Source of the DNA: Carnobacterium viridans | GTDB taxonomy: Bacteria; Bacillota; Bacilli; Lactobacillales; Carnobacteriaceae | DNA length: 64,000 bases | Direction: 5' to 3' | NCBI RefSeq assembly: GCF_900102725.1 | Contig: NZ_FNJW01000008.1 | Span: forward strand, 1,302,001-1,366,000 | In this document: one piece after another, positions 1 to 64,000 of the stretch | Layout of the letters: each line of letters starts with the position of its first letter | Position numbering within the stretch: position 1 is the first letter of the stretch | The notes under the pieces: generated by a model | Database searches by the model: none | The model's input: only the letters and a program-made list of their open reading frames with translations | What the model was told of the DNA's origin: nothing | Made by a program: the position numbers and the translations under genes

Positions 1-50
1 AGGCTTTCGTTATAATAAGAATTTGTTCTTTCTATTGGTTCAAAGCTCAT
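1..50 (-). CDS. 5' end of an unidentified gene, cut by the window edge
   Basis: An ATG at 48-50 (minus strand) is preceded by a good GGAGG ribosome binding site at about 55-63, and the frame stays open to the window edge, giving 16 codons starting MSFEPIERTN. It lies 94 bp downstream of the ROK kinase on the same strand, so the two may form one operon. Too little is present to name a family; carbohydrate metabolism is only a guess from the neighbour. Confidence 0.5.
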   Translation of the reverse strand, partial: MSFEPIERTNSYYNES

Positions 51-144
51 ATTTAGTTCCTCCATTTTTTCTATATAAAATAATGTTTATCTTTTTAATG
101 ACCGGCAATACAACATACGGGTTTATTCAATCAAAAGAAGTGAT

Positions 145-1038
145 TTAACTCATTATATTCTTCTTGTAGTCCACCGTTTGTTCAAAATGAGCTACCGCAC
201 CAATCAAATTAGCATCATTGTGAAATTTACAAACTTGGATATTTAATTTTACATCTTGTGCCTTTTGACGTTCTAAATAAAAGGAAGTTCGTTCATGCAA
301 GCGTTGAATAAGGTCTTCTCTGACAGATATGCCACCACCAATAACAACCATATCAGGATTAAAACTAATAGAAAGGTTATAAATTCCACGTGCCAAGGCA
401 TCAATAAGACCATTCACATATTTCACAGCCAAGGGTTCTCCTCTATCCGCTTCTTTGAAAAGGTACTTTCCATCTACAACTGTATCTAATCCTATTTCTT
501 TTCCATAGCGTTTTGCAGTTTGAACTGGACTTCCCATTTCACTTAACGTATGTTCACCATCTAACAACATATAGCCAAATTCTCCTCCGAAAAGGTCTTT
601 TCCTTTAAATAACTTACGATCAATAACGACGGATCCGCCAATACCAGAACCAATGATTAGGAACAACGCATGTTGGATATTTTTTGCAGCACCATGCCAC
701 ACTTCTGCTAATGCAGCACAATTAGCATCATTTTCCATTGAAACGGGCACTCCAAATAAATCTTCCCATTCTTTTTTGATTGGAAAGTAATGGAGGTAAG
801 GAACAGCACTGATTCCATTGATAATCCCTTCTTTTGCATCAACAGCACCCGGAGCACTGATGGCCACGCCATTCACTGAATAATTTTTTGTAAAGTTATG
901 ATAAACTTTCATCATTTCTTCTTTCATATCATCCCAATTTTTGGGTGTATAAAATGAACCTTTATTGCTTAAGCCTTCATTTTCCCATAATCCAAATTTC
1001 ACTGCTGATCCGCCGATATCAAATACCACTATACTCAT
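145..1038 (-). CDS. ROK family sugar kinase
   Basis: A 297-residue ROK-fold protein, expected to phosphorylate a sugar or beta-glucoside with ATP in the cytoplasm. Visible motifs are the N-terminal phosphate-binding DIGG (residues 7-10), ENDAN with the catalytic Asp (102-106), GSGIGG (130-135) and a C-terminal VVIGGGIS. The usual ROK zinc motif (GH followed by CxCGxxGCxE) is missing: the equivalent segment reads GEFGY at 152-156 and no cysteine cluster follows. It therefore belongs to the zinc-less branch that includes beta-glucoside kinases and is probably not a classical glucokinase. The ATG start has AGGAG just upstream. A cre-like site lies about 25 bp upstream, suggesting catabolite control. 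Confidence 0.85.
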   Translation of the reverse strand: MSIVVFDIGGSAVKFGLWENEGLSNKGSFYTPKNWDDMKEEMMKVYHNFTKNYSVNGVAISAPGAVDAKEGIINGISAVPYLHYFPIKKEWEDLFGVPVSMENDANCAALAEVWHGAAKNIQHALFLIIGSGIGGSVVIDRKLFKGKDLFGGEFGYMLLDGEHTLSEMGSPVQTAKRYGKEIGLDTVVDGKYLFKEADRGEPLAVKYVNGLIDALARGIYNLSISFNPDMVVIGGGISVREDLIQRLHERTSFYLERQKAQDVKLNIQVCKFHNDANLIGAVAHFEQTVDYKKNIMS

Positions 1039-1062
1039 TTAGTCGCTCCTCGTTATTTTAAT

Positions 1063-1077
1063 TAATAACGTTTTCAT
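1063..1077 (-). promoter_or_regulatory. cre-like catabolite-responsive site upstream of the ROK kinase
   Basis: On the minus strand this reads ATGAAAACGTTATTA, matching the CcpA consensus WTGNAANCGNWNNCW at all but one position. It lies between the ROK gene and any promoter further upstream. CcpA binding is inference. Confidence 0.5.
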
Positions 1078-1596
1078 TTTCTTAATCCATAATTCATTTT
1101 AAACCATTTAACAACTTATCTAACCAGTCATTCACCTTTTCTTACAAGTTAAACTATTAAAAAAGGAAAAAGCCAACGACAGAGAATAAAGAACTCTCTT
1201 TCCTTTAGAGAGTCCTTTTATTTCTTAGCCTTTATTCTATAAAATAATCTGATTTCCACCATTTTTTTTGCAACTTCTACTTTCACAGATACCTTTTGAA
1301 TCATTTCATTAATTGTTTCACTAACTCATAATACTGCTTTGAAGAGTAACTTAGAGATATCCTTATTCTATTATATTACCCTCATTATGTTTCTTAGTTT
1401 AATCCATTATTAATTCAATTACAATAATTAAAGTATGGTAACTTACAGTATGTAATAAAAAAACTGCATTTTAAAGTCCCATAGAAATTTTAATCTTCGG
1501 ATAGTTTCTAATAAAATCCTTTTTTATTTTTATTAGTCTTTAGATAATTAGAGGCATAGCACTAAGAAAGTACCGTACCTTTAATAAGATTCCTTG
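1078..1596. other. Long non-coding stretch with a weak hairpin
   Basis: About 520 bp with no supportable gene. A short hairpin (ACTCTCT pairing with AGAGAGT) lies around 1192-1213 with T-rich sequence on both sides and could be a bidirectional terminator. The remainder is AT-rich with stops in all frames. Confidence 0.4.
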
Positions 1597-1752
1597 TTAC
1601 CTACTTTTCATTAACAGATTAATCGATTGTTGAAGGCTTTCTTCTCCATTGCTGCCATCGTTGTTGTTTTCCTGGATACACTTTACTAAGTTTTCAGCCA
1701 CTATTAAACTAATTACAAAACTTGTAAAGCAATCTATTATTTTTTCTGCACG
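1597..1752 (-). pseudogene. Possible remnant of a gene C-terminus
   Basis: The minus strand is open for about 50 codons ending in TAA at 1597-1599, with protein-like composition (for example AENLVKCIQENNNDG and EESLQQSINLLMKSR). No start codon or ribosome binding site can be assigned, and the upstream part runs into the promoter and operator of the divergent DeoR gene. It reads like the tail of a decayed gene. No family recognised. Confidence 0.25.
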
Positions 1753-1804
1753 AAAACAACATAAAACAAAAAAAATATTACATTTAGTTGTTTTGTGTTG
1801 TTTT
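1753..1804. promoter_or_regulatory. Large inverted repeat, probable DeoR-type operator
   Basis: AAAACAACATAAAACA at 1753-1768 is mirrored by TGTTTTGTGTTGTTTT at 1789-1804; 15 of 16 positions are complementary. The repeat ends about 45 bp before the DeoR gene and overlaps its likely promoter (TTGTTT, 18 bp, TAAAAT). Placement and symmetry suggest autoregulation. Confidence 0.6.
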
Positions 1805-1848
1805 AACTTTATAAAATGTTAAGATAGAAAAGAGCAGGAGGTGTTTTA

Positions 1849-2634
1849 TTGAATCAATTAAAAAGACAAGAATTGATTTTTAATTTGCTAAAAGTCAATG
1901 GAGAAGTGTCATCTAATGAACTTGCTGCTGAATTAAGCGTTTCCATGATGACGATCAACCGTGATCTTAAAGAGATTTCCACATGGGAAGGTATCCATCT
2001 TGTACATGGAGGAGCTGTTTACCGAGGAGAAAATGCTTTAGAAAATCCTATCTCTATTAAAGAAGAAGTTAGTGTTCAAGAAAAAAAACAAATTGGTAAG
2101 TTTTGTAGAAGCTTAGTCAAACCCGGCAGTGCTGTTTTTATTGAGACAGGAACTACTGCTCTGGCTGTGGCAAGAGAAATATTTACTATTGAAGGATGTC
2201 AGTTTTATACCAACTCCTTATTAGTTCTCAATTCTTTATCCAAATATGAAGAAATTCATTTGCACAGTGTTCCTGGAAAGTACCGTGAATTATCTAAAGG
2301 TTTTTTAGGATTAGAAACGGCTGATTTTGTTAGAAATTTCAACTTTGATGTAGCTTTTATAGGTGCTGAAGGAATTAGTGCTGACTTTGGGATCACTTTG
2401 CCCAATGAGGAAGATGCTTTTACAAAAAGAGCCATTATGAATCAATCGAAGAAAACCATTTTAGTGGCAGATCATAAAAAATTTGGCCTCTCTTACCTTC
2501 ATAAAATCGGGGATATCGAAGAGGTTGATATGATCGTGACTGATTTAGACAGCCAGCAAACAAATTTTAAAGAATTAAAATCATTGACGACTATTATTTC
2601 TATTAAAGATGAGGAGAATAAACATGAATATTAA
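1849..2634 (+). CDS. DeoR/GlpR family transcriptional regulator
   Basis: A 261-residue DeoR regulator. An N-terminal winged helix-turn-helix (about residues 5-58, with MMTINRDL as recognition helix) is followed by the DeoR sensor domain, a ribose-5-phosphate-isomerase-like fold that binds sugar phosphates; GTTALAVAREI and ADHKKFG are typical signatures. The start is TTG, fixed by AGGAGGTG at 1836-1843 seven bases away. The stop overlaps the following M24-like gene by 11 bases, so the two are translationally coupled and probably form one regulated unit. The inverted repeat at 1753-1804 is the likely operator. Confidence 0.88.
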   Translation: MNQLKRQELIFNLLKVNGEVSSNELAAELSVSMMTINRDLKEISTWEGIHLVHGGAVYRGENALENPISIKEEVSVQEKKQIGKFCRSLVKPGSAVFIETGTTALAVAREIFTIEGCQFYTNSLLVLNSLSKYEEIHLHSVPGKYRELSKGFLGLETADFVRNFNFDVAFIGAEGISADFGITLPNEEDAFTKRAIMNQSKKTILVADHKKFGLSYLHKIGDIEEVDMIVTDLDSQQTNFKELKSLTTIISIKDEENKHEY

Positions 2635-4009
2635 TTTAAATAAAGTAACTCTACCAACTATCCACACAAATCTTAAATCGATTTATTTAACAGACAAAAC
2701 AATGACCGCTCGAAAGGAAAATTTTTTAGCAAAAATGAAACAGCAATCTATCGATACTGCAATTATTTATGCAGACCGTGAGCATGGCGCAAATTTCGAA
2801 TATTTCACAGGATTTATTCCTCGTTTTGAAGAAGCTTGTTTAGTGATGCACGCCAATGGAGACAGCTATTTGTTACTAGGAAATGAAAATTTAAAACTAG
2901 CATCTCACTCTCGCATTCCTGCACATGCGATTCACGTGCCTTACTTCTCTTTACCGAATCAACCGATGAATGGAGAAAAGGCACTAGCGGATTATTTTAA
3001 AGAAAGCCAGATTTCTCCCGATGCTATAATCGGTGTTATTGGATGGAAATTATTTACTTCTAGCCAATACGACAATAGTGGATTATTCGACTTGCCTTTC
3101 TATATCGTAGACAGTTTAATCCATTATGTTGCAGACCGTAAGCAATTAAAAAACTTTGCTTCAGCTCTTATCTCTCCAGAAGGCGGATTACGCACGACTC
3201 ATAACGCCAACGAGATCGCTCATTTTGAATATGGGGCAACCTTAGCTGGAAAAGGTATGTTCGCAGCGATCCAAGCTGTGGAAGTTGGTAAAACAGAGAA
3301 AGAAATTGGCGCTTTACTCGCTCTAGATGGCCAACCGAATACTGTGACGACGATTAGTGCTGCTGGCAAACGGTTTACCAATGCTACTCTTTATCCAAGA
3401 GACAACGAAGCCTTGTTAGGCGATAACTATTCTATGACAGTAGGGTATAAAGGTGGGTTAAGTAGTCGTGCTGGCTTTGTAGCGTCTTCTGAAAATGACT
3501 TGCCAGAAAAACAATCTGATTACTTGGAAAAAGTTGGCATTCCTTATTTTACTGCCTATACTACTTGGTTGGAAAACATAAAAGTTGGTACAGTGGGAGA
3601 TAAATTTTATTCCATGATCGAAGAAGTCTTTCCTTCTGAGATGTACGGCTGGACATTGAATCCAGGGCATTATACAGGAGATGATGAATGGATGTCATCA
3701 CCATTCTTTAAAGGTTCTACAGCTGTTGTGAAGAGCGGTCAACTGTTCCAAGTAGATATCATTCCTAGTGTTCTTGGCTACTCAGGAGCAAGTTGTGAAG
3801 AACCTGTCGCTATCGCGGATAAAGCACTACAAGATGACTTAAAAGAACAGTATCCTGATGTGTGGAAACGAATTGAAGAAAGAAGAAATTACATCAAGAA
3901 CGTTATCCACATAGACTTATCAGATGACGTATTGCCCTTAAGCGATACCGTTGCATTTTACACGCCGTTCTTATTAAACAAGACATTAGCTTATACAAAG
4001 GAAGTCTAA
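2624..4009 (+). CDS. M24-family (Xaa-Pro peptidase-like) protein with degenerate metal site
   Basis: About 461 residues with creatinase-like N-terminal and 'pita-bread' C-terminal domains. The ATG at 2624 is preferred because GAGGAG lies seven bases upstream; an in-frame ATG at 2609 sits on that site. In active M24 enzymes five residues (Asp, Asp, His, Glu, Glu) hold two metals. Here the segment that should carry the two Asp reads VGYKGGLSSRAGFVA, without either. A His (NPGHYTGDD) and acidic residues (SCEEPVAIAD) remain. It may therefore be a non-peptidase relative or use one metal. Coupling to the DeoR gene suggests induction by a sugar phosphate or similar signal. Confidence 0.7.
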   Translation: MNINLNKVTLPTIHTNLKSIYLTDKTMTARKENFLAKMKQQSIDTAIIYADREHGANFEYFTGFIPRFEEACLVMHANGDSYLLLGNENLKLASHSRIPAHAIHVPYFSLPNQPMNGEKALADYFKESQISPDAIIGVIGWKLFTSSQYDNSGLFDLPFYIVDSLIHYVADRKQLKNFASALISPEGGLRTTHNANEIAHFEYGATLAGKGMFAAIQAVEVGKTEKEIGALLALDGQPNTVTTISAAGKRFTNATLYPRDNEALLGDNYSMTVGYKGGLSSRAGFVASSENDLPEKQSDYLEKVGIPYFTAYTTWLENIKVGTVGDKFYSMIEEVFPSEMYGWTLNPGHYTGDDEWMSSPFFKGSTAVVKSGQLFQVDIIPSVLGYSGASCEEPVAIADKALQDDLKEQYPDVWKRIEERRNYIKNVIHIDLSDDVLPLSDTVAFYTPFLLNKTLAYTKEV

Positions 4010-4193
4010 ACGTGAAAAAAATGGTCACGTAATATACTAATCGAGGACTTTAAATCGACATAGCGCCTATTAAAATAACAATTATCCATTTATCAAGAAG
4101 AAATCAATGGTTTTGTCGAAATAACCTTGTAAAAGCCTATCAAACGCTATAGTATGGACTTTAAGACACGAAACAGAAAGAGGCAACAAACTT

Positions 4194-4640
4194 ATGACCA
4201 TTATTCAAGCAGAACCAGCTAATATTGAGGAATTAAAAACTAAGGCAAATACAAAAGACAATTGGAAAATCAGACTTGAAGCCGTTACTGAATTAGCAAA
4301 CTATGACTGTCAAAAATCAAGATATATCTTAACAAAATTGGCTTCAAATGACCGTGTTTTCGCAGTAAAAGAAGCAGCTTTTAATGCTGCACAAGCGATG
4401 GGCATCACGAAAAAAGGCTTGCCTTTAGAGTTGAAACGAAAAGATATCAGATACAGCAGTAAAGACTTTGCAAAAGTTTTTAGTCGTGTTAAACGTGATA
4501 CACAAATGGAAGAAATTGATTTGGATGCCTTCAAAAAACAATTCCAAATCGTTAGTCCTGAAATGTATGATGTTATGCAATACGAAGAACAAGATAACTT
4601 CGATTTGTGGATTGTAGCTTCATATGCGAATTTAAGATAG
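4194..4640 (+). CDS. HEAT-repeat protein
   Basis: A 148-residue soluble protein. The N-terminal half carries HEAT/armadillo-like helical repeats (for example NWKIRLEAVTELANYD and RVFAVKEAAFNAAQAMG), folds that usually mediate protein contacts. The C-terminal half has no feature I recognise. The ATG follows GAAAGAGG. It is monocistronic: 184 bp separate it from the M24 gene and a terminator follows directly. Function unknown. Confidence 0.7.
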   Translation: MTIIQAEPANIEELKTKANTKDNWKIRLEAVTELANYDCQKSRYILTKLASNDRVFAVKEAAFNAAQAMGITKKGLPLELKRKDIRYSSKDFAKVFSRVKRDTQMEEIDLDAFKKQFQIVSPEMYDVMQYEEQDNFDLWIVASYANLR

Positions 4641-4650
4641 ATTTTGAAAT

Positions 4651-4681
4651 AAAAAAAGAACTCTTTTAGGAGTTCTTTTTT
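4651..4681. terminator. Bidirectional intrinsic terminator
   Basis: AGAACTC (4657-4663) pairs with GAGTTCT (4670-4676), with A-runs before and T-runs after, so it can end both the HEAT-repeat gene and the convergent ABC operon. Confidence 0.8.
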
Positions 4682-5383
4682 TTATGCTTCCAATCGTGAC
4701 ACTTTTTTTGTAATGAGTAAAACTACTAGCATACTTACTACTAACAAAATTACTGTAATTGCTAAGACTACTTGAACTCCACCAACTGTCACTAAATTAC
4801 TCGGTATACTACAAAAAACTACAGCTGAAACGATGGCTAAAGCTAACGAATTTCTCCACCATCCAATAGCGAAAGAAATTAAACTAATACTCGTAACTAA
4901 GATAACAGCAACGATCATAAGAGGGATCTGGCCCACAATTTTATCGAAAGAGAGCGAATCATTGACTACAGAAAAAACAGACTCTGATACAAAAAACAAA
5001 CTGTTGGTTAATAAAATACCAAAAAAAACACCAATCCCACAAAACAGTTCACAAAAAATAATTTTTGCTCGTAAGATTTTCTTTCTTGCTATAGGATAAC
5101 TTAACGTCAAGTAAAGGTAATTGTCGTTATAGGATTCCATCACAACTTTTCCTAACATTGCCGTACCTAAACATGAAAAACCTGCTACATTAATAATAAA
5201 AGATAAGACATATAAGAATTTATAGGTCCCCATTTCTGGATCCGTTACCAAAATGCTTGGATCAATCCGCGGAGCATAAGCTAATAAGTTGATCATTGCT
5301 AATGTAACTAATGGTATCAAAACGCTAGCAAGCAGATATGGGGTTAGTGCGATTTTTTTCATTTCTAATTGAATAAGTTTCAT
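4682..5383 (-). CDS. ABC transporter permease
   Basis: A 233-residue membrane protein with six hydrophobic segments (roughly residues 12-36, 55-75, 100-125, 150-172, 178-195 and 205-225), the size and layout of ABC-2 type permeases. It begins one base after the ATP-binding gene ends, so they form one exporter. Control by the upstream TetR regulator is suggested by matching operators. Substrate unknown; drug, peptide or lipid export is typical for this class. Confidence 0.8.
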   Translation of the reverse strand: MKLIQLEMKKIALTPYLLASVLIPLVTLAMINLLAYAPRIDPSILVTDPEMGTYKFLYVLSFIINVAGFSCLGTAMLGKVVMESYNDNYLYLTLSYPIARKKILRAKIIFCELFCGIGVFFGILLTNSLFFVSESVFSVVNDSLSFDKIVGQIPLMIVAVILVTSISLISFAIGWWRNSLALAIVSAVVFCSIPSNLVTVGGVQVVLAITVILLVVSMLVVLLITKKVSRLEA

Positions 5384-5384
5384 T

Positions 5385-6095
5385 TTAATTTACTCCTTCC
5401 ATTTTGTTGATTAAGAAATTTTCCAAGCCATCTTGATATTTAGCTACTAAATCTTGCTTTCTTTCATCTAAAACAAGTTGCCCATCATAAATTACTCCGA
5501 TTCGTGTAGCAACAGATTCTACTTCAGTTAAAATATGACTCGACATAATAATCGTCTTGCCTAACAATGAAATTTCTTCAATCAGTTCTCGAAATTGTTT
5601 TATCCCTCTAGGATCAAGACCATTTAATGGTTCATCAATGATCAGTAACTCAGGATTATGAACTAAACACCTTGCTAACACTAATCTTTGGCGCATTCCT
5701 AAAGAATATTCTTTTACAGGACGATCATTGTCGATTGTTAAACCTACAGTTTTAAGCCACTCACTAATCTGATTATTAGAAACTCCCATATACTCACAAT
5801 GAATTCTCAAATTTTCATGTGCACTTAAATGTTCGTAAAAGACCGGTTCGTTGATATTGGAACCAATTTTTGTTTTTACTTTTTCCAAATCTTTACTTTC
5901 ATTTAAAATGATGATTTCTCCATTAGTTGCTTTAGATAAACCTGTCAGAATTTTAAATAAAGTCGACTTTCCTGCACCATTTTTTCCAAGTAAAACATAG
6001 ACTTCTCCTTTTTCAACGCTTAAACTGAAATTTTTCAACACTTCTTTTCTTCCATAGTTCTTCTCTATACTTAAGACTTCAACACTTGTTGTCAT
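5385..6095 (-). CDS. ABC transporter ATP-binding protein
   Basis: A 236-residue ATPase with Walker A GKNGAGKST (about residues 37-45), Q-loop region, signature YSLGMRQR (about 138), Walker B LLIIDEP and the switch His (MSSHIL). This drug-exporter-type subunit partners the membrane protein encoded immediately downstream. A palindrome about 50 bp upstream matches the one in front of the neighbouring tetR gene. Confidence 0.9.
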   Translation of the reverse strand: MTTSVEVLSIEKNYGRKEVLKNFSLSVEKGEVYVLLGKNGAGKSTLFKILTGLSKATNGEIIILNESKDLEKVKTKIGSNINEPVFYEHLSAHENLRIHCEYMGVSNNQISEWLKTVGLTIDNDRPVKEYSLGMRQRLVLARCLVHNPELLIIDEPLNGLDPRGIKQFRELIEEISLLGKTIIMSSHILTEVESVATRIGVIYDGQLVLDERKQDLVAKYQDGLENFLINKMEGVN

Positions 6096-6142
6096 TTTAA
6101 TTTTCCTTTCTTAATTGTTTTATATTTAATAGCGAATGATAG

Positions 6143-6155
6143 ATACCACCGGTAT
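6143..6155. promoter_or_regulatory. TetR operator in front of the ABC operon
   Basis: ATACC-ACC-GGTAT, a 13-bp palindrome. Read in opposite orientation it matches the site at 6838-6850 over about 17 bp, so both are probably bound by the TetR protein encoded between them. Confidence 0.65.
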
Positions 6156-6183
6156 GTATATTTGTAAAAAAATAGCTTTTTAC

Positions 6184-6819
6184 TCAGCTATTCTTTTTTA
6201 AAATAGAAAATAGTTTGAAACTTTCTTGAACGATTTCATCTGTTAATAAAGGAACACCTACTCCATTAAACATCTTTTGGATGAATAAAATTTTACGGCG
6301 CAGTTCTTCTTCTGATAAAACACTAAGTTGAAATCCTATCCATAAATTAAACGTTAGCATCAGCAATTCTGAAATCTCTTCTGGATAATCCGTTTGAATG
6401 GATCCATCAACGACTCCTTCATCAACTATTTTTTTCATTTCTGGGACAAGATCATTGAAGACTTGCAAATATTGTTCGCCCAATATTCTGGGACTTCTCA
6501 ACGCAACTGCAGCAGAATAACCGATTGATTGTCTTCGATAAGCATTAAACGTATCTTTTAAGACATTTTGCAATTTTTCTAATCCAGTGTCTCCATGCAA
6601 ATTATCAGGGACAGCTTGTTCATCTGCTTCGCCCATGAGCGTTTCTAGAATAGCGAATTTTGATTTAAAGTGGTGGTAAATAACCCCTTTGGTCATATTC
6701 CCTAGACCATCAACAATGTCTTGAATAGAAGTTCCATCATAGCCTTTTTCTAGAAATAATTTTTCTGCTACATCCAGTATTTTCTTCTTCGTTTCTTCAG
6801 GGTACTTGTTTCTTGCCAA
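6184..6819 (-). CDS. TetR/AcrR family repressor
   Basis: A 211-residue protein with a TetR-type N-terminal helix-turn-helix (residues about 8-55; GTSIQDIVDGLG then KGVIYHHFKSK) and a helical ligand-binding domain. The start is TTG, supported by GAGGTGAG just upstream. It lies upstream of the ABC exporter on the same strand with 88 bp between them, and both genes are preceded by the same palindrome. I infer it represses itself and the exporter until a ligand binds. Confidence 0.85.
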   Translation of the reverse strand: MARNKYPEETKKKILDVAEKLFLEKGYDGTSIQDIVDGLGNMTKGVIYHHFKSKFAILETLMGEADEQAVPDNLHGDTGLEKLQNVLKDTFNAYRRQSIGYSAAVALRSPRILGEQYLQVFNDLVPEMKKIVDEGVVDGSIQTDYPEEISELLMLTFNLWIGFQLSVLSEEELRRKILFIQKMFNGVGVPLLTDEIVQESFKLFSILKKNS

Positions 6820-6837
6820 CTATCTCACCTCACATAA

Positions 6838-6850
6838 ATACCAGTGGTAT
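6838..6850. promoter_or_regulatory. TetR operator in front of tetR
   Basis: ATACC-AGT-GGTAT palindrome, 18 bp before the TTG start, so within the tetR leader or promoter. It is the partner of the site at 6143-6155. Confidence 0.65.
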
Positions 6851-7210
6851 CTGTGTCAATGATTTTGTCTTGATCTATTTCACCGCTATCTATTTTGGAA
6901 TCATTTTTTTACTGGACTGCCTCTTTCCAATTGATTTTAACTGGTATTAACCATATCATTATGTATTTCTCATATATGTCTTATCCGACGTACAAACTGT
7001 TGCTTAACCCAATGAATTTTCAGAACCGTTTAACTTGCGATTCTGAAGGTATTTTTGTCTAAAAAAACTAAATATAACGTATCTAATTAGTCAAAATTCT
7101 ACCCTTTTCAACTTCTTATGTTCTCAAAATTTGTAACCGATTGCAATTAGTGCAATAATAGGGTGACGTGTCCAGTAATTCTGTACATCATCAATTAGGG
7201 GGTTACGAAC
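6851..7210. other. Intergenic region between divergent tetR and ceo
   Basis: About 360 bp without a gene. It includes a loose hairpin (TTCAGAA pairing with TTCTGAA, about 7017-7045) followed by a few T residues, possibly a weak terminator or leader structure. No convincing promoter for ceo was recognised. Confidence 0.35.
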
Positions 7211-8227
7211 ATGCATCAAGAAAAATTAAAAACAATTGGATTTGTTAACAGTCACAAAACTGGGGAGAAACGAATCGCCTTATTGCCTAAAGACATTACA
7301 CGAATAAATCACAGAGAAGTTTTATTTTTTGAGGAAGGCTATGGAAGTGATTTAAATATTTCTGATACTGAGTATGCTGCATTAGGTTGTCAGGTTGTTC
7401 CAAGAAACGTTGCTTTGGAACAAGATATTATTTGCGATCCTAAAATTGGAGACGCTACTTTTATAAAAAATCTACGTCCAGGACAAACGATATTTGGATG
7501 GGTCCATGCTGTTCAGAGCAAAGAAGTGACAGATATATTAGTAGACAATGAGCTTTCTGCTTACGTTTGGGAAGATATGTACGAAGACAATCGCCATTCT
7601 TACTGGCGCAATAATGAGTTGGCTGGAGAAGCTGCTGTTATGCACGCTTACCAGTTAAACGGAGTTATGCCATATGATACGAAAGTTGCTATTTTAGGGC
7701 GTGGAAATACAGCACGCGGTGCACAACGAATTTTAATCGGATTAGGTGCAGACGTTAGAGTCTATAATCGCAATCAAGAAAAGCTCTTCCAAAAAGAAAT
7801 GACCGAATTTGATGTGATTGTTAATGCAATCTTATGGGATACTTCACGTAAAGATCATTTGATTTATCAAACAGACTTAGAACGATTTAAACCCGGAACA
7901 CTGATTATTGATGTCAGTTGTGACGAAAATGGAGCTGTTGAAACGACTGTACCTACTACTTTGGAAAACCCCATTTACGAAATCAATAGTGTTATACACT
8001 ACGCAGTCGATCATACTCCAACCATTTTTTATCGCTCTACTTCAAGTGCGATTTCAAAAGAAACCTATAAGTATATCGACGATTTAGTTGAAGGGCGTCC
8101 TAATGTTATTTTAAAAAATGCTCTAATTGTTGAGCAAGGTCGTATTATTGATGAACGCATCAATCAATTCCAAAATAGAACAACACCTCTCCAAGTTGTT
8201 AATTCTGATGACAGAAATCCTGCTTAA
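7211..8227 (+). CDS. ceo: N5-(carboxyethyl)ornithine synthase
   Basis: A 338-residue member of the alanine dehydrogenase/transhydrogenase fold. The family enzyme, described from Lactococcus lactis, condenses pyruvate with ornithine (or lysine) using NADPH to give N5-(1-carboxyethyl)ornithine. The N-terminus has the family pattern (SHKTGEKRIALLPKDI), and a Rossmann segment AILGRGNTARGAQ lies at about residue 160. ATG with AGGGGG upstream. It stands alone, with a strong terminator about 115 bp downstream, so no pathway context is visible. Confidence 0.85.
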   Translation: MHQEKLKTIGFVNSHKTGEKRIALLPKDITRINHREVLFFEEGYGSDLNISDTEYAALGCQVVPRNVALEQDIICDPKIGDATFIKNLRPGQTIFGWVHAVQSKEVTDILVDNELSAYVWEDMYEDNRHSYWRNNELAGEAAVMHAYQLNGVMPYDTKVAILGRGNTARGAQRILIGLGADVRVYNRNQEKLFQKEMTEFDVIVNAILWDTSRKDHLIYQTDLERFKPGTLIIDVSCDENGAVETTVPTTLENPIYEINSVIHYAVDHTPTIFYRSTSSAISKETYKYIDDLVEGRPNVILKNALIVEQGRIIDERINQFQNRTTPLQVVNSDDRNPA

Positions 8228-8342
8228 CTCATCTGCTTGAACCTATTCTACTGCAGGTATTGTTTGGAACATTGCTTATGCGCACTTTGAATCAGCACCA
8301 AATATTCATATTTTATCTTTACTTGTTCATTTATAGTACAGC

Positions 8343-8377
8343 AAAAAACTCGACGAAATACTTGTCGAGTTTTTTAT
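8343..8377 (+). terminator. Intrinsic terminator after ceo
   Basis: AAAAAACTCGAC pairs with GTCGAGTTTTTT around a 9-base loop, followed by more T residues. Convincing rho-independent terminator. Confidence 0.85.
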
Positions 8378-8454
8378 TCATTCTTAGGTCAGGCGTTACT
8401 TCATGAACGTGTTCCAATGACTTGCCATAAAGGTCATCACTTTTAGTAACTTTA

Positions 8455-8700
8455 CCCATATGGTCTACACTATTTTTTTTGCGTACCATTATGTACCATA
8501 TGGATAAAGATTTTTCATCTTTACAGTACTCAAAAAGGTTTTGCGTACTGTATGACTGGATTTCATCACACAATATGGTATGCAAACAGCTTTTATGTAC
8601 CGTATTACTGCCACTCAATCCTTCATATGGTGGTCAAACAGCTTTTATGTACCCCATTACTGCTATTATACCCTTCATATGGTACACAAACCGTCTTTAT
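8455..8700. repeat. Imperfect tandem repeat of about 50 bp
   Basis: The segment ATATGG recurs near 8457, 8508, 8573, 8626 and 8678, about 50, 66, 52 and 52 bp apart. Between the later copies the sequence AACAGCTTTTATGTACC is repeated almost exactly (about 8584 and 8637), followed by a similar TATTACTGC/CATTACTGC. The copies are diverged and not coding. No mobile element was recognised. Confidence 0.5.
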
Positions 8701-8707
8701 CTAACTC

Positions 8708-8760
8708 AATCCAACAAAAAGGGAATGCACCTAAAAAGTGCAATCCCTTTTTGTTGGATT
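8708..8760. repeat. 53-bp near-perfect hairpin
   Basis: A 23-base arm (8708-8730) pairs with 8738-8760 at 22 of 23 positions around a 7-base loop CTAAAAA. It lies directly after the tandem repeats and upstream of the convergent aldo/keto reductase stop. It may be a strong terminator or the remains of a small transposable inverted-repeat element. There is no clear T-run outside the stem. Confidence 0.6.
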
Positions 8761-8885
8761 ACTTTCTTAAATATTTAGTGTTTCAAAGAACTAAATATTG
8801 CGCATTTTTTTCCATGTATTATTCTAAGAACAACTCCTAAATTGTTTCCCTATATTAGAAGGTAATCAATAAAAAGCTCAATTGA

Positions 8886-9875
8886 TTAAGCTTTCAATAT
8901 CTTTTCAATTTCGGTTAATTCTGAAGGAGAAAATTCAAGGTTATCTAATGCTTTGACATTATCCTCAATTTGGCTTACCTTGCTGGCTCCAATTAATACG
9001 CTTGTGACTTTCCCATCTCTTAAAATCCATGAAACAGCCATTTCAGCTAACGTTTGACCTCGGCGTTTTGCGATTTCGTTTAGTGCTCTTGATTGCTCTA
9101 TGGTAGCATTTACTTTTGCTTCATCTAAGAATTGACTTGTTGTCCGACCAGCTCTCGAATCTTTTGGAATGCCATTCAGATAGCGATCTGTCAACATACC
9201 TTGCGCTAAAGGACTAAATGCAATCGTTCCTAATTGATTTTCTTGTAAAACATCTTGTAAACCATCTTCTATCCAGCGGTTATACATGCTGTAAGAAGGT
9301 TGATGAATAATGAAAGGCGTTTTTAATTCTTTAAATATCTTTGAAATTTCAGCTGTTTGTTCGGCAGAATAATTAGAGATTCCAATATACAAAGCTTTAC
9401 CTTGGCGAACCATTAAATCCAATGCATGTGCCGTTTCTTCAAAAGGCGTATCCGGATCTGGACGGTGAGAATAAAAAATATCAACATAATCTAAACCCAT
9501 CCGCTTCAAACTTTGATCAATACTAGCAGTCAAATACTTTTTAGATCCAAATTCCCCATACGGACCTGGCCACATATCATATCCGGCCTTGCTTGAAATA
9601 ATCAATTCATCACGGTAAGGAAGCAAATCTTTTTTTAAAATGCGCCCAAAATTTTCTTCGGCACTACCCGCTGGAGGACCGTAGTTATTGGCTAAGTCAA
9701 AATGCGTGATTCCCAAATCAAATGCACGATGAACCATTTTACGGCTGTTTTCGAATAAATCTACATCACCGAAATTATGCCACATCCCTAAAGACAATGC
9801 TGGCAATTTTAATCCGCTGTTCCCCACACGATTGTAAATCATATTGTCATAACGATTTTCTGCTGCTTGATACAT
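8886..9875 (-). CDS. Aldo/keto reductase, YghZ/Gpr-like
   Basis: A 329-residue NADPH-dependent aldo/keto reductase resembling the YghZ (L-glyceraldehyde-3-phosphate reductase) branch. Tetrad residues are visible: Asp and Tyr in HFDLANNYG, Lys in ISSKAG, His in YSHRPD; the cofactor motif VLIGASKVSQIEDN is near the C-terminus. ATG with GGAGTG upstream. It is monocistronic, with a cre-like site 40 bp upstream, so carbon-source control is likely. Confidence 0.85.
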   Translation of the reverse strand: MYQAAENRYDNMIYNRVGNSGLKLPALSLGMWHNFGDVDLFENSRKMVHRAFDLGITHFDLANNYGPPAGSAEENFGRILKKDLLPYRDELIISSKAGYDMWPGPYGEFGSKKYLTASIDQSLKRMGLDYVDIFYSHRPDPDTPFEETAHALDLMVRQGKALYIGISNYSAEQTAEISKIFKELKTPFIIHQPSYSMYNRWIEDGLQDVLQENQLGTIAFSPLAQGMLTDRYLNGIPKDSRAGRTTSQFLDEAKVNATIEQSRALNEIAKRRGQTLAEMAVSWILRDGKVTSVLIGASKVSQIEDNVKALDNLEFSPSELTEIEKILKA

Positions 9876-9914
9876 TCAATCACTCCATTTTTTATCTATT
9901 TCTTCCTTTTCTAA

Positions 9915-9929
9915 TTATAACGCTTTCAA
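9915..9929 (-). promoter_or_regulatory. cre-like site upstream of the aldo/keto reductase
   Basis: Minus strand TTGAAAGCGTTATAA fits the CcpA consensus except at one position. It lies about 40 bp upstream of the start codon. Confidence 0.45.
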
Positions 9930-10252
9930 ACATAAGAAACAATCAGCTGTAAAAGATTCCAGCGTCATTTGATTAGGAATCGATAGTTAAAATTTCCATT
10001 TCTGTAAATCAGACGTTCCTATGGCTCTCCACAAGCAACACCGTCTATTCCAGAAGAAATGTTATTTTCTTCTATCCACACCATTTGGCGAAGATCTCAT
10101 TATTTTAATGAATATTACTAGTATGAAACTAAATTCTTATAAACTGACGTTCAACATTGAATTTAAATCAACTGCAATAGAGGGTTATCTCCCCTTTTTT
10201 TGGAGTAGTTGATACAGTTTATCTTTTTTCTCATTAAAAAAAGCTTTCTAAA
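9930..10252. other. Intergenic region between the aldo/keto reductase and nrd operon
   Basis: About 320 bp separating divergent genes. A 63-codon open frame at 10021-10212 has no ribosome binding site and an unprotein-like composition, so I do not call it. Confidence 0.4.
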
Positions 10253-10300
10253 AATCTACATATTGTGTTATCATAATCAAACAGACACAACATATAGGTT
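10253..10300 (+). promoter_or_regulatory. Pair of NrdR boxes upstream of the nrd operon
   Basis: Two sites resemble the 16-bp NrdR consensus ACACWATATATWGTGT: 10253-10268 (reverse strand ACACAATATGTAGATT) and 10285-10300 (ACACAACATATAGGTT). Centres are 32 bp apart, about three helical turns, as is usual for paired NrdR boxes. NrdR is the dATP/ATP-sensing repressor of ribonucleotide reductase genes; its gene is not in the window. Confidence 0.7.
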
Positions 10301-10344
10301 TTTGGCGTCTGTAAAAATTATTGTTCAATAGAAGGAGACTTTTA

Positions 10345-10809
10345 ATGGTAAATAAAATAAACATTATTTACATCAGTTTAAATGGGAATACGAAATACTT
10401 CGTCTCATGTTTAAGCGATTACATAAAAGAAAATATGGATGTAATGGTAGAATCACTGAATATTAAAGATTTAAAAGGAGAGACTTTTCCAGTTGATGAA
10501 CCTTTTGTCAGTTTCTTGCCAACTTATTTAAACGGTGGAAATGGAATCCATACCGGTGATAAGGAAGTATTAACCACTAGACTAGGAGATTTCATAGCGT
10601 CTAACGATAACTTTAAACTCTGTTACGGAATTATTGGCAGTGGGAATCGGAATTTCAATAATCAATTCTGTCTCAGCGCTAAGCAATATGTAGAAAGATT
10701 TAGTTTTCCATTAATCGATGTCTTTGAATTACGCGGGACACAGACAGATGTAAAACGAATTGCCAACTTGATTATTAAACATCACGAAGAATTTCTTAAA
10801 AAACTTTAG
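10345..10809 (+). CDS. nrdI: NrdI flavodoxin-like protein for class Ib ribonucleotide reductase
   Basis: About 154 residues. NrdI is the FMN protein that supplies the oxidant needed to assemble the dimanganese-tyrosyl radical cofactor of NrdF. The FMN phosphate loop is visible as ISLNGNTKYF near the N-terminus, with the FLPTYLNGGNG and GSGNRNF flavin loops. ATG at 10345 is chosen because AGAAGGAG lies seven bases upstream; the frame extends 24 bases further but without a site. First gene of nrdI-nrdE-nrdF-nrdF. No nrdH glutaredoxin gene is present in this cluster. Confidence 0.9.
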   Translation: MVNKINIIYISLNGNTKYFVSCLSDYIKENMDVMVESLNIKDLKGETFPVDEPFVSFLPTYLNGGNGIHTGDKEVLTTRLGDFIASNDNFKLCYGIIGSGNRNFNNQFCLSAKQYVERFSFPLIDVFELRGTQTDVKRIANLIIKHHEEFLKKL

Positions 10810-10831
10810 AAAAATCTAGGAGTGAATACCT

Positions 10832-13030
10832 TTGCTAAATCAAACAACTACTATTAAAAGTCCTAAAACTTATTTTTATCTTAATAACTTAGTTAATATT
10901 CCAATCAATGGTGAAATTCCTTTACAAAAGGATCAAGAAGCATTAAAAGCCTATTTTGAAGAAGAAATTATTCCTAATACTTTAACATTTCCTTCACTAG
11001 AAGAAAAATTGGCATTCTTGGTGGATAACAACTACATTGACTTAGACGTTTTAAATCTTTATAGACAGCCTAATAGTGAGGGCTACGATTTTGTATTTAT
11101 TAAAAAAATATTCAAGCAAATTTATGCTGCGAACTTTAAGTTCAAAAGTTTTATGGGTGCTTATAAATTCTACTCACAGTATGCATTGAAAACAAATGAT
11201 CATTCGAAGTACTTGGAACGATTTGAAGATCGTATTGCTTTTAATGCTTTATATCTTGGTAATGGAGATAAAACATTAGCTGTTCAGCTTGCTGAGGAAC
11301 TTATCTCTCAACGTTATCAACCAGCTACTCCTACTTTTCTAAATGCCGGGAAAAAGAAACGTGGGGAAATGATTTCTTGTTTCTTAATTGATATTGCTGA
11401 TTCAATGCTTTCAATTGGTCGGGGAGTAAACTCTGCTTTACAGCTTTCTCGCATTGGTGGTGGAGTTGGAGTTAACCTATCCAATATCCGCTCAGCTGGC
11501 GATCCAATTAAAGATATCGCCAATGCCTCTTCCGGTATTCTTCCAGTAATGAAGCTATTAGAAGATGCCTTTAGCTACAGTAACCAACTTGGGCAGCGGA
11601 ATGGTGCAGGTGTAGTCTATTTGAATGTTTTCCATCCAGATATCTTAGGTTTTTTGTCAACTAAGAAAGAAAATGCAGATGAAAAAATACGAGTTAAAAC
11701 GCTCTCTTTGGGGCTAGTTGTTCCTGATAAATACTATGAATTAATAAAAACAAATAAACCGATGTATTTATTTAGTCCTTACAGTGTGGAAAAGGAATAT
11801 GGTATTCCCTTCTCATATGTAGACTTGTCTGCTGAATATGACAATATGGTTGCAAATTTGAACATCAAAAAAACGCACATCAATGCTCGTGAGTTGGAAC
11901 AAGAAATTTCTCGGTTGCAACAAGAATCCGGCTATCCGTATATTTTAAATATTGATACAGCCAATAACACCAATCCTGTTGATGGAAAAATTATTATGAG
12001 TAATTTATGTTCAGAGATTCTTCAACCCCAAGAACCTTCTACACTCAACGCTGACTTATCTTATGAGCAAACAGGTACTGATATTAGTTGTAATTTGGGT
12101 TCGAGCAATATTATGAATATGCTGCAATCACCAAATTTTGCTCAATCCGTTCATTTAGCAGTTCGTGCACTAACAACAGTTACAGATTCAAGTCATGTTC
12201 TAGAGGTACCTTCTATTAACAAGGGCAATTCTATGTACCATACGATTGGTTTAGGCGCTATGGGATTGCATACCGCTTTAGCTTTGCAAAAAATTGAATA
12301 TGGTTCAGAAGAATCGATTGAATTCACTGAAGCTTATTTCTTAGCTCTAAATTACCATTCTTTGGTAGCAAGTAACGAAATAGCTCAAGAACGAGGAGAA
12401 ACATTTTTTGGATTTGAGAAATCCAAATATGCTGATGGCACATACTTCCATCCTTACCTAGAAAATGAATTCACACTAGTAAGTGAAAAAGTAAAAAACA
12501 TCTTTGCTAACGTCCAATTGCCAACAGTTGCAGATTGGAAAGACTTAAAAGAAAAAATCTCTAAGCATGGTTTGTATCACCGCAACCGTTTAGCCGTTGC
12601 ACCCAACGGTTCTATTTCATATGTAAATGAAACGAGCGCATCACTACATCCGATTACTCAACTTATTGAGAATCGTCAAGAGAAAAAAGTTGGTTCTATT
12701 TTCTACCCAGCGCCTTTCCTTTCAAATGAAACTCTTCCATACTATAAATCAGCTTATGATTATGATCAGCGTAAAATTATTGATATTTACGCCGCTGCTC
12801 AAAAACATATCGATCAAGGTATGAGCTTGACTTTATTTATGCGCTCAACACTTCCTGAAAATATATACGAATGGAAAACAAGAGATTCTTTAAAACTGAC
12901 AACTAGAGACTTGAATCGTCTGAGAAATTACGCTTGGACCAAAGGAATAAAGTCACTTTACTATATTAGAACGTATACCGAAGATGATGAATTTACAATG
13001 GCCAATACTTGTGAATCCTGCATGATTTAA
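10832..13030 (+). CDS. nrdE: Class Ib ribonucleoside-diphosphate reductase, large subunit
   Basis: A 732-residue R1 subunit that reduces ribonucleoside diphosphates to deoxyribonucleotides. Active-site cysteines can be placed at ISCFLID, NLCSEIL and the C-terminal CESC; the radical-transfer Tyr pair is in SLYYIRTYT near the end. As in class Ib enzymes, the long N-terminal ATP-cone is absent. The start is TTG with AGGAG nine bases upstream. It lies 22 bp after nrdI and 13 bp before the first nrdF, so co-transcription is likely. Confidence 0.95.
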   Translation: MLNQTTTIKSPKTYFYLNNLVNIPINGEIPLQKDQEALKAYFEEEIIPNTLTFPSLEEKLAFLVDNNYIDLDVLNLYRQPNSEGYDFVFIKKIFKQIYAANFKFKSFMGAYKFYSQYALKTNDHSKYLERFEDRIAFNALYLGNGDKTLAVQLAEELISQRYQPATPTFLNAGKKKRGEMISCFLIDIADSMLSIGRGVNSALQLSRIGGGVGVNLSNIRSAGDPIKDIANASSGILPVMKLLEDAFSYSNQLGQRNGAGVVYLNVFHPDILGFLSTKKENADEKIRVKTLSLGLVVPDKYYELIKTNKPMYLFSPYSVEKEYGIPFSYVDLSAEYDNMVANLNIKKTHINARELEQEISRLQQESGYPYILNIDTANNTNPVDGKIIMSNLCSEILQPQEPSTLNADLSYEQTGTDISCNLGSSNIMNMLQSPNFAQSVHLAVRALTTVTDSSHVLEVPSINKGNSMYHTIGLGAMGLHTALALQKIEYGSEESIEFTEAYFLALNYHSLVASNEIAQERGETFFGFEKSKYADGTYFHPYLENEFTLVSEKVKNIFANVQLPTVADWKDLKEKISKHGLYHRNRLAVAPNGSISYVNETSASLHPITQLIENRQEKKVGSIFYPAPFLSNETLPYYKSAYDYDQRKIIDIYAAAQKHIDQGMSLTLFMRSTLPENIYEWKTRDSLKLTTRDLNRLRNYAWTKGIKSLYYIRTYTEDDEFTMANTCESCMI

Positions 13031-13043
13031 TAGGAGGGAAATT

Positions 13044-14003
13044 ATGTCTTACTTACATTACAAAGCAATCAACTGGAACGAAATCGAAGATCTTTTAGAT
13101 CATTCAACTTGGGAGAAATTAACGTCATTATTTTGGTTAGATACTCGAATCCCTGTTACAAATGAAAAATCGCAATGGGAAGCTCTTCCAGAAAATGAAA
13201 GAGAAGCATTCATGAAGTCGTTGGCTGGATTAGCTTCAGCAGCTACGTTTCAATCAGAAAAAGGTTACCTAGTAATCAATGAAGGAAAACACACTCAGCA
13301 AGAAGCTGCCATTTATAATAATATTCAATTTATTGAATCTGTTCATGCTAAAGCGTATAACACAATCCTAATAGGATTTAACGAACCAAAAGAAGTTGAT
13401 GATCTCTTAACTTGGGCAGATAACAATAGAGAACTTCAATACAGATTAGATCGTATTCTTGAAGTCTACAAGACAGGAACTCCACTCCAAAAGCGAGTTG
13501 CAAACTTACTCTTGGAAGGAGTCCTAACTTATAGTGGATTCTTTACTCCGTTGCTGTATTGGGCACAGAAGAGATTCACTAGCGTTTCTGAAATGATTAA
13601 GTTAGTTCTCACGAATGAATCTCTACATTGCTTTTATATTAGTCACAAATTCCAATTAGGTTTTTCTGAATTAACTCAACAAGAACAAGCAGAATTGAGA
13701 GATTGGACTTTTGATTTGTTTGTTGAGCTAGTAAACAATGAATTAAATTCTATAGAACAAATTTACTATAAAACCGACTGGCTTGAGGAAGCTAAAGATT
13801 TTGTTCGACAACAAGCTAATAACGCTCTTAAAAGCTTGGGTTTCGAACCGCTTTATCCAGAATCAGTTGCCAACAGCATCTATATTGATTCCATTAATAC
13901 TATCTTGACTAAACTAACTCATCATGATGTAAGTAGCCAAACAAACATTAGCTTTCAAATTGACAAAGAAAATCTAATGACTGAAGAAGACTACGACTTT
14001 TAA
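13044..14003 (+). CDS. nrdF: NrdF-like small subunit lacking one metal ligand (first copy)
   Basis: A 319-residue class Ib R2 homologue. It keeps the presumed radical Tyr (HAKAY), two Glu/His pairs (FIESVHAK and TNESLHCFY) and LLEGVLTY. The first metal ligand, an Asp in LLDTLQ of the second copy, is Ala67 (SAATFQ, codon GCT at 13242-13244). This is a different loss from metal-free class Ie enzymes, which lose the Glu ligands. The C-terminal EEDYDF tail, which docks R2 onto NrdE, is intact, so it could still bind NrdE. It may be an inactive, regulatory or altered-cofactor subunit. ATG with AGGAGGG upstream. Confidence 0.85.
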   Translation: MSYLHYKAINWNEIEDLLDHSTWEKLTSLFWLDTRIPVTNEKSQWEALPENEREAFMKSLAGLASAATFQSEKGYLVINEGKHTQQEAAIYNNIQFIESVHAKAYNTILIGFNEPKEVDDLLTWADNNRELQYRLDRILEVYKTGTPLQKRVANLLLEGVLTYSGFFTPLLYWAQKRFTSVSEMIKLVLTNESLHCFYISHKFQLGFSELTQQEQAELRDWTFDLFVELVNNELNSIEQIYYKTDWLEEAKDFVRQQANNALKSLGFEPLYPESVANSIYIDSINTILTKLTHHDVSSQTNISFQIDKENLMTEEDYDF

Positions 14004-14015
14004 CGAATACATCCA

Positions 14016-14042
14016 GAATTCAAACTTAAAGAGTCTGAATTC
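14016..14042 (+). promoter_or_regulatory. Hairpin between the two nrdF genes
   Basis: GAATTCAAACT pairs with AGTCTGAATTC at 10 of 11 positions around a 5-base loop. There is no strong T-run after it, so it is more likely an mRNA stabiliser, processing site or partial attenuator that sets relative expression of the two subunits. Confidence 0.5.
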
Positions 14043-14063
14043 CATTTTAAGGAGGAAAAAACT

Positions 14064-15020
14064 ATGACTTCAAAGCATAAAGTGATCAATTGGAACAGAA
14101 TTGAAGACGAATTAGACGATTATGTTTGGGATAAGGCAACCTCACAATTTTGGCTAGACACTCGTGTTCCTATTTCAAACGATTTAGCAGATTGGCGAGA
14201 ACTTTCATCTATTGAACAAGACGTTATTAAAAAGGTCGTTGGAGGCCTAGCTTTGCTAGACACATTACAATCTGAAAAAGGTGTTAACGCTATGCGGGAG
14301 GACGTTCGTACTCATAAAGAAGCTGCTATTCTGAATAATTTTTTGTTTATGGAAACCATCCATGCGAAGAGTTATGGAACGATTCTAACTTCTTTGAACA
14401 GTATCAAAAGCATCAATGAGATTTATGATTGGATGAATAATGATGAACGAATGCAATACAAAGCAAAACGGATTAATGACATCTATCAAACTGGTAATGG
14501 TTTGCAAAAGAAGATTGCAAGTATCTTTTTAGAAGGTATTTTATACTACAGTAACTTCTTCGCCCCCTTATGGTACCGTGGCAGTAATAAACTGGCTAAT
14601 CTAGCTGAGCTTATTAAATTGATTATCCGTGATGAATCAGTACATGGTACTTACTTAGGGTATAAATTCCAATTAACTTACAATGAGTTACCTGAAGAAG
14701 AGCAAAAGAAATTGCTGGATTGGATGTACCCTTTGTTGGAAGATCTGATGGAAAATGAGTTGGCCTACACTGAAGAAATCTATAGTCCCATAGGCATAGC
14801 TGAAGATGTTAAAACTTTTGTTCGTTACAATGCTAATAAATCATTGCAAAATATGGGGTTCCAGGCTTATTATGAAAATGCTGATTTAAGTGATGTTAAC
14901 CCTATTGTGATGAATGGTATCTCAATTGAAACATCGAACCATGACTTCTTCTCACAAGTTGGAGCTGGATACCTTATGGGTGATGCTGAATCAATGGTAG
15001 ACGAAGACTACGACTTTTAA
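14064..15020 (+). CDS. nrdF: Class Ib ribonucleotide reductase small subunit (second, canonical copy)
   Basis: A 318-residue R2 subunit with all six expected metal ligands in place: Asp in LALLDTLQ, Glu/His in FMETIHAK, Glu in FLEGILYY, Glu/His in RDESVHG, plus the radical Tyr in HAKSYG. It ends EDYDF, the NrdE-docking tail. ATG follows AAGGAGG. It is separated from the first copy by 60 bp containing a hairpin and followed by a strong terminator. I take it as the catalytically competent partner of NrdE. Confidence 0.92.
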   Translation: MTSKHKVINWNRIEDELDDYVWDKATSQFWLDTRVPISNDLADWRELSSIEQDVIKKVVGGLALLDTLQSEKGVNAMREDVRTHKEAAILNNFLFMETIHAKSYGTILTSLNSIKSINEIYDWMNNDERMQYKAKRINDIYQTGNGLQKKIASIFLEGILYYSNFFAPLWYRGSNKLANLAELIKLIIRDESVHGTYLGYKFQLTYNELPEEEQKKLLDWMYPLLEDLMENELAYTEEIYSPIGIAEDVKTFVRYNANKSLQNMGFQAYYENADLSDVNPIVMNGISIETSNHDFFSQVGAGYLMGDAESMVDEDYDF

Positions 15021-15025
15021 TACAA

Positions 15026-15067
15026 AAAGAAGAACCGCGCTTGTAATAGACGGTTCTTCTTTATTTT
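15026..15067 (+). terminator. Terminator of the nrd operon
   Basis: AAAGAAGAACCG (15026-15037) pairs with CGGTTCTTCTTT (15051-15062), followed by TATTTTTG. Confidence 0.85.
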
Positions 15068-15090
15068 TGCTCTGACTAGCTGCATCCATA

Positions 15091-15600
15091 TTAAATTGTC
15101 TTGGTCATGATCAAATCAGTTTGCTCATCATCACCCATGAAGAAAGAATGTGAACTGATCTGAATAAACCCTTTCTTTTTATAAAAGGAAAGAGCACTTA
15201 GATTTTCTTCCCAAACACCTAACCAAATTATTTTTTTGTTTTCTTCTCGTGCAAACTGTTCAGCTTTCTGTATCAAAAACGTCCCATATCCTTTTCTTTT
15301 ACGATCACTTCGAATGTAAATTCTTTCAATCTCTACAGCATTTTCAGCAATATCTTCTGTTTGAGCATCATCTATGTTTAATTTTAAGTAACCGACTATT
15401 TCTTCATTATCTAATAAAAAGAAAAATGCAGAATTTTTATTTGTAAGTTCTTGTTTGAGTTGTGTACTATTGTAGGCTTTTTCCAAATAACTTTTTAAAT
15501 CTTCCTCAGTGTTTTGATTCTTAAATGTATCCGTAAATAGTTCTATACTGATTTTTTGAAGTAATTTTAAATCTTCTAAGGTACATTTTTTCAATTCCAT
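15091..15600 (-). CDS. GNAT family N-acetyltransferase
   Basis: A 169-residue GNAT protein. The acetyl-CoA loop RKRKGYGTFL (about residue 98) follows the beta-4 strand VEIERIYI, and the C-terminal FYKKKGF motif is typical. It starts 14 bp after the MarR gene on the same strand, so they are co-transcribed. Acceptor substrate unknown; small amines or antibiotics are typical of MarR-linked GNATs. Confidence 0.8.
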   Translation of the reverse strand: MELKKCTLEDLKLLQKISIELFTDTFKNQNTEEDLKSYLEKAYNSTQLKQELTNKNSAFFFLLDNEEIVGYLKLNIDDAQTEDIAENAVEIERIYIRSDRKRKGYGTFLIQKAEQFAREENKKIIWLGVWEENLSALSFYKKKGFIQISSHSFFMGDDEQTDLIMTKTI

Positions 15601-15614
15601 AGTACTAGTCTCCT

Positions 15615-16067
15615 TTAGTAGTCACGTTTGTTTCCTTTTTTCACAAAATCCCAATCAGTTTCCGTATTTTGTTTTATTTTATTTAAAATTCGAGAAAAAA
15701 TTTTGACTTCCTCATCTGATAAGCCTTGTAGAGCAATCTTATTAGAATAAAGATTTTCTTTCACAATATATTCCGCCAATTCATCACCTTTAAGTGTAGT
15801 AAATAACCTTTTGATTTTTTTATTCACTGAGTCAGCTCTTTTTTCAATCAGACCATTTCGTTCAAGTTTTTGAATAGCCCTCGATGCAGTAGTACGATCT
15901 ACTTTTATCATTTCACTTAAATTATCCGGTATAATTCCTGCATTTTCTTTAATCCTTACTAAGTAGAGGTATTGACCTCTTGTAAGATTGAGATCTTTAA
16001 ATTCTATATTAGCGATAGAGTCTAAGGATCGTGCTATCACACCAATGTCACGAAGAATGTCTATCAT
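15615..16067 (-). CDS. MarR family transcriptional regulator
   Basis: A 150-residue winged-helix regulator (LNLTRGQYLYLVRI, then MIKVDRTTASRAIQKLERNGLI as DNA-binding helix and wing, KKIKRLF). ATG with AAGGGGGA upstream. The perfect palindrome 44 bp upstream is a plausible operator, implying autorepression and control of the downstream acetyltransferase. Confidence 0.85.
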   Translation of the reverse strand: MIDILRDIGVIARSLDSIANIEFKDLNLTRGQYLYLVRIKENAGIIPDNLSEMIKVDRTTASRAIQKLERNGLIEKRADSVNKKIKRLFTTLKGDELAEYIVKENLYSNKIALQGLSDEEVKIFSRILNKIKQNTETDWDFVKKGNKRDY

Positions 16068-16110
16068 TCTATTCCCCCTTCTTGTTCTTAATAATTTCTA
16101 TTATAGCGAC

Positions 16111-16132
16111 TTTTGTTGTAAATACAACAAAA
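16111..16132. promoter_or_regulatory. Perfect palindrome, probable MarR operator
   Basis: TTTTGTTGTA and its exact inverse TACAACAAAA are separated by AA. It lies just upstream of marR, at a promoter position. Confidence 0.65.
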
Positions 16133-16289
16133 AAATCTCTTTTATACTTGTTTATTTAAGCATATGATCCACAAAACTTTAGATACGTATTTTTGATTAC
16201 TTGGAAGCAGGCGTTTTTCTCAATTAAAATTGCAACTACTATTTATAGTAAACTTTTATGCTATAGGCAGATTATTTCATAAAAATACA

Positions 16290-16327
16290 AATAAGTGGTA
16301 AGGTTCTTTTTGGAACAAAAACTTATT
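16290..16327 (+). promoter_or_regulatory. Leader hairpin immediately before the NADH peroxidase start
   Basis: AATAAGT (16290-16296) pairs with ACTTATT (16321-16327), with an inner GTTC/GAAC stem. It ends four bases before the GGGGGCC that serves as ribosome binding site, so it could influence translation or mRNA stability. Confidence 0.4.
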
Positions 16328-16343
16328 ACTGGGGGCCATTTTT

Positions 16344-17690
16344 TTGAAAATTATTGTCGTAGGAACATCACATGCTGGCTATGAAGCCATTCAAACATTA
16401 TTGAAGGAGCAACCAGATGCTGAATTGCATTTGTATGAACGTGGAGATACCGCATCATTCTTATCTTGTGGAATTCAAAGTTACTTAGAAGGCATTGCTG
16501 AGTCTTTAGATAGTTTACATTATGCAACAGAGGATTCGTATATCGAACAACATGTAAATGTTCATATGAATAGTGACGTTGTTGGAATTAACCCAAAAGC
16601 TAAAACCATTACTGTTAAAACAACTGATGGAGAAACTGAAGAAAGCTATGATAAATTGATTCTTTCTCCTGGTGCAGCGCCTGTCAGAATTCCAATTCCT
16701 GGTGCTGACTTAGATAATATCTTCTATGTACGTGGCCGTAATTGGGCTGAAAAAGTTAAAACACGTATGGGTCAATCGAAAAAAGCGGTTGTTGTAGGTG
16801 GAGGTTACATCGGTATTGAAGTTGCTGAAGCATTTGCTAAAGTAGGTATTGAAACAACAGTTATTGATTCTTTAGACCGCGTATTGAATACGTACCTAGA
16901 TAAAGAATTTGTTGATGTATTAAATGAAAATATGAATCATAATGGATTGACTGTTCGCACAAGCGAAATGGTAAAAGAAGTTGTTGGCGAAAACGGAACG
17001 GTTAAAAAAGTTGTTACGGATAAAGGGGAGTACGAAGCAGACACTGTGATTATGGCTGTAGGTGTTCGTCCAAATACGAAATGGCTTCAAGGAATCGTTG
17101 AATTGAACCCCGACGGAACGGTCGTTATTGACGACTACCTAGAAACTTCTGAAAAAGATATTTTTGCAATGGGTGATGCTACAAAAATTCCATTTGCACC
17201 AAATCATGGTAAAAAACTAATTGCTTTAGCCTCTAATGCTCGTCGTCAAGGAGTCATTGCGGCTAAAAATATTTTAGAGAAGAAAGTAAAAATGCCTGAA
17301 GTATCTGGGACATCTGGTTTAACATTATTCGACTACAAATTAGCTTCTACAGGTGTGAAAGACATCGATCAAGACTCCATTGACGCTGAAGTAGCTAGCA
17401 CATTCGTAGTAGAAAATATTCGTCCGACTTTTATTGATGACGAAAAAGTCATGATGAAAATTCACTTTGAAAAAGACAGTCACCGCATTGTGGGTGCTCA
17501 ATTGATGTCAACTTATGACGTTACAGCTTCTATCAATGTACTATCGGTAGCTATCTCTTCAGGTTGGACTTTAGAAAAATTAGCCTTTGCTGATTTCTTC
17601 TTCCAACCAGGATTCAACCGTCCATGGAACTACCTAAATGTTCTTGCTCAAAAAGCTTTAGATGATAACTTTGATAGTGAAAAATTATAG
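16344..17690 (+). CDS. FAD-dependent NADH peroxidase (or water-forming NADH oxidase)
   Basis: A 448-residue flavoprotein of the NADH peroxidase/oxidase family. His10 (GTSHAGYEA) and the redox Cys42 (SFLSCGIQSYLEG) are at the positions used by the enterococcal peroxidase as I recall it; the NADH-binding GGGYIGIE is near residue 155 and AMGDAT near 275. Overall wording (YDKLILSPGAAP, VRPNTKWL, FDYKLASTG) is closer to NADH peroxidase than to oxidase, so it probably detoxifies H2O2 with NADH, but the two cannot be fully separated by eye. The start is TTG. Monocistronic. Confidence 0.85.
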   Translation: MKIIVVGTSHAGYEAIQTLLKEQPDAELHLYERGDTASFLSCGIQSYLEGIAESLDSLHYATEDSYIEQHVNVHMNSDVVGINPKAKTITVKTTDGETEESYDKLILSPGAAPVRIPIPGADLDNIFYVRGRNWAEKVKTRMGQSKKAVVVGGGYIGIEVAEAFAKVGIETTVIDSLDRVLNTYLDKEFVDVLNENMNHNGLTVRTSEMVKEVVGENGTVKKVVTDKGEYEADTVIMAVGVRPNTKWLQGIVELNPDGTVVIDDYLETSEKDIFAMGDATKIPFAPNHGKKLIALASNARRQGVIAAKNILEKKVKMPEVSGTSGLTLFDYKLASTGVKDIDQDSIDAEVASTFVVENIRPTFIDDEKVMMKIHFEKDSHRIVGAQLMSTYDVTASINVLSVAISSGWTLEKLAFADFFFQPGFNRPWNYLNVLAQKALDDNFDSEKL

Positions 17691-17732
17691 TACTTTTGTA
17701 AACATACTAAGTTTAAAAGACTAATATAGTAA

Positions 17733-17780
17733 AAAAATAGCTTCCTAGTAGAAGAATATCTACTAGGAAGCTATTTTTAT
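17733..17780 (+). terminator. Very strong terminator after the NADH peroxidase
   Basis: A perfect 20-bp stem (17733-17752 with 17759-17778) around a 6-base loop, beginning with A-run and ending in TTTTTAT. The rest of the 313-bp gap to 18004 has no recognisable gene. Confidence 0.9.
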
Positions 17781-18003
17781 ACGTCAAAATTTGAAGCTTT
17801 AATCACCTTTTTTGATTTTTAGAACTTAAGTTAACATTAGTTTTCAAAAAATTCCTTCTACTACCTATTCACTTTTCTGAAGGGTTGCTTTTATTTACTA
17901 CAACTACAATCATTTTCTGTTTGCTTATTCCGTATAGATAATAACCACTATTTCAAGAAATGGAAAGTATTATAGATTGAAACTCCTTTTTCAGGGAAAG
18001 CAC

Positions 18004-18840
18004 TTAGTACCATTCTCTTCGTTTACTAGTAGCCTGTTTAAATATCTTTTTCAACTCGTCTTCATCATTATCTGCTAGCGTAAGTTTCATAGCATTTAGT
18101 TCAGTCTCAAAGTGTTCAATCGACGTTAACAAAGCTGTGCGGTTGTTTAAAAACAGTTCACTCCATAGTTCCCCATTTATATCCGCGATTCTGGTGAGTT
18201 CTTGAAAACTATTTCCAGCAAACGTCAGTGTTTCTTCTGAAGCTTGTTGGCTATTTACAACTGCTACAGACAAGACATGCATCAATTGACTGACATAGGC
18301 GATTTGTTCATCATGTTTTCCAGGAGAAACACGCGTTACTTGATCAAATCCAATCTCTTTATAGAGCTTTTCAATGAGTTGTAAAGAGGCTTCTTTATTT
18401 GTCGGTATAGGAGTAATCAAAGCATTTGCTCCTATAAATCGCGTGTGGTCTGCTCCAATGATTCCTTTTTTTTCACTTCCGCGCATCGGATGAGCAAATA
18501 CAAAGTCGACTGTTGAAGGAAGTACCTTAGAAACTTTTTCTATAATGGCTGCTTTAACACCTGTCACATCGGTTAAAATGGATCCATCTTTCAAGATATT
18601 TTTATATTGTTCGACAAATGGCGCAATTTGATTTGGATAAAGAGAAATCATAATGACATCCATATCCTGTAAAATGTCATTAGCCTCTACAAATCCTTTT
18701 TTTATCATTCCCTGATTTACAGCTGTTTTTAACGTGGATTCGCTGACGTCTATCCCATAAACATTGTTATATCCAGCTGCTTGAAGACCTTTAGCAAACG
18801 AACCTCCAATGACTCCTAAACCGACAATCGCAATGTTCAT
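18004..18840 (-). CDS. tyrA: Prephenate dehydrogenase
   Basis: A 278-residue NAD-dependent dehydrogenase making 4-hydroxyphenylpyruvate, the tyrosine precursor. N-terminal Rossmann GLGVIGGSFAKGL; conserved FAHPMRGSEKKG carries the catalytic His. It has no ACT domain and no fused chorismate mutase; a separate chorismate mutase lies at 26172. Last gene of the aroE-aroK-aroQ-tyrA operon; its start overlaps the aroQ stop by one base. Confidence 0.93.
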   Translation of the reverse strand: MNIAIVGLGVIGGSFAKGLQAAGYNNVYGIDVSESTLKTAVNQGMIKKGFVEANDILQDMDVIMISLYPNQIAPFVEQYKNILKDGSILTDVTGVKAAIIEKVSKVLPSTVDFVFAHPMRGSEKKGIIGADHTRFIGANALITPIPTNKEASLQLIEKLYKEIGFDQVTRVSPGKHDEQIAYVSQLMHVLSVAVVNSQQASEETLTFAGNSFQELTRIADINGELWSELFLNNRTALLTSIEHFETELNAMKLTLADNDEDELKKIFKQATSKRREWY

Positions 18841-19286
18841 TAGTTCTCACCTTTATTTCTGGCTTCTTTCAATGCTTGGATAGCTAACAAATAACCGGTT
18901 GCTCCAAATCCTGAAATTTGTCCAATACAAGCAGGTGCTACGACAGAGTCTTTCCGGAAAGATTCTCGAGAATGAATAGCACTTAAATGCACTTCAACGG
19001 TTGGTACATTTACGGATTTTACTGCATCATGAATGGCATAACTGTAATGGGTATAAGCTGCAGGATTAAGAACAATTCCATCTACCTTATCAATATGAGC
19101 TTGTTGGATTCGGTCAATCAACTCTCCTTCAGAATTGCTTTGGAAAAAGGAACAGTCTACTTCTTGATTTTCAGCGTACTGCTGAATCTTACGTTCTATC
19201 TCTTTTAATGTTTGCTTACCATATATCTCAGGTTCACGGGTACCTAAAAAGTTTAAATTTGGACCATTAATAATAACGATTTTCAT
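18840..19286 (-). CDS. aroQ: Type II 3-dehydroquinate dehydratase
   Basis: A 148-residue type II enzyme that dehydrates 3-dehydroquinate to 3-dehydroshikimate. Family signatures are GPNLNFLGTREPEIYG at residue 7 on (catalytic Tyr), NPAAYTHYSYAI, and EVHLSAIHSRESFR (catalytic His and substrate contacts). Starts one base after aroK. ATG with GGAGAGG upstream. Confidence 0.95.
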   Translation of the reverse strand: MKIVIINGPNLNFLGTREPEIYGKQTLKEIERKIQQYAENQEVDCSFFQSNSEGELIDRIQQAHIDKVDGIVLNPAAYTHYSYAIHDAVKSVNVPTVEVHLSAIHSRESFRKDSVVAPACIGQISGFGATGYLLAIQALKEARNKGEN

Positions 19287-19287
19287 G

Positions 19288-19809
19288 CTAGCCTCTCCTT
19301 TTATGCGTAATGGTTTTTGGAAGATTATTCTTGATAGTGTTCAGTACATCTTCTAAACCGGACTGATTGTCTACTCTAAAATCAGCGAATGACTGATACA
19401 GATTCAAACGCTGTTCGTGAAATTGGTATAGTTTACCCTTGCCTTCTTTTAATAACGGTCGATGTCCAATTTCGATATCTTTAATGATGTGTTCGATAGG
19501 ACGATCGATGAACACAATCCACCCTGTTTTTCTTAGTGCCTGAATATTTTCGGGATTCAAAACTACTCCGCCACCACACGAAATAACTGTGTGATTTTCA
19601 GTTGCTGCTATTTTTTTACAGGCTTTTGTTTCAATTGCTCTAAAATGAGCTTCGCTTACTTCAAATAGTTCCGGAATGGACTGTTTTGTTGTATGTTCAA
19701 TAAAAAGATCGATATCTTTAAACGGCATGCCTAGTTGTTGACTAAGTTTTTCTCCAATAGTACTTTTCCCGCTACCTGTCATACCAATCAACACAATATT
19801 CGTCTTCAT
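19288..19809 (-). CDS. aroK: Shikimate kinase
   Basis: A 173-residue P-loop kinase that phosphorylates shikimate with ATP. Walker A GMTGSGKST at residues 9-17, shikimate-binding DIDLFIE, and the CGGGVV loop are present. It overlaps aroE by four bases and is followed by aroQ, consistent with one message. Confidence 0.95.
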   Translation of the reverse strand: MKTNIVLIGMTGSGKSTIGEKLSQQLGMPFKDIDLFIEHTTKQSIPELFEVSEAHFRAIETKACKKIAATENHTVISCGGGVVLNPENIQALRKTGWIVFIDRPIEHIIKDIEIGHRPLLKEGKGKLYQFHEQRLNLYQSFADFRVDNQSGLEDVLNTIKNNLPKTITHKRRG

Positions 19810-20621
19810 AAATTTTCACCATTTTTTGTTTTCCATTCAGAAATCAACTCTTCCGTAACTTGTTCACCAATTGAACACTTTTCCCAGATTTCTATTGCTC
19901 GAACAGCTTGACCCACTAACATATCTAAACCATTAGCCGTTTGCTTGTTGTTTTCACGTCCCAATCTTAAAAAAGTAGTTTCACTAGGGTTATAAACCAG
20001 GTCAATCAAATAATCAAATTGCTGAATAGTCTTCTCACTTAATGGAGACTGATTGATATTAGGGTACATGCCAACAGGCGAAGTATTAATTAAAAAATCT
20101 CCCATTAAAGATTGGGCTTCCTCATAATTGGTATACCTTTTATTTTCGGTATTTTTAAACCGTTCTGGCCTCCGTGACACAATATAGATCATCTTAATCC
20201 CGTAATCCATTAAATACGCTTCAACTGTTTTCGAGGCGCCTCCTGAGCCTAAAATAACTGCTATTTTCCCGTTTACCTCCCATTGTCTACGGCTTAAAAT
20301 CAAGCCAAAGCCAGCGTAATCTGTATTGTGCCCAATTAACTTTCCATTTGCATTTTCAATCGTATTCACTGCTCCCATTTTTTTGGCTAACGGACCGACT
20401 TCGTCTAGATAAGGGATAACAGCTTCTTTATAAGGAATTGTGACGTTTACCCCATTGATGGATAACGTTCGAATACCATCCATCGCTTGTTTTAATTGTG
20501 CTGGTGGAAACGCAAAGAGCTTGTAAGCAGCGTCTAGTCCTACTTTTTGATAAATTAACTTATGGAGGCTTGGAGAATGGCTATGTACAAGCGATTCTCC
20601 TAATAATCCGTAAAAGTTCAT
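19806..20621 (-). CDS. aroE: Shikimate dehydrogenase
   Basis: A 271-residue NADPH-dependent reductase of 3-dehydroshikimate. Substrate-binding SHSPSLH (residues 14-20) and NVTIPYKEAV with the catalytic Lys, then a Rossmann VILGSGGASKT. First gene of the operon; a good promoter lies 35 bp upstream on the minus strand. It is divergent from the attenuated aromatic operon, so the two operons share a 250-bp control region. Confidence 0.95.
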   Translation of the reverse strand: MNFYGLLGESLVHSHSPSLHKLIYQKVGLDAAYKLFAFPPAQLKQAMDGIRTLSINGVNVTIPYKEAVIPYLDEVGPLAKKMGAVNTIENANGKLIGHNTDYAGFGLILSRRQWEVNGKIAVILGSGGASKTVEAYLMDYGIKMIYIVSRRPERFKNTENKRYTNYEEAQSLMGDFLINTSPVGMYPNINQSPLSEKTIQQFDYLIDLVYNPSETTFLRLGRENNKQTANGLDMLVGQAVRAIEIWEKCSIGEQVTEELISEWKTKNGENL

Positions 20622-20656
20622 AAGGCACCTCTTCCCATCCTTTGATAATGTGTTGA

Positions 20657-20685
20657 AGTATAGACAAAAGAAACCTAAAGTTCAA
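20657..20685 (-). promoter_or_regulatory. Promoter of the aroE operon
   Basis: On the minus strand TTGAAC (20680-20685) and TATACT (20657-20662) are separated by exactly 17 bp, 35 bp upstream of aroE. Confidence 0.7.
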
Positions 20686-20789
20686 TTAAAAATTTATTTT
20701 AAACTTATTTTTAATACTTCTCATTCTTTTAATACCATCGTTTAACCTGCTTTTAATATTATTTTTAAAAATTAATTTTTTATTTTTTG

Positions 20790-20818
20790 TTGACAATACT
20801 TTTTTTACTTGCTAATAT
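20790..20818 (+). promoter_or_regulatory. Consensus promoter of the second aromatic operon
   Basis: TTGACA (20790-20795), 17 bp, TAATAT (20813-20818): near-perfect sigma-A promoter. Transcription should begin near 20825, giving a leader of about 320 nt before the first structural gene. Confidence 0.85.
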
Positions 20819-20870
20819 TGGTCTCACAGTTGGTAACCAGCTGATAATGATCAATTGAGGAGAGACCACC

Positions 20871-20972
20871 ATGAACTTACAAGCACAACTTAAAACTGCA
20901 ATGGACTCACAATTGAATAATTATTATTTTAGCTTCTTTATGAGAAAATCTATAGAGGCTAAAGTTTTTTAA
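20871..20972 (+). CDS. Tyr/Phe-rich leader peptide (33 residues)
   Basis: ATG at 20871 with GAGGAG nine bases upstream, ending at TAA 20970-20972. The middle (residues 16-23) reads NNYYFSFF, so four of six consecutive codons from 20922 to 20939 call for the end products Tyr and Phe. It lies 50 bp downstream of a consensus promoter and in front of DAHP synthase and other shikimate genes. Its 3' part overlaps one arm of a strong RNA hairpin. Function is inferred: a sensing peptide for ribosome-mediated attenuation. I found no T-box motif. Confidence 0.75.
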   Translation: MNLQAQLKTAMDSQLNNYYFSFFMRKSIEAKVF

Positions 20973-21023
20973 GCTGCTAACAACAGTTGCCCTATAGATT
21001 TTGAAAGAAATCGAAGGGGCAAC
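20945..21023 (+). promoter_or_regulatory. Mutually exclusive leader hairpins
   Basis: Hairpin A pairs AAAATCTATAG plus GGC (20945-20959, inside the leader peptide) with GCC plus CTATAGATTTT (20989-21002), with one bulged base. Hairpin B pairs GTTGCCC (20986-20992) with GGGCAAC (21017-21023), and inside it GATTT (20997-21001) with AAATC (21008-21012). A and B share 20989-21001 and cannot coexist. A ribosome stalled on the Tyr/Phe codons would cover the left arm of A and favour B. Confidence 0.65.
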
Positions 21024-21064
21024 GAACTAATCTGATTTTATTTATACTATTAGTGAACTTACCT

Positions 21065-21120
21065 AACGCTACATTCGATAATCTTTCAATAGACTATCGG
21101 GTGTGGCGTTTTTTCGTTTT
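21065..21120 (+). terminator. Leader terminator (attenuator) before the aromatic operon
   Basis: AACGCTACATTCGATA (21065-21080) pairs along its full 16 bases, allowing G-U pairs, with 21095-21110, followed by TTTTTTCGTTTTT. It lies between the leader peptide and the first structural gene, 30 bp before its start, so it must be read through for operon expression. Confidence 0.85.
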
Positions 21121-21146
21121 TCAATAATTTTAGTGGAGGAAAATAG

Positions 21147-21683
21147 ATGATCATTCATACGTTAGGACCAAGCAGCACAGATAGTTATACAGTCGCAGAA
21201 TCTTTACTCCATTCAGAAGACGATGGTATTGTAGGCTATCCATCTTTTGACAGCTTATTACACAATATTCATCAGTTATCCGAACAATACGTATTGTTTC
21301 CTGTAGCTTTTAAAAGCGCCCGAAAAGATTACGGGTGGAAAGAATTTAATTATGATTACTGGGATAAAGTTGAATTGGTAGATGTCTTCCAACGAAAAAC
21401 CAAGCCCATGGTTCTCATTAAAAATAGCTTTTATGCAGAAAACCGAGCGATGATTCATCCAGCCACCACTATTTTTTTGAAAAAATATTTAATCAAAAAA
21501 AACGAAGATACAGTAATTGAATTTTCAGACAGTAAATTCAAAGCTTGGTCAGCCTTTTGTAAAAAGAATCTGAAATATACGATTATTAGTGAGGATGTGT
21601 TTGAAAAAGAAAAAAAGGTAGGGTACACGATTGAAGAACGTTATGAGCCAGTAATGGTGTGGTGTTTGTACAAAATAAACTAA
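21147..21683 (+). CDS. BacA/prephenate dehydratase-like protein
   Basis: A 178-residue soluble protein. The N-terminus HTLGPSSTDSYTVAESLL followed by GYPSFDSLLHNI and YVLFPVAF resembles the substrate-binding fold shared by prephenate dehydratase (PheA) and the bacilysin prephenate decarboxylase BacA. It is much shorter than PheA (about 280 residues), has no ACT domain, and I do not see the PheA TxRF motif. As first gene of a shikimate operon that otherwise lacks pheA, it may act on prephenate or chorismate, or sense it. The assignment rests on weak local similarity. ATG with GGAGG upstream. Confidence 0.5.
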   Translation: MIIHTLGPSSTDSYTVAESLLHSEDDGIVGYPSFDSLLHNIHQLSEQYVLFPVAFKSARKDYGWKEFNYDYWDKVELVDVFQRKTKPMVLIKNSFYAENRAMIHPATTIFLKKYLIKKNEDTVIEFSDSKFKAWSAFCKKNLKYTIISEDVFEKEKKVGYTIEERYEPVMVWCLYKIN

Positions 21684-21704
21684 ACAATACAGAGGAGAAT
21701 GACT

Positions 21705-22745
21705 ATGATAATCGTATTAAAACAAGGAATTAAAGCAAATGAGGTTAAAGAATTAGCTGCTAAATTAGAATCTCAAGGAGTTACCGTGAGTCATTTCACC
21801 GATATCAAGCGCGATTTTCTAGGTCTGATCGGCGATACTAGTGGAATCGATGCTCACCAATTGCATGCTTTTTCGGAAGTAGAACAAGTTATTCGTGTAG
21901 AAGACCCTTACAAAAGAGCGAATAGAAAATTTCATCCTGAGAATTCTATCATCAAAATTGGTGACGAAACAATCGGTGGTACTAAATTAGGTATTATCGC
22001 GGGACCATGTTCTGTAGAAAGTGAAGAACAAATTGTGACTATTGCAAAACAACTTAAACAAGCTGGTGCGAACTTCTTACGCGGCGGTGCATTCAAGCCA
22101 AGAACTTCTCCATACAGTTTCCAAGGTCTTGAATTAGAAGGATTAAAAATGCTCCAAGTTGCTAAAGCTGAAACGGGTATGCCTATTGTGACTGAATTGA
22201 TGTCGACAAAATGGGTCGATCAATTTGTTGACTCAGTAGATATCATTCAAATTGGCGCACGCAACATGCAAAATTTTGATTTACTAAAAGAAATTGGACG
22301 AACGAATACACCAGTCCTATTAAAACGTGGCTTATCTGCAACTTACAAAGAATGGTTGATGTCAGCTGAGTACATCATGGCTGGAGGAAATGAAAATGTT
22401 ATTTTATGCGAACGCGGCATTCGGACATTTGAAACAGAAACCCGCAATACACTAGATATCCAAGCTGTTCCTGTCATTAAAGAACTTTCTCACTTGCCGA
22501 TCATTATCGACCCGAGCCATGCTGGTGGGATGTCTTACTTGGTTGAAGCAGGTGCTAAATCAGGGATCGTTGCCGGAGCAGATGGTTTAATGATTGAAGT
22601 TCACAATGATCCAGCTAACGCTTGGAGCGATGGCGAACAATGTTTGACACCAGATGAATTCGCTAGATTGATGGAAAAAGCTCGTAAGCTAGCTGAGTTC
22701 GAAGGTCGTTCAATCGATGAAGCAGCTACTATTTTGACCAAATAA
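21705..22745 (+). CDS. aroF: 3-deoxy-7-phosphoheptulonate (DAHP) synthase, class I-beta
   Basis: Catalyses the first shikimate step from PEP and erythrose-4-phosphate. About 346 residues: an N-terminal ferredoxin-like (FL) domain of about 70 residues, as in the Thermotoga-type enzyme where it gives Tyr/Phe feedback control, then the TIM barrel with IAGPCSVES, RGGAFKPRTSPYSFQG and DPSHAGG (metal-binding His). ATG at 21705 is preferred over 21699 because GAGGAG ends at 21697. It lies downstream of the Tyr/Phe leader, so control would act on both transcription and activity. Confidence 0.92.
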   Translation: MIIVLKQGIKANEVKELAAKLESQGVTVSHFTDIKRDFLGLIGDTSGIDAHQLHAFSEVEQVIRVEDPYKRANRKFHPENSIIKIGDETIGGTKLGIIAGPCSVESEEQIVTIAKQLKQAGANFLRGGAFKPRTSPYSFQGLELEGLKMLQVAKAETGMPIVTELMSTKWVDQFVDSVDIIQIGARNMQNFDLLKEIGRTNTPVLLKRGLSATYKEWLMSAEYIMAGGNENVILCERGIRTFETETRNTLDIQAVPVIKELSHLPIIIDPSHAGGMSYLVEAGAKSGIVAGADGLMIEVHNDPANAWSDGEQCLTPDEFARLMEKARKLAEFEGRSIDEAATILTK

Positions 22746-22765
22746 ATTGTGGGAGGATAACATCA

Positions 22766-23851
22766 ATGTCTGTCTTAACTATTAAACTTCCAACAAATGA
22801 AGTGAGTTACGAATTAAAGATTGAAAAAGGAATACTCAACCGCGTCAGTAATGAAGTCTCAAAAGTCTTTACTGGAGCCAAAATTGCCATTGTCACCGAT
22901 GAAACCGTCTATGACCTTTACGCTAAATCCATTATAAAAGATTTGGAAGCAGCGGATTATGAAGTGCAGTGCATTGTTTTGCCTCCTGGAGAACAAACTA
23001 AAACATTTGACTCGCTGCCCAATCTCTACAGTGCATTTGCTGAGTTTGGCTTAACACGTAGCGACTTGATCATCGCTCTAGGCGGTGGCGTGATCGGCGA
23101 CATCACTGGTTTCGCCGCTTCTTCTTACTTGAGAGGTATCTCCTATGTCCAAATCCCCACCACTCTGCTAGCGCAAGTTGACAGTAGTGTAGGAGGAAAA
23201 GTTGGCGTCGATTTACCTGAGGGAAAAAACTTAGTCGGTGCTTTTTATCACCCCCTACTCGTCTTGATTGATCCATTGGTTCTAGAGACGTTGACAGATT
23301 CTGCCTTTGCTGATGGAATGGCGGAAGTAATCAAGTATGGCTGTATAAAAGATCTCAATTTATTTCATCGTCTGATGGACTTGTCTTCTCGAAAAGAAGT
23401 CATGCAACACATCGATTGGATCATCGAAACTTGTTGCACGATCAAACAAGTGATTGTGCAGGCAGATGAAAAAGATTTGGGTGAACGAATGGTGTTGAAC
23501 TTTGGACATACGTTGGGACACGCTATTGAAGCGTACTACCATTATAAAACATATACCCATGGTCAAGGTGTGGCCATTGGCATGGTTGCGATTTCAAGAA
23601 TTGCAGAATCCAAACAGCTGACAACAGATGGAACCACTGATCGATTGATTACTCTTTTACAACAACATCGTTTACCTACTGAACTAGAGGATCCTGAAGA
23701 TTACCCTAAACTATTGCCTTATATCAAAAAAGACAAAAAAAATATTGCAGGCAGTTTATCCGTGATTGTTTTATCTGACATCGGAAACGCTACCGTACAT
23801 CAAACGTCTTTATCATTTTTCGATTCTTTAGACACTGGAGGAACAACATGA
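22766..23851 (+). CDS. aroB: 3-dehydroquinate synthase
   Basis: A 361-residue NAD-dependent enzyme that cyclises DAHP. The NAD-binding ALGGGVIGDITGF, QIPTTLLAQVDSSVGGK (substrate-binding Lys) and metal His in NFGHTLGHAIE and HGQGVAIGM are all present. ATG follows GGGAGGA. It overlaps aroA by four bases. Confidence 0.96.
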   Translation: MSVLTIKLPTNEVSYELKIEKGILNRVSNEVSKVFTGAKIAIVTDETVYDLYAKSIIKDLEAADYEVQCIVLPPGEQTKTFDSLPNLYSAFAEFGLTRSDLIIALGGGVIGDITGFAASSYLRGISYVQIPTTLLAQVDSSVGGKVGVDLPEGKNLVGAFYHPLLVLIDPLVLETLTDSAFADGMAEVIKYGCIKDLNLFHRLMDLSSRKEVMQHIDWIIETCCTIKQVIVQADEKDLGERMVLNFGHTLGHAIEAYYHYKTYTHGQGVAIGMVAISRIAESKQLTTDGTTDRLITLLQQHRLPTELEDPEDYPKLLPYIKKDKKNIAGSLSVIVLSDIGNATVHQTSLSFFDSLDTGGTT

Positions 23852-25101
23852 CTAACCTAACTCTTACTCCTACTACATTAAACGGAACGGTTATTGTCCC
23901 GCCTTCTAAAAGCATAGCACATCGTGCAGTGATCTGCGCCAGTTTAGCAACAGGTCGCAGCACGATCAAGAATGTTCAACTATCTGATGATATCCTTGCA
24001 ACTATAGAGGGTATGCGTTCGTTTGGAGCGATTATTTCTTACGATGATCAGACATTGACTATTGATGGCATCCGTAATGGATCTGCTAAGGAAATTCGTA
24101 CAATCAATTGCAATGAGTCCGGCTCTACCTTGCGTTTTCTGATTCCTTTAGCGACACTGTTTACAGGAGAAACGCATTTTATCGGTCAAGGACATTTAGG
24201 CAAACGCCCGCTTGAACCTTATCAAGAATTATTCGAGGCTCAATCACTCCACTATAAACAAGCCGCAACTGAAAATCTACAGTTGAGTGTCGCTGGACCT
24301 TTAACATCAGGTATCTATGAAATGCGTGGCGATATCAGTTCCCAGTTTATCACCGGTATGTTACTGACCTTGCCTTTACTTACCGAAGACTCTATCCTAA
24401 AAATTACGACTCATTTAGAATCGAAAGGCTACATTGATTTAACCCTGTCTGTCTTGCAATCCTTTGGCATTGTGATTGAACAAGATGAGGATGGGCAAGA
24501 ATATCGCATCAAAGGCCAGCAAGCTTATACCGCCCGTGATTACACAGTCGAAGGTGACTACTCACAAGCAGCCTTCTGGTTGAGTGCAAATGCATTAGGG
24601 AATGAGCTTTTGGTAAATGGTTTGGATTCAGATTCTTTACAAGGTGATCAAGCTATCGTCTCGATCTTAGAGACAGTGAACGGCGGGTCTAATGATAGTG
24701 AACGAATTATAGATGGAGCTCAAGTTCCCGATATTATTCCAGTAGTAGCTCTAGTCGCTGCGTTAAGCAAAGGAAAAACAAAAATTATCAATCTGGAACG
24801 TCTACGGATCAAAGAAAGTGATCGCTTAGTTGCTACACAAAAAGAGTTGACTGCTTTAGGCGCACAGATTGAGATTGTAGGAGATTCGCTTTTGATTGAA
24901 GGGGTTTCTGAACTATCAGGCGGTCAAGAAGTTTGGAGTCACAAGGATCATCGCATGGCTATGATGTTGGCCATCGCTTCAACGGTGTGTCAAGAACCAA
25001 TTCACATCAAAGACACAGATTGTGTTAAGAAGTCTTATCCCAACTTTTGGGAGACATTCCAACAACTAGGAGGAAAAATACATGAGTGGAATATGGGGTA
25101 A
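23848..25101 (+). CDS. aroA: 5-enolpyruvylshikimate-3-phosphate synthase
   Basis: A 417-residue EPSP synthase joining PEP to shikimate-3-phosphate. Key motifs: PPSKSIAHRAV (Lys, Ser, Arg of the active site), CNESGSTLRFLIP, and DGAQVPDIIPV with the catalytic Asp; KDHRMAMM near the C-terminus. It overlaps aroB by four bases and aroC by twenty. Confidence 0.96.
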   Translation: MTNLTLTPTTLNGTVIVPPSKSIAHRAVICASLATGRSTIKNVQLSDDILATIEGMRSFGAIISYDDQTLTIDGIRNGSAKEIRTINCNESGSTLRFLIPLATLFTGETHFIGQGHLGKRPLEPYQELFEAQSLHYKQAATENLQLSVAGPLTSGIYEMRGDISSQFITGMLLTLPLLTEDSILKITTHLESKGYIDLTLSVLQSFGIVIEQDEDGQEYRIKGQQAYTARDYTVEGDYSQAAFWLSANALGNELLVNGLDSDSLQGDQAIVSILETVNGGSNDSERIIDGAQVPDIIPVVALVAALSKGKTKIINLERLRIKESDRLVATQKELTALGAQIEIVGDSLLIEGVSELSGGQEVWSHKDHRMAMMLAIASTVCQEPIHIKDTDCVKKSYPNFWETFQQLGGKIHEWNMG

Positions 25102-26179
25102 AAATTTACAACTCTCACTATTTGGAGAGTCACATGGTGTGGCGATTGGTATTACCATCAATGGCCTGCCTCCAGGTTTGGAAATAGATATGGAACAGGT
25201 TTTAGTTGAAATGGCACGCAGAGCGCCAGGGAAAAATGAATTGACGACACCAAGAAAAGAAAAGGATCATCCAGAAATTTTAAGCGGCTTTTTAGATGGG
25301 AAAACAACTGGTGCACCACTGACTGCCATTATTTGGAACACAAATACGCGCTCCAAAGACTACAGTGTGCTGAAAGATGTTATGCGCCCAGGACAAGCTG
25401 ATTACCCCGGACGAGTGCGTTACAATGGCCACAATGACCATCGTGGCAGCGGCCATTTTTCCGGGAGGATCACTGCTCCTCTCGTATTTGCAGGTGCTAT
25501 TTGTCAGCAATGGCTGAAACAAAAAGGCGTAACAGTAGGATCTCATATTCAATCGATTGGAACAATCGAAGATGAAACTTTCGAGGATCAAGAAACGGTC
25601 ACGTTAGAGCAAATCGAACAGTTCAAAGAAGAACAGCTTCCTTTGTTTAATGCTGAAAAAAAAGTGGAAATGACCGACTTGATTTTGGAAGCCAAAGAAG
25701 ATGGGGATTCTGTAGGCGGCGTCGTTGAAACATTTGTCTTAGGATTAGATGCCGGGTATGGGAATCCATTTTTTGACTCAGTTGAATCTCAACTGGCTCA
25801 CCTCGTATTTGCCGTGCCAGCCATTAAGGGCATTGAATTTGGAACAGGATTCGATATTACCAAAATGCGCGGTTCAGAAGCGAATGATGAATACTACTAT
25901 GATGAACAAGGGCGCATCAAAACACGCTCCAACAATAATGGTGGAATCATTGGCGGGATTACTTATGGCATGCCCATCGTCTTCAGAGCTGCCGTTAAAC
26001 CACCTGCTTCCATCAAAAAGAAGCAACAGACAATCAATATCCAAGAAGGAACAGAGACTGAATTAGAAGTTGAAGGACGTCACGATCCTTGTATCGTTCC
26101 ACGGGTACTGCCGGTCTTAGAGGCGGTTACCGCTATCGGATTAATGGATTTGATGCTTGGAGGACAATCGAATGAATGA
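25082..26179 (+). CDS. aroC: Chorismate synthase
   Basis: A 365-residue FMN-dependent enzyme forming chorismate from EPSP. Visible signatures are GESHGVAIG (catalytic His), RPGQADYPG, GSGHFSGRITA and GRHDPCIVPR. The ATG at 25082 lies inside the end of aroA with AGGAGG upstream, indicating translational coupling. Confidence 0.96.
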   Translation: MSGIWGKNLQLSLFGESHGVAIGITINGLPPGLEIDMEQVLVEMARRAPGKNELTTPRKEKDHPEILSGFLDGKTTGAPLTAIIWNTNTRSKDYSVLKDVMRPGQADYPGRVRYNGHNDHRGSGHFSGRITAPLVFAGAICQQWLKQKGVTVGSHIQSIGTIEDETFEDQETVTLEQIEQFKEEQLPLFNAEKKVEMTDLILEAKEDGDSVGGVVETFVLGLDAGYGNPFFDSVESQLAHLVFAVPAIKGIEFGTGFDITKMRGSEANDEYYYDEQGRIKTRSNNNGGIIGGITYGMPIVFRAAVKPPASIKKKQQTINIQEGTETELEVEGRHDPCIVPRVLPVLEAVTAIGLMDLMLGGQSNE

Positions 26180-26450
26180 ATTGGAACAGTACCGAAAAGA
26201 CATTGATGAGATTGATCAGGAACTTACTCGCTTGTTTGAGTTACGGCTAAACACAGTTTTAAAAGTCGGTCGCTACAAAAAGCAACGCAACTTACCTGTA
26301 TTGGATGCCAGCCGCGAGCAAGCTGTTATCGAAAAAAATATTAGCCGCTTAACAGATAAAACATTTGAACCGCAAGTAACGAAGCTTTTTCAATCTATGA
26401 TGGATATCACGAAAGAAACTCAAACGGCTCTCTTAAAATCAAAACCGTAA
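26172..26450 (+). CDS. Chorismate mutase, AroQ class
   Basis: A 92-residue all-helical mutase converting chorismate to prephenate. Arg in LEQYRKDIDEIDQEL, Arg in FELRLN and Lys in VGRYKKQR mark the AroQ-type active site; there is no fused dehydratase or dehydrogenase. ATG at 26172 is set by GGAGGA at 26159-26164 and overlaps aroC by eight bases; an in-frame TTG at 26157 lies on that site. Last gene of the operon; it supplies prephenate for TyrA in the divergent operon. Confidence 0.9.
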   Translation: MNELEQYRKDIDEIDQELTRLFELRLNTVLKVGRYKKQRNLPVLDASREQAVIEKNISRLTDKTFEPQVTKLFQSMMDITKETQTALLKSKP

Positions 26451-26471
26451 TTTATCGATTTATTGCACAAA

Positions 26472-26522
26472 ATCGGGTTATTCATGAACGGTTGCGTTCA
26501 TTGAATAACCTATTTTTTTATA
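26472..26522 (+). terminator. Terminator of the aromatic operon
   Basis: GGTTATTCATGAAC (26476-26489) pairs with GTTCATTGAATAACC (26496-26510) with one bulge, followed by TATTTTTTTA. Confidence 0.88.
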
Positions 26523-26573
26523 GCTGATGTTTCCCTTTTTTTCTCCCAAAGATAACTTACTCCATTAAATTTA

Positions 26574-26797
26574 TTCCTTCTAAATTCTCATACAACTGGA
26601 GATACTCATGGCATTTCATATTTCTGGGCACGCATATTTATCTTCCGAAAGAAATCATGGATTGGTGTGCTCTTCCCCAGTATTTTGCTGGGATAATTTC
26701 TGTCACGCGTTCTTCAATTTGTTTGGGCGTGGCATTTTCTGCTATAGAGTTTCATAATTTCATAAACAACGTGTTGAGCAGCTTCTTTTGTTAGCAT
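26574..26797 (-). pseudogene. Internally deleted copy of nth (endonuclease III)
   Basis: This stretch is nearly identical to two separated parts of the intact nth at 54382-55038. 26574-26740 matches the C-terminal coding part (nth 54416-54580), and 26748-26797 matches the first 13 or so codons including the ATG (nth about 54987-55038). The middle, about 400 bp with the catalytic Lys and Asp, is missing. It reads as a duplicated gene that lost its core; it cannot encode an active glycosylase. Confidence 0.85.
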
Positions 26798-26898
26798 AGA
26801 TATTCTTTTCCTTCTTTCAATCCCCTCTATGTATACCCTGTCTTCAGTTATAAAATTTTTAATTCGATTGGCACAATTTTAGTATATCTTATAACGAG

Positions 26899-26940
26899 CA
26901 AAAAAATCCCAGAAATAATTCTTTTTCCTTCTGGGATTTA
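26899..26940 (-). terminator. Terminator of the mini-RIC gene
   Basis: AAATCCCAGAA (26904-26914) pairs with TTCTGGGATTT (26929-26939); on the minus strand it is followed by a T-run. Confidence 0.8.
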
Positions 26941-26960
26941 CTATTTTTCGAATCCGCAAA

Positions 26961-27257
26961 TTATGCGTGATAAGCGTGATCTGTTTCAGATAGCATGTTG
27001 TATACCCCTGCATAGGTTCCACACACATCTCCAGGAATAGTATAGTTGGATGTTATTTTACGTAATTTCGCAAATTCTTCCTCTAAATGTGGCTTACCGG
27101 TGGTACCTGCTTCTGTTGTCTTTTCCTTCATTGTATTAAATAAACTTCGTACTTCAAACGCTTCAGGATGGTTCTTACCGTGTGCACGCGTGATTGCTAG
27201 TGTAAATATATCCAATTTTTCAAAATAGTGCTCTGCTACTTCATTAAATGTTGCCAT
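26961..27257 (-). CDS. Miniature RIC-type (hemerythrin-like) iron-sulfur repair protein
   Basis: A 98-residue soluble protein. ITRAHGKNHPEAFEVRSLF matches one helix of RIC/YtfE/ScdA di-iron proteins, and LRKITSNYTIPGDVCGTY matches another, but the helices carrying the HMKKEEE-type and HxxHxxxE ligands are absent or shortened. Candidate ligands are His10, 26, 30, 57, 94 and 97. RIC proteins repair iron-sulfur clusters damaged by NO or oxygen; short forms seem common in lactic acid bacteria. The FNR-type site at the correct distance upstream fits an oxygen- or NO-responsive role. ATG with AAGGA upstream. Confidence 0.6.
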   Translation of the reverse strand: MATFNEVAEHYFEKLDIFTLAITRAHGKNHPEAFEVRSLFNTMKEKTTEAGTTGKPHLEEEFAKLRKITSNYTIPGDVCGTYAGVYNMLSETDHAYHA

Positions 27258-27304
27258 TAGTGAATTCCTTCTTTCTTGTGTAGGTTATTTTGCTTTATAA
27301 CAGC

Positions 27305-27346
27305 AGTATAGTCCATATGTCACAATGGAAAATTGACCCACATCAA
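27305..27346 (-). promoter_or_regulatory. FNR/Flp-type site and -10 box of the mini-RIC gene
   Basis: On the minus strand TTGATGTGGGTCAA (27333-27346) differs from the FNR consensus TTGATnnnnATCAA at one base. The -10 TATACT is at 27305-27310, placing the site centre about 41.5 bp upstream of the expected transcript start, the class II activator position. No -35 box is seen, which fits activator dependence. Confidence 0.6.
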
Positions 27347-27369
27347 GTTTTGAAATCTTGACAAAATCA

Positions 27370-27425
27370 AAAAAAGTCAAAGAAACAAACTATTGTAAAG
27401 CTTACATTTTATTTCTTTGGCTTTT
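27370..27425. terminator. Orphan terminator-like hairpin
   Basis: A stem of AAAAGTCAAAGAAA with TTTCTTTGGCTTTT (one G-U pair) flanked by A- and T-runs. No gene ends here in either direction except the decayed PH-domain gene at 27461 (minus strand), whose terminator it probably was. Confidence 0.5.
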
Positions 27426-27460
27426 TATGAAGTAACACCATCACACAGATTATTAGGTAA

Positions 27461-27757
27461 TTAAAGTAAAATCGACACAATCAAATCATCAAATTTTCTA
27501 CTATCGATATCTTTTCCTAAGCCAATTTTGATATTGCCTGCTCTCGTCCATAATTCAACTTTCGCATTGATATCAAAATTTCCTGCATTTTCGGTGGACT
27601 ACATGTTGATTGAACTATAAGTTAAAGAATAAATCTCGATTTTCTTCCCACGTAATCCTTGTGCATCACGAACAATCAATCGTTTGTTCGATTTTCTATT
27701 TTCGTTTCTAAATAGTTTTTCTAATTTAATACACCACGAGGTATTGTATGTAAAGCT
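27461..27757 (-). pseudogene. Decayed bacterial PH-domain protein gene
   Basis: Translated on the minus strand the sequence reads SNKRLIVRDAQGLRGKK, then YSLTYSSINM, a stop (TAG at 27599-27601), then STENAGNFDINAKVELW and KDIDSRKFDDLIVSILL before TAA at 27461-27463. This is the pattern of bacterial PH-domain proteins (YozO/DUF1696 type). The N-terminal start is also missing, so the gene is broken at two points. Confidence 0.65.
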
Positions 27758-27892
27758 TATTTTTTTTAAATATAATAAAAGCTAGTAGCTACATTCAAGT
27801 CATTAATACTTGTTTTTCAACTGATAATTTGCTATATTTAGATTGTAATTAATATAATTAAATAATTATTATGAAATGGAGTGATTAGGATA

Positions 27893-28315
27893 ATGAGTAT
27901 TGATTTTAAAGATCATGGCAAGAAACCTTATGTTGTAAATATTGAAGATGCTACAGTGCAAAATGATAACTACCGTACAACGATATGGACAGGCGCTAAA
28001 TTACAAGTAACCGTCATGACTATTCAACCAAACGATGATATTGGCCTAGAAGTTCATCATGGAATTGATCAATTTATTCGCATCGAAGAAGGCCAAGGGC
28101 TATGCCAAATGGGACCTTCTGAAGATAACTTAAATTTTGAACAAGTTGTTTCTGAAGATGAAGCAGTATTGGTTCCAGCAGATATGTGGCACAATATTAA
28201 AAATACTAGTGACAAACCACTAAAATTATATACCATTTATGCTGGTCCTGATCATGTTGAAGGTACTATACACCCAACTCATGAAGACGCAGAAAACGAT
28301 CCTAATGAACACTAA
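27893..28315 (+). CDS. Cupin-domain protein
   Basis: A protein of about 140 residues with one beta-barrel cupin. Motif 1 is EVHHGIDQFIRIEEGQG, motif 2 is VPADMWHNIKNTS, giving His/His/Glu/His as likely metal ligands. Similar small cupins are annotated as mannose-6-phosphate-isomerase-like, but catalysis is not shown. ATG at 27893 is preferred; the in-frame GTG at 27881 overlaps the GGAG ribosome binding site. Monocistronic with a terminator after it. Confidence 0.8.
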   Translation: MSIDFKDHGKKPYVVNIEDATVQNDNYRTTIWTGAKLQVTVMTIQPNDDIGLEVHHGIDQFIRIEEGQGLCQMGPSEDNLNFEQVVSEDEAVLVPADMWHNIKNTSDKPLKLYTIYAGPDHVEGTIHPTHEDAENDPNEH

Positions 28316-28348
28316 AAAAAGCCTCGCTTTATAAAAAAAGACTGTTTT

Positions 28349-28398
28349 GAGTCCAAATATTTGAGCAACAGCTCTAAATATTGGACTCTCATTTTTGT
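28349..28398 (+). terminator. Terminator after the cupin gene
   Basis: GAGTCCAAATATTTGAGC pairs imperfectly with GCTCTAAATATTGGACTC (28371-28388), followed by TCATTTTTG. Confidence 0.85.
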
Positions 28399-28431
28399 AA
28401 TTTATTAAATATAGACTAAGGAGGAGAATAT

Positions 28432-29085
28432 ATGGAGACACCACTATTAAACACAACCCAACTAGGCTACGAATTAGATGGAAAAGCTATTTTAAAAGGA
28501 ATAACGCTGTCTGTTGAAGAGGGAGAATTCTTAACGATTACAGGACCCTCAGGAAGTGGAAAAAGTACCTTATTAAAAATTATTGCTTCACTCTTGTCTC
28601 CAACTGAAGGAACCGTTTCTTATCAAAGTAAACCAATTGATGACTACGAACCTACTGATTATCGCAAAGAAGTATCCTACTGTTTCCAAACAGCAACGCT
28701 TTTTGGAGAAACTGTAAAAGATAATCTAATGTTCCCATTCGTTATCAGAGATCAGCCTTTTAATGAAAAAAAAGCCTTAGATGCTTTAAAAAAAGTTGGT
28801 TTAGGAGCAGAGTATTTAACTAAATCAGTCAACGCATTGTCTGGTGGGGAAAAGCAAAGGGTAGCATTGATTCGTAATGTTTTATTTATGCCTAAAGTCC
28901 TCTTACTAGATGAAGTAACCAGCGCGTTAGATCATGAAAACCAAGAAATTATTCGTAATTTAATTCGTAATCTCAATCACGAACAGGGTGTTACAATCTT
29001 GTGGGTCACCCATAATGCAGTAGAGATTCAAGCTTCAAATCGTATTATTCAATTAGTTAATGGCGAAATGGAGGAACCGAAATGA
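28432..29085 (+). CDS. fetA: ABC iron exporter ATP-binding protein, FetA-like
   Basis: A 217-residue ATPase: Walker A GPSGSGKST (about 38-46), signature LSGGEKQR, Walker B VLLLDEVTSALD, switch His VTHN. Its partner, overlapping by four bases, is the FetB/UPF0014 permease, so this is the FetA (YbbL) type. In E. coli FetAB lowers cellular iron and protects against peroxide stress. ATG after AAGGAGGAG. The convergent P1B-4 metal ATPase next door supports a metal-efflux role. Confidence 0.85.
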   Translation: METPLLNTTQLGYELDGKAILKGITLSVEEGEFLTITGPSGSGKSTLLKIIASLLSPTEGTVSYQSKPIDDYEPTDYRKEVSYCFQTATLFGETVKDNLMFPFVIRDQPFNEKKALDALKKVGLGAEYLTKSVNALSGGEKQRVALIRNVLFMPKVLLLDEVTSALDHENQEIIRNLIRNLNHEQGVTILWVTHNAVEIQASNRIIQLVNGEMEEPK

Positions 29086-29840
29086 ACTTAGCTATTAATA
29101 ATTCATCCTTATTCTTTGCAACTGCCTTAGTTGGTATAGCACTTATTGTTGTTTATAAAGAAAAGTTAGGCTTAGGTAAAGATATTTTAATCGGTGTTGT
29201 TCGAGCCGTTATTCAACTATTTGCTGTTGGTTATTTATTGGGCTATGTCTTTAAATTAAATAATATTATTGTGACATTAGCACTTGTTTTAGTTATTATT
29301 TTTAATGCCTCTTTTAATGCGGGGAAGAAAAGCAATGGTATATCAAATGCATTTAAAATATCTTTTATTGCAATCTTAACAGCTACTAGTTTAACTTTGA
29401 TTGTTTTACTATTATCAGGAGCTATTTTATTCATCCCTTCTCAGGTTATTCCAATATCAGGAATGATTGCCAGTAACTCAATGATTGCGATTGGAATTTG
29501 TTACCGTAATTTGAACTCGAAATTTAAAGACCAACGTCAACAAGTATTAGAAAAATTGGCCCTAGGGGCAAATTTAAAACAAGCTTCTATCTCTATAGTA
29601 CGTGATAGTATTCGTGCAGGAATGCTCCCAACAATAGAATCTGCAAAGACAATCGGAATTGTTAGTTTACCCGGTATGATGTCAGGATTAATGTTTGCTG
29701 GCGTAAACCCTACGCATGCGATAAAGTACCAAATCATGGTTACCTTTATGTTGCTATCCACTACAAGTATTGCATCTGTGATTGCTAGTTACCTGGCTTA
29801 TAAAGAATTTTATACAGCAAGGAAACAACTAAAAGATTAA
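29082..29840 (+). CDS. fetB: Iron export permease, FetB (UPF0014) family
   Basis: A 252-residue integral membrane protein with about seven hydrophobic segments and the UPF0014 signatures GMIASNSMIAIGICYRNL and the cytoplasmic EKLALGANLKQAS loop, followed by LPTIESAKTIGIVSLPGMMSG. It overlaps fetA by four bases (ATGA), so they form one transporter. Iron export is inferred from E. coli FetB. Confidence 0.88.
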   Translation: MNLAINNSSLFFATALVGIALIVVYKEKLGLGKDILIGVVRAVIQLFAVGYLLGYVFKLNNIIVTLALVLVIIFNASFNAGKKSNGISNAFKISFIAILTATSLTLIVLLLSGAILFIPSQVIPISGMIASNSMIAIGICYRNLNSKFKDQRQQVLEKLALGANLKQASISIVRDSIRAGMLPTIESAKTIGIVSLPGMMSGLMFAGVNPTHAIKYQIMVTFMLLSTTSIASVIASYLAYKEFYTARKQLKD

Positions 29841-29848
29841 AACCAATA

Positions 29849-29902
29849 AAAAGCGTGTGAGCCTATCGGAAATTCCAATAGGCTCACACGCTTTTATATT
29901 TT
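29849..29902. terminator. Bidirectional terminator between fetB and the P-type ATPase
   Basis: A perfect 18-bp stem, AAAAGCGTGTGAGCCTAT with its complement ending at 29895, then TATATTTTTTTT; on the minus strand AAAAGC flanks give TTTT as well. Confidence 0.9.
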
Positions 29903-29904
29903 TT

Positions 29905-31728
29905 TTAACGCAACAAACGTAATCCATTCAAAATAACTAAAATCGTCGATCCTTCATGGAAGACAACTCCTACCGGCAAATCTAAATAACCTAAAAGGTT
30001 TAAAATCATCAATAGGATGATCACACTGATGGAGAAGAAAATATTTTGTTTAATAATTCGGTTCAATCGTTTGCTTAAGTGATAACTATAAAGCAATTTA
30101 GCTAAATCATTTTTTACAATCACCACATCAGCTGACTCTATCGCCACCGATGATCCACTCCCCATAGCAATGCCGATATCCGCATTCGCTAATGCGGGTG
30201 CATCATTGATTCCATCTCCAACCATGCCTACCACCTTTTTATTTCGCTGACTTTTTAGGATATGTTTAATCTTATCTTCTGGAAGACAATTTGCTACATA
30301 ATCATTTACTTTGACTTCCTTAGCAACTTTCGAAGCAACCATTTCATTGTCTCCAGTCAAAAGTACAACTTGAATACCTTCTTTTTGAAAACCAGCTACT
30401 GCTTCGATTGCTTCATACCGAATTTCATCAGAAAGAGAAATGTACCCCACAATTTCATTACTTTTCGCTACAAAAATAGTCGTATTTTCTTCAACTACTT
30501 TATCAAGATAATAATTTTTATCAGGATACCCAATAAACGTACTTGGTTTTCCTATTTCAATTGCTCCTTTTCTAACGCCTTGTCCAGCTATTTCCTCCAC
30601 AGGTTCTGAAGTATCAATGTCTTTAAAGTTTCTGTTTTCAAAAGCTGCCACAATAGCATTAGCTATTGGATGGTTAGATTGTTGTTCCATATAAACCACT
30701 TCATTCAGAATATCTTCTGGAATTTCATAATTTAATACTCTGAAATCACCAAATGTCAGTGTACCTGTTTTATCGCTATATAAAATATCCATCGTATTCA
30801 AAGACTCCATTGCTGCTCCTCCTTTAACTAACACCCCATTTTTTGCTCCATTACTGATAGCACTTAATGTTGCTGGTGTAGCAGAAGCGACCAAAGCACA
30901 TGGACTAGCAACGGTTAATAAAACCATTCCTCTATAAAAAGCTTCCTCAAAGCTATACCCGTTAAAATAATAAAGACTCGCAATGAATAATGGGACCATA
31001 ATTAAAACTACTAGTACGTATTTCGTTTCAAAACGATCAATAATTTCCGAAATTTTCGAAGGGCTTTTCTGCGCTTCTTCTACCATCCGTATAATATTTG
31101 AGAAGACGGTTTGATCACTCGTTTTATTCACTTCAAGATGAAAGGCATTCCCTTCATTGAAAGTTCCAGAAAATACTTCGGCTCCTTTTTCTTTTTCAAC
31201 AGGCATTGATTCCCCAGTAAGGCTGGATTCATTAATTTGCGTTTTTCGGTCGGAATACCCATCAATAGGTATCTGTGCTCCTTTTGAAACGACTACAATG
31301 TCACCAACTTTTAACAATTCAGTAGGTACTTCACTCACTTCATCATTATCTTTTAGCAGTTGCGCTGTAGAAGGCACATGAGATAGCAACTCAGAAATAG
31401 CACTTTTTGATTTATTGGTTGCATAGGATTCTAGAGCTTCTGAGCCAGCAAAAATGAGCAGTAATACAGCTCCTTCTGATTCATAATGAATCAAACATGC
31501 ACCTAATGCTGCTAAAACCATTAGCAAATCAACATTGGGAGCTTTAGAATGGATTGTTTCTGTCACCGCTTTTTTAGCTGAAAAGAACCCTAAAAAGAAA
31601 ATTGCCCCATAAAAAGAAATTGAACTATAAAAACCTCCCATCGTATTTAAAATAAATCCAATAATCGTAAAAAAGACTCCAATGACTAAAAACTGTCCTG
31701 AACGCGTATTGCTTAAAAACTTCAACAT
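29905..31728 (-). CDS. P1B-4 type heavy-metal efflux ATPase
   Basis: About 607 residues from the ATG at 31728, set by GGAAGAGGG; an upstream in-frame ATG at 31812 lies inside the riboswitch terminator and is not used. It has DKTGTLT (phosphorylated Asp), GDGINDAP, the membrane motif SPCALVASATPAT and the C-terminal HEGST. SPC plus HEG(G/S)T defines the P1B-4 subgroup, whose members (PfeT, FrvA, CtpD) export Fe(II) or Co(II). There is no N-terminal metal-binding domain. A NiCo/czcD-type riboswitch precedes it, and the FetAB iron exporter is convergent. Confidence 0.9.
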   Translation of the reverse strand: MLKFLSNTRSGQFLVIGVFFTIIGFILNTMGGFYSSISFYGAIFFLGFFSAKKAVTETIHSKAPNVDLLMVLAALGACLIHYESEGAVLLLIFAGSEALESYATNKSKSAISELLSHVPSTAQLLKDNDEVSEVPTELLKVGDIVVVSKGAQIPIDGYSDRKTQINESSLTGESMPVEKEKGAEVFSGTFNEGNAFHLEVNKTSDQTVFSNIIRMVEEAQKSPSKISEIIDRFETKYVLVVLIMVPLFIASLYYFNGYSFEEAFYRGMVLLTVASPCALVASATPATLSAISNGAKNGVLVKGGAAMESLNTMDILYSDKTGTLTFGDFRVLNYEIPEDILNEVVYMEQQSNHPIANAIVAAFENRNFKDIDTSEPVEEIAGQGVRKGAIEIGKPSTFIGYPDKNYYLDKVVEENTTIFVAKSNEIVGYISLSDEIRYEAIEAVAGFQKEGIQVVLLTGDNEMVASKVAKEVKVNDYVANCLPEDKIKHILKSQRNKKVVGMVGDGINDAPALANADIGIAMGSGSSVAIESADVVIVKNDLAKLLYSYHLSKRLNRIIKQNIFFSISVIILLMILNLLGYLDLPVGVVFHEGSTILVILNGLRLLR

Positions 31729-31805
31729 TTCCCTCTTCCTTTCTGTAATTATTTTTAAGTTAGTGGTTAAATTACCCCTCCTTAATAAAAAGTAAAAATA
31801 AAAAA

Positions 31806-31846
31806 GGCACACCTATAGGACAGTAGTACTGTCCCACAGGTGTGCC
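31806..31846 (-). terminator. Riboswitch expression-platform terminator
   Basis: GGCACACCT (31806-31814) pairs with AGGTGTGCC (31838-31846), with an inner GGACAGT/ACTGTCC stem; on the minus strand it is followed by TTTTTT. It sits between the aptamer and the ATPase start. Confidence 0.88.
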
Positions 31847-31848
31847 TT

Positions 31849-31936
31849 TTTTGGCACTACTCTGCTATCACACATGTGTGATCCGGCCGCATGAACCTCT
31901 AAGAGTTCACCGCCTGTTCAGATTTAATTGGCTCTC
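31849..31936 (-). promoter_or_regulatory. NiCo/czcD-type metal riboswitch aptamer
   Basis: On the minus strand the leader contains GAACAGGCGGTGAAC, TCATGCGGCCGGAT, a perfect ATCACACA/TGTGTGAT hairpin and AGCAGAGTAGTGCC. These blocks, with AGG/GG/GCCGGA conserved loops around short helices, match my memory of the czcD (NiCo) motif, which turns on metal exporters and has also been reported to respond to Fe(II). Position before a P1B-4 ATPase and directly upstream of a terminator fits an on-switch. Assignment is from memory of the motif, not a search. Confidence 0.72.
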
Positions 31937-31992
31937 ATTCTTACATTAGCTATAAGAAAGAAGAGCAAGTTAAATTAGATTTATATACACTT

Positions 31993-32021
31993 ATAATACC
32001 ATTTACTAATTGAAGTATCAA
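31993..32021 (-). promoter_or_regulatory. Promoter for the riboswitch-controlled ATPase
   Basis: Minus strand TTGATA (32016-32021), 17 bp, TATTAT (31993-31998). The transcript would begin about 50 nt before the aptamer. Confidence 0.6.
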
Positions 32022-32054
32022 ATGTTACTCCACTTTTACTGAATTCAATCGAGT

Positions 32055-32894
32055 TTACTCTATCAATCCAAGATGGAGAAAGGCTTTTTCTAGTCCGTCA
32101 TTATCAACACTGTCAGTTATGTGATCAGCCATAGCTGTTATTTCTTTACCGCCATTTCCCATTGCTACACCTATTTCACAATATTCAAGCATAGGAATAT
32201 CTACTTTTGCATCGCCAAAAGCTATCGTGTTCTTTCGGTCAACTCCATGATGTTCTAACAGTTTTTTAATAGCTGTCTGTTTTGTAATGTTTGCTAAGGC
32301 AATATCTCCAAACAGAGCTTGTTCACCTATACCTCCCCACGTACCTACTTGAAAGTCAGAAAAAAAATCGGCTGCAGCTAGGTAATCTTCATACTCTTCT
32401 AAAATGAAACTGATTTTGTTCACGTCAGCTCGATACAATTGACCATCAAAAATCATTTCTGGAAATGCTTGTCGCACCGTCATTGTTTCTGTACCGGATT
32501 TTTCTTTATAAGCAGCATAGTCTTTAACCGTTTGCTCTCCACGTGTCTCAAACTGTTCACTTGCAAACAATCCATTGTTGGACTCCAAATAAAAAGCTAA
32601 TCCACGGTTATTCAGCCAGTCTACAATCATTTTTTCTTGTTCTGCTGTTATTAATTGATGCAAAATAACTTCATTATCACTTTCAACATAGTTGCCATTT
32701 CCACCAATATACCCATCAAAACCGATCTCTAATAGTTCATCATACATTTCAGCTTTGCTGCGTCCAGTCACCGGGTACACTTTATGACCGTTGGCTTGCG
32801 CAACTTTAATAGCTTTGACTGCAGAATTCGGTAATTCATTAGAATAATCTACTAATGTTCCATCCACATCTAAAAAAACATAGTTTGATTCCAT
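32055..32894 (-). CDS. HAD-superfamily (Cof-type) hydrolase
   Basis: About 279 residues from the ATG at 32894, which follows AAGGAGG. The catalytic LDVDGTLVDY gives the nucleophile Asp and acid/base Asp; the late AFGDAKVDIPMLEY supplies Mg-binding residues; a C2-type cap lies between. Cof-type enzymes usually dephosphorylate sugar phosphates or flavin nucleotides. It lies 54 bp downstream of the 6-phospho-beta-glucosidase on the same strand, so a sugar phosphate is a reasonable guess. Confidence 0.85.
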   Translation of the reverse strand: MESNYVFLDVDGTLVDYSNELPNSAVKAIKVAQANGHKVYPVTGRSKAEMYDELLEIGFDGYIGGNGNYVESDNEVILHQLITAEQEKMIVDWLNNRGLAFYLESNNGLFASEQFETRGEQTVKDYAAYKEKSGTETMTVRQAFPEMIFDGQLYRADVNKISFILEEYEDYLAAADFFSDFQVGTWGGIGEQALFGDIALANITKQTAIKKLLEHHGVDRKNTIAFGDAKVDIPMLEYCEIGVAMGNGGKEITAMADHITDSVDNDGLEKAFLHLGLIE

Positions 32895-32948
32895 AGTAAC
32901 CTCCTTAAAAAGGCCATACCAATAAGTAAGCATGACCTTCAAACTAAA

Positions 32949-34427
<1,479 letters not shown>

Positions 34428-34430
34428 TTA

Positions 34431-34445
34431 TCTAAACGGTTTCAT
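34431..34445 (-). promoter_or_regulatory. cre-like site upstream of the phospho-beta-glucosidase
   Basis: Minus strand ATGAAACCGTTTAGA fits WTGNAANCGNWNNCW with one mismatch. Confidence 0.55.
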
Positions 34446-34522
34446 TTTTTCAATCTCTTATATACAAGTAGAATGTTCCTACACATACTTTCTAAATTTA
34501 ACGATTGCTCTTGTAAAACCTG

Positions 34523-34549
34523 TACACAAAAACATATACTATTTGTGTA
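34523..34549. promoter_or_regulatory. Inverted repeat in front of the RpiR gene
   Basis: TACACAAA (34523-34530) and TTTGTGTA (34542-34549), 11 bp apart. It lies 16 bp before the start of the RpiR gene, overlapping its likely promoter, and could be its operator. Confidence 0.45.
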
Positions 34550-34565
34550 AGGAAGGAGTCTTTTT

Positions 34566-35444
34566 ATGCTACTTATTGAACGATTAAAACATACTTCATT
34601 TTCAGATGCTGAACAAGTACTAGTAAGTTACCTCATTGATCACCCTGAAGGCTTACAAGACATGACGACTCAAAAAATTGCAGATTTAACTCATACGAAT
34701 CCTACGAGCCTTATTCGTGTAGCGAAAAAAATGGGATTTACAGGATGGCTAGACTTAAAAGAAGCTTACCTTGAAGAATGGCAGTACCTCAATAGCCACT
34801 TTACAGCTATTGACGCCAACTTACCTTATGAACAAACGGATCATTTAATTTCTATCGCCCATAAAATAAACACGTTGCAACAGAATACTCTTCAGGATAC
34901 CCTATCCTTAATAGATTCAAAAGATTTGGAACATGCACAAAAACTCTTATTAAACGCTGATGAAATCAAGGTATTTGCGAGCAAAACTAATGCGCTCATT
35001 GCTCAAGATTTCGTGACTAAGATGCGTAGGATCAATAAAAAAATTACTATTTCTTCCACTTATGATTACAGTACGTATGAAGCTTTTAACAGTGGTAACC
35101 GAACTTGTGCCCTTATTATTTCATACACAGGTGAAGATGATTCCTTCATAAAATGCATGGACATTTTGAAAAAACAAGGAGCTTCCACTATTAGCTTAAC
35201 AAGTATAGGAGATAATCCTATTGCAACAAATAGCGATTGTTCATTAAAAATCACTACTCGAGAAAAACTCTATTCTAAAATCGGAAACTTTACCTCAACC
35301 ACATCTGTCATTTATCTATTGAACCTTTTGTATTCTATCGTCTTTACTGCAGATTATGAAATGAACTTGAACCACCTCATTCAAATCGGTCGTTCAACAG
35401 ATACCCGAAAAACAAACATCGACATCATTAAAGAACAGTCTTAA
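34566..35444 (+). CDS. RpiR/MurR family regulator
   Basis: A 292-residue regulator with an N-terminal RpiR helix-turn-helix (TTQKIADLTHTNPTSLIRVAKKMGF, truncated here to its core) and a C-terminal SIS sugar-phosphate-binding domain (DEIKVFASKTNALIAQDF; ALIISYTGEDDS). ATG after GGAAGGAG. It is divergent from the phospho-beta-glucosidase, which it probably controls in response to a sugar phosphate. Confidence 0.85.
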   Translation: MLLIERLKHTSFSDAEQVLVSYLIDHPEGLQDMTTQKIADLTHTNPTSLIRVAKKMGFTGWLDLKEAYLEEWQYLNSHFTAIDANLPYEQTDHLISIAHKINTLQQNTLQDTLSLIDSKDLEHAQKLLLNADEIKVFASKTNALIAQDFVTKMRRINKKITISSTYDYSTYEAFNSGNRTCALIISYTGEDDSFIKCMDILKKQGASTISLTSIGDNPIATNSDCSLKITTREKLYSKIGNFTSTTSVIYLLNLLYSIVFTADYEMNLNHLIQIGRSTDTRKTNIDIIKEQS

Positions 35445-35508
35445 TTGGATAAGTAAATTTAAGGAAGGAGAAGGGATATCTAAATACTTCTTCCTCATTT
35501 ATAAACAC

Positions 35509-35540
35509 AAAAAAACGGGAAGCTCATTGCCTCCCGCTAA
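35509..35540 (-). terminator. Terminator of gap
   Basis: Minus strand CGGGAGGC / GCTTCCCG hairpin followed by TTTTTTT (35509-35515). Confidence 0.8.
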
Positions 35541-35551
35541 TTAAAATTAAT

Positions 35552-36565
35552 TTATTTAATATTCGCAAAATGTTCTAACGTTCCTACCATATTAGCCACA
35601 AAACCGTACTCGTTATCATACCAAGCAACCGTTTTGACTAATTGTCCGTTCGTTCCCTCGATGACTTTTGTTTGAGTGGCATCAAAAATCGAACCTGCTG
35701 GTACCCCGATAACATCTGAAGATACGATTTCGTCTTCATTGTATAAGAATGCCTCAGATGCAGCTTCTTTCATTGCCGCGTTGACTTCTTCCACTGTTAC
35801 TTCTTTATTCAAAACAGAATACAGTTCTGTCATTGAACCTGTAATGGTAGGAATTCTGATGGCTGTTCCGTCAATTTTCCCTTCCAATTCAGGAATCACT
35901 TTTCCTACCGCTTTGGCAGCACCTGTTGAAGATGGAATGGCGTTTTGTGCTCCTGCACGATTTTTGCGTCCACCTGGTGAATCTTGCAATGCTTGCGATG
36001 CAGTATACGCATGAATCGTTGACATTAAGGCACTGTTAATACCATATTTTTCGTTCAAAACATTTGCCATTGGTGCCAAACAGTTCGTGGTACAAGATGC
36101 TGCAGAAATGATTTCATCATTTTCATCCAGCGAATCATGATTCACACCATAAACAATCGTTTTAGTGTTGTCTACTTCTGCACCTGAAGCTTTTACTGGC
36201 GCGGAAATCAGTACCCGCTTTGCACCTGCATCCAAATGAGCCTGGGATTTTTTCGCTGAGGTATAGAACCCCGTACATTCTAAAACAATATCGATTCCTA
36301 AATCGCCCCATGGCAATTGACTTGCATCTTTTTCTGCGTAAGCTTTAATCTCTTTTCCATCTACTACAATCGCGTCATTCCCAACTGCTACTTCATATGG
36401 AAAACGTCCTTGTGCGGTATCGTATTTTAGCAAATAAACTAAGTCGTCATTATCCGTCAAATCATTGATCGCGACAACCTCTAAATCTGTATCCTTTTCC
36501 AACATTCGACGCAATGCTAAACGTCCAATCCGGCCAAATCCATTAATCGCTACTTTTATCGACAT
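35552..36565 (-). CDS. gap: Glyceraldehyde-3-phosphate dehydrogenase, type I
   Basis: A 337-residue NAD-dependent glycolytic enzyme. N-terminal [10 protein letters not shown] binds NAD; the catalytic Cys is in [20 protein letters not shown] is near the C-terminus. ATG with AAGGAGGA upstream. It is monocistronic here, not in a gap-pgk-tpi-eno operon, so the genome may hold another copy. Confidence 0.96.
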
Positions 36566-36664
36566 GAATATTTCCTCCTTCTTTATTTGAATCTAATTTT
36601 ATGGTACCGCTTTTAGAATAAAATTTCCAATTGTTTGCATCACTAGTTTAGCGATCAGGCACAG

Positions 36665-37507
36665 TTAGTCCAACTCCACCGAATCGGATATATAATACTG
36701 CCAGCCTCTTTTAGTCGCATAGTCATGGACATCTTTAGCCAGCTCTTTTTTTGTAGAGTATTCAAGCAAATAGATCTCTTTCCCAGCTTTATCAACTGTA
36801 TATAAATAATTTAAGTAGTAGGTTTGATTTTCTTTTGTTTGAGTACTCAGCTTATCTTCCTCAAAATCAATAGCTGAAAAGACGGTTTCTTGGTTTACAC
36901 CAGTCAAAATATCATCTAGTTGCTGATTTTGCTGTAAATATGCACTAACAAATTCATTTCCTCCATTAATAAGGACCGGTTTGCCATAGCTCATGAGTGT
37001 CTTTAAGATTTTTTCCACTCCAATATACGTTTCTTTTGTTTGAAATTGCCAGTATACATCTACATTATCGATCCAAAAGCCATCAATTCCCTTATCAAGT
37101 AGTTCGTTAGCTAAAGTAACGGCACTAAATTTTTGCCAGTCTTCATTGGTTACATCGACCCAATATTCTTCTTCCCAATTTTCATAAGGGCTCAAAGTAA
37201 GATACTGAAATTCTTTATAGTAAGGTCTAAAAGTCTCCAATGATCCTATATTTAAATAACTATAGACTTCTTGACCTCGAGCTTGCATCTCAGCAATTTC
37301 TGCTTTGGAGAGATTTTGTGCATCAATAATGACCGTTTCGTAACCTTCACTAGCTTCAATCGCTTTGCTTCCATCTAGACTCAAAAATACACCATACTCA
37401 CCTGTATTTTCGAGTTTACTGTTGCTTTTTCCTTCTAAGTTTGCACAACCTGTTACTCCTAGAATAGCCATTGCTCCTATCAAAAAACGTATTGCAGTAG
37501 TTTTCAT
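36665..37507 (-). CDS. GH114-like (endo-alpha-1,4-polygalactosaminidase family) lipoprotein
   Basis: A 280-residue exported protein. The N-terminus is a lipoprotein signal peptide ending in the lipobox GVTGC (Cys21). The rest has the TM1410/GH114 TIM-barrel pattern: VIIDAQNLSK, YSYLNIGSLETFR, GIDGFWIDNVDVYWQF with acidic active-site residues, and KPVLINGGNEF. Members cleave galactosamine-containing polysaccharides. It stands alone between gap and the reductase gene, so its substrate (own or foreign exopolysaccharide) is unknown. Confidence 0.8.
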   Translation of the reverse strand: MKTTAIRFLIGAMAILGVTGCANLEGKSNSKLENTGEYGVFLSLDGSKAIEASEGYETVIIDAQNLSKAEIAEMQARGQEVYSYLNIGSLETFRPYYKEFQYLTLSPYENWEEEYWVDVTNEDWQKFSAVTLANELLDKGIDGFWIDNVDVYWQFQTKETYIGVEKILKTLMSYGKPVLINGGNEFVSAYLQQNQQLDDILTGVNQETVFSAIDFEEDKLSTQTKENQTYYLNYLYTVDKAGKEIYLLEYSTKKELAKDVHDYATKRGWQYYISDSVELD

Positions 37508-37539
37508 GTAATGGCTCCTTTATCTCTCTCGCTATCCAC

Positions 37540-38502
37540 TTAATTCAAACTAAAATCCAATTCCGGTCCTGCTGGAACGATGCCAGTTGGATTGATATTT
37601 TTATGGCTGCGGTAGTAATGATCTTTTATGTGTTTGAAGTTCACTGTTTCCGCTATCCCCGGCCAATTGTATAATTCTCGCGTGTAGCGCCATAGGTTCT
37701 TGTACTCTGTAATACGTTTGATATTGCATTTGAAATGACCGTGATAAACACTGTCAAAACGGATCAGTGTAGTAAATAAACGCCAGTCTGCTTCAGTGAT
37801 TTGCTCCCCTACTAAGTAACGATTCTCTTCTAGGCGTTCTTCAAGTTCATCTAACGCAGCAAATAAGTTCATCACTTCTTCTTGATAAACTTCTTGCTTC
37901 GTCGCAAATCCAGCTTTGTATACTCCATTATTAACTGCATGATACACTTTTTCATTGATTTCATCAATTTCTGGACGCAATGCTTCAGGATAATAATCGC
38001 CTTCTTTTGCACCGACTTCATTGAATGCAGAATTCAACATCCGCATGATTTCAGAAGATTCATTGTTGACGATTTTATTTTGTTTCAAATCATACAATAA
38101 AGGCACCGTTACACGCCCACTATAATTCGGCTCTACATGTGTATACAGTTCATAAACATACTCTGCATCAATTACAGGATCCGGAATCACACCTTCTTCT
38201 GCATCAAATGTCCAGCCATTTTCGGCCATCAAAGGATTCACAACAGATACCGAAATCATCTCTTCTAATCCTTTTAATTTACGCATGATCAACGCACGAT
38301 TTGCCCAAGGGCACGCCAAGGCTACGTACAAATGATAGCGTCCAGGTTCTGCTTTAAACCCGGCTTTACCAGTTGGTCCAGCACTTCCATCCGGCGTGAT
38401 CCAATTGCGGAATTGTGATTCCTGACGAATAAATCGTCCACCGCTGCCTTCCGTGTCGTACCATTGATCATGCCACTTGCCATCTACTAATAAACCCATC
38501 AT
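37540..38502 (-). CDS. Glutathionyl-hydroquinone reductase-like (Xi-class GST)
   Basis: A 320-residue ECM4/YqjG-type glutathione transferase. The N-terminal thioredoxin-like domain has the catalytic Cys in LACPWANRALI; VTVPLLYD and NNESSEIMRML form the glutathione site, followed by the helical GST domain (EADWRLFTTLIRFD). These enzymes reduce glutathionyl-hydroquinones or other conjugates. ATG pair at the start follows AAGGGGA. It lies 32 bp before the GH114 gene. Confidence 0.88.
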   Translation of the reverse strand: MMGLLVDGKWHDQWYDTEGSGGRFIRQESQFRNWITPDGSAGPTGKAGFKAEPGRYHLYVALACPWANRALIMRKLKGLEEMISVSVVNPLMAENGWTFDAEEGVIPDPVIDAEYVYELYTHVEPNYSGRVTVPLLYDLKQNKIVNNESSEIMRMLNSAFNEVGAKEGDYYPEALRPEIDEINEKVYHAVNNGVYKAGFATKQEVYQEEVMNLFAALDELEERLEENRYLVGEQITEADWRLFTTLIRFDSVYHGHFKCNIKRITEYKNLWRYTRELYNWPGIAETVNFKHIKDHYYRSHKNINPTGIVPAGPELDFSLN

Positions 38503-38576
38503 TATTCCCCTTTCAACTACTAATCTTTATCTCTTATTTTATTTATCTTCTCTTTTTATTATAGGTAGGGCTTAAT

Positions 38577-38969
38577 TTATAATCCAGGAATCGGTTCAAC
38601 TAACAAAGCTTTATGATTCGTGTCATAATAAACCACTTGCTTCAACACTAAATCACTCGTCCAAAAAGGAACACCAGCTTTTCCAGCTAACTCACAAAAA
38701 GTTTCAAAATCAAACTCCCCAGATTGCGCTCTTTGTACAGCTATTTTGATAGCTTCAGGACTACTTTGTTCAGCAACTTTTTTCGGTTTCCCATTTAAAG
38801 GCAAATCGACTGAACTTTCTTCATCAAAATAACGGTACAGTCCTTCAGCAACTAGGTAATCGTAACGTTTAATGCCTAACGTTTTGAATTCCTGCATCAA
38901 TTGAGCAAATCCACCTGCATTTTTTTCTGCATATACAGCTTTTTCAATCTCTTGTTTGTTTAAACTCAT
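38577..38969 (-). CDS. DUF1398 family protein
   Basis: A 130-residue soluble protein matching the DUF1398 (YbcV-like) pattern: FAQLMQEFKTLGIKRYDYLVAEGLYRYFD, shortened here to LGIKRYDYLVAEG, and a C-terminal VVYYDTNHKALLVEPIPG. Function unknown. It starts 34 bp after the HxlR gene on the same strand, suggesting co-regulation. Confidence 0.75.
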   Translation of the reverse strand: MSLNKQEIEKAVYAEKNAGGFAQLMQEFKTLGIKRYDYLVAEGLYRYFDEESSVDLPLNGKPKKVAEQSSPEAIKIAVQRAQSGEFDFETFCELAGKAGVPFWTSDLVLKQVVYYDTNHKALLVEPIPGL

Positions 38970-39003
38970 ATTTATTATCTCCTTTTAATGAATGACGCTT
39001 CGG

Positions 39004-39348
39004 TTACACTTTTGGCTGTTCAACTTCAACCGTAACCATTTCTTGATAGTTTGTGCCCCAATCCTTCATCGCATCTAAAATTGGTTTTAAACTATTGCCT
39101 AATTCCGTCAATGTATATTCCACACGTGGAGGGACTTCTGCAAAAATTTCACGATCCACCAATCCATCTTCTTCCATAGACCGTAAATGTGACGTCAAAA
39201 CTTTTGCCGAAACCGTTCCAATAGCTTTTCTTAATTCACCAAATCGTTTAGTCCCATCTAACAGCTCTCTTAATATCATTACTTTCCAGCGATCATTTAT
39301 CAACAATAATGTCGTCTCTACTGGACAAGCTACAACTTTGTTACGCAT
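39004..39348 (-). CDS. HxlR family regulator
   Basis: A 114-residue winged-helix protein. The early Cys in VACPVETTLL followed by NDRWKVMILREL is the usual HxlR/QorR N-terminus, often a redox or electrophile sensor; the wing reads VPPRVEYTLTELG. It is divergent from an NmrA/QorB-like reductase and the 150-bp gap holds three copies of AGTTACTTA. Confidence 0.88.
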   Translation of the reverse strand: MRNKVVACPVETTLLLINDRWKVMILRELLDGTKRFGELRKAIGTVSAKVLTSHLRSMEEDGLVDREIFAEVPPRVEYTLTELGNSLKPILDAMKDWGTNYQEMVTVEVEQPKV

Positions 39349-39370
39349 AGAAACCCTTTCCTTTCACATT

Positions 39371-39426
39371 AGTTACTTATTAGTCACTAAGTAACTCCAA
39401 AGTACTTACTTTACATAAGTTACTTA
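39371..39426. promoter_or_regulatory. Operator region with three AGTTACTTA half-sites
   Basis: AGTTACTTA at 39371-39379 and its inverse TAAGTAACT at 39388-39396 form a palindrome; another AGTTACTTA is at 39418-39426. They lie between the divergent HxlR and reductase genes and probably bind the HxlR protein. Confidence 0.6.
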
Positions 39427-39497
39427 GAGTCCTATTATAATAGTAGAACTTGAAAGAAACAAGCTAAGAATCTAACTAGTAGGAAGGTTGATACCAA

Positions 39498-40358
39498 ATG
39501 AAGTACTTATTAACAGGCGCAACAGGAGAACTAGGCACTCATGCCTTACATTATTTAAAAGAACAAGTTGAGTTAAATGAAATTGTGGTATTAGCACGAA
39601 CAGAAGAAAAAGCTGCTATGCTGCGTGAACATGGAGTTGAGGTTCGTATTGGTGATTTTGGCGACTATGCAAGTTTGATTGAGGCATTCAACGGCATCGA
39701 TCGTTTATTATTTGTTTCCTCACAACCTGGTGCAGTAGTTTCACGTGGTGAGCAGCACAAAAATGTTGTAAATGCTGCTAAAAAGACTGGCATTTCATTT
39801 ATTGCTTATACAAGTTTCCCTAAAGGTGCTGAATCCAAAAGTCCTTTAGCTCAAGACCATATTTTAACGGAACAATTAATTTCTAAATCCAACATTTCCC
39901 ACACTTTTTTACGCAACAACTGGTATATAGAAAACGAAAAGGACACACTAAATGCTGCAGCAGCAGGCCATCCTTTCACGTATTCTGCTGGAGAAGGCAA
40001 AACGGGTTGGGCGTTAAAACGTGAATATGCCGAAGCTGCCATCAATGTCTTAACTGGACAAGCAGCAACACCAGAAGTACTTGAATTATCAGGCAATCCT
40101 ATTACTTATGTAGAATTAGCAGAGGCTCTTAAAATTGCTAGTGGCTCAGCATTTAAGGTCGTTAAAATGAATGATAGTGATTATCAAACTGCATTAACCA
40201 ATAATGGCGTTCCTGAGGCAGTTGTCGGCTTCATCTTAATGATTCAGAATGATATTCGTAATGGAGAATTGGATGTTATGTCAGATGATTTTGAACAAAC
40301 GTTAGGCAAACCATTGACACCGCTAGTTGATGCTTTAAAAGAGTTCTTACAAAAATAA
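39498..40358 (+). CDS. NAD(P)H-binding SDR, NmrA/QorB-like quinone reductase
   Basis: A 286-residue atypical short-chain reductase. GATGELGTH near the N-terminus binds NAD(P)H; there is no YxxxK pair, as in the NmrA/QorB group; VEVRIGDFGDYASL and FLRNNWYIEN match QorB-type quinone reductases. The divergent HxlR gene resembles the QorR-QorB arrangement known in Bacillus. ATG with AGGAAGG upstream. Confidence 0.85.
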   Translation: MKYLLTGATGELGTHALHYLKEQVELNEIVVLARTEEKAAMLREHGVEVRIGDFGDYASLIEAFNGIDRLLFVSSQPGAVVSRGEQHKNVVNAAKKTGISFIAYTSFPKGAESKSPLAQDHILTEQLISKSNISHTFLRNNWYIENEKDTLNAAAAGHPFTYSAGEGKTGWALKREYAEAAINVLTGQAATPEVLELSGNPITYVELAEALKIASGSAFKVVKMNDSDYQTALTNNGVPEAVVGFILMIQNDIRNGELDVMSDDFEQTLGKPLTPLVDALKEFLQK

Positions 40359-40395
40359 CAGTTTATAAGTAGTTTTATTCTTCAATCATGTAGAG

Positions 40396-40447
40396 AACAA
40401 ATAAGAAGAAACCTTATTAAAGGCTCCTTCTTATTTGTTTTGCTTTT
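40396..40447 (+). terminator. Terminator after the QorB-like gene
   Basis: AACAAATAAGAAG (40396-40408) pairs with CTTCTTATTTGTT (40427-40439), followed by TTGCTTTTG. Confidence 0.8.
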
Positions 40448-40455
40448 GATAAAGT

Positions 40456-40770
40456 TCATCTATTTCTAAGCACTTTTTTGACATAAAGTTCTTTAAAGAC
40501 ATCAAAATCGCTATTCACACTAATTTTTTCAGTCCCAGCAGCATTCAGCAGTTTTTTGCAACTTTAGCTGCTGGACTGCCAGCCGGAAGCTTTAAATCAT
40601 CGAACGGGGCAAAATTAACTGGGTTCTTAATATCAATAATATGTTTATATTCTATGTTGCCCCACAAAGAGCTATCCTGATTCCGTTTAGATTATTTGAA
40701 TCATCTAAAGATATCGTAAAAGTGAAGGAACTCACTCAAATAAACATTGACTCAAAAAGTACAAAATTTG
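40456..40770 (-). pseudogene. Multiply frameshifted gene remnant, family unknown
   Basis: On the minus strand protein-like segments occur in different frames: SSFTFTISLDDSNNLNGIRIAL, trimmed to ISLDDSNNLNGIRIAL; NIEYKHIIDIKNPVNFAPFD; LKLPAGSPAAKVAK; and NAAGTEKISVNSDFDVFKEL up to a TGA at 40456. At least two frameshifts separate them and no start is visible. I do not recognise the family. Confidence 0.5.
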
Positions 40771-40817
40771 AAGATTAGCACGAATGCATCACCCTATAAA
40801 TTGAATGAATATAGAAT

Positions 40818-40868
40818 AAAAAAAAGCGAGAGGTTGGCAGATGATTCAATCATCTGCCAACTTCTCTT
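40818..40868 (-). terminator. Terminator of the SDR/aldo-keto operon
   Basis: TTGGCAGATGA (40833-40843) pairs with TCATCTGCCAA (40850-40860), extended on both sides by AGAG/CTCT; on the minus strand a T-run follows. Confidence 0.82.
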
Positions 40869-40921
40869 ATCATCATGACTTGTATTTGTTTACCTTAAAT
40901 ACGCTACTCCTTGTCCGTTTT

Positions 40922-41716
40922 CTAAAAGATAGTGGGTACCATTCCACCATCTGCTCGAATAACCGAACCGCTAAAACTACTTGCTAGAGGACTACAAACA
41001 AAGGTAACTAAGCGACCTAACTCTTCTGCTGGAATAAATCGTTGGATCAAAGAAGCGCTACGGTGTTCCGCCATGAAGCGACGTTCTTGTTCTTCAAAGC
41101 TTATGTTTTCCTTTCCGTAAAATCCTTCTAGCATCCCGCTAACCCCTTCAGTTAAGGTTGGCCCAGGTAAAACAGTGTTGACTGTAACCTGTGTTCCTTT
41201 GGTTTGGATAGCTAAAGTTTTAGCTAGAGAAAGCTGCATGGTTTTAGTCATACTATAGTGAGCCATTTCCCCAGAAGGCATTAACGCTTCTTCACTAGCA
41301 ATAAAAACAATCCGTCCAAAATTAAGCTTAAGCATATGCGGTAAATACTGTTTCGCTAAGGTGTTGCTGATTAGGACATTCATTTTGAAAAAACGTAGCC
41401 ACTCTTCATCATTAATCTCATAATAGTCCGTTGGTTTAAAAATACCTAAACTATTAATTAACAGATCTACTTGCGGAAATTTCTCCATCAATTGATTGAT
41501 TTCTTTTTCCTGACTTAAATCGTAAACTGCGCTTTGAGGGTTGGTAGTAGGAAATTTTGTTTGAATTTCAGCAATCACTGTATCAACATCTACCTTACCA
41601 CGTCCGTTAATAATTACATTTACGCCTTCACTGGCTAACTCTAGAGCAATGGCTTTTCCAATCCCCTTAGTTGAGCCGGTTACAAGAGCGGTTAACCCAG
41701 TCATTTGCATTTTCAT
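40922..41716 (-). CDS. Short-chain dehydrogenase/reductase
   Basis: About 264 residues from the ATG at 41716, which follows AGGAAGAG. Classical SDR: NADP-binding TGSTKGIGKAIALEL, NSLGIF, and the Ser...Tyr-x-x-x-Lys site (IASEE then HYSMTK). The C-terminus ends RADGGMVPTIF. It begins 16 bp after the aldo/keto reductase gene, so both are one operon under the divergent HxlR regulator. Substrate unknown. Confidence 0.88.
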   Translation of the reverse strand: MKMQMTGLTALVTGSTKGIGKAIALELASEGVNVIINGRGKVDVDTVIAEIQTKFPTTNPQSAVYDLSQEKEINQLMEKFPQVDLLINSLGIFKPTDYYEINDEEWLRFFKMNVLISNTLAKQYLPHMLKLNFGRIVFIASEEALMPSGEMAHYSMTKTMQLSLAKTLAIQTKGTQVTVNTVLPGPTLTEGVSGMLEGFYGKENISFEEQERRFMAEHRSASLIQRFIPAEELGRLVTFVCSPLASSFSGSVIRADGGMVPTIF

Positions 41717-41732
41717 AGTCTGCTCTTCCTTT

Positions 41733-42569
41733 CTAAAATTCAAAATTGTCTGGATCTGGACCAATTCGACGGTTTTGATTTAATGCTGTAATACTTGCGA
41801 CTTCTTCTTCAGTTAATGCAAAGTCAAAAACAGCTCTATTTTCAAGTAACCGATCTGCATTGGTTGATTTAGGAATTGTAATAACGCCATTTTGTAAATC
41901 CCAACGTAAAATAATTTGGGCAGCTGACTTCCCATATTTTTGACTTAACGCTAAAATTAAATCATTTTGCAAAATTTCTCCATTCATCAACGGAGACCAA
42001 GCTTCCATTTGAATATTTTTTTTTGTTAAATAATCCTTTAGTTCTCCTTGAGTTAACAAGGGATGGTATTCCACTTGATTAATAACCGGGGTTACAGTAC
42101 TGTGTTTCGTCAATTCCTCTAAATGATGAACTTGAAAATTACTTACCCCGATACTCCGAACCTTTTTAGCGGCATAAAGTTTTTCCATTTCTTGCCAAGC
42201 AGCAACATAATGTTCTGCAACTGGCCAATGAATCAGATATAAATCCAAATAATCCACGCCTATTTTATCTAAACTTGTTTGATAAGCTTCTATTACTTTT
42301 TCACTACGCATATCTTCATTCCAAATTTTAGAAGTGATAAATAAATCTTCACGACTAATCCCCGCTGCAGCAATCCCTTGACGAATCCCTTCGCCTACTG
42401 CTTCTTCATTGCCATAAATACTTGCCGTATCAATGCTTCTGTAACCTGCAACAATAGCCGTTTTAATTGCCTCAACTAATTCTTTATAATCTTCCACCCG
42501 AAAAACGCCTAAGCCTAAAGTCGGCATCTCAACTCCATTATTCAAAGTAATAATTTCTTGCGTTTTCAT
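41733..42569 (-). CDS. Aldo/keto reductase, 2,5-diketogluconate reductase type
   Basis: About 278 residues from the ATG at 42569 (GGAGGA upstream). The tetrad is visible: Asp and Tyr in IDTASIYGNEE, Lys in ITSKIW, His in LIHWP; the cofactor motif IPKSTNADRLLEN lies near the end. Such enzymes reduce methylglyoxal and other aldehydes. It is divergent from an HxlR regulator with a strong palindrome between them. Confidence 0.9.
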   Translation of the reverse strand: MKTQEIITLNNGVEMPTLGLGVFRVEDYKELVEAIKTAIVAGYRSIDTASIYGNEEAVGEGIRQGIAAAGISREDLFITSKIWNEDMRSEKVIEAYQTSLDKIGVDYLDLYLIHWPVAEHYVAAWQEMEKLYAAKKVRSIGVSNFQVHHLEELTKHSTVTPVINQVEYHPLLTQGELKDYLTKKNIQMEAWSPLMNGEILQNDLILALSQKYGKSAAQIILRWDLQNGVITIPKSTNADRLLENRAVFDFALTEEEVASITALNQNRRIGPDPDNFEF

Positions 42570-42645
42570 AAATATTCCTCCAATTTTATATTTACATTTG
42601 CCTAACATGTCGTTAGTATAGACCCTATACAACTTAATGGGAAGT

Positions 42646-42682
42646 AGGTACTTTTTTGTGCTATAGGAACTAAAAAGTACCT
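42646..42682. promoter_or_regulatory. Perfect 11-bp inverted repeat, HxlR operator candidate
   Basis: AGGTACTTTTT (42646-42656) and AAAAAGTACCT (42672-42682), 15 bp apart, between the divergent HxlR and aldo/keto reductase genes. Spacing between centres is 26 bp. Confidence 0.65.
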
Positions 42683-42708
42683 ATAAAAAGGAGAGAAATA
42701 AAATAAAA

Positions 42709-43074
42709 ATGAAACCAACAATTGTTTACGGTATTGGGGTTGAAGCTACCATTGAAGTAATTGGCGGAAAATGGAAGCCGATTATTCTGTGTCACTTAAA
42801 GCATGACACCAGACGGCCTTCTGAATTAAAACGTCTTATGCCCACAATTACTCAAAAAATGTTAACTCAACAATTACGTGAGTTAGAGGATTCCGGAGTG
42901 ATTGATCGCACCGTTTATGAACAAGTACCACCTAAAGTCGAATATTCTTTAAGCACTTATGGCCGCTCTTTAGAACCCGTTTTAGAATTGTTATGTACTT
43001 GGGGCGAAGAGCATATTGATCGCCGGAAAACACAATTTAATGAGAACATTATTTTAGAACATACTGAACTTTAA
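42709..43074 (+). CDS. HxlR family regulator (second)
   Basis: A 121-residue winged-helix protein with GGKWKPIILCHL and a wing VPPKVEYSLSTYG. Unlike the HxlR at 39004 it has no Cys near residue 10; its nearest Cys is in ILCHL. It probably controls the divergent aldo/keto reductase-SDR operon through the palindrome just upstream. ATG after AAGGAGAG. Confidence 0.85.
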   Translation: MKPTIVYGIGVEATIEVIGGKWKPIILCHLKHDTRRPSELKRLMPTITQKMLTQQLRELEDSGVIDRTVYEQVPPKVEYSLSTYGRSLEPVLELLCTWGEEHIDRRKTQFNENIILEHTEL

Positions 43075-43214
43075 ACGTTCAAATACGAAAAATAAAACAT
43101 TAGATAATCATCCCGTCCTTAGATAGAAACATTATATAATCTATTTGTCTATGATTGCTATTACTCCAGCTGTAATACTCAACTACACGCTATTTAAATT
43201 CTTCCTCGTATTTA

Positions 43215-43265
43215 ACTATAAAAAGACCTCTAAAGTTAATTTTTTAATTTAACTTTAGAGGTCGC
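43215..43265. terminator. Bidirectional terminator
   Basis: GACCTCTAAAGTTAA (43225-43239) pairs perfectly with TTAACTTTAGAGGTC (43249-43263); TTTTT follows on the minus strand. It ends the WYL operon and could serve the HxlR gene. Confidence 0.85.
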
Positions 43266-43287
43266 TACATTAGGTCAGATGCTTTTT

Positions 43288-43881
43288 TCATACCTTCCGA
43301 ACAGGATCACGAAGAATTGTACGTAGAGTATCTTGAGGAGTTTTTGCTGTAAATGAGTCTAGGTGAATCTCAAGATGAGAACCACTACGTCGTACACCAT
43401 TTTGTTCAGCATTCCTTTCTAAATCAGCAAGCGTTCTAAGTTCATCAGAAAAAGGTCCATGGTGCATAACCTGAATGACTGTTTGGGCTGGGATTGAAAA
43501 AGGTTCAAGAATATCAGAAGACTTTTTATTTGAACTAGAACTAGCAGTAATAATCTCTTCAATTTCTTCTTTTGTTAAAAGTTGAGACGTTTTCGTCATG
43601 ATCCGGTATTCTAGCAACGACAAGGGGTTAGCAGTATAGAAATCCGCAATGTTAGCTGGTTTAGCACCTTTTGCATACCAATATTGAACTTCTATAACTG
43701 GCACATTTATTTGTTGATCCAATTTTTTTGATATATCTGCAACTAAAGCTTTCTTTCGATAAAACTCAGTGCTTCCTGGAGCCCCTTTTCCAAGAATCGA
43801 TAAATAGTTAACAGCTTCTGTATGGACGATCTCTGGAATATTTGTTGCCGAATAGTGTTCAGTCAATTTAATCTCTGCCAT
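43288..43881 (-). CDS. GyrI-like small-molecule-binding protein
   Basis: A 197-residue protein with the GyrI/SHS2-like ligand-binding fold: YLSILGKGAPGS at the start, QVMHHGPFSDELRTLADL in the middle, and RRSGSHLEIHLDSF near the end. It lacks a DNA-binding domain, so it may sequester or hydrolyse a toxic cation or drug. Last gene of the WYL operon, 16 bp after the MazG-like gene. Confidence 0.8.
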   Translation of the reverse strand: MAEIKLTEHYSATNIPEIVHTEAVNYLSILGKGAPGSTEFYRKKALVADISKKLDQQINVPVIEVQYWYAKGAKPANIADFYTANPLSLLEYRIMTKTSQLLTKEEIEEIITASSSSNKKSSDILEPFSIPAQTVIQVMHHGPFSDELRTLADLERNAEQNGVRRSGSHLEIHLDSFTAKTPQDTLRTILRDPVRKV

Positions 43882-43897
43882 TTAAAAGCCTCCTTTA

Positions 43898-44215
43898 TTA
43901 ATTTGATAAATTAGTTTTGGTTTCCGTTAGAAAAGTATCTAATGCTTGTTCAACATTGATGTTCGCTTGATTGGCAAGAATTGTAAGCCACCAAATATTT
44001 TCCCCAATTTTATGTGCTAATAATTTTTCGTTATTCTCCCCAGTCGGCCAGCTGCCTGTTTTGTCCATGATTAACCTACTTAATAAACCAGCGTCAGTCA
44101 AAAATGCTAATGTGTCCTGTTCTATCGTCCATTTTTCCCCTTGGGTTGCTTGCTCAATTCGGTGATACTGTTCTCTAATCTCATCTGAACGTTGCACTAA
44201 TTCATTAATATCCAT
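43898..44215 (-). CDS. MazG-like protein
   Basis: A 105-residue helical protein. The C-terminal HKIGENIWWLTILANQANIN and following EQALDTFL resemble the MazG/dUTPase-like helical pair that binds Mg and nucleoside triphosphates, but the full EExxE...ExxD set is not clear. Possible house-cleaning nucleotide pyrophosphohydrolase or a non-catalytic relative. Between the NTF2-like and GyrI-like genes. Confidence 0.5.
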   Translation of the reverse strand: MDINELVQRSDEIREQYHRIEQATQGEKWTIEQDTLAFLTDAGLLSRLIMDKTGSWPTGENNEKLLAHKIGENIWWLTILANQANINVEQALDTFLTETKTNLSN

Positions 44216-44236
44216 CCTATTTTTCTCCTCTTTATT

Positions 44237-44584
44237 CTATTTAAGATCGGCAATCAACTGCTCAATTTTTCCTGTCGGCGATAAACTAAATTCATAAAAT
44301 CCTGAAATCCCCTGCCCTCCATTAGGAAAACTCCCTTTAAAAATAACCTTTACAGTGACTACGTTGTCTTTGATCTGATATTCTTGAATTTTCGTGCTGG
44401 TCTTGTAGTCAATAAAATAATTTCTAAAGTATTGTTTGATTTCTTCCTCGCCTTCAAATTTTCTGCCGACTGATAGTTCATCGATAACACCATTGTCGAT
44501 AAAGGTGTCTGCATATCCAGTTTCGTCAAAATCATTACTAGCTTCAATATATTTTGAAATAATCTCAGGTAATTGTTTTTCCAT
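44237..44584 (-). CDS. SnoaL/NTF2-like protein
   Basis: A 115-residue cone-shaped NTF2-like fold (SnoaL type): YIEASNDFDETGYADTF followed by EEEIKQYFRNYF and the beta strands VVTVKVIFKG and GISGFYEFSL. These domains bind or isomerise small ligands. ATG at 44584 with GGAAG upstream. It lies 64 bp downstream of the WYL regulator on the same strand. Confidence 0.75.
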   Translation of the reverse strand: MEKQLPEIISKYIEASNDFDETGYADTFIDNGVIDELSVGRKFEGEEEIKQYFRNYFIDYKTSTKIQEYQIKDNVVTVKVIFKGSFPNGGQGISGFYEFSLSPTGKIEQLIADLK

Positions 44585-44648
44585 TTTGACACTTCCTTTC
44601 TTATATTTGAAGTATATAAAAAAAAACATGACAATAGTCTGTCACGTT

Positions 44649-45551
44649 TTAATAATAATCAAGCATACTTTTTAATTCTTTTTTTAATCGATTTTGAATT
44701 ATAGTTGGCGCCAACACTTGTAAATATTTACCAAACGAAAGCAAGTAACTATCTAACCACTCGCCATCATTGGTTAAACAATTGACAAGATAATAGTTGT
44801 CATCAATTTTGCTGATTTGTTCTTGAGTAAATTCTTCAAATATACGATAACTCATTTTAGCGTTGATTTTCAAAGTTAAGGATATTGAATCAGTTATTTT
44901 TTTATCCTCCTGTTGCACCATTATGGGAGCAACAGTTCGTTGGGACTTGGATTCTGCAGAAACTATAGCAGTCTTATGCATTCTAGTTAACTTAAATAAT
45001 CGCCAATCTTTTCTTTCAATGGAGTACCCCTTCAAATACCATGCCTTATCTTTAAATATAACTTGGTTAGGGTAGACTTTTCTTGATAGATATTCATTTT
45101 TAGCATTCAAATAGTTAAAAGTAAGCAGTTCAGATTGAAAAATGGCTTGTTTTATCAATGCTAATGTCGACTTTTGTTCCTGACTGTTACTCCAATTTGA
45201 AGGATCAATTTCAATCCAAGAGATTGGCTCTTTTTGGAAGACTGCGGATAGTTTGTCCAACGTTTCTTGATCACTTTGACCAACTCCTACTAAACTTTGC
45301 AATGAAGATAATATATTTATCTGCTCATCTTCTGAAACCAAGGTACTATTCATTCTAAATTGTGGCAACAAAGAAATCCCGCCATTTCTCCCCTGACTAG
45401 TATAAATCGGGATACCTGCTTCTGATAAATTATCAATATAGCGATAAACTGTTCTTACTGAAACTTCTAATCTATCGGCTAATAATTTTGCTGGCATTTT
45501 TTCATTACTCATTAACAAATAGACCATTTGAAATAAGCGGTTTGATTTCAT
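44649..45551 (-). CDS. YafY-type WYL-domain transcriptional regulator
   Basis: A 300-residue regulator. N-terminal DeoR-like winged helix (MPAKLLADRLEVSVRTVYRYID, core only) and a C-terminal WYL domain (KDKAWYLKGYS, DWRLFKLTRM) that usually binds a small ligand or nucleic acid. Its ATG overlaps the stop of the small membrane-protein gene (ATGA). It probably controls the operon encoding the NTF2-like, MazG-like and GyrI-like proteins. Confidence 0.85.
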   Translation of the reverse strand: MKSNRLFQMVYLLMSNEKMPAKLLADRLEVSVRTVYRYIDNLSEAGIPIYTSQGRNGGISLLPQFRMNSTLVSEDEQINILSSLQSLVGVGQSDQETLDKLSAVFQKEPISWIEIDPSNWSNSQEQKSTLALIKQAIFQSELLTFNYLNAKNEYLSRKVYPNQVIFKDKAWYLKGYSIERKDWRLFKLTRMHKTAIVSAESKSQRTVAPIMVQQEDKKITDSISLTLKINAKMSYRIFEEFTQEQISKIDDNYYLVNCLTNDGEWLDSYLLSFGKYLQVLAPTIIQNRLKKELKSMLDYY

Positions 45552-45733
45552 ATATTCACACTTTCATGTTGACTCTTAAAAAGTTGCTTAAATCTTCTTT
45601 TCTGGGTCTTAATACTGATTCCATTCTTACGTTCAATCATCTTATAAGTCTTTCTTGATCGTCTTAATGGATAGGCAAAAATAGTTGTAATTACTAATTC
45701 AAATATTAGAAACCCCCTAAGAATTTTATCCAT
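45548..45733 (-). CDS. Small single-pass membrane protein
   Basis: A 61-residue protein starting at ATG 45733 with a strong GGAGGTA site. One hydrophobic helix near the N-terminus (GFLIFELVITTIFAYPL) is followed by a very basic tail (RRSRKTYK, KKRRFKQLFK shortened). Its TGA overlaps the ATG of the WYL regulator, so translation is coupled. No family recognised; it may anchor or modulate the regulator. Confidence 0.55.
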   Translation of the reverse strand: MDKILRGFLIFELVITTIFAYPLRRSRKTYKMIERKNGISIKTQKRRFKQLFKSQHESVNI

Positions 45734-45999
45734 ATCAACTACCTCCCTATATTTAAACAATTTAATTTCTATTTAATAGCATCCAAATTCCTTCTAAACC
45801 TTTATTTTATATTACTATTTTAATTCTTGAAGTTCACTATAAAAAAATTTTATGAAGACCATCTATGAACATAATGTTCAGGTTAACTCACTTTATTTGG
45901 AAGAAAAAAGAACATGGGAACCTTAATGGATGAGTAACAGCATATTTCACTCGTTTTCATATATAATCTAATTATCAGATACTATAGGAGGTTTTTTAA

Positions 46000-47016
46000 A
46001 TGTTAACAATGGCTTATATTGGTAACGGAAAAAGTACGAATCGCTATCATTTACCTTTTTCATTAAAAACAGAGAACGTTAAAGTGAAGACAATCTATTC
46101 TCGTCATGAAAATAGTTCATGGGATAAGGTTCCTGGAGTCCACTATACAACAAATTTAGAAGATATTTGGAATGATCCAGAAATTCAATTAGTGGCAATC
46201 TGCCTTCCAAGTTCATTACATTTTGAATTTGCAAAATTATCACTAGAAAACGGAAAAAATACACTAGTTGAAAAGCCATTTACCGAAACTGCTGAAGAAG
46301 CAAGAGAACTATTTGAGTTAGCAAAATCAAAAAATTTACTCGTTCAATGCTACCAAAACAGACGTTACGATTCAGATTTTCTGACAGCTCAAAAAATTAT
46401 TGAAAGTGGCATGATAGGTGAATTACTAGAAGTTGAAATGCATTATGATTATTTTAGACCAGAAGTTCCAGAAAACAGCACAGAATTTTCAGCCTCTTCA
46501 AGTTATTTATATGGCCATGGGTGCCATACAATCGATCAAGTTCTTTCCTATTTTGGAGATCCAGATTCTATTCATTATGATGTAAGGCAATTATTGGGTC
46601 CTAATCGTATGAATGATTATTTTGACTTAGACTTTTACTATTCAAAAATAAAAGTTTCTGTTAAATCAAGTTATTTCAGAATAAAACCACGACCAAGTTT
46701 TGTTCTATATGGTAAAAAAGGTATGTTTATCAAGCAAGAAAAAGATAGGCAGGAAGAACATCTAAAATTATTCTATATGCCAACTAATCCTGATTTTGGT
46801 ATAGATACCCCAGAACATTACGGTACTGTAACTTATATAGATGCTGATGGTTTATATCATGAAGAAAAAGTCATTTCAGAAATTGGAGATTACAGTCATG
46901 TTTATGAAGGTTTATATGAGTCTATTATAAATGGAAAAGATAAAACAGTGAAAGATGAAGAAACGATTCGTCAACTAGAAATACTTGAAGAAGGGATTCA
47001 AAGTATTAAATACTAA
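46000..47016 (+). CDS. Gfo/Idh/MocA oxidoreductase, YhhX-like
   Basis: A 338-residue NAD(P)-dependent dehydrogenase. The N-terminus IGNGKSTNRYHLPFS matches the YhhX/YdgJ branch rather than the common GxGxxG form; EKPFTE carries the catalytic Lys; HGCHTIDQVL supplies His. The substrate is probably a sugar or inositol-like polyol. TATAAT at 45963 and AGGAGG are upstream. A paralogue follows 55 bp downstream. Confidence 0.85.
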   Translation: MLTMAYIGNGKSTNRYHLPFSLKTENVKVKTIYSRHENSSWDKVPGVHYTTNLEDIWNDPEIQLVAICLPSSLHFEFAKLSLENGKNTLVEKPFTETAEEARELFELAKSKNLLVQCYQNRRYDSDFLTAQKIIESGMIGELLEVEMHYDYFRPEVPENSTEFSASSSYLYGHGCHTIDQVLSYFGDPDSIHYDVRQLLGPNRMNDYFDLDFYYSKIKVSVKSSYFRIKPRPSFVLYGKKGMFIKQEKDRQEEHLKLFYMPTNPDFGIDTPEHYGTVTYIDADGLYHEEKVISEIGDYSHVYEGLYESIINGKDKTVKDEETIRQLEILEEGIQSIKY

Positions 47017-47071
47017 CTTATCAACTTGTCTAAAAAAACAAGGATCACTCAACTAAGAAAGAAGGTTTATA

Positions 47072-48049
47072 ATGAAACTTGCAATTATAGGTTCTGGAAT
47101 GATAGTAAATGATTTTTTAACTATGGTCTGTGATGTTCCAGGGATTCAATTAGAGGCAATTGTGGGAACGGATAGAAGCATGGATAAAATGAAGCTTTTA
47201 AAAAATGAATATGGTATTCGTCAAGTCTCAACTAATTATTCTGATTGTTTAAACAATCAGAATATCGATACCGTTTATATTGCGTTGCCTAATCATTTGC
47301 ATTTTTCTTTTGCTAAACAAGCCCTACTGAGTAAAAAAAATGTTATTTGTGAGAAACCCTTTACCTTAAACTTATCAGAAATGAAAGAGCTGAGAGAACT
47401 AGCTTTAGCAAACAAAGTCATGTTGTTAGAAGCTATAACCAATCAATATTTAACCAATTATAAAAAAATAAAAGAAGCCATCAATACTATTGGAGCTATT
47501 AAAATTATTGAATGTAATTATTCTCAATATTCATCAAGGTATGATGCCTTCAAAAAAGGAGATATATTACCAGCTTTCAATCCCAAAATGGGCGGGGGAG
47601 CTTTAATGGATATTAATATTTACAACATTCATTTTGTAACGGGTCTTTTTGGGGAGCCCCAAATAGTAAACTATTTGGCAAATGTTGAAAATGGAATTGA
47701 TACTTCTGGCATCTTAAGTCTTGATTACGGGGATAAAAAAGTAGTCTGTATAGGTGCTAAAGATTCTACAGCTCCGATACGAACCATTATCCAAGGCGAA
47801 AAAGGAGCTATTATTATTGAAGGACCTACAAGCACCATCGACCGTTTTACTGTAATCGATCATCAAAATAAGAGCGAAATCGTTGATTCTAAAGTGCATA
47901 CGCACCGGATGTACGAAGAATTCATTGAATTTGAAAGAATCATAAGAGAATCTGACGTTGAAACTATGATAAAACACCTTGATCACAGTGAAATAGTTAT
48001 GTCCATTGTAGATAAAGGATTAGAAACTGCAGGTATAACATTAGGCTAA
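47072..48049 (+). CDS. Gfo/Idh/MocA oxidoreductase
   Basis: A 325-residue dehydrogenase, IGSGMIVNDFL at the N-terminus and CEKPFTLN with the catalytic Lys; GGGALMDINIYNIHFV is in the C-terminal domain. It differs clearly from the preceding YhhX-like enzyme, so the pair may act in sequence or on related sugars. It is convergent with an RpiR regulator carrying a sugar-binding SIS domain. Confidence 0.85.
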   Translation: MKLAIIGSGMIVNDFLTMVCDVPGIQLEAIVGTDRSMDKMKLLKNEYGIRQVSTNYSDCLNNQNIDTVYIALPNHLHFSFAKQALLSKKNVICEKPFTLNLSEMKELRELALANKVMLLEAITNQYLTNYKKIKEAINTIGAIKIIECNYSQYSSRYDAFKKGDILPAFNPKMGGGALMDINIYNIHFVTGLFGEPQIVNYLANVENGIDTSGILSLDYGDKKVVCIGAKDSTAPIRTIIQGEKGAIIIEGPTSTIDRFTVIDHQNKSEIVDSKVHTHRMYEEFIEFERIIRESDVETMIKHLDHSEIVMSIVDKGLETAGITLG

Positions 48050-48093
48050 ATTTTCAAAGCAAAAAACAGGTGCTTTTTCAATATATGGACAGG

Positions 48094-48972
48094 TCATAGC
48101 TCTTCTGACAAAATTCCATTTTGAATGAGTGACTGTTTTTCTTTTAATTTCTCCAAATTACTTCTATATTCTTTTGCATATAAAATAGAATATAATGTGT
48201 CTAATACATACTGAAAGGCAACTTGTGATGCAAAAGTTCCAACTTTTACAAAATCATATTCTTCCTGGACTACTACTATCGTGTTGGCAGCTAATTTAAT
48301 CAAATCAGATTCTGTATTTCCTGTTATCAAAATGGTTGGAATATTTTTGTTAGAAAAATGTTGTAGCATACGCTTATATTGTGGACTAGTTCCACTATAA
48401 GATAGAAATAAAGCACAATCTTTTGGAGTAAGGTTAGAAGCATTCCATGCCTCATCTGCATATTCTTCAGAAATAATAGCAAATCTATTAATCTTTACTA
48501 ATTTATTTTGAAAACTTCTCGCTCGTACTTGTGAATCACCACGAGAAAACAGAAAAATATGCTTAGAGTTGAAAAGGATTTCTGCCACTGACTGTAGTAA
48601 ATCTTCATCTAATTGATTTAACGTTTTTTTTATCGTATCAATCGTTAAATTTGCCATATTCTTAGCTATATCCATGGTTAAATCTTCTTGTTTAAAAGGA
48701 AAGTTAGCATCCACTTCACTAGGTAAATGCATTTGGCTATAAACTACACCTGAAATAGCGTCCTTAAAACTTCTAAATCCATCATACCCAATTTTTTTAC
48801 AGAGACGGATAATTGTTGAGTGAGAAGTGTATGTTAATTTTGCTAAATCCTCAATATATATCGTAGGAATCGTGGTGATATTTTGAATGATATAGTCAGC
48901 AATTCTCATTTCTGTATTTGTAAAGTTCGTTTGATCTTTCAACTTATTCAATACTTGCACCAAATTTAACAA
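48094..48972 (-). CDS. RpiR/MurR family regulator
   Basis: A 292-residue regulator with an N-terminal RpiR helix-turn-helix (EDLAKLTYTSHSTIIRLCKKIGY, core) and a SIS domain (IFLFSRGDSQVRA; CALFLSYSGTSPQY). It is convergent with the two Gfo/Idh/MocA genes and its targets may be those genes. Confidence 0.85.
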   Translation of the reverse strand: MLNLVQVLNKLKDQTNFTNTEMRIADYIIQNITTIPTIYIEDLAKLTYTSHSTIIRLCKKIGYDGFRSFKDAISGVVYSQMHLPSEVDANFPFKQEDLTMDIAKNMANLTIDTIKKTLNQLDEDLLQSVAEILFNSKHIFLFSRGDSQVRARSFQNKLVKINRFAIISEEYADEAWNASNLTPKDCALFLSYSGTSPQYKRMLQHFSNKNIPTILITGNTESDLIKLAANTIVVVQEEYDFVKVGTFASQVAFQYVLDTLYSILYAKEYRSNLEKLKEKQSLIQNGILSEEL

Positions 48973-49405
48973 CTCCTTTATAAAATGATTCTATATCATT
49001 TAGTTATAGTTTACTATATAACCGTAAGTGTAAAATAGTATCTTTTTATAAACAAACTATGAAACTGCGGTATAAATCTCCCCTTTCAAATTAAAAAGGC
49101 TGTAGGTTTGCATGGAATATGCATATCTACAGTCTCTTTAATTTTTTATGTCAGTACTTTCCCAGTCTTTTCCTCGTAACCTTTACTCCTAGTTTTTCAA
49201 TATCTTCATCGAATCGAATCAGTTATAATCTGTTAATTTCGCTTACGCAAGATATTATAATTTGCATAGTGAGCGGTATAAATACTATCTACTAGTTCTT
49301 GTGAATTTTTTTAATAACGGCGGTTTTCTATTTACAAAAGATACCTAGAGTTCTAAACTAACTACTGTTACAAGTAGAATAAAATACGAATGGATATGAA
49401 GTAAA
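48973..49405. other. Intergenic region between rpiR and mntH
   Basis: About 430 bp without a gene. A hairpin at 49098-49134 (GGCTGTAG with CTACAGTC, plus an inner GCAT/ATGC) followed by TTTAATTTTTTA looks like a terminator, though no plus-strand gene ends nearby. No MntR site was recognised. Confidence 0.4.
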
Positions 49406-50749
49406 ATGGACAAAAATGAAAAAAATAGGAATAAAGGCTGGATAAGGAAAATAGATTCTATCAGCTTGGAAGAAGTAAATAATTCAGTAAAAATCCCACC
49501 AGCAAATGCTTCTTTTCTAAGAAAGTTGCTTGCTTTTATGGGTCCAGGCGCATTAGTGGCTGTTGGGTATGTTGATCCGGGTAATTGGGCGACATCTATA
49601 GAGGGTGGATCTGAATTTGGCTATACCTTATTAAGTGTCATATTGATTGCTAGTTTAATTGCAACCTTAATGCAAGAAATGGCTGCGCGATTAGGAATCG
49701 CCACAAGTATGGACTTAGCTCAAGCAACTAGTGCTTCTGTCGGAAAAAAATTATCTTTTTTCTTATGGATTTTAACAGAAGTTGCCATTATCGCTACCGA
49801 TATTGCTGAGGTTATTGGATCTGCTATCGCTCTAAAACTATTGTTCAACATTCCCATCCTTTTAGGTGTAACAATCACAACATTAGATGTGCTCTTGTTG
49901 CTTTTATTGCAGAAACGCAGTTTTCGTATTATTGAAAGTGTCGTTATTATCTTAATGGCTACGATTTTTATCATTTTTGCATATGAAATTTTATTATCCA
50001 ATCCAAATGTCACAGACTTAGTTCAAGGTTATATTCCTAGTTCAGATATTGTTACAAACCCTTCGATCCTATTTGTAGGTTTAGGAATTTTAGGTGCCAC
50101 AGTTATGCCCCATAATCTATATCTGCATTCTTCAATTATTCAAACGAGAAGCTATGAACGTACAGAAAAAGGAAAAAAAGAAGCGGTAAACTTTGCTCGA
50201 ATCGATTCTATCTTTTCTTTAACCATTGCTTTTTTGATTAATTCGATGATTTTAATTTTAGGTGCGTCAGCTTTTTACGGCAACGGACAAGTTGTCAGTG
50301 GAATAGAAGATGCTTATGCTTTACTTGCACCAACTATTGGCGCATCTATAGCGAGTACCTTATTTGCAATTGCTCTACTAGCTTCTGGCCAAAACTCAAC
50401 CATCACCGGAACATTAAGCGGTCAGATCGTTATGGAAGGCTTTATTCATTTAAGAGTTAAGCCATGGGTACGCCGAATCATCACAAGATTACTAGCTGTA
50501 ATTCCAGTATTTATTGTGACCATTATTGCCGGAGAAAATGGAACTACCAATCTTTTAATATTCAGTCAGGTTATTTTAAGTATGCAACTCCCCTTTGCAC
50601 TTGTTCCACTGGTTTTATTCACCAGTGATAAACATAAAATGGGAAGTTTCGTAAACTCAACTTGGGTCAAACTAGTGGCCTGGACAGCTACTGTTATTAT
50701 TATTTGTTTAAACGTTTATTTAGTAGTCTATACATTGATTGGCCTATAA
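49406..50749 (+). CDS. mntH: Nramp-family divalent metal (Mn) transporter
   Basis: A 447-residue membrane protein with about eleven transmembrane segments. VDPGNWAT carries the helix-1 DPGN metal motif and MPHNLYLHSS the helix-6 MPH motif that distinguish proton-coupled manganese importers. The soluble N-terminal 40 residues are longer than in many homologues. In this lineage Mn supply serves the class Ib reductase and peroxide defence. The ribosome binding site is weak (ATGAAG). Confidence 0.92.
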   Translation: MDKNEKNRNKGWIRKIDSISLEEVNNSVKIPPANASFLRKLLAFMGPGALVAVGYVDPGNWATSIEGGSEFGYTLLSVILIASLIATLMQEMAARLGIATSMDLAQATSASVGKKLSFFLWILTEVAIIATDIAEVIGSAIALKLLFNIPILLGVTITTLDVLLLLLLQKRSFRIIESVVIILMATIFIIFAYEILLSNPNVTDLVQGYIPSSDIVTNPSILFVGLGILGATVMPHNLYLHSSIIQTRSYERTEKGKKEAVNFARIDSIFSLTIAFLINSMILILGASAFYGNGQVVSGIEDAYALLAPTIGASIASTLFAIALLASGQNSTITGTLSGQIVMEGFIHLRVKPWVRRIITRLLAVIPVFIVTIIAGENGTTNLLIFSQVILSMQLPFALVPLVLFTSDKHKMGSFVNSTWVKLVAWTATVIIICLNVYLVVYTLIGL

Positions 50750-50813
50750 CTATTTGTCTGATTCCTTTAATAATTAAATAGGCTTACTCTATCATTTAAA
50801 CGATCTCAGCAAC

Positions 50814-50853
50814 AAAAAGACGACAGCTAATTAAACTAGCCGTCGTCTTTTTG
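50814..50853 (+). terminator. Terminator after mntH
   Basis: AAAAAGACGAC pairs with GTCGTCTTTTT, extended by AGC/GCT-type pairs around the loop. Confidence 0.85.
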
Positions 50854-50938
50854 GTCTTTCGACATCTTTAATGTACATGCTATTGTTGATAAATTATAAA
50901 ATAGCATTAAGCCATCACAGAACGAGTAGATGTAAATA

Positions 50939-51319
50939 TCAATTTCGTTTTCTAAACTCTCTACGCACTTTGGCAATTATAAATGTTGCAAAAAAAAGCA
51001 TAAGGCCAACTTTGTTAAAAAGTAAAAATACATTTAGTACATCATCAAAAGAGCTCAACGGATAATAACCGCTTAGCAAAAGAATGGGGAATACCGTAAG
51101 CAACATTGTTATGTAGTGAACTATGATTTGTTTGGAGAAATTCCAGCGGTTGATTTCATAGATGACGCTCGCTATTCCCAAAAACATAATTATAAGCCCG
51201 TTTATTAAGAATGTCCTCGCATCACTAGATGAACCTTGAATAAGCTCCCACACTGACATGACCAACATAAAAATAAATGGAATTGCTCCTCTAATGAATC
51301 CTTTTAAAAATAGTTTCAT
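50939..51319 (-). CDS. DUF3021 family membrane protein
   Basis: About 126 residues from the ATG at 51319 (AAAGGA upstream). Four transmembrane helices (roughly 8-28, 42-60, 74-93, 100-120), matching DUF3021 by pattern. DUF3021 proteins often accompany LytTR regulators, but here the neighbours are a DUF2087 protein and an MFS transporter. Function unknown. Confidence 0.7.
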   Translation of the reverse strand: MKLFLKGFIRGAIPFIFMLVMSVWELIQGSSSDARTFLINGLIIMFLGIASVIYEINRWNFSKQIIVHYITMLLTVFPILLLSGYYPLSSFDDVLNVFLLFNKVGLMLFFATFIIAKVRREFRKRN

Positions 51320-51339
51320 TTGTCTATCCTTTCGCATTT

Positions 51340-51624
51340 TTATATATTTAACCAATACTGATTACCATCGCTGCTTCTTTTGAAAAAATTAAAGGTGATT
51401 AAATATCTTCTCTGTTCAACATACTCTCCTGTTGGATACACTTTAAGTAACTCCGCATTTATTTCTTTTTCCGTATAAATTTTACCTTGTTCGAATCTTG
51501 TAATAAATTCCGCTAATAAAATATATTTCTTTTTTTCTTTCTCTGGCACTTTAGTCACTTTGTTGTTTTTCATAAAGTTCGTGACTACGCTTTCTTTTCC
51601 CTGTTCTATGTAGTGATACCTCAT
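51340..51624 (-). CDS. DUF2087 family protein
   Basis: A 94-residue soluble protein: VPEKEKKKYILLAEFITRFE, then IYTEKEINAELLKVY and RRYLITFNFFKRSSDG, the compact DUF2087 winged-helix-like pattern often fused to transcriptional regulators. Alone here it may be a small DNA-binding regulator. It is between the MFS transporter and the DUF3021 gene on the same strand (17 and 20 bp gaps), so all three are co-transcribed. Confidence 0.75.
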   Translation of the reverse strand: MRYHYIEQGKESVVTNFMKNNKVTKVPEKEKKKYILLAEFITRFEQGKIYTEKEINAELLKVYPTGEYVEQRRYLITFNFFKRSSDGNQYWLNI

Positions 51625-51641
51625 AAGTCATTTCTCCCTCT

Positions 51642-52937
51642 TTACACTTTATTTTCCCTATCAATAATAACTGCTTCTTTTAAATCGAATTTACCAAATC
51701 TAATATATAAAAATACGGCTAGATACATGGCAATACCGCTAATAATGAATATAAATGAATCCCATACTACCGGTACTCCAATTTTATTATCGAAAAGCGC
51801 TACATAAATAAGGATGCCTATAGGTTGTATACATGTGCATAATACTCCCAGCAAATGGAAGACTCGGCCTTGTATATTCGTTGGTACATTTTTTTGCATC
51901 CAAATTGAAAAAGGAATATTCAAAAGCGAATTAGAAAGTCCGTTTAGTATCATTAAAATACTGATCCAAATCATAATAACTGTATTTGAACTACTTAATG
52001 CCGATAATGCAATCCCAATAAAAATTAGCGGAAGAATTTTACTGAGCCGCAATAAGTCATAGACAGGAGTGTCTGTTTCTTTTTTTCTCGTCAACATATA
52101 AGCACCTAGTATAAAACCTAAGCTAGTGGCTCCTTGCGTGACACTATACTGAAGTGAATTAAATTGTAATGTTTGCAATAAGAATGAAGGTAGACCAACA
52201 AATGTAATGGCATAAAAGAAATTAATAGCCATACACGCAATCATAGCTACCATTAAGTAAGGTTGTACTTTAAGATAATGAAGTCCTTCAAGAAATAATT
52301 TCCAACTTGAAACTTCCAAATTATCATTGAATTCCATGTTGTCAGATTTAGTAAATTTAAAATCAATCGACCATGTTAAAACTAATGTCAATAGTTCAGT
52401 GAGTATTTCAATCCCAATAAGGATACTGAATGGAAATACTGCGTACAATAGCGCGCCCATAACCGAAGAAAATAGACCTGATAAATTTGAACTAAGTTCT
52501 TGGTATCCTGACAATTTTTGTAAATCACTTTCTAAAACAATATTAGCTTTGCTGGACTCTTGGGCAGTACTTGTAAACTCATCACTTATTCTCAAAATTA
52601 CAATAAGTATGATGGTTACTAAAAAGATATGATTATCTGATAGATAGGCATAGATAGTATATAAGATCAATGCCATTATCACTATAGATTGACTAAGTAA
52701 AATAACAGCTTTTCGGCTTTGTTTATCTACAATAGGGCCAACTAAAGGAGCAAAAAAGAGACTAACTAACGCAGATACCATTATCGAGAGTGCGAAGCTT
52801 ATAGATAAACCCGTTCTTTCCATTAACATCAATCCTAAAGAAAATGAAAATATTGAACTTCCTAATGATCCAATAAGGCTAGAGACTGCAGACTTTATCA
52901 TTTGCAGTTTTGACTTTTTATGTATTGTGTTTAACAT
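51642..52937 (-). CDS. MFS transporter, MFS-3/enterobactin-exporter-like
   Basis: A 431-residue protein with twelve predicted membrane segments. LVGPIVDKQSRKAVILLS is the motif-A loop between helices 2 and 3. The layout matches the antibiotic/siderophore efflux branch (MFS-3). First gene of a three-gene unit with DUF2087 and DUF3021 proteins. Substrate unknown. Confidence 0.82.
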   Translation of the reverse strand: MLNTIHKKSKLQMIKSAVSSLIGSLGSSIFSFSLGLMLMERTGLSISFALSIMVSALVSLFFAPLVGPIVDKQSRKAVILLSQSIVIMALILYTIYAYLSDNHIFLVTIILIVILRISDEFTSTAQESSKANIVLESDLQKLSGYQELSSNLSGLFSSVMGALLYAVFPFSILIGIEILTELLTLVLTWSIDFKFTKSDNMEFNDNLEVSSWKLFLEGLHYLKVQPYLMVAMIACMAINFFYAITFVGLPSFLLQTLQFNSLQYSVTQGATSLGFILGAYMLTRKKETDTPVYDLLRLSKILPLIFIGIALSALSSSNTVIMIWISILMILNGLSNSLLNIPFSIWMQKNVPTNIQGRVFHLLGVLCTCIQPIGILIYVALFDNKIGVPVVWDSFIFIISGIAMYLAVFLYIRFGKFDLKEAVIIDRENKV

Positions 52938-53165
52938 ACTTTTTGCCTTTCTTCCGTTACTATTTGTTTTAATGACTAATACTAGTAACTATTAGCTTCT
53001 AAACATCTATTACTCATAAGAAGGATATCATTAAAAATAGATGAGAGTCAATATCCTAAACAATTTTATTCAAACTTATAAAGTAACTTTCCACCTAAAA
53101 TTTGCTTTTGCGAATGTCTAATTTGTGAGATACTGATAAGCGTGACTGAAAACGGAGGGAACAAG

Positions 53166-54167
53166 ATGATTTATATAAAAGAAGCCATTTTACACATTTT
53201 TGATTTGAACAGTAACGAACCTATCTTCTCTTTTGCCGGCTTAGATCTTACAGAGAAATTCACATTTGATTATCTCCATGCCATGATTGAAAAAGTAGAA
53301 GACTCAGACAACATGAAAACCGGGATATTAACCGAAAATAATCCTTTAAACCAAACTTTTTCTACGATTCCAACTGATTTTATTGAGACAACCAAAACGT
53401 TGACCGAAAAATTCTTTTCCATTACAAAACTTAATCCAGAAATACCGCCAGCTGACTTATTATTTGTCTACTTTACTTTGGACGAAGTACCGCAGTTAGG
53501 TCTGTTCAAATTAAATTATTCTGACAGCATCACTCACTATGTCTCTTATGAAGAAGAAACGCTAACGAATCAGTTGATCATTAACCGTTCTATCTTACCG
53601 AGTGCACGCCAAGCGATTCAAGAAGGAATGGTGCTAAATTTGAATACCATGGAATACCATGTGATTGAGAAAAAGCACCTAATTGATGAATTAGCAGAGA
53701 AAATTTATTATTTCACAGAACTATTTTTAGAAGATAAACCTCAACCTAGTCTTAAAGAGAACATTTCGATTATCAAAAAAGCCGTTCAAAAAACAAGCAA
53801 GGCATTTGATGATGAAGAATTCCAAGTACTGGCTGATACGAAAGATGCACTTGTCCATAGTATGACGGAAGAAAACGTCATTGATAATCAAGTGATTGCT
53901 GAGACTCTATATGGGGATAATCATGCGAAAAAAGAAAAGTTTTTTGAAGAAATCAAAGAGTTAGGTTACGTAGATCGTGCTCCTGCTGAAGTGGCAGTAG
54001 CTGGACCAAAATATTCCAAACAAAAATTCCGTTTAGATAACGGAATCGAGATCAGCATTCCTATAGAACTTTACAGAGACCCAGATGTTGTCGAGTTTAT
54101 TAATAATCCAGACGGGACGACTTCTGTAATGATCAAAAATATCGAAAAAATCAAAAACTTATTCTAA
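53166..54167 (+). CDS. Nucleoid-associated protein (37-kDa family)
   Basis: About 333 residues from the ATG at 53166, set by GGAGGG; an in-frame GTG at 53142 has no site. Family signatures are the N-terminal AILHIFDLNSNEPIFS, LLFVYFTLDEVPQLGLFKLNY, shortened here to VPQLGLFKLNY, and a C-terminal DNGIEISIPIELY. The E. coli homologue YejK/NdpA binds the nucleoid; the role in Firmicutes is not well known. Monocistronic with its own terminator. Confidence 0.85.
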   Translation: MIYIKEAILHIFDLNSNEPIFSFAGLDLTEKFTFDYLHAMIEKVEDSDNMKTGILTENNPLNQTFSTIPTDFIETTKTLTEKFFSITKLNPEIPPADLLFVYFTLDEVPQLGLFKLNYSDSITHYVSYEEETLTNQLIINRSILPSARQAIQEGMVLNLNTMEYHVIEKKHLIDELAEKIYYFTELFLEDKPQPSLKENISIIKKAVQKTSKAFDDEEFQVLADTKDALVHSMTEENVIDNQVIAETLYGDNHAKKEKFFEEIKELGYVDRAPAEVAVAGPKYSKQKFRLDNGIEISIPIELYRDPDVVEFINNPDGTTSVMIKNIEKIKNLF

Positions 54168-54222
54168 AAAATCTTCCTTTGTATGAGCCTTTCAATGCTC
54201 AGTACAGAGGAAGATTTTTCTT
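54167..54222 (+). terminator. Terminator after the nucleoid-associated protein
   Basis: AAAATCTTCCTTTGTA pairs with TACAGAGGAAGATTTT (one G-U), followed by TCTTTTATG. Confidence 0.85.
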
Positions 54223-54381
54223 TTATGACAGCGATTGTTTAACCATTGCTGAATAGTATGTACTTTCGTAGGCCCATTATCAATACAAATGAAAGCATCA
54301 ATAATGAAAAATGTTAAATCCTTTTAGCGTCACAGATTGATTAGATTTTTTTGATTTCTGACTAAATAAACATAGTTAAAT

Positions 54382-55038
54382 TTAGACAGCATCAATTGAG
54401 TCAGTTGGATCTACTTCTTCTAAATTCTCATACAGCTGTGGATAATCATGACACTTCATATTTCTAGATGTACATATTTCTTTTCCAAAGGAGATCATAG
54501 ATTGGTGTGCTCTTCCCCAGTATTTAGCTGGGATAATTTCTGTCACGCGTTTTTCAATTTGTTTGGGTGTGGCATTTTCTTCTACTATTTTGTGATGCTT
54601 GCAGATTCGTGCAACATGTGTGTCCACTGCAAAAGCCTCTTGGTTAAATGCGACATTCAATAATATATTAGCTGATTTAGGTCCAATTCCAGTTAATGAT
54701 TGAAGTTCTTTACGTGTACTTGGAACTTTTCCATCAAACTTTTCAAGTAATTGACAACTGCTTTTATAAATATACTTTGCTTTATTCCGGTAGAGTCCGA
54801 CTGTTTTTATGTATGATTCAATTTCTTCAGGTGAAGATTCAATAACAGCTTGAGGATTTGGATAGCGTTTAAATAATTGGTCTGTCACTTTAGCGACTGA
54901 AATATCTGTTGCCTGAGCACTTAATATAACGACCATCAACAATTGAAATGGATTTTGATAACGCATCATTGGGACAGCATCAGGATAAAGTTTCATAATT
55001 TCATAGATAACGTGTTGAGCGGCTTCATTTGTCAGCAT
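54382..55038 (-). CDS. nth: Endonuclease III without a complete iron-sulfur motif
   Basis: A 218-residue HhH-GPD DNA glycosylase/AP lyase for oxidised pyrimidines. The helix-hairpin-helix LTGIGPKSAN contains the catalytic Lys121, and Asp139 (FAVDTHVARI) follows. The C-terminal cluster C-x6-C-x2-C-x5-C is degraded: Cys189 and Cys196 remain but the third position is Tyr199 and the fourth is Asn205. A 4Fe-4S cluster is therefore not expected. Some streptococcal and enterococcal enzymes may share this loss, from memory. A broken copy lies at 26574. Confidence 0.9.
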   Translation of the reverse strand: MLTNEAAQHVIYEIMKLYPDAVPMMRYQNPFQLLMVVILSAQATDISVAKVTDQLFKRYPNPQAVIESSPEEIESYIKTVGLYRNKAKYIYKSSCQLLEKFDGKVPSTRKELQSLTGIGPKSANILLNVAFNQEAFAVDTHVARICKHHKIVEENATPKQIEKRVTEIIPAKYWGRAHQSMISFGKEICTSRNMKCHDYPQLYENLEEVDPTDSIDAV

Positions 55039-55281
55039 AAGCTTTCCTTTCTTTTATTTAGTTTTTTTTAATATAACATACTTTCAATAACACTAAAATC
55101 AAGTTTATTAGTATCTTAATTTCTATAAAGCCAGAATCATAAGGATAGCTTTACTTAGAGACATGCCATTCTGACTTTTCATGTTCAAAATAACGTTTCA
55201 ACAGTTCTTTAGCACTGCTGGCTGATGTATAATAAATTAAAGATTTATTCCTCAAAAACAAGCCTAAGGAGGGTCCTCTAT

Positions 55282-56121
55282 ATGAGACAGAATGACGAAG
55301 AAACGCTCAATGATTTATATAATCTGATCCTCAATCCCGCGACTCGTGAATGGGAACGGTCAGCACTATCTTCGACCAAAAATGCCTTAGAAGAGGGTGC
55401 AACTATTGACGACCAGCTTTCAAAGCTTGAAGCTAAATTACGCCCGCTAGCATTAAGAAACAACTTAACGCCTGACGTGACAGATTTTTATAACAGCATA
55501 ACTGGAAATGCTAGTGCCGACGCTCAATTTGATTTTACAAAACACTCCATTGATGATCTGACTTACCAAGATTCTGCGGTATTTGCAGGGGGCTGTTTCT
55601 GGTGTATGGTAGAACCTTTTGAAACCAAAAATGGAATCATTTCTGTCTTATCGGGTTACACTGGAGGGCATATGGATCATCCCACTTACGACCAAGTGAG
55701 CGGCCAGTACACAGGGCATGTCGAAGCAGTTGAGATTATTTTTGATACGCGGATCATACACTATGAAGAACTGGTAGAACTTTATTGGCAGCTGACAGAT
55801 CCAACAGACGCGTTTGGTCAATTTCAAGACCGCGGCAGTCAATACCGTCCGATTATTTTTGTTCGAAATGAAGAACAACGAAAGATTACTGAAAAGTCAA
55901 AACAACGATTAATAGAATCCGGAAAATACAAGCGTCCAATCGTTACATTAATTGAGCCAACGTCTGTATTTTGGCCAGCAGAAAACTTCCACCAGCAATT
56001 TTATAAGAAAAATCGAAAGAGATACAAAAGAATTGAGCGTTCCCGTCAACAGTTTTTGGCTTACCAACGTTTGCAAGGTAAAATCCGGAAAGAACTTAAT
56101 CATTTTACACGAAAACCTTAA
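55282..56121 (+). CDS. msrA: Peptide methionine sulfoxide reductase MsrA with N-terminal extension
   Basis: About 279 residues from the ATG at 55282 (AAGGAGG upstream). The catalytic GGCFWCM lies at about residue 98, much later than in most MsrA, because about 90 helical residues precede it ([19 protein letters not shown] and following). The domain continues with [29 protein letters not shown], shortened, then [10 protein letters not shown]. The extension resembles lactic acid bacterial MsrA forms and may be structural. It reduces methionine-S-sulfoxide in proteins. Confidence 0.92.
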
Positions 56122-56136
56122 TGAACTGTGCCATGC

Positions 56137-56180
56137 TAGCTATTCTTCTCTACCATATTGAATAGCTATTTTATTTTTCT
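56137..56180 (+). terminator. Terminator after msrA
   Basis: TAGCTATTC (56137-56145) pairs with GAATAGCTA (56160-56168), followed by TTTTATTTTTC. Confidence 0.8.
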
Positions 56181-56319
56181 TCGTTCCTTGTTTTAAAAAT
56201 GAAGAATGATTAGAACGTCATTTATCTTTTCATTGAATTGATTTTGTTTAAAAATTCACAAAAATAGTTTACCATAAAGAGAAACCTTTATATTTTTATA
56301 AGAGAAAGAGGAAATTACT

Positions 56320-56913
56320 GTGTTGGAAACAATTTTAAGTTTATACGTTACATTAATGTCAGTCATTTTTGCAGGTGTTGCCAATATGGCTTTTTGTAAA
56401 TACCCTACCTATCAACGTTTAAATATCCCCATGGATGCAGGTAGATTATTATCGGACGGAAAGCGATTATTTGGTCAAAACAAAACTTGGAAAGGCTTTA
56501 TTGGCATGATTCTTTTTGGCGGACTATCTCAGATCGTCTGGGGGCTCATTTTAAAAACTATTCCCTCTCTTGAATCGCTGAATCTATTCTACGACGTCTA
56601 TGCAAATTCTATACTAACGAATCTTTGGATTGGACTTTTATTAGGACTAGCCTATATTGTTTTTGAATTACCGAATAGTTTTATGAAACGCCGTTTAGAA
56701 ATCATGCCAGGCAAACCAGCAAATAATCAATGGAAATGGTTCTTTATTTTTATTGACCAAGCAGATTCATTGCTGGGGTGTGCTTTAATCGTAGCAGTTC
56801 TGGTTCCCATAAGTTGGACTCAATTTTTCGGCTTCATCATTTTAGGAGCAGGTACTCATATTGTGATCAATCAGTTATTGTATTTTTTAAAATTAAGAAA
56901 AAATCCATTCTAA
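56320..56913 (+). CDS. CDP-archaeol synthase-like (CarS/DUF46) cytidylyltransferase
   Basis: A 197-residue membrane protein with about five transmembrane segments. The motifs PMDAGRLLSDGKRLFGQNKTWKGFIG, cited as DGKRLFGQNKTWKGF, then NSFMKRRLEIMPG and FIFIDQADSLLG match the CarS/DUF46 family, which in archaea transfers CMP to unsaturated archaetidic acid and is related to CdsA. The GTG start follows AAGAGG. It is first in an operon that also encodes CDP-alcohol transferase, decarboxylase and UbiA homologues. I infer it activates a phosphatidic-acid-like lipid, perhaps one with isoprenoid chains. Confidence 0.8.
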   Translation: MLETILSLYVTLMSVIFAGVANMAFCKYPTYQRLNIPMDAGRLLSDGKRLFGQNKTWKGFIGMILFGGLSQIVWGLILKTIPSLESLNLFYDVYANSILTNLWIGLLLGLAYIVFELPNSFMKRRLEIMPGKPANNQWKWFFIFIDQADSLLGCALIVAVLVPISWTQFFGFIILGAGTHIVINQLLYFLKLRKNPF

Positions 56914-56945
56914 TTATTTTAGATGTACAAAGAGGTGTATAGACA

Positions 56946-59468
56946 ATCTATTGGACTTTAATAGAAACTGCAGAAAAAAATCCGCGGTATGGCGGTAAAA
57001 TAAACGCGTTAATCGATTTGTCTCAATTAGGCCTTCAGGTACCTAAAGGCTATTTCATTTCAGAAGATAAGCTCACTTCACTATGGATGGAAGCAATCCC
57101 AGAACTAGTAAGATTAGAAGCAACGGATCAACCTAGCCTACCAACTTATGAAACGATTGTTCAACGTCTGGACCAGCTGAGTTTTCCAATGAAATTATAT
57201 AGGGAAATAAATGATCTTATGCTTCCTAATAAAACGTATATCGTACGTAGCAGCGGTCTAATGGAAGACCACGCGTCTACTTCTTTTGCTGGACAGTATG
57301 ACACGATTGCAAATTGTACAACAATTGATGACATTATTGCTGCATTAAAACAGTGTATCGCCTCTCTTTTTAAGCCCGCTAGTTTAAATTATTGGCAGAC
57401 ACAACAATTGGATATTCAAAATCTAAGAATGTCTGTCATTATTCAAGAACAAATTTCAGCAGTTTCCAGTGGTATTGCGTTTACACTCAATCCTTTGACA
57501 AATAATGATCGCCAGTTAACGCTTGAAGTAGTAGAAGGCGCAGGAGAACAGCTTGTTAGCGGGTTGGTTACCCCTGAACAATTGACGATCGACTGGTTTT
57601 CAACGATTGGACCAATAAATGTCTCCCAAATTTTATCTTCAGACCAGTTGAAGCAACTTCAAGAACAATTGCTTTTGATTGCAACCTTTTATGGCTATCC
57701 TGTCGATGTAGAGTTTTGCTTCAGCAAAGATTCCTTATTTTTCTTGCAAGCTCGTCCGATTACAACCATCCGTCGAAAAATCAATGAAGGCAATTGGACC
57801 ACTACGAATTTTCGTGATGGCGGTGTCGCTGCGCAGCCTTGTCCAGGATTGATGTGGAGTTTATACCGCGAATCATGGCAAACAACGTTAGAAAAATTTC
57901 TGATTCAAAATAAGTTATACGATTCAACAAACATCAAGCAGCTTTCCATCAATCATTTTGCAAGACCTTATTGGAATATTGGTGTTGTCAAAGAAGCCAT
58001 GTCACGAATACCTGGCTACATTGAACGCGAATTTGACGATGAGCTTGGCGTTTATAAAAATTATCAAGGAGACGGCTACAAAAGCAAGCTGACAGTTAAG
58101 ACAATCAGCCATTTACTAACTGTGGCGACTCGCATCACTAAAACGACTCAGCAGCAGCGTCAAACGGCAGCACAGCAACACAAACAACTATTAGAGACTT
58201 ATCAATCAATCGATAAAAAAATCCAATCGCTGTCTTCCATAACAGATCAGCAAGACATTGAAATGTTATGGGAGTCCGTCATCAATGATGCTTATTTGCA
58301 AAGTGAACAGACTTATTTTTGGCAAGTCTATGTCAACACGGTACAGCTTTCCATGAAAAAAACGGCATTATTGAAAAAATTGCCATTAGAGACCTTTTTC
58401 CAGCTCATCTCAAAACTAGGAGAAGTCTCACATGTCCAACCGCTACGTGATTTGTATGAAATCGTTGAAATCATCGTTACAAACGAAAAATTTAAGCAGG
58501 AATGGCTGATAAACAGTCCAGTAGACATCAATACGCTGCTAACCAAACAGCCCCATCGTCTAGATGCGCAGCGGATTAAAGTTTTTCAAGCAACATTTGG
58601 CTATCATTCAAATCGTGAATTGAATTTATTGGTGCCAAGTTATAGCGAAGACCAACAGCTCGTTGTTGATCTGTTAAAAGACTACGTGGATCATCCAGAG
58701 AAACTCACGACTGCTAAACGTTCCTTCTCGCAAACGCTGACAGATGAGCAACTGGGGAAACTGATTGAACCCTATGTCACTAAATGGCAACGTACCAAAG
58801 TAATCAAGGATATCAAAATGCTACGCGAATTATTGTGGTGGCGTGAGGAGTTTAAAGATGTATCGACTCGTTTTTATCATTTGATTCGTCAAATCACTTT
58901 GAAATTAGGTGAAAGGTATTCCCAACTAGGGTATATTGATCAAACAGAAGACCTCTTCTATCTTGAAAAAGAAACGATACACTCTTTTATTACTAACCAA
59001 CTTTCTCAAGAAAGTCTTCAAAAATCCGTACAAGACAATCGTATGTACTGTCAGGCTTATCGCCACTTTGTTCCTCCAGGAGATTTAATGGAGACAAGTA
59101 TTTCCCCAGAGATGGAAAATCTTTTGGTAGATACTCCATCCAGTTTATCTGGAATCGGTGCTAACGATGGAATTGTTTCTGGAAAAGTAAGAATCCTTCT
59201 AGACCCTAAAGACATCCATCAGTTGCAAGCTGGCGAAATCTTGGTGACTCGTTTTACAGATACAGGTTGGAGTCACGCTTTTGGTTCCATTGAGGGTCTG
59301 ATTACAGAAACTGGCGGTGTTTTATGCCATGCCTCAATTGTTGCCAGAGAATTCGGGATTCCAACGATCGTCTGTACAGCACACGCTACTGAAAACTTAA
59401 AAACAGGTATGACCGTTACAATGAATGGAACAACGGGTGATATTACAATTCAAAAAGGTGGATGCTAA
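56946..59468 (+). CDS. PEP synthase/rifampicin phosphotransferase-like enzyme, start uncertain
   Basis: At least 816 residues. An ATP-grasp-like domain (YIVRSSGLMEDHAST; QARPIT), a long middle part, and a C-terminal phosphohistidine domain (TETGGVLCHASIVAREFGIP, the His 46 residues from the end) give the domain order of rifampicin phosphotransferase and PEP synthase. The GGK nucleotide motif (RYGGKINALIDL) lies upstream of the first usual start, TTG 57018, which has no ribosome binding site. GAGGTG at 56932-56937 is correctly spaced from an ATC at 56946, so a rare start codon or a frameshift is likely. It follows the CarS-like gene by 32 bp. Confidence 0.75.
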   Translation: MYWTLIETAEKNPRYGGKINALIDLSQLGLQVPKGYFISEDKLTSLWMEAIPELVRLEATDQPSLPTYETIVQRLDQLSFPMKLYREINDLMLPNKTYIVRSSGLMEDHASTSFAGQYDTIANCTTIDDIIAALKQCIASLFKPASLNYWQTQQLDIQNLRMSVIIQEQISAVSSGIAFTLNPLTNNDRQLTLEVVEGAGEQLVSGLVTPEQLTIDWFSTIGPINVSQILSSDQLKQLQEQLLLIATFYGYPVDVEFCFSKDSLFFLQARPITTIRRKINEGNWTTTNFRDGGVAAQPCPGLMWSLYRESWQTTLEKFLIQNKLYDSTNIKQLSINHFARPYWNIGVVKEAMSRIPGYIEREFDDELGVYKNYQGDGYKSKLTVKTISHLLTVATRITKTTQQQRQTAAQQHKQLLETYQSIDKKIQSLSSITDQQDIEMLWESVINDAYLQSEQTYFWQVYVNTVQLSMKKTALLKKLPLETFFQLISKLGEVSHVQPLRDLYEIVEIIVTNEKFKQEWLINSPVDINTLLTKQPHRLDAQRIKVFQATFGYHSNRELNLLVPSYSEDQQLVVDLLKDYVDHPEKLTTAKRSFSQTLTDEQLGKLIEPYVTKWQRTKVIKDIKMLRELLWWREEFKDVSTRFYHLIRQITLKLGERYSQLGYIDQTEDLFYLEKETIHSFITNQLSQESLQKSVQDNRMYCQAYRHFVPPGDLMETSISPEMENLLVDTPSSLSGIGANDGIVSGKVRILLDPKDIHQLQAGEILVTRFTDTGWSHAFGSIEGLITETGGVLCHASIVAREFGIPTIVCTAHATENLKTGMTVTMNGTTGDITIQKGGC

Positions 59469-59470
59469 AA

Positions 59471-60079
59471 ATGTTTATTGGAGAATATGGAAAGTTTGTC
59501 TATTTAACCTATTTTGGGACAGCCCTGTCGTTAGTAGCGATGCATTTTATCATTCAAGGTGAAATGATCTGGGCGATGAGCTGCTTTATTGTGAGCGGAC
59601 TTTGTGATTTATTTGATGGCATGGTTGCGCGTTCTTTTGAAAGAACAAAAGCGCAAGAACAATTTGGTGTGGAGATCGATACCCTTTGCGATATGATCAG
59701 TTTTGCGGCATTGCCCGCAGTTTTATTGATCGCACAAGGCCGGTTTCCTTTAATGAACATTTTTTTAGCTATTATTTATGTCATCGCTGCAGTTACAAGA
59801 CTGGCTTATTTCAATCGTGAAACGAAAGAAAATTTAGCAGAAAGAGCTACTTATTTCCGGGGAGTTCCGGTTACCTATGGTGCACTTGTTTTTCCGGTCG
59901 GTTATTTGGTAAGTGAATGGTTAATAAGTGGCAGTTTTCAATCTGTTCTTCTACTGCTTGCTCCTATAATGGCTTTTCTATTCATCTGGGACATTAAGAT
60001 TCCTAAACCCAATCGTGTAATGTACCTCTTTTTCCTAGGATTAGCGCTTGTAACGTTGTTCGGATTATGGAGATTGTAG
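59471..60079 (+). CDS. CDP-alcohol phosphatidyltransferase, PssA-like
   Basis: About 202 residues, several transmembrane helices. The full CDP-alcohol motif D-G-x2-A-R-x8-G-x3-D-x3-D is present (FDGMVAR, then GVEIDTLCD). The position beside a Psd-like gene suggests serine as acceptor, giving a phosphatidylserine-like lipid, the bacterial counterpart of archaetidylserine synthase. ATG 59471 is chosen because AGGTGG (59456-59461) directly abuts an earlier in-frame ATG at 59462. Confidence 0.82.
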   Translation: MFIGEYGKFVYLTYFGTALSLVAMHFIIQGEMIWAMSCFIVSGLCDLFDGMVARSFERTKAQEQFGVEIDTLCDMISFAALPAVLLIAQGRFPLMNIFLAIIYVIAAVTRLAYFNRETKENLAERATYFRGVPVTYGALVFPVGYLVSEWLISGSFQSVLLLLAPIMAFLFIWDIKIPKPNRVMYLFFLGLALVTLFGLWRL

Positions 60080-60080
60080 T

Positions 60081-60947
60081 ATGCCAAAAGTCTATCAACG
60101 TGAAACGAAATCGATTACTGAACCTAAGGAATATCAAGCAGCATGGTTAAAACGATTGTATTTAACAAAGTGGGGAAACATTTTGCTTTTCGTAGTCACT
60201 TCCCCATTGTTTTCAATCATGTGGACAGCTATTGACCATACCCGATTTTCTAAAAATAAAGTTGCTCAGTTCACCAAAGAGTACGGTATCAACATAAACG
60301 ATTACGAGTCTGCAAACTATAGATCTTTTGCAGCATTCTTTATCCGAAAATTAAAAGCGGCTAACATTCACGTAAGTCCGTCTAATCGCGTTTGCGCTGT
60401 TGCGCAAGCGAAACTATTAACTGTTCCCATTCATAGTGATCAGACCTTTACCGTCAAAGGACAGAACTATCGTTTAGAAGATATCCTTCAAGACCGTTCT
60501 TCAGCTGATTATTACGAGGGTGGCACACTATTTATTTACCGATTAGCAGTCGATGATTACCATCGTTATCTGGCTAGTGAAACAGGCTCGGTTATTCATC
60601 GTCGCAAAATCCACGGAAAATTACATACAGTCAGAGAAATCGCCCAACAACACTTTCAATTATTCAAAGAAAATAAAAGAGAATATTGTCTACTTGAAAC
60701 AAAGAATTTAGGGATGATCATGCAGATGGAAGTTGGAGCGCTTTTGGTTGGAAAGATTTATAATCAACCATTCGATAGTTATCAGCGAGGTAAAGAAAAA
60801 GGCTGGTTTAGCCTAGGTGGGTCCACTATACTGGTGGCTTATCCAAAGGGAACAGTAACCGTTGATCAAGATATTGATTATTATTCTAATCTAAATATAG
60901 AAACTCAAGTCAACATAGGGGAAGGAATTGGTCTGAAAACATGCTAA
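60081..60947 (+). CDS. Divergent phosphatidylserine decarboxylase-like protein
   Basis: A 288-residue Psd homologue. The self-cleavage GGST (SLGGSTILV), which yields the pyruvoyl cofactor, is intact near residue 253. Two residues of the processing triad appear changed: the usual PADG Asp is PSNR (VSPSNRV), and the second His of YHRxH is replaced (DDYHRYLAS). An N-terminal hydrophobic helix (LLFVVTSPLFSIMW) anchors it. It starts two bases after the PssA-like gene and overlaps UbiA by seven. It may decarboxylate an unusual lipid, or process differently, or have lost activity. Confidence 0.75.
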   Translation: MPKVYQRETKSITEPKEYQAAWLKRLYLTKWGNILLFVVTSPLFSIMWTAIDHTRFSKNKVAQFTKEYGININDYESANYRSFAAFFIRKLKAANIHVSPSNRVCAVAQAKLLTVPIHSDQTFTVKGQNYRLEDILQDRSSADYYEGGTLFIYRLAVDDYHRYLASETGSVIHRRKIHGKLHTVREIAQQHFQLFKENKREYCLLETKNLGMIMQMEVGALLVGKIYNQPFDSYQRGKEKGWFSLGGSTILVAYPKGTVTVDQDIDYYSNLNIETQVNIGEGIGLKTC

Positions 60948-61846
60948 AGAGATTATTAACTTACTATAAAGAAATGTACCCACTGATTCCGCGATTCCTA
61001 TTAGCAATCATCTACTTTTTTGAAATCTACTTTATCTTACTCCTCAACGTAGGAAAGTCAGATTTTTCAATAGGAATACAAGAATGGACCGGAGTTTGGA
61101 CAATATTCACATTTTTGATGGCGCTTAGGATCGCAGATGATTTTAAAGACTACGAACACGATCAACGACTATTTCCTGATCGAGCACTGCCTTCTGGTAG
61201 AGTTAAGAAACGTGATTTAGCTATTGCTTTAGCTGTCATGGTCACGATCACTGTTGTGCTCAATGTCATCTTTATGAATAATATAGGCTGGTTTCTCTTT
61301 TTATTCATCTATGGAACCTTGATGTCGCTGTGGTTTTTCAGCAAAGCTAAAATTCAAAAATCATTACCTTTAGCACTTGTTACCCATAATCCTGTGATGA
61401 TGGTCATGAATATCTATATCATCACATTCGTTTGTTACAAATATCAATTGCCATTGCTATCCCTACCTACTGTTTTGCTGGCATTTACGATGTATTTCCC
61501 AAGCTTGATATGGGAAATCAGCCGTAAAATAAGAGCACCCAAAGACGAGACAGAATATGTGACATATTCCCAACTCTTCACTTATCAAAAAGCCACACGT
61601 TTCGTTCAAGTGCTGACGATTATTGATATTTTAACGAATTTTATTTTATTATGGAATATTTCAAAAATCGGCGTCGTTGTTCTATTGGCAAATGTCATCT
61701 GGATGACGATTCAATTTCAACAATTCATTCATGATCCGACACGTTTCAGTATCAAAAATCGAGTAGAACGTTATACCTACATTACGGAAACAACGATGGT
61801 TCTTTCGGTTGCCGCACATCTATTGTTACAGGGGTTTGTCCGATGA
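60941..61846 (+). CDS. UbiA-family prenyltransferase
   Basis: A 301-residue membrane protein with about eight hydrophobic helices. The first Asp-rich motif is RIADDFKDYEHD and is followed by DRALPSGRV; the second is in ISRKIRAPKDETEY. This is the UbiA layout for Mg-dependent transfer of a polyprenyl chain. In archaea a UbiA enzyme makes digeranylgeranylglyceryl phosphate, the substrate chain leading to CarS; menaquinone or haem synthesis genes are absent here. It overlaps psd by seven and the next gene by four bases. Confidence 0.82.
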   Translation: MLKRLLTYYKEMYPLIPRFLLAIIYFFEIYFILLLNVGKSDFSIGIQEWTGVWTIFTFLMALRIADDFKDYEHDQRLFPDRALPSGRVKKRDLAIALAVMVTITVVLNVIFMNNIGWFLFLFIYGTLMSLWFFSKAKIQKSLPLALVTHNPVMMVMNIYIITFVCYKYQLPLLSLPTVLLAFTMYFPSLIWEISRKIRAPKDETEYVTYSQLFTYQKATRFVQVLTIIDILTNFILLWNISKIGVVVLLANVIWMTIQFQQFIHDPTRFSIKNRVERYTYITETTMVLSVAAHLLLQGFVR

Positions 61847-64000
61847 AACAACTCACTAACTTTCACCGTCGATCAGTAGGTTCAAAAGCAGCTAATTTGC
61901 ATCTCATGAAAGAGCAGGGTCTCGTTGTTCCTCCTTTTTCCGTTTTTTCATTTGATCTTTTTGATCAAACAGATGTACTTACTTTCTTGCAGGAACAGCA
62001 AGAAGCATACCATACAGGAAACGATACATTGAATGCATTAAGTCAACGATTACAACAGGAACTTAAGGCGAAATTTTTGCAAGAAGATTTTACAGCTATC
62101 CATGATTTTAGCAGACACGCATCTGGCAAGCATACCTACTCTGTGCGATCTTCAGCAAACGTTGAAGATGATGCCTCTGCCTCATTTGCTGGACAATTTT
62201 CTACGCGTTTGTTTGTTGAAGTAGATGACTTAGTTGAGGCTGTAGAGGAAACTCTTTTGTCGTTGTACCAGCCCTCTGCATTGAGTTACTACTTTGAAAA
62301 TGGCATCTCGTTAGAAGCAGTTAAATTATACGTCATTCTTCAAGACATGATTTCAGGAGATTTATCTGGGGTCTATTTTACCGCGAATCCTCAAGGGTTA
62401 TTGAACGAACAGTTAATTGTTGTCGGCGTTGGCGTTGGTAGCGGGATCGTTGAAGATAAAGTAGATACAACGATGGTTACGATCCATTCGGATGATCAAT
62501 TGTCTTACTTTGAAACTTCTGGTACTTCTCCAATCTTAACAGAAAAACAACAAGTCGAGTTAGAAGATATGGCGGAGAAAGTAACGGACATCTTTGGTCC
62601 GCGAATGGATATTGAATTTACTTTTTTGAATGACCAACTGTACGTTTTACAGGCACGTCCTATTACAAAATTGCCTGCAGAACCGGTCACCATTTTAGAT
62701 AATAGCAATATCGTGGAAAGTTATCCCGGAACAACGACTCCTTTGACATTCAGTTTCATTCAAGAAGCTTATGGGAGTATTTTTAGAGGTTTGGCCAAGC
62801 GTATGCTGAAAAATGATACACAGACACTTCAATCATTTGAGCCTACTTTTCAAAATATGATTGCTCAAGTAAACAGCCGTGTATACTATCAAATCAATAA
62901 TTGGTACAAATTACTTCATCTTCTGCCCTTTTCTAAGCAGATCATCCCTATTTGGCAAGATATGTTAGGTGTTCAAGCCACCGATATCTCTGCAATTACA
63001 GTAAAAATCAGTCGCTCAACTCGACTGAAAATCATGGGACGCATCATTAAGAGTTTCATCCAAGCGCCTCGTTCAATGAAACAACTCGATTCGGATTTTG
63101 AAGCGATTTCTGAACATTTCAATCAAACGTATACGCGAGAGGCTTCATTTGAAGAACTTCATCAATTATTTGAGCAGATCAAACGACAAGTATTGGAACA
63201 ATGGGATGTCACTTTGATCAATGATCTCTATGCGTTTGTTTATACTGGGCTGTTAAAAAAAGTCTGTCCGCCTGAAGAAGTTCAAGAGGCAATAGCCGGG
63301 ATAGAACAAATTGAAAGTATGAAACCAGTGTTTGAACTGAATAAAATCATTTATGCCATTCAGGAAGAACAACATAGCGACTATCGAAAAATAATTGAAA
63401 GCATTTCTTCGGAACTTGCAGCTGATTTTATTGAGACAGATTTGCATCCAATCACACAAGATATCCGACAGTTCATTCAACAATTTGGAGATCGAGCTCC
63501 AGAAGAATTAAAATTAGAGACGGCAACCTTTCGTAGTCATCCTTTTTCATTAATTCAACTGATCCAACAGCAATTGGAATTGCCGCAAACAGCTATACGT
63601 ACTGACTCTAAAGCAACGATAACAAACAAATCACGAAGTCCATTGGTGAATGGGCTGAAAAAACGCGCTATGACAGGGATCAAATACAGAGAAAGTTCTC
63701 GCTTGAATCGTACGCGCATTTATGGAATGATGCGACTCATCTTTATCACTATGGGCGAGCAGTTGGTAAAAGAAAATCGTCTTGAGCAATCAGAAGATGT
63801 ATTTTATTTAACGATGGCTGAATTATTCGATTTGGCTAGCCATAGAGATCTTTCAAATATGCAAACAGAGATACAAAAACGGAAACATAAACGGTCTGTA
63901 GATCAGAAATTACCTGCATTCAGCCGGCTGATCTATGCTGGAAGTATTTTCGAAAAATATCCACAAACGATCAATCAGCAGCAGATCGTCTCGACCAGCC
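61843..64000 (+). CDS. Second PEP synthase/rifampicin phosphotransferase-like enzyme, cut by window edge
   Basis: 719 complete codons are present and the frame is open at the edge. N-terminal RRSVGSKAANLHLM (the Lys of the GSK/GGK motif) and YSVRSSANVEDDASAS with ATP-binding Arg, then VLQARPIT closing the ATP-grasp domain; the middle region follows, and the C-terminal phosphohistidine domain would lie beyond 64000. The ATG overlaps the UbiA stop (ATGA). It is about as long as, but clearly different from, the first such enzyme in the operon. Substrate unknown; transfer of the beta-phosphate of ATP to a small or lipid-linked alcohol is plausible. Confidence 0.85.
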   Translation, partial: MKQLTNFHRRSVGSKAANLHLMKEQGLVVPPFSVFSFDLFDQTDVLTFLQEQQEAYHTGNDTLNALSQRLQQELKAKFLQEDFTAIHDFSRHASGKHTYSVRSSANVEDDASASFAGQFSTRLFVEVDDLVEAVEETLLSLYQPSALSYYFENGISLEAVKLYVILQDMISGDLSGVYFTANPQGLLNEQLIVVGVGVGSGIVEDKVDTTMVTIHSDDQLSYFETSGTSPILTEKQQVELEDMAEKVTDIFGPRMDIEFTFLNDQLYVLQARPITKLPAEPVTILDNSNIVESYPGTTTPLTFSFIQEAYGSIFRGLAKRMLKNDTQTLQSFEPTFQNMIAQVNSRVYYQINNWYKLLHLLPFSKQIIPIWQDMLGVQATDISAITVKISRSTRLKIMGRIIKSFIQAPRSMKQLDSDFEAISEHFNQTYTREASFEELHQLFEQIKRQVLEQWDVTLINDLYAFVYTGLLKKVCPPEEVQEAIAGIEQIESMKPVFELNKIIYAIQEEQHSDYRKIIESISSELAADFIETDLHPITQDIRQFIQQFGDRAPEELKLETATFRSHPFSLIQLIQQQLELPQTAIRTDSKATITNKSRSPLVNGLKKRAMTGIKYRESSRLNRTRIYGMMRLIFITMGEQLVKENRLEQSEDVFYLTMAELFDLASHRDLSNMQTEIQKRKHKRSVDQKLPAFSRLIYAGSIFEKYPQTINQQQIVSTS

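Follow-up and report, generated by a model that had tools for sequence, protein, structure and literature searches.

A recurrent operon of Carnobacterium viridans with archaeal-type and bacterial lipid enzyme families, and the undescribed phospholipid that it may build

The operon described here lies at the end of the window (the whole stretch of 64,000 nucleotides of Carnobacterium viridans DNA that was analysed) and has, in our estimation, about an even chance of building an undescribed, probably membrane-resident phospholipid by the pathway proposed below. Six genes, carS, pps1, pss, psd, ubiA and pps2, form a single tight run that extends beyond the window (Table 1; the intergenic distances from pps1 onward are -7, +1, -7, -4 and -20 bases). 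A sequence-only reading of this DNA had listed the six as open reading frames (ORFs) of one operon. An ORF check found all of them at or near the expected positions, with family support from Pfam and NCBIfam, and the single operon is borne out by the tight packing and by recurrence elsewhere. Dozens of other genomes carry the gene set, for the most part with the order preserved, so it is more than a chance arrangement. The same reading had proposed a search for genes beyond position 64,000; pps2 indeed continues there and is overlapped by a seventh gene, gnat. The ORF finder placed the start of pps1 at TTG 57018 (816 aa). This is unlikely because a GGK motif conserved in the family sits upstream in the same frame, and the start is probably the ATC used in the table.

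Table 1. Genes of the operon, numbered from the first nucleotide of the window
Gene	Coordinates	Strand	Predicted product
carS	56320..56913	+	CarS-subfamily CTP transferase (CDP-lipid synthase), 197 aa, GTG start; PF01864, E 1e-17
pps1	56946..59468	+	Rph/PEP-synthase-like phosphotransferase with ATP-grasp and swivelling His domain; 840 aa from the inferred ATC
pss	59462..60079	+	CDP-alcohol phosphatidyltransferase, probably serine type, 205 aa; PF01066
psd	60081..60947	+	phosphatidylserine-decarboxylase family, 288 aa; PF02666; GGST at residue 246
ubiA	60941..61846	+	UbiA-superfamily membrane prenyltransferase, 301 aa; NF010118/PRK13592
pps2	61843..64344 (cut by the window edge at 64000)	+	second Rph/PEP-synthase-like phosphotransferase, 833 aa
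gnat (gene 7)	64325-65416 (outside the window)		tandem GNAT fold, 363 aa; overlaps the 3' end of pps2 (genome stretch L003)

From the families, conserved motifs, gene order, co-occurrence, fold similarities and either/or kinase pattern observed here, we infer which substrates are used, which way each step runs and what is made, as follows. In a core step, UbiA would link an isoprenoid chain to a small acceptor that is hydroxylated or amino-hydroxylated, a fatty-acyl group (activated, where the gene is present, by an acyl-CoA ligase) would be attached by the GNAT-fold protein, and PPS2 would provide an ATP-driven phosphotransfer required for assembly, the output being a lipid alcohol. In a headgroup step, which is the better supported of the two, PPS1 would phosphorylate this alcohol in the way of rifampin phosphotransferase (Rph), by dikinase chemistry in which ATP yields AMP through a phospho-His. 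In many gut relatives a small membrane kinase of the DAGK (diacylglycerol kinase) family would perform this reaction. CarS would convert the lipid phosphate to a CDP-lipid, the Pss-type enzyme would exchange CMP for serine, and decarboxylation by Psd would leave an ethanolamine headgroup. This succession from lipid phosphate through CDP-lipid and serine to ethanolamine had been suggested from the sequence and is supported. More tentatively, oral streptococci and gut Clostridia may make a hybrid phospholipid with one isoprenoid chain (from UbiA) and one fatty-acyl chain (contributed by the GNAT-fold protein together with the acyl-CoA ligase). In some lineages its lipid kinase would be a soluble phospho-His dikinase; activation by an archaeal-type CarS would follow, and the end product would be an ethanolamine lipid. 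This would combine archaeal and bacterial chemistry in a single molecule.

Two samples of genomes were used. A set of 80 loci was collected with ubiA as the query from streptococci, Enterococcus, Aerococcaceae, Desemzia and gut Clostridia (Streptococcus, Abiotrophia, Fundicoccus and Desemzia are among the genera named), and 295 genomes of the window's order were compared; the samples overlap (L149 is L030 and L157 is L029). The tree, alignments and structure inputs are based on chosen representatives, and two loci cut within ubiA (L076 and L106) were left out of the UbiA tree. The sequence-only reading had proposed to look for co-occurrence of the genes in other Carnobacteriaceae, Listeria and Enterococcus. 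The gene set is indeed shared by other genomes, and this includes Enterococcus; Listeria is not named among the 80 loci. Strong UbiA and CarS matches coincide in 12 of the 295 genomes, and intact GNAT is restricted to those 12 (thresholds, chosen after seeing the score gaps, were >260 bits for UbiA, >43 for CarS and >350 for GNAT).

Gene content in the 80 loci is nested: a core of ubiA, pps2 and gnat, sometimes with an acyl-CoA ligase gene, is extended by a kinase gene and carS, and this in turn by pss and psd. All 80 loci contain ubiA, 78 pps2 (both misses are at contig ends), 71 gnat and 69 carS. Except at two contig edges, pss and psd are confined to carS-bearing loci. One locus (L091) is without gnat despite 7 kb of downstream sequence. 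Searches of 72,556 plasmid and 50,697 phage records gave no UbiA match at E 1e-5, and for this reason we rejected the idea of a cassette that phages or plasmids commonly carry.

In the 80-locus set, the slot next to carS holds one of two predicted kinases. It is occupied by PPS1 in 27 of the 69 carS loci and by a DAGK-family gene in 42 (33 of which fit a strict DAGK motif pattern), never by both and never by neither. On the UbiA tree, which carries long-branch warnings, just 6 changes account for the kinase states, so this exclusivity represents a few events and not 69. Outside the set of 69, three loci (L144, L145 and L148) have carS-pss-psd-ubiA-pps2-gnat without PPS1 or an extra DAGK nearby, and they led us to reject a universal rule by which each carS is accompanied by PPS1 or DAGK. 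Their genomes contain no match to the PPS1 profile above 63 bits besides the operon's own PPS2 and have one DAGK gene only, as do all 16 genomes tested.

PPS1 is best read as a dikinase-type lipid-alcohol phosphotransferase substituting for diacylglycerol kinase. Pfam identifies PPDK_N in the two PPS proteins (160.5 and 138.4 bits, cut-off 27) as well as PEP-utilizers. No other PEP-synthase domain was seen in PPS1 or in complete PPS2 orthologues, that of Desemzia among them; a C-terminal PEP/pyruvate-binding barrel was not found in either, and they were therefore rejected as true PEP synthases. The best PDB profile matches are 5hv1-5hv3 and 5fbs for PPS1 and 5fbs and 5hv1-5hv3 for PPS2; we take 5hv1-5hv3 and 5fbs-5fbu to be Rph, the label in the PDB files being PEP synthase. 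They were likewise rejected as true Rph resistance enzymes, as PPS1 (241.8 bits) and the window-cut PPS2 (122.3 bits) score far under the cut-off of 999 for the Rph equivalog NF041857. The His motif of PPS1 occurs in 28 of 29 loci and RSSxxxED in 27 of 29, and both are invariant in a 10-sequence alignment; strict PPS2 motif patterns match just 51 and 50 of 79 stretches. The sequence-only reading had left both PEP-synthase-like enzymes unexplained. This still applies to PPS2, which has no assigned step, but PPS1 now has a likely role in the kinase step.

The gnat product has no Pfam or NCBIfam family match. Its model (pLDDT 92.1) shows a tandem GNAT/FemX/MprF-type fold, with structure matches to 5kf2 (Z 20.1, 4.0 Å, 285 residues) and 7q3a (Z 19.5, 4.2 Å, 293 residues), and on this model the whole chain has the GNAT fold. 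A GxG loop is present in 66 of the 71 gnat loci. FemX and MprF, which use aminoacyl-tRNA, are also among the structure matches; a PDB profile search with the family returned a designed protein alone (E 0.5), and four distant relatives (L150-L153) have, judged by eye, no common neighbours. The acyl-CoA ligase family (PF00501) occurs in 18 of the 80 loci, and 16 of these fit a strict ligase motif pattern. Since an acyl-CoA ligase and an acyltransferase are present, sphingolipid-type synthesis was considered.

For both PPS proteins, the prodigiosin ligases PigC and RedH are among the better NCBIfam matches (251.1 and 224.5 bits for PPS1, 123.4 and 117.5 for the window-cut PPS2), at scores far below the cut-offs of 1300 and 1350. 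In addition, 8 loci with upstream sequence lack headgroup genes and carry the core alone, ubiA-pps2-(acyl-CoA ligase)-gnat, and the operon is patchy (3 of 6 genomes of the genus, 12 of 295 of the order). All this would suit a prenylated, acylated metabolite located outside the membrane: UbiA would prenylate an aromatic or amine acceptor, PPS2 would couple in the manner of PigC and RedH, and phosphoethanolamine would be a tailoring group. We think this unlikely because CarS, DAGK and Psd act in membrane-lipid synthesis and because, among ORF clusters present in at least 10 loci, the sole additional operon neighbours are DAGK and acyl-CoA ligase; ABC-transporter ATPases occur in 17 loci at scattered positions.

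By sequence comparison, the operon CarS is a member of the CarS subfamily, nearest archaeal CarS. It scores 65.1 bits with PF01864 (cut-off 22) and 74.3 bits with the NCBIfam equivalog NF003114, whose cut-off is 148, and is therefore called CarS-like. The CarS family profile matches A. pernix CarS (5guf, E 5.9e-9), and CdsA is absent from its 4 PDB matches up to E 1. A KRR...D(Q/R)xD region that aligns with the A. pernix protein is conserved in 68 of the 69 carS loci. Pss scores 52.2 bits with PF01066 (CDP-OH_P_transf, cut-off 22); its top NCBIfam scores, archaetidylserine synthase (81.3 bits, cut-off 240) and pssA TIGR00473 (70.5 bits, cut-off 107), fall short. Psd exceeds the cut-off of 22 for PF02666 (PS_Dcarbxylase) with 140.6 bits and reaches 217.8 bits of the 371 set for equivalog NF001941. 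The CDP-alcohol motif DGxxA...GxxxDxxxD was found in 55 of 56 pss loci and the pyruvoyl-type motif G(G/A)S(S/T) in 55 of 56 psd loci (these two motifs, like those of DAGK and GNAT, are read here in their customary sense).

DAGK, Pss and Psd are also the usual enzymes of phosphatidylethanolamine synthesis, and the window genome has just two CDP-alcohol transferase matches besides the operon pss. The kinase, carS, pss and psd might thus act on common phosphatidic acid to give ordinary diacyl phosphatidylethanolamine, with ubiA-pps2-gnat as a separate neighbour. We regard this as decidedly improbable: the CTP transferase is of the CarS subfamily and not CdsA, and carS, ubiA and gnat select identical genomes in the order. 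Moreover, the operon is present in Streptococcus sanguinis ATCC 10556 (L033), and a lipidome study that includes this strain reports very low levels of phosphatidylethanolamines in its oral microbes generally (PMC11052126).

UbiA scores 25.9 bits with Pfam, under the cut-off of 34.2, and 502.8 bits with NCBIfam NF010118, above the cut-off of 443. For an AF2 model of the Desemzia orthologue the best solved structure is 6m31, a DGGGP synthase (Z 18.4, 3.9 Å, 271 residues; the next other protein has Z 15.4), and by this model the fold is nearest archaeal DGGGP synthase among solved structures. The first Asp motif, RxAD(D/E)xKDxExD, is present in 80 of 80 UbiA, so that the fold and first motif of DGGGP synthase are both found. 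The second Asp motif (motif 3 of MjDGGGPS, given as D183, D187 and D190 in PMC9385802) is absent. At its site, set by chain position and not by residue-level structural alignment in a model that is weak at 200-207, ExxRKIxAPxDExxYxTYS occurs in 78 of 80, and no DxxxD is conserved in the second half of the UbiA alignment. Lacking this motif, UbiA may use a donor other than an ordinary prenyl diphosphate.

A search for GGGP synthase (PcrB family) in 12 operon genomes, which all belong to the window's order, gave no match. One of three congeners without the operon (G004) had one partial match, and 5 of 14 control genomes scored over the cut-off. To our knowledge, the archaeal ether-lipid pathway uses no acyltransferase-fold protein or acyl-CoA ligase. 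The match to archaeal ether-lipid steps proposed by the sequence-only reading is therefore partial, holding for the headgroup module, CarS and UbiA and failing for GGGP synthase, the second Asp motif and the extra GNAT and acyl-CoA ligase genes. In view of the UbiA motif and the absence of GGGP synthase from the 12 genomes, the operon pathway is probably not the archaeal one (the standard diether pathway was rejected on the latter ground) and probably an isoprenoid/acyl phospholipid pathway not described before, its product being a prediction. A true archaeal-type diether lipid (archaetidylethanolamine), which that reading would imply and to which the nearest relatives of CarS and UbiA and the top score of Pss point, is very improbable on the same two grounds and would leave gnat and the acyl-CoA ligase unexplained.

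Among the literature matches listed, in which subscription journals are mostly outside coverage, the operon is undescribed. If our proposal is correct, a lipid class absent from those matches is made by genetically tractable bacteria of the mouth and by gut bacteria, an Rph-like enzyme has a natural role as lipid kinase, and some bacterial CarS proteins are explained. These bacteria would also be a natural system in which to study lipid chemistry of mixed archaeal and bacterial kind, beside the FCB-group genomes and engineered E. coli treated in the literature.

The operon resembles the archaeal polar ether-lipid pathway in the order of headgroup steps, the CarS subfamily and the UbiA fold. 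It differs in having a kinase of its own (PPS1 or DAGK at all 69 main-set carS loci, neither at 3 others), in ExxRKIxAPxDE replacing the second Asp motif of UbiA, and in having a GNAT-fold protein and acyl-CoA ligase with no GGGP synthase in 12 genomes. Bacteria of the FCB group also have archaeal-type lipid enzymes: according to PMC7852524, Ca. Cloacimonetes have GGGP and DGGGP synthase with CarS undetected, whereas carriers of the present operon have CarS, and GGGP synthase was not found. By score, the operon UbiA is a member of NF010118 (PRK13592), a model that assigns no function beyond the name 'prenyltransferase'. PPS1 and PPS2 share with Rph the ATP-grasp and His domains (both conserved ends align), the His motif and the lack of a detected PEP/pyruvate barrel. 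They differ from it in being encoded in a lipid operon, where, in relatives, DAGK takes the place of PPS1.

The sequence-only reading had described six genes packed closely together in the window, and all six were identified by ORF analysis, Pfam and NCBIfam matches and spacing. It had also proposed looking past position 64000. In the downstream sequence of the same genome (L003), pps2 continues and a seventh gene, gnat, is present (see table). Since the next large ORFs beyond gnat lie on the opposite strand, the run is carS-pps1-pss-psd-ubiA-pps2-gnat. Searches of Pfam and NCBIfam with the gnat product gave no match. The G+C content of the part of the operon inside the window is 38.5% versus 35.7% for the whole window.

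Features at the 3' end of the operon, in window coordinates
Feature	Position	Strand	Remark
pps2	3' end at 64344	+	From the downstream sequence of the same genome (L003)
gnat (seventh gene, 363 aa)	64325-65416	+	Overlapped by the end of pps2

The beginning of pps1 (window 56940-57020, L003 4940-5020) is unusual. No in-frame ATG, GTG or TTG precedes the TTG at 57018; the frame is open from there back to a stop at 56940 and encodes a GGK motif conserved in the family. The same arrangement occurs in four genomes of two related genera (the window genome, L155, L156 and L029). The stop is TAG in the window and TAA in L156, and an Enterococcus orthologue has an ATG at this position. A Shine-Dalgarno-like AGAGGTG located 8 bases ahead of ATC 56946 suggests that pps1 may use a non-standard translation start.

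Scanning genome contigs with the UbiA protein yielded 84 relatives, and the analysis was confined to the 80 best-scoring loci. These include Desemzia, Enterococcus, Abiotrophia, Fundicoccus, streptococci (Streptococcus sanguinis, gordonii, cristatus, sinensis and moroccensis), Lachnospiraceae, Ruminococcus and other Clostridia, the clostridial loci being mostly MAGs. Counted with profiles made from the loci themselves, ubiA (the query) occurs in 80, pps2 in 78, gnat in 71, carS in 69, psd and pss in 56 each and an acyl-CoA ligase in 18. Both loci missing pps2 are at contig ends, and PPS2 is found in every uncut locus; eight of the nine missing gnat are also at contig ends and one (L091) is a true absence. 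Variants include pps2 placed upstream (L082), ubiA and pps2 separated by 3.3 kb (L054) and the ligase downstream of gnat (L099). The L099 contig, which carries a PPS1-type operon, is labelled Candidatus Saccharibacteria and is possibly a mis-binned Clostridia contig.

The gene content of these loci is nested. Eight loci having upstream sequence contain ubiA-pps2-gnat alone, six of them with the acyl-CoA ligase. Further loci add a kinase and carS, and yet others pss and psd. The latter pair occurs without carS only in L095 and L097, both of which start at a contig edge (the sequence of L076 starts within ubiA); psd is present in 29/29 PPS1 loci and absent from 15/42 loci with a DAGK. Such a pattern would be expected from a linear pathway in which a core lipid is phosphorylated, activated with CDP, joined to serine and decarboxylated.

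The kinase slot adjoins carS and is occupied either by pps1 (after carS) or by a DAGK_prokar gene (before carS; two examples scored 77.3 and 70.9 bits against PF01219). Among the 69 carS loci, 27 have pps1, 42 have DAGK, and none has both or neither. Outside the 80-locus set, pps1 also occurs in the window operon, L146 and L147 (L149 is the L030 genome again). The exceptions to the one-or-the-other rule are L144, L145 and L148, likewise outside the set, which have carS with neither kinase at the locus. In these three genomes a PPS1-profile search gave nothing above 63 bits apart from the operon PPS2, and each has one DAGK gene, as do all 16 genomes tested; a housekeeping kinase or other enzyme would therefore have to serve. 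L144 and L145 are the two most diverged loci. In the region upstream of carS (L144 2606-4932, L145 4046-4864) they have an undecaprenyl-diphosphatase-family (BacA) gene (BacA scored in L144 alone). In L144 it is separated from carS by an ORF resembling a glycosyltransferase and by a weak match to an acyltransferase.

On an 85-row UbiA tree, which gave long-branch warnings and in which many rows are near-copies, the three kinase states require 6 changes (shuffled mean 34.9; counted singly, DAGK 4, PPS1 3 and none 5), so the exchange comes down to a handful of events. This in-place exchange of two enzyme families is nevertheless good evidence for a shared step, which would be phosphorylation of a lipid alcohol.

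PPS1 and PPS2 form separate clades in a quick midpoint-rooted tree of 22 chosen rows. Each contains an ATP-grasp domain and a swivelling His domain, the motif His being invariant in the 25 aligned PPS2 rows and the 10 aligned PPS1 rows; Pfam searches of both for the PEP/pyruvate barrel found none. Their best PDB profile matches (PPS1 E 1.4e-109, PPS2 E 2.7e-81) are the 5hv1-3/5fbs group, which we take to be rifampin phosphotransferase. NCBIfam NF004882 (PPS2-like) and PDB 5hv1-5hv3 and 5fbs-5fbu are named phosphoenolpyruvate synthase; PPS2 orthologues are without the barrel. The window genome contains no further PPDK_N match at E 0.001.

Co-occurrence of the genes, which the sequence-only reading had suggested as a check, is borne out: with score thresholds chosen post hoc from observed gaps, strong UbiA, CarS and GNAT matches fall in the same 12 of 295 genomes of the order. 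NF010118 (UbiA) matches 18 genomes, 12 at 264-567 bits and six below 20. CarS PF01864 matches 119, 80 of them above the Pfam cut-off of 22 bits; only the 12 reach at least 43 bits, the next score being 32.9. The lower-scoring matches, mostly in frames of 260-300 aa, were taken for CdsA by length alone. The GNAT profile matches 15: the 12 (355-468 bits), two below 20 bits and a broken copy in G264 (two frames, 381 and 53 bits). In G264 the remnant (L154 8349-10108) consists of the 3' part of pps2 and gnat in two frames, with an integrase-like ORF upstream. Since, in addition, ubiA is present in only three of six genomes of the genus, and GNAT at orthologue level only in the window's own genome (457 bits) among 398 of the phylum, the operon is accessory and patchily distributed. 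Family-level GNAT matches occur in 68 of the 398 (own included), the other 67 at no more than 106 bits and mostly in frames of 350-460 aa; four of their contexts were inspected and revealed no shared neighbours.

The headgroup half of the operon has good support as a pathway. The idea that the core lipid combines isoprenoid and acyl parts is a reasoned guess. Among the papers listed in literature searches, none describes the operon. One carrier, S. sanguinis ATCC 10556 (L033), is included in a lipidome study which, in the part of its text available, monitored phosphatidylethanolamines at very low levels only and does not use the word isoprenoid (PMC11052126).

The GNAT model (pLDDT 92.1) has a tandem GNAT fold (5kf2, Z 20.1, 4.0 A over 285 residues). 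Because FemX and MprF also match (Foldseek), the donor may be either acyl-CoA or aminoacyl-tRNA; the presence of an acyl-CoA ligase gene at 18 loci speaks for an acyl donor. Prenyl diphosphates are probably available in the window genome, given its two polyprenyl synthase matches; GGGP synthase had no match in the 12 operon genomes, all of the window's order. The nearest solved match of CarS is 5guf (profile E 5.9e-9). For UbiA the only profile match below E 0.01 is 6m31 (DGGGP synthase), weak (sequence E 0.002) and in the first-motif region. The AF2 model (pLDDT 83.7) is nearest to this structure (Z 18.4) and to 7bpu, which shows the same protein (Z 18.0), followed by UBIAD1 and ApUbiA (Z 15.4). 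The first Asp motif is present in 80/80 loci. The second half carries ExxRKIxAPxDExxYxTYS in 78/80, and this differs from motif 3 of DGGGP synthase as presented in the available part of PMC9385802.
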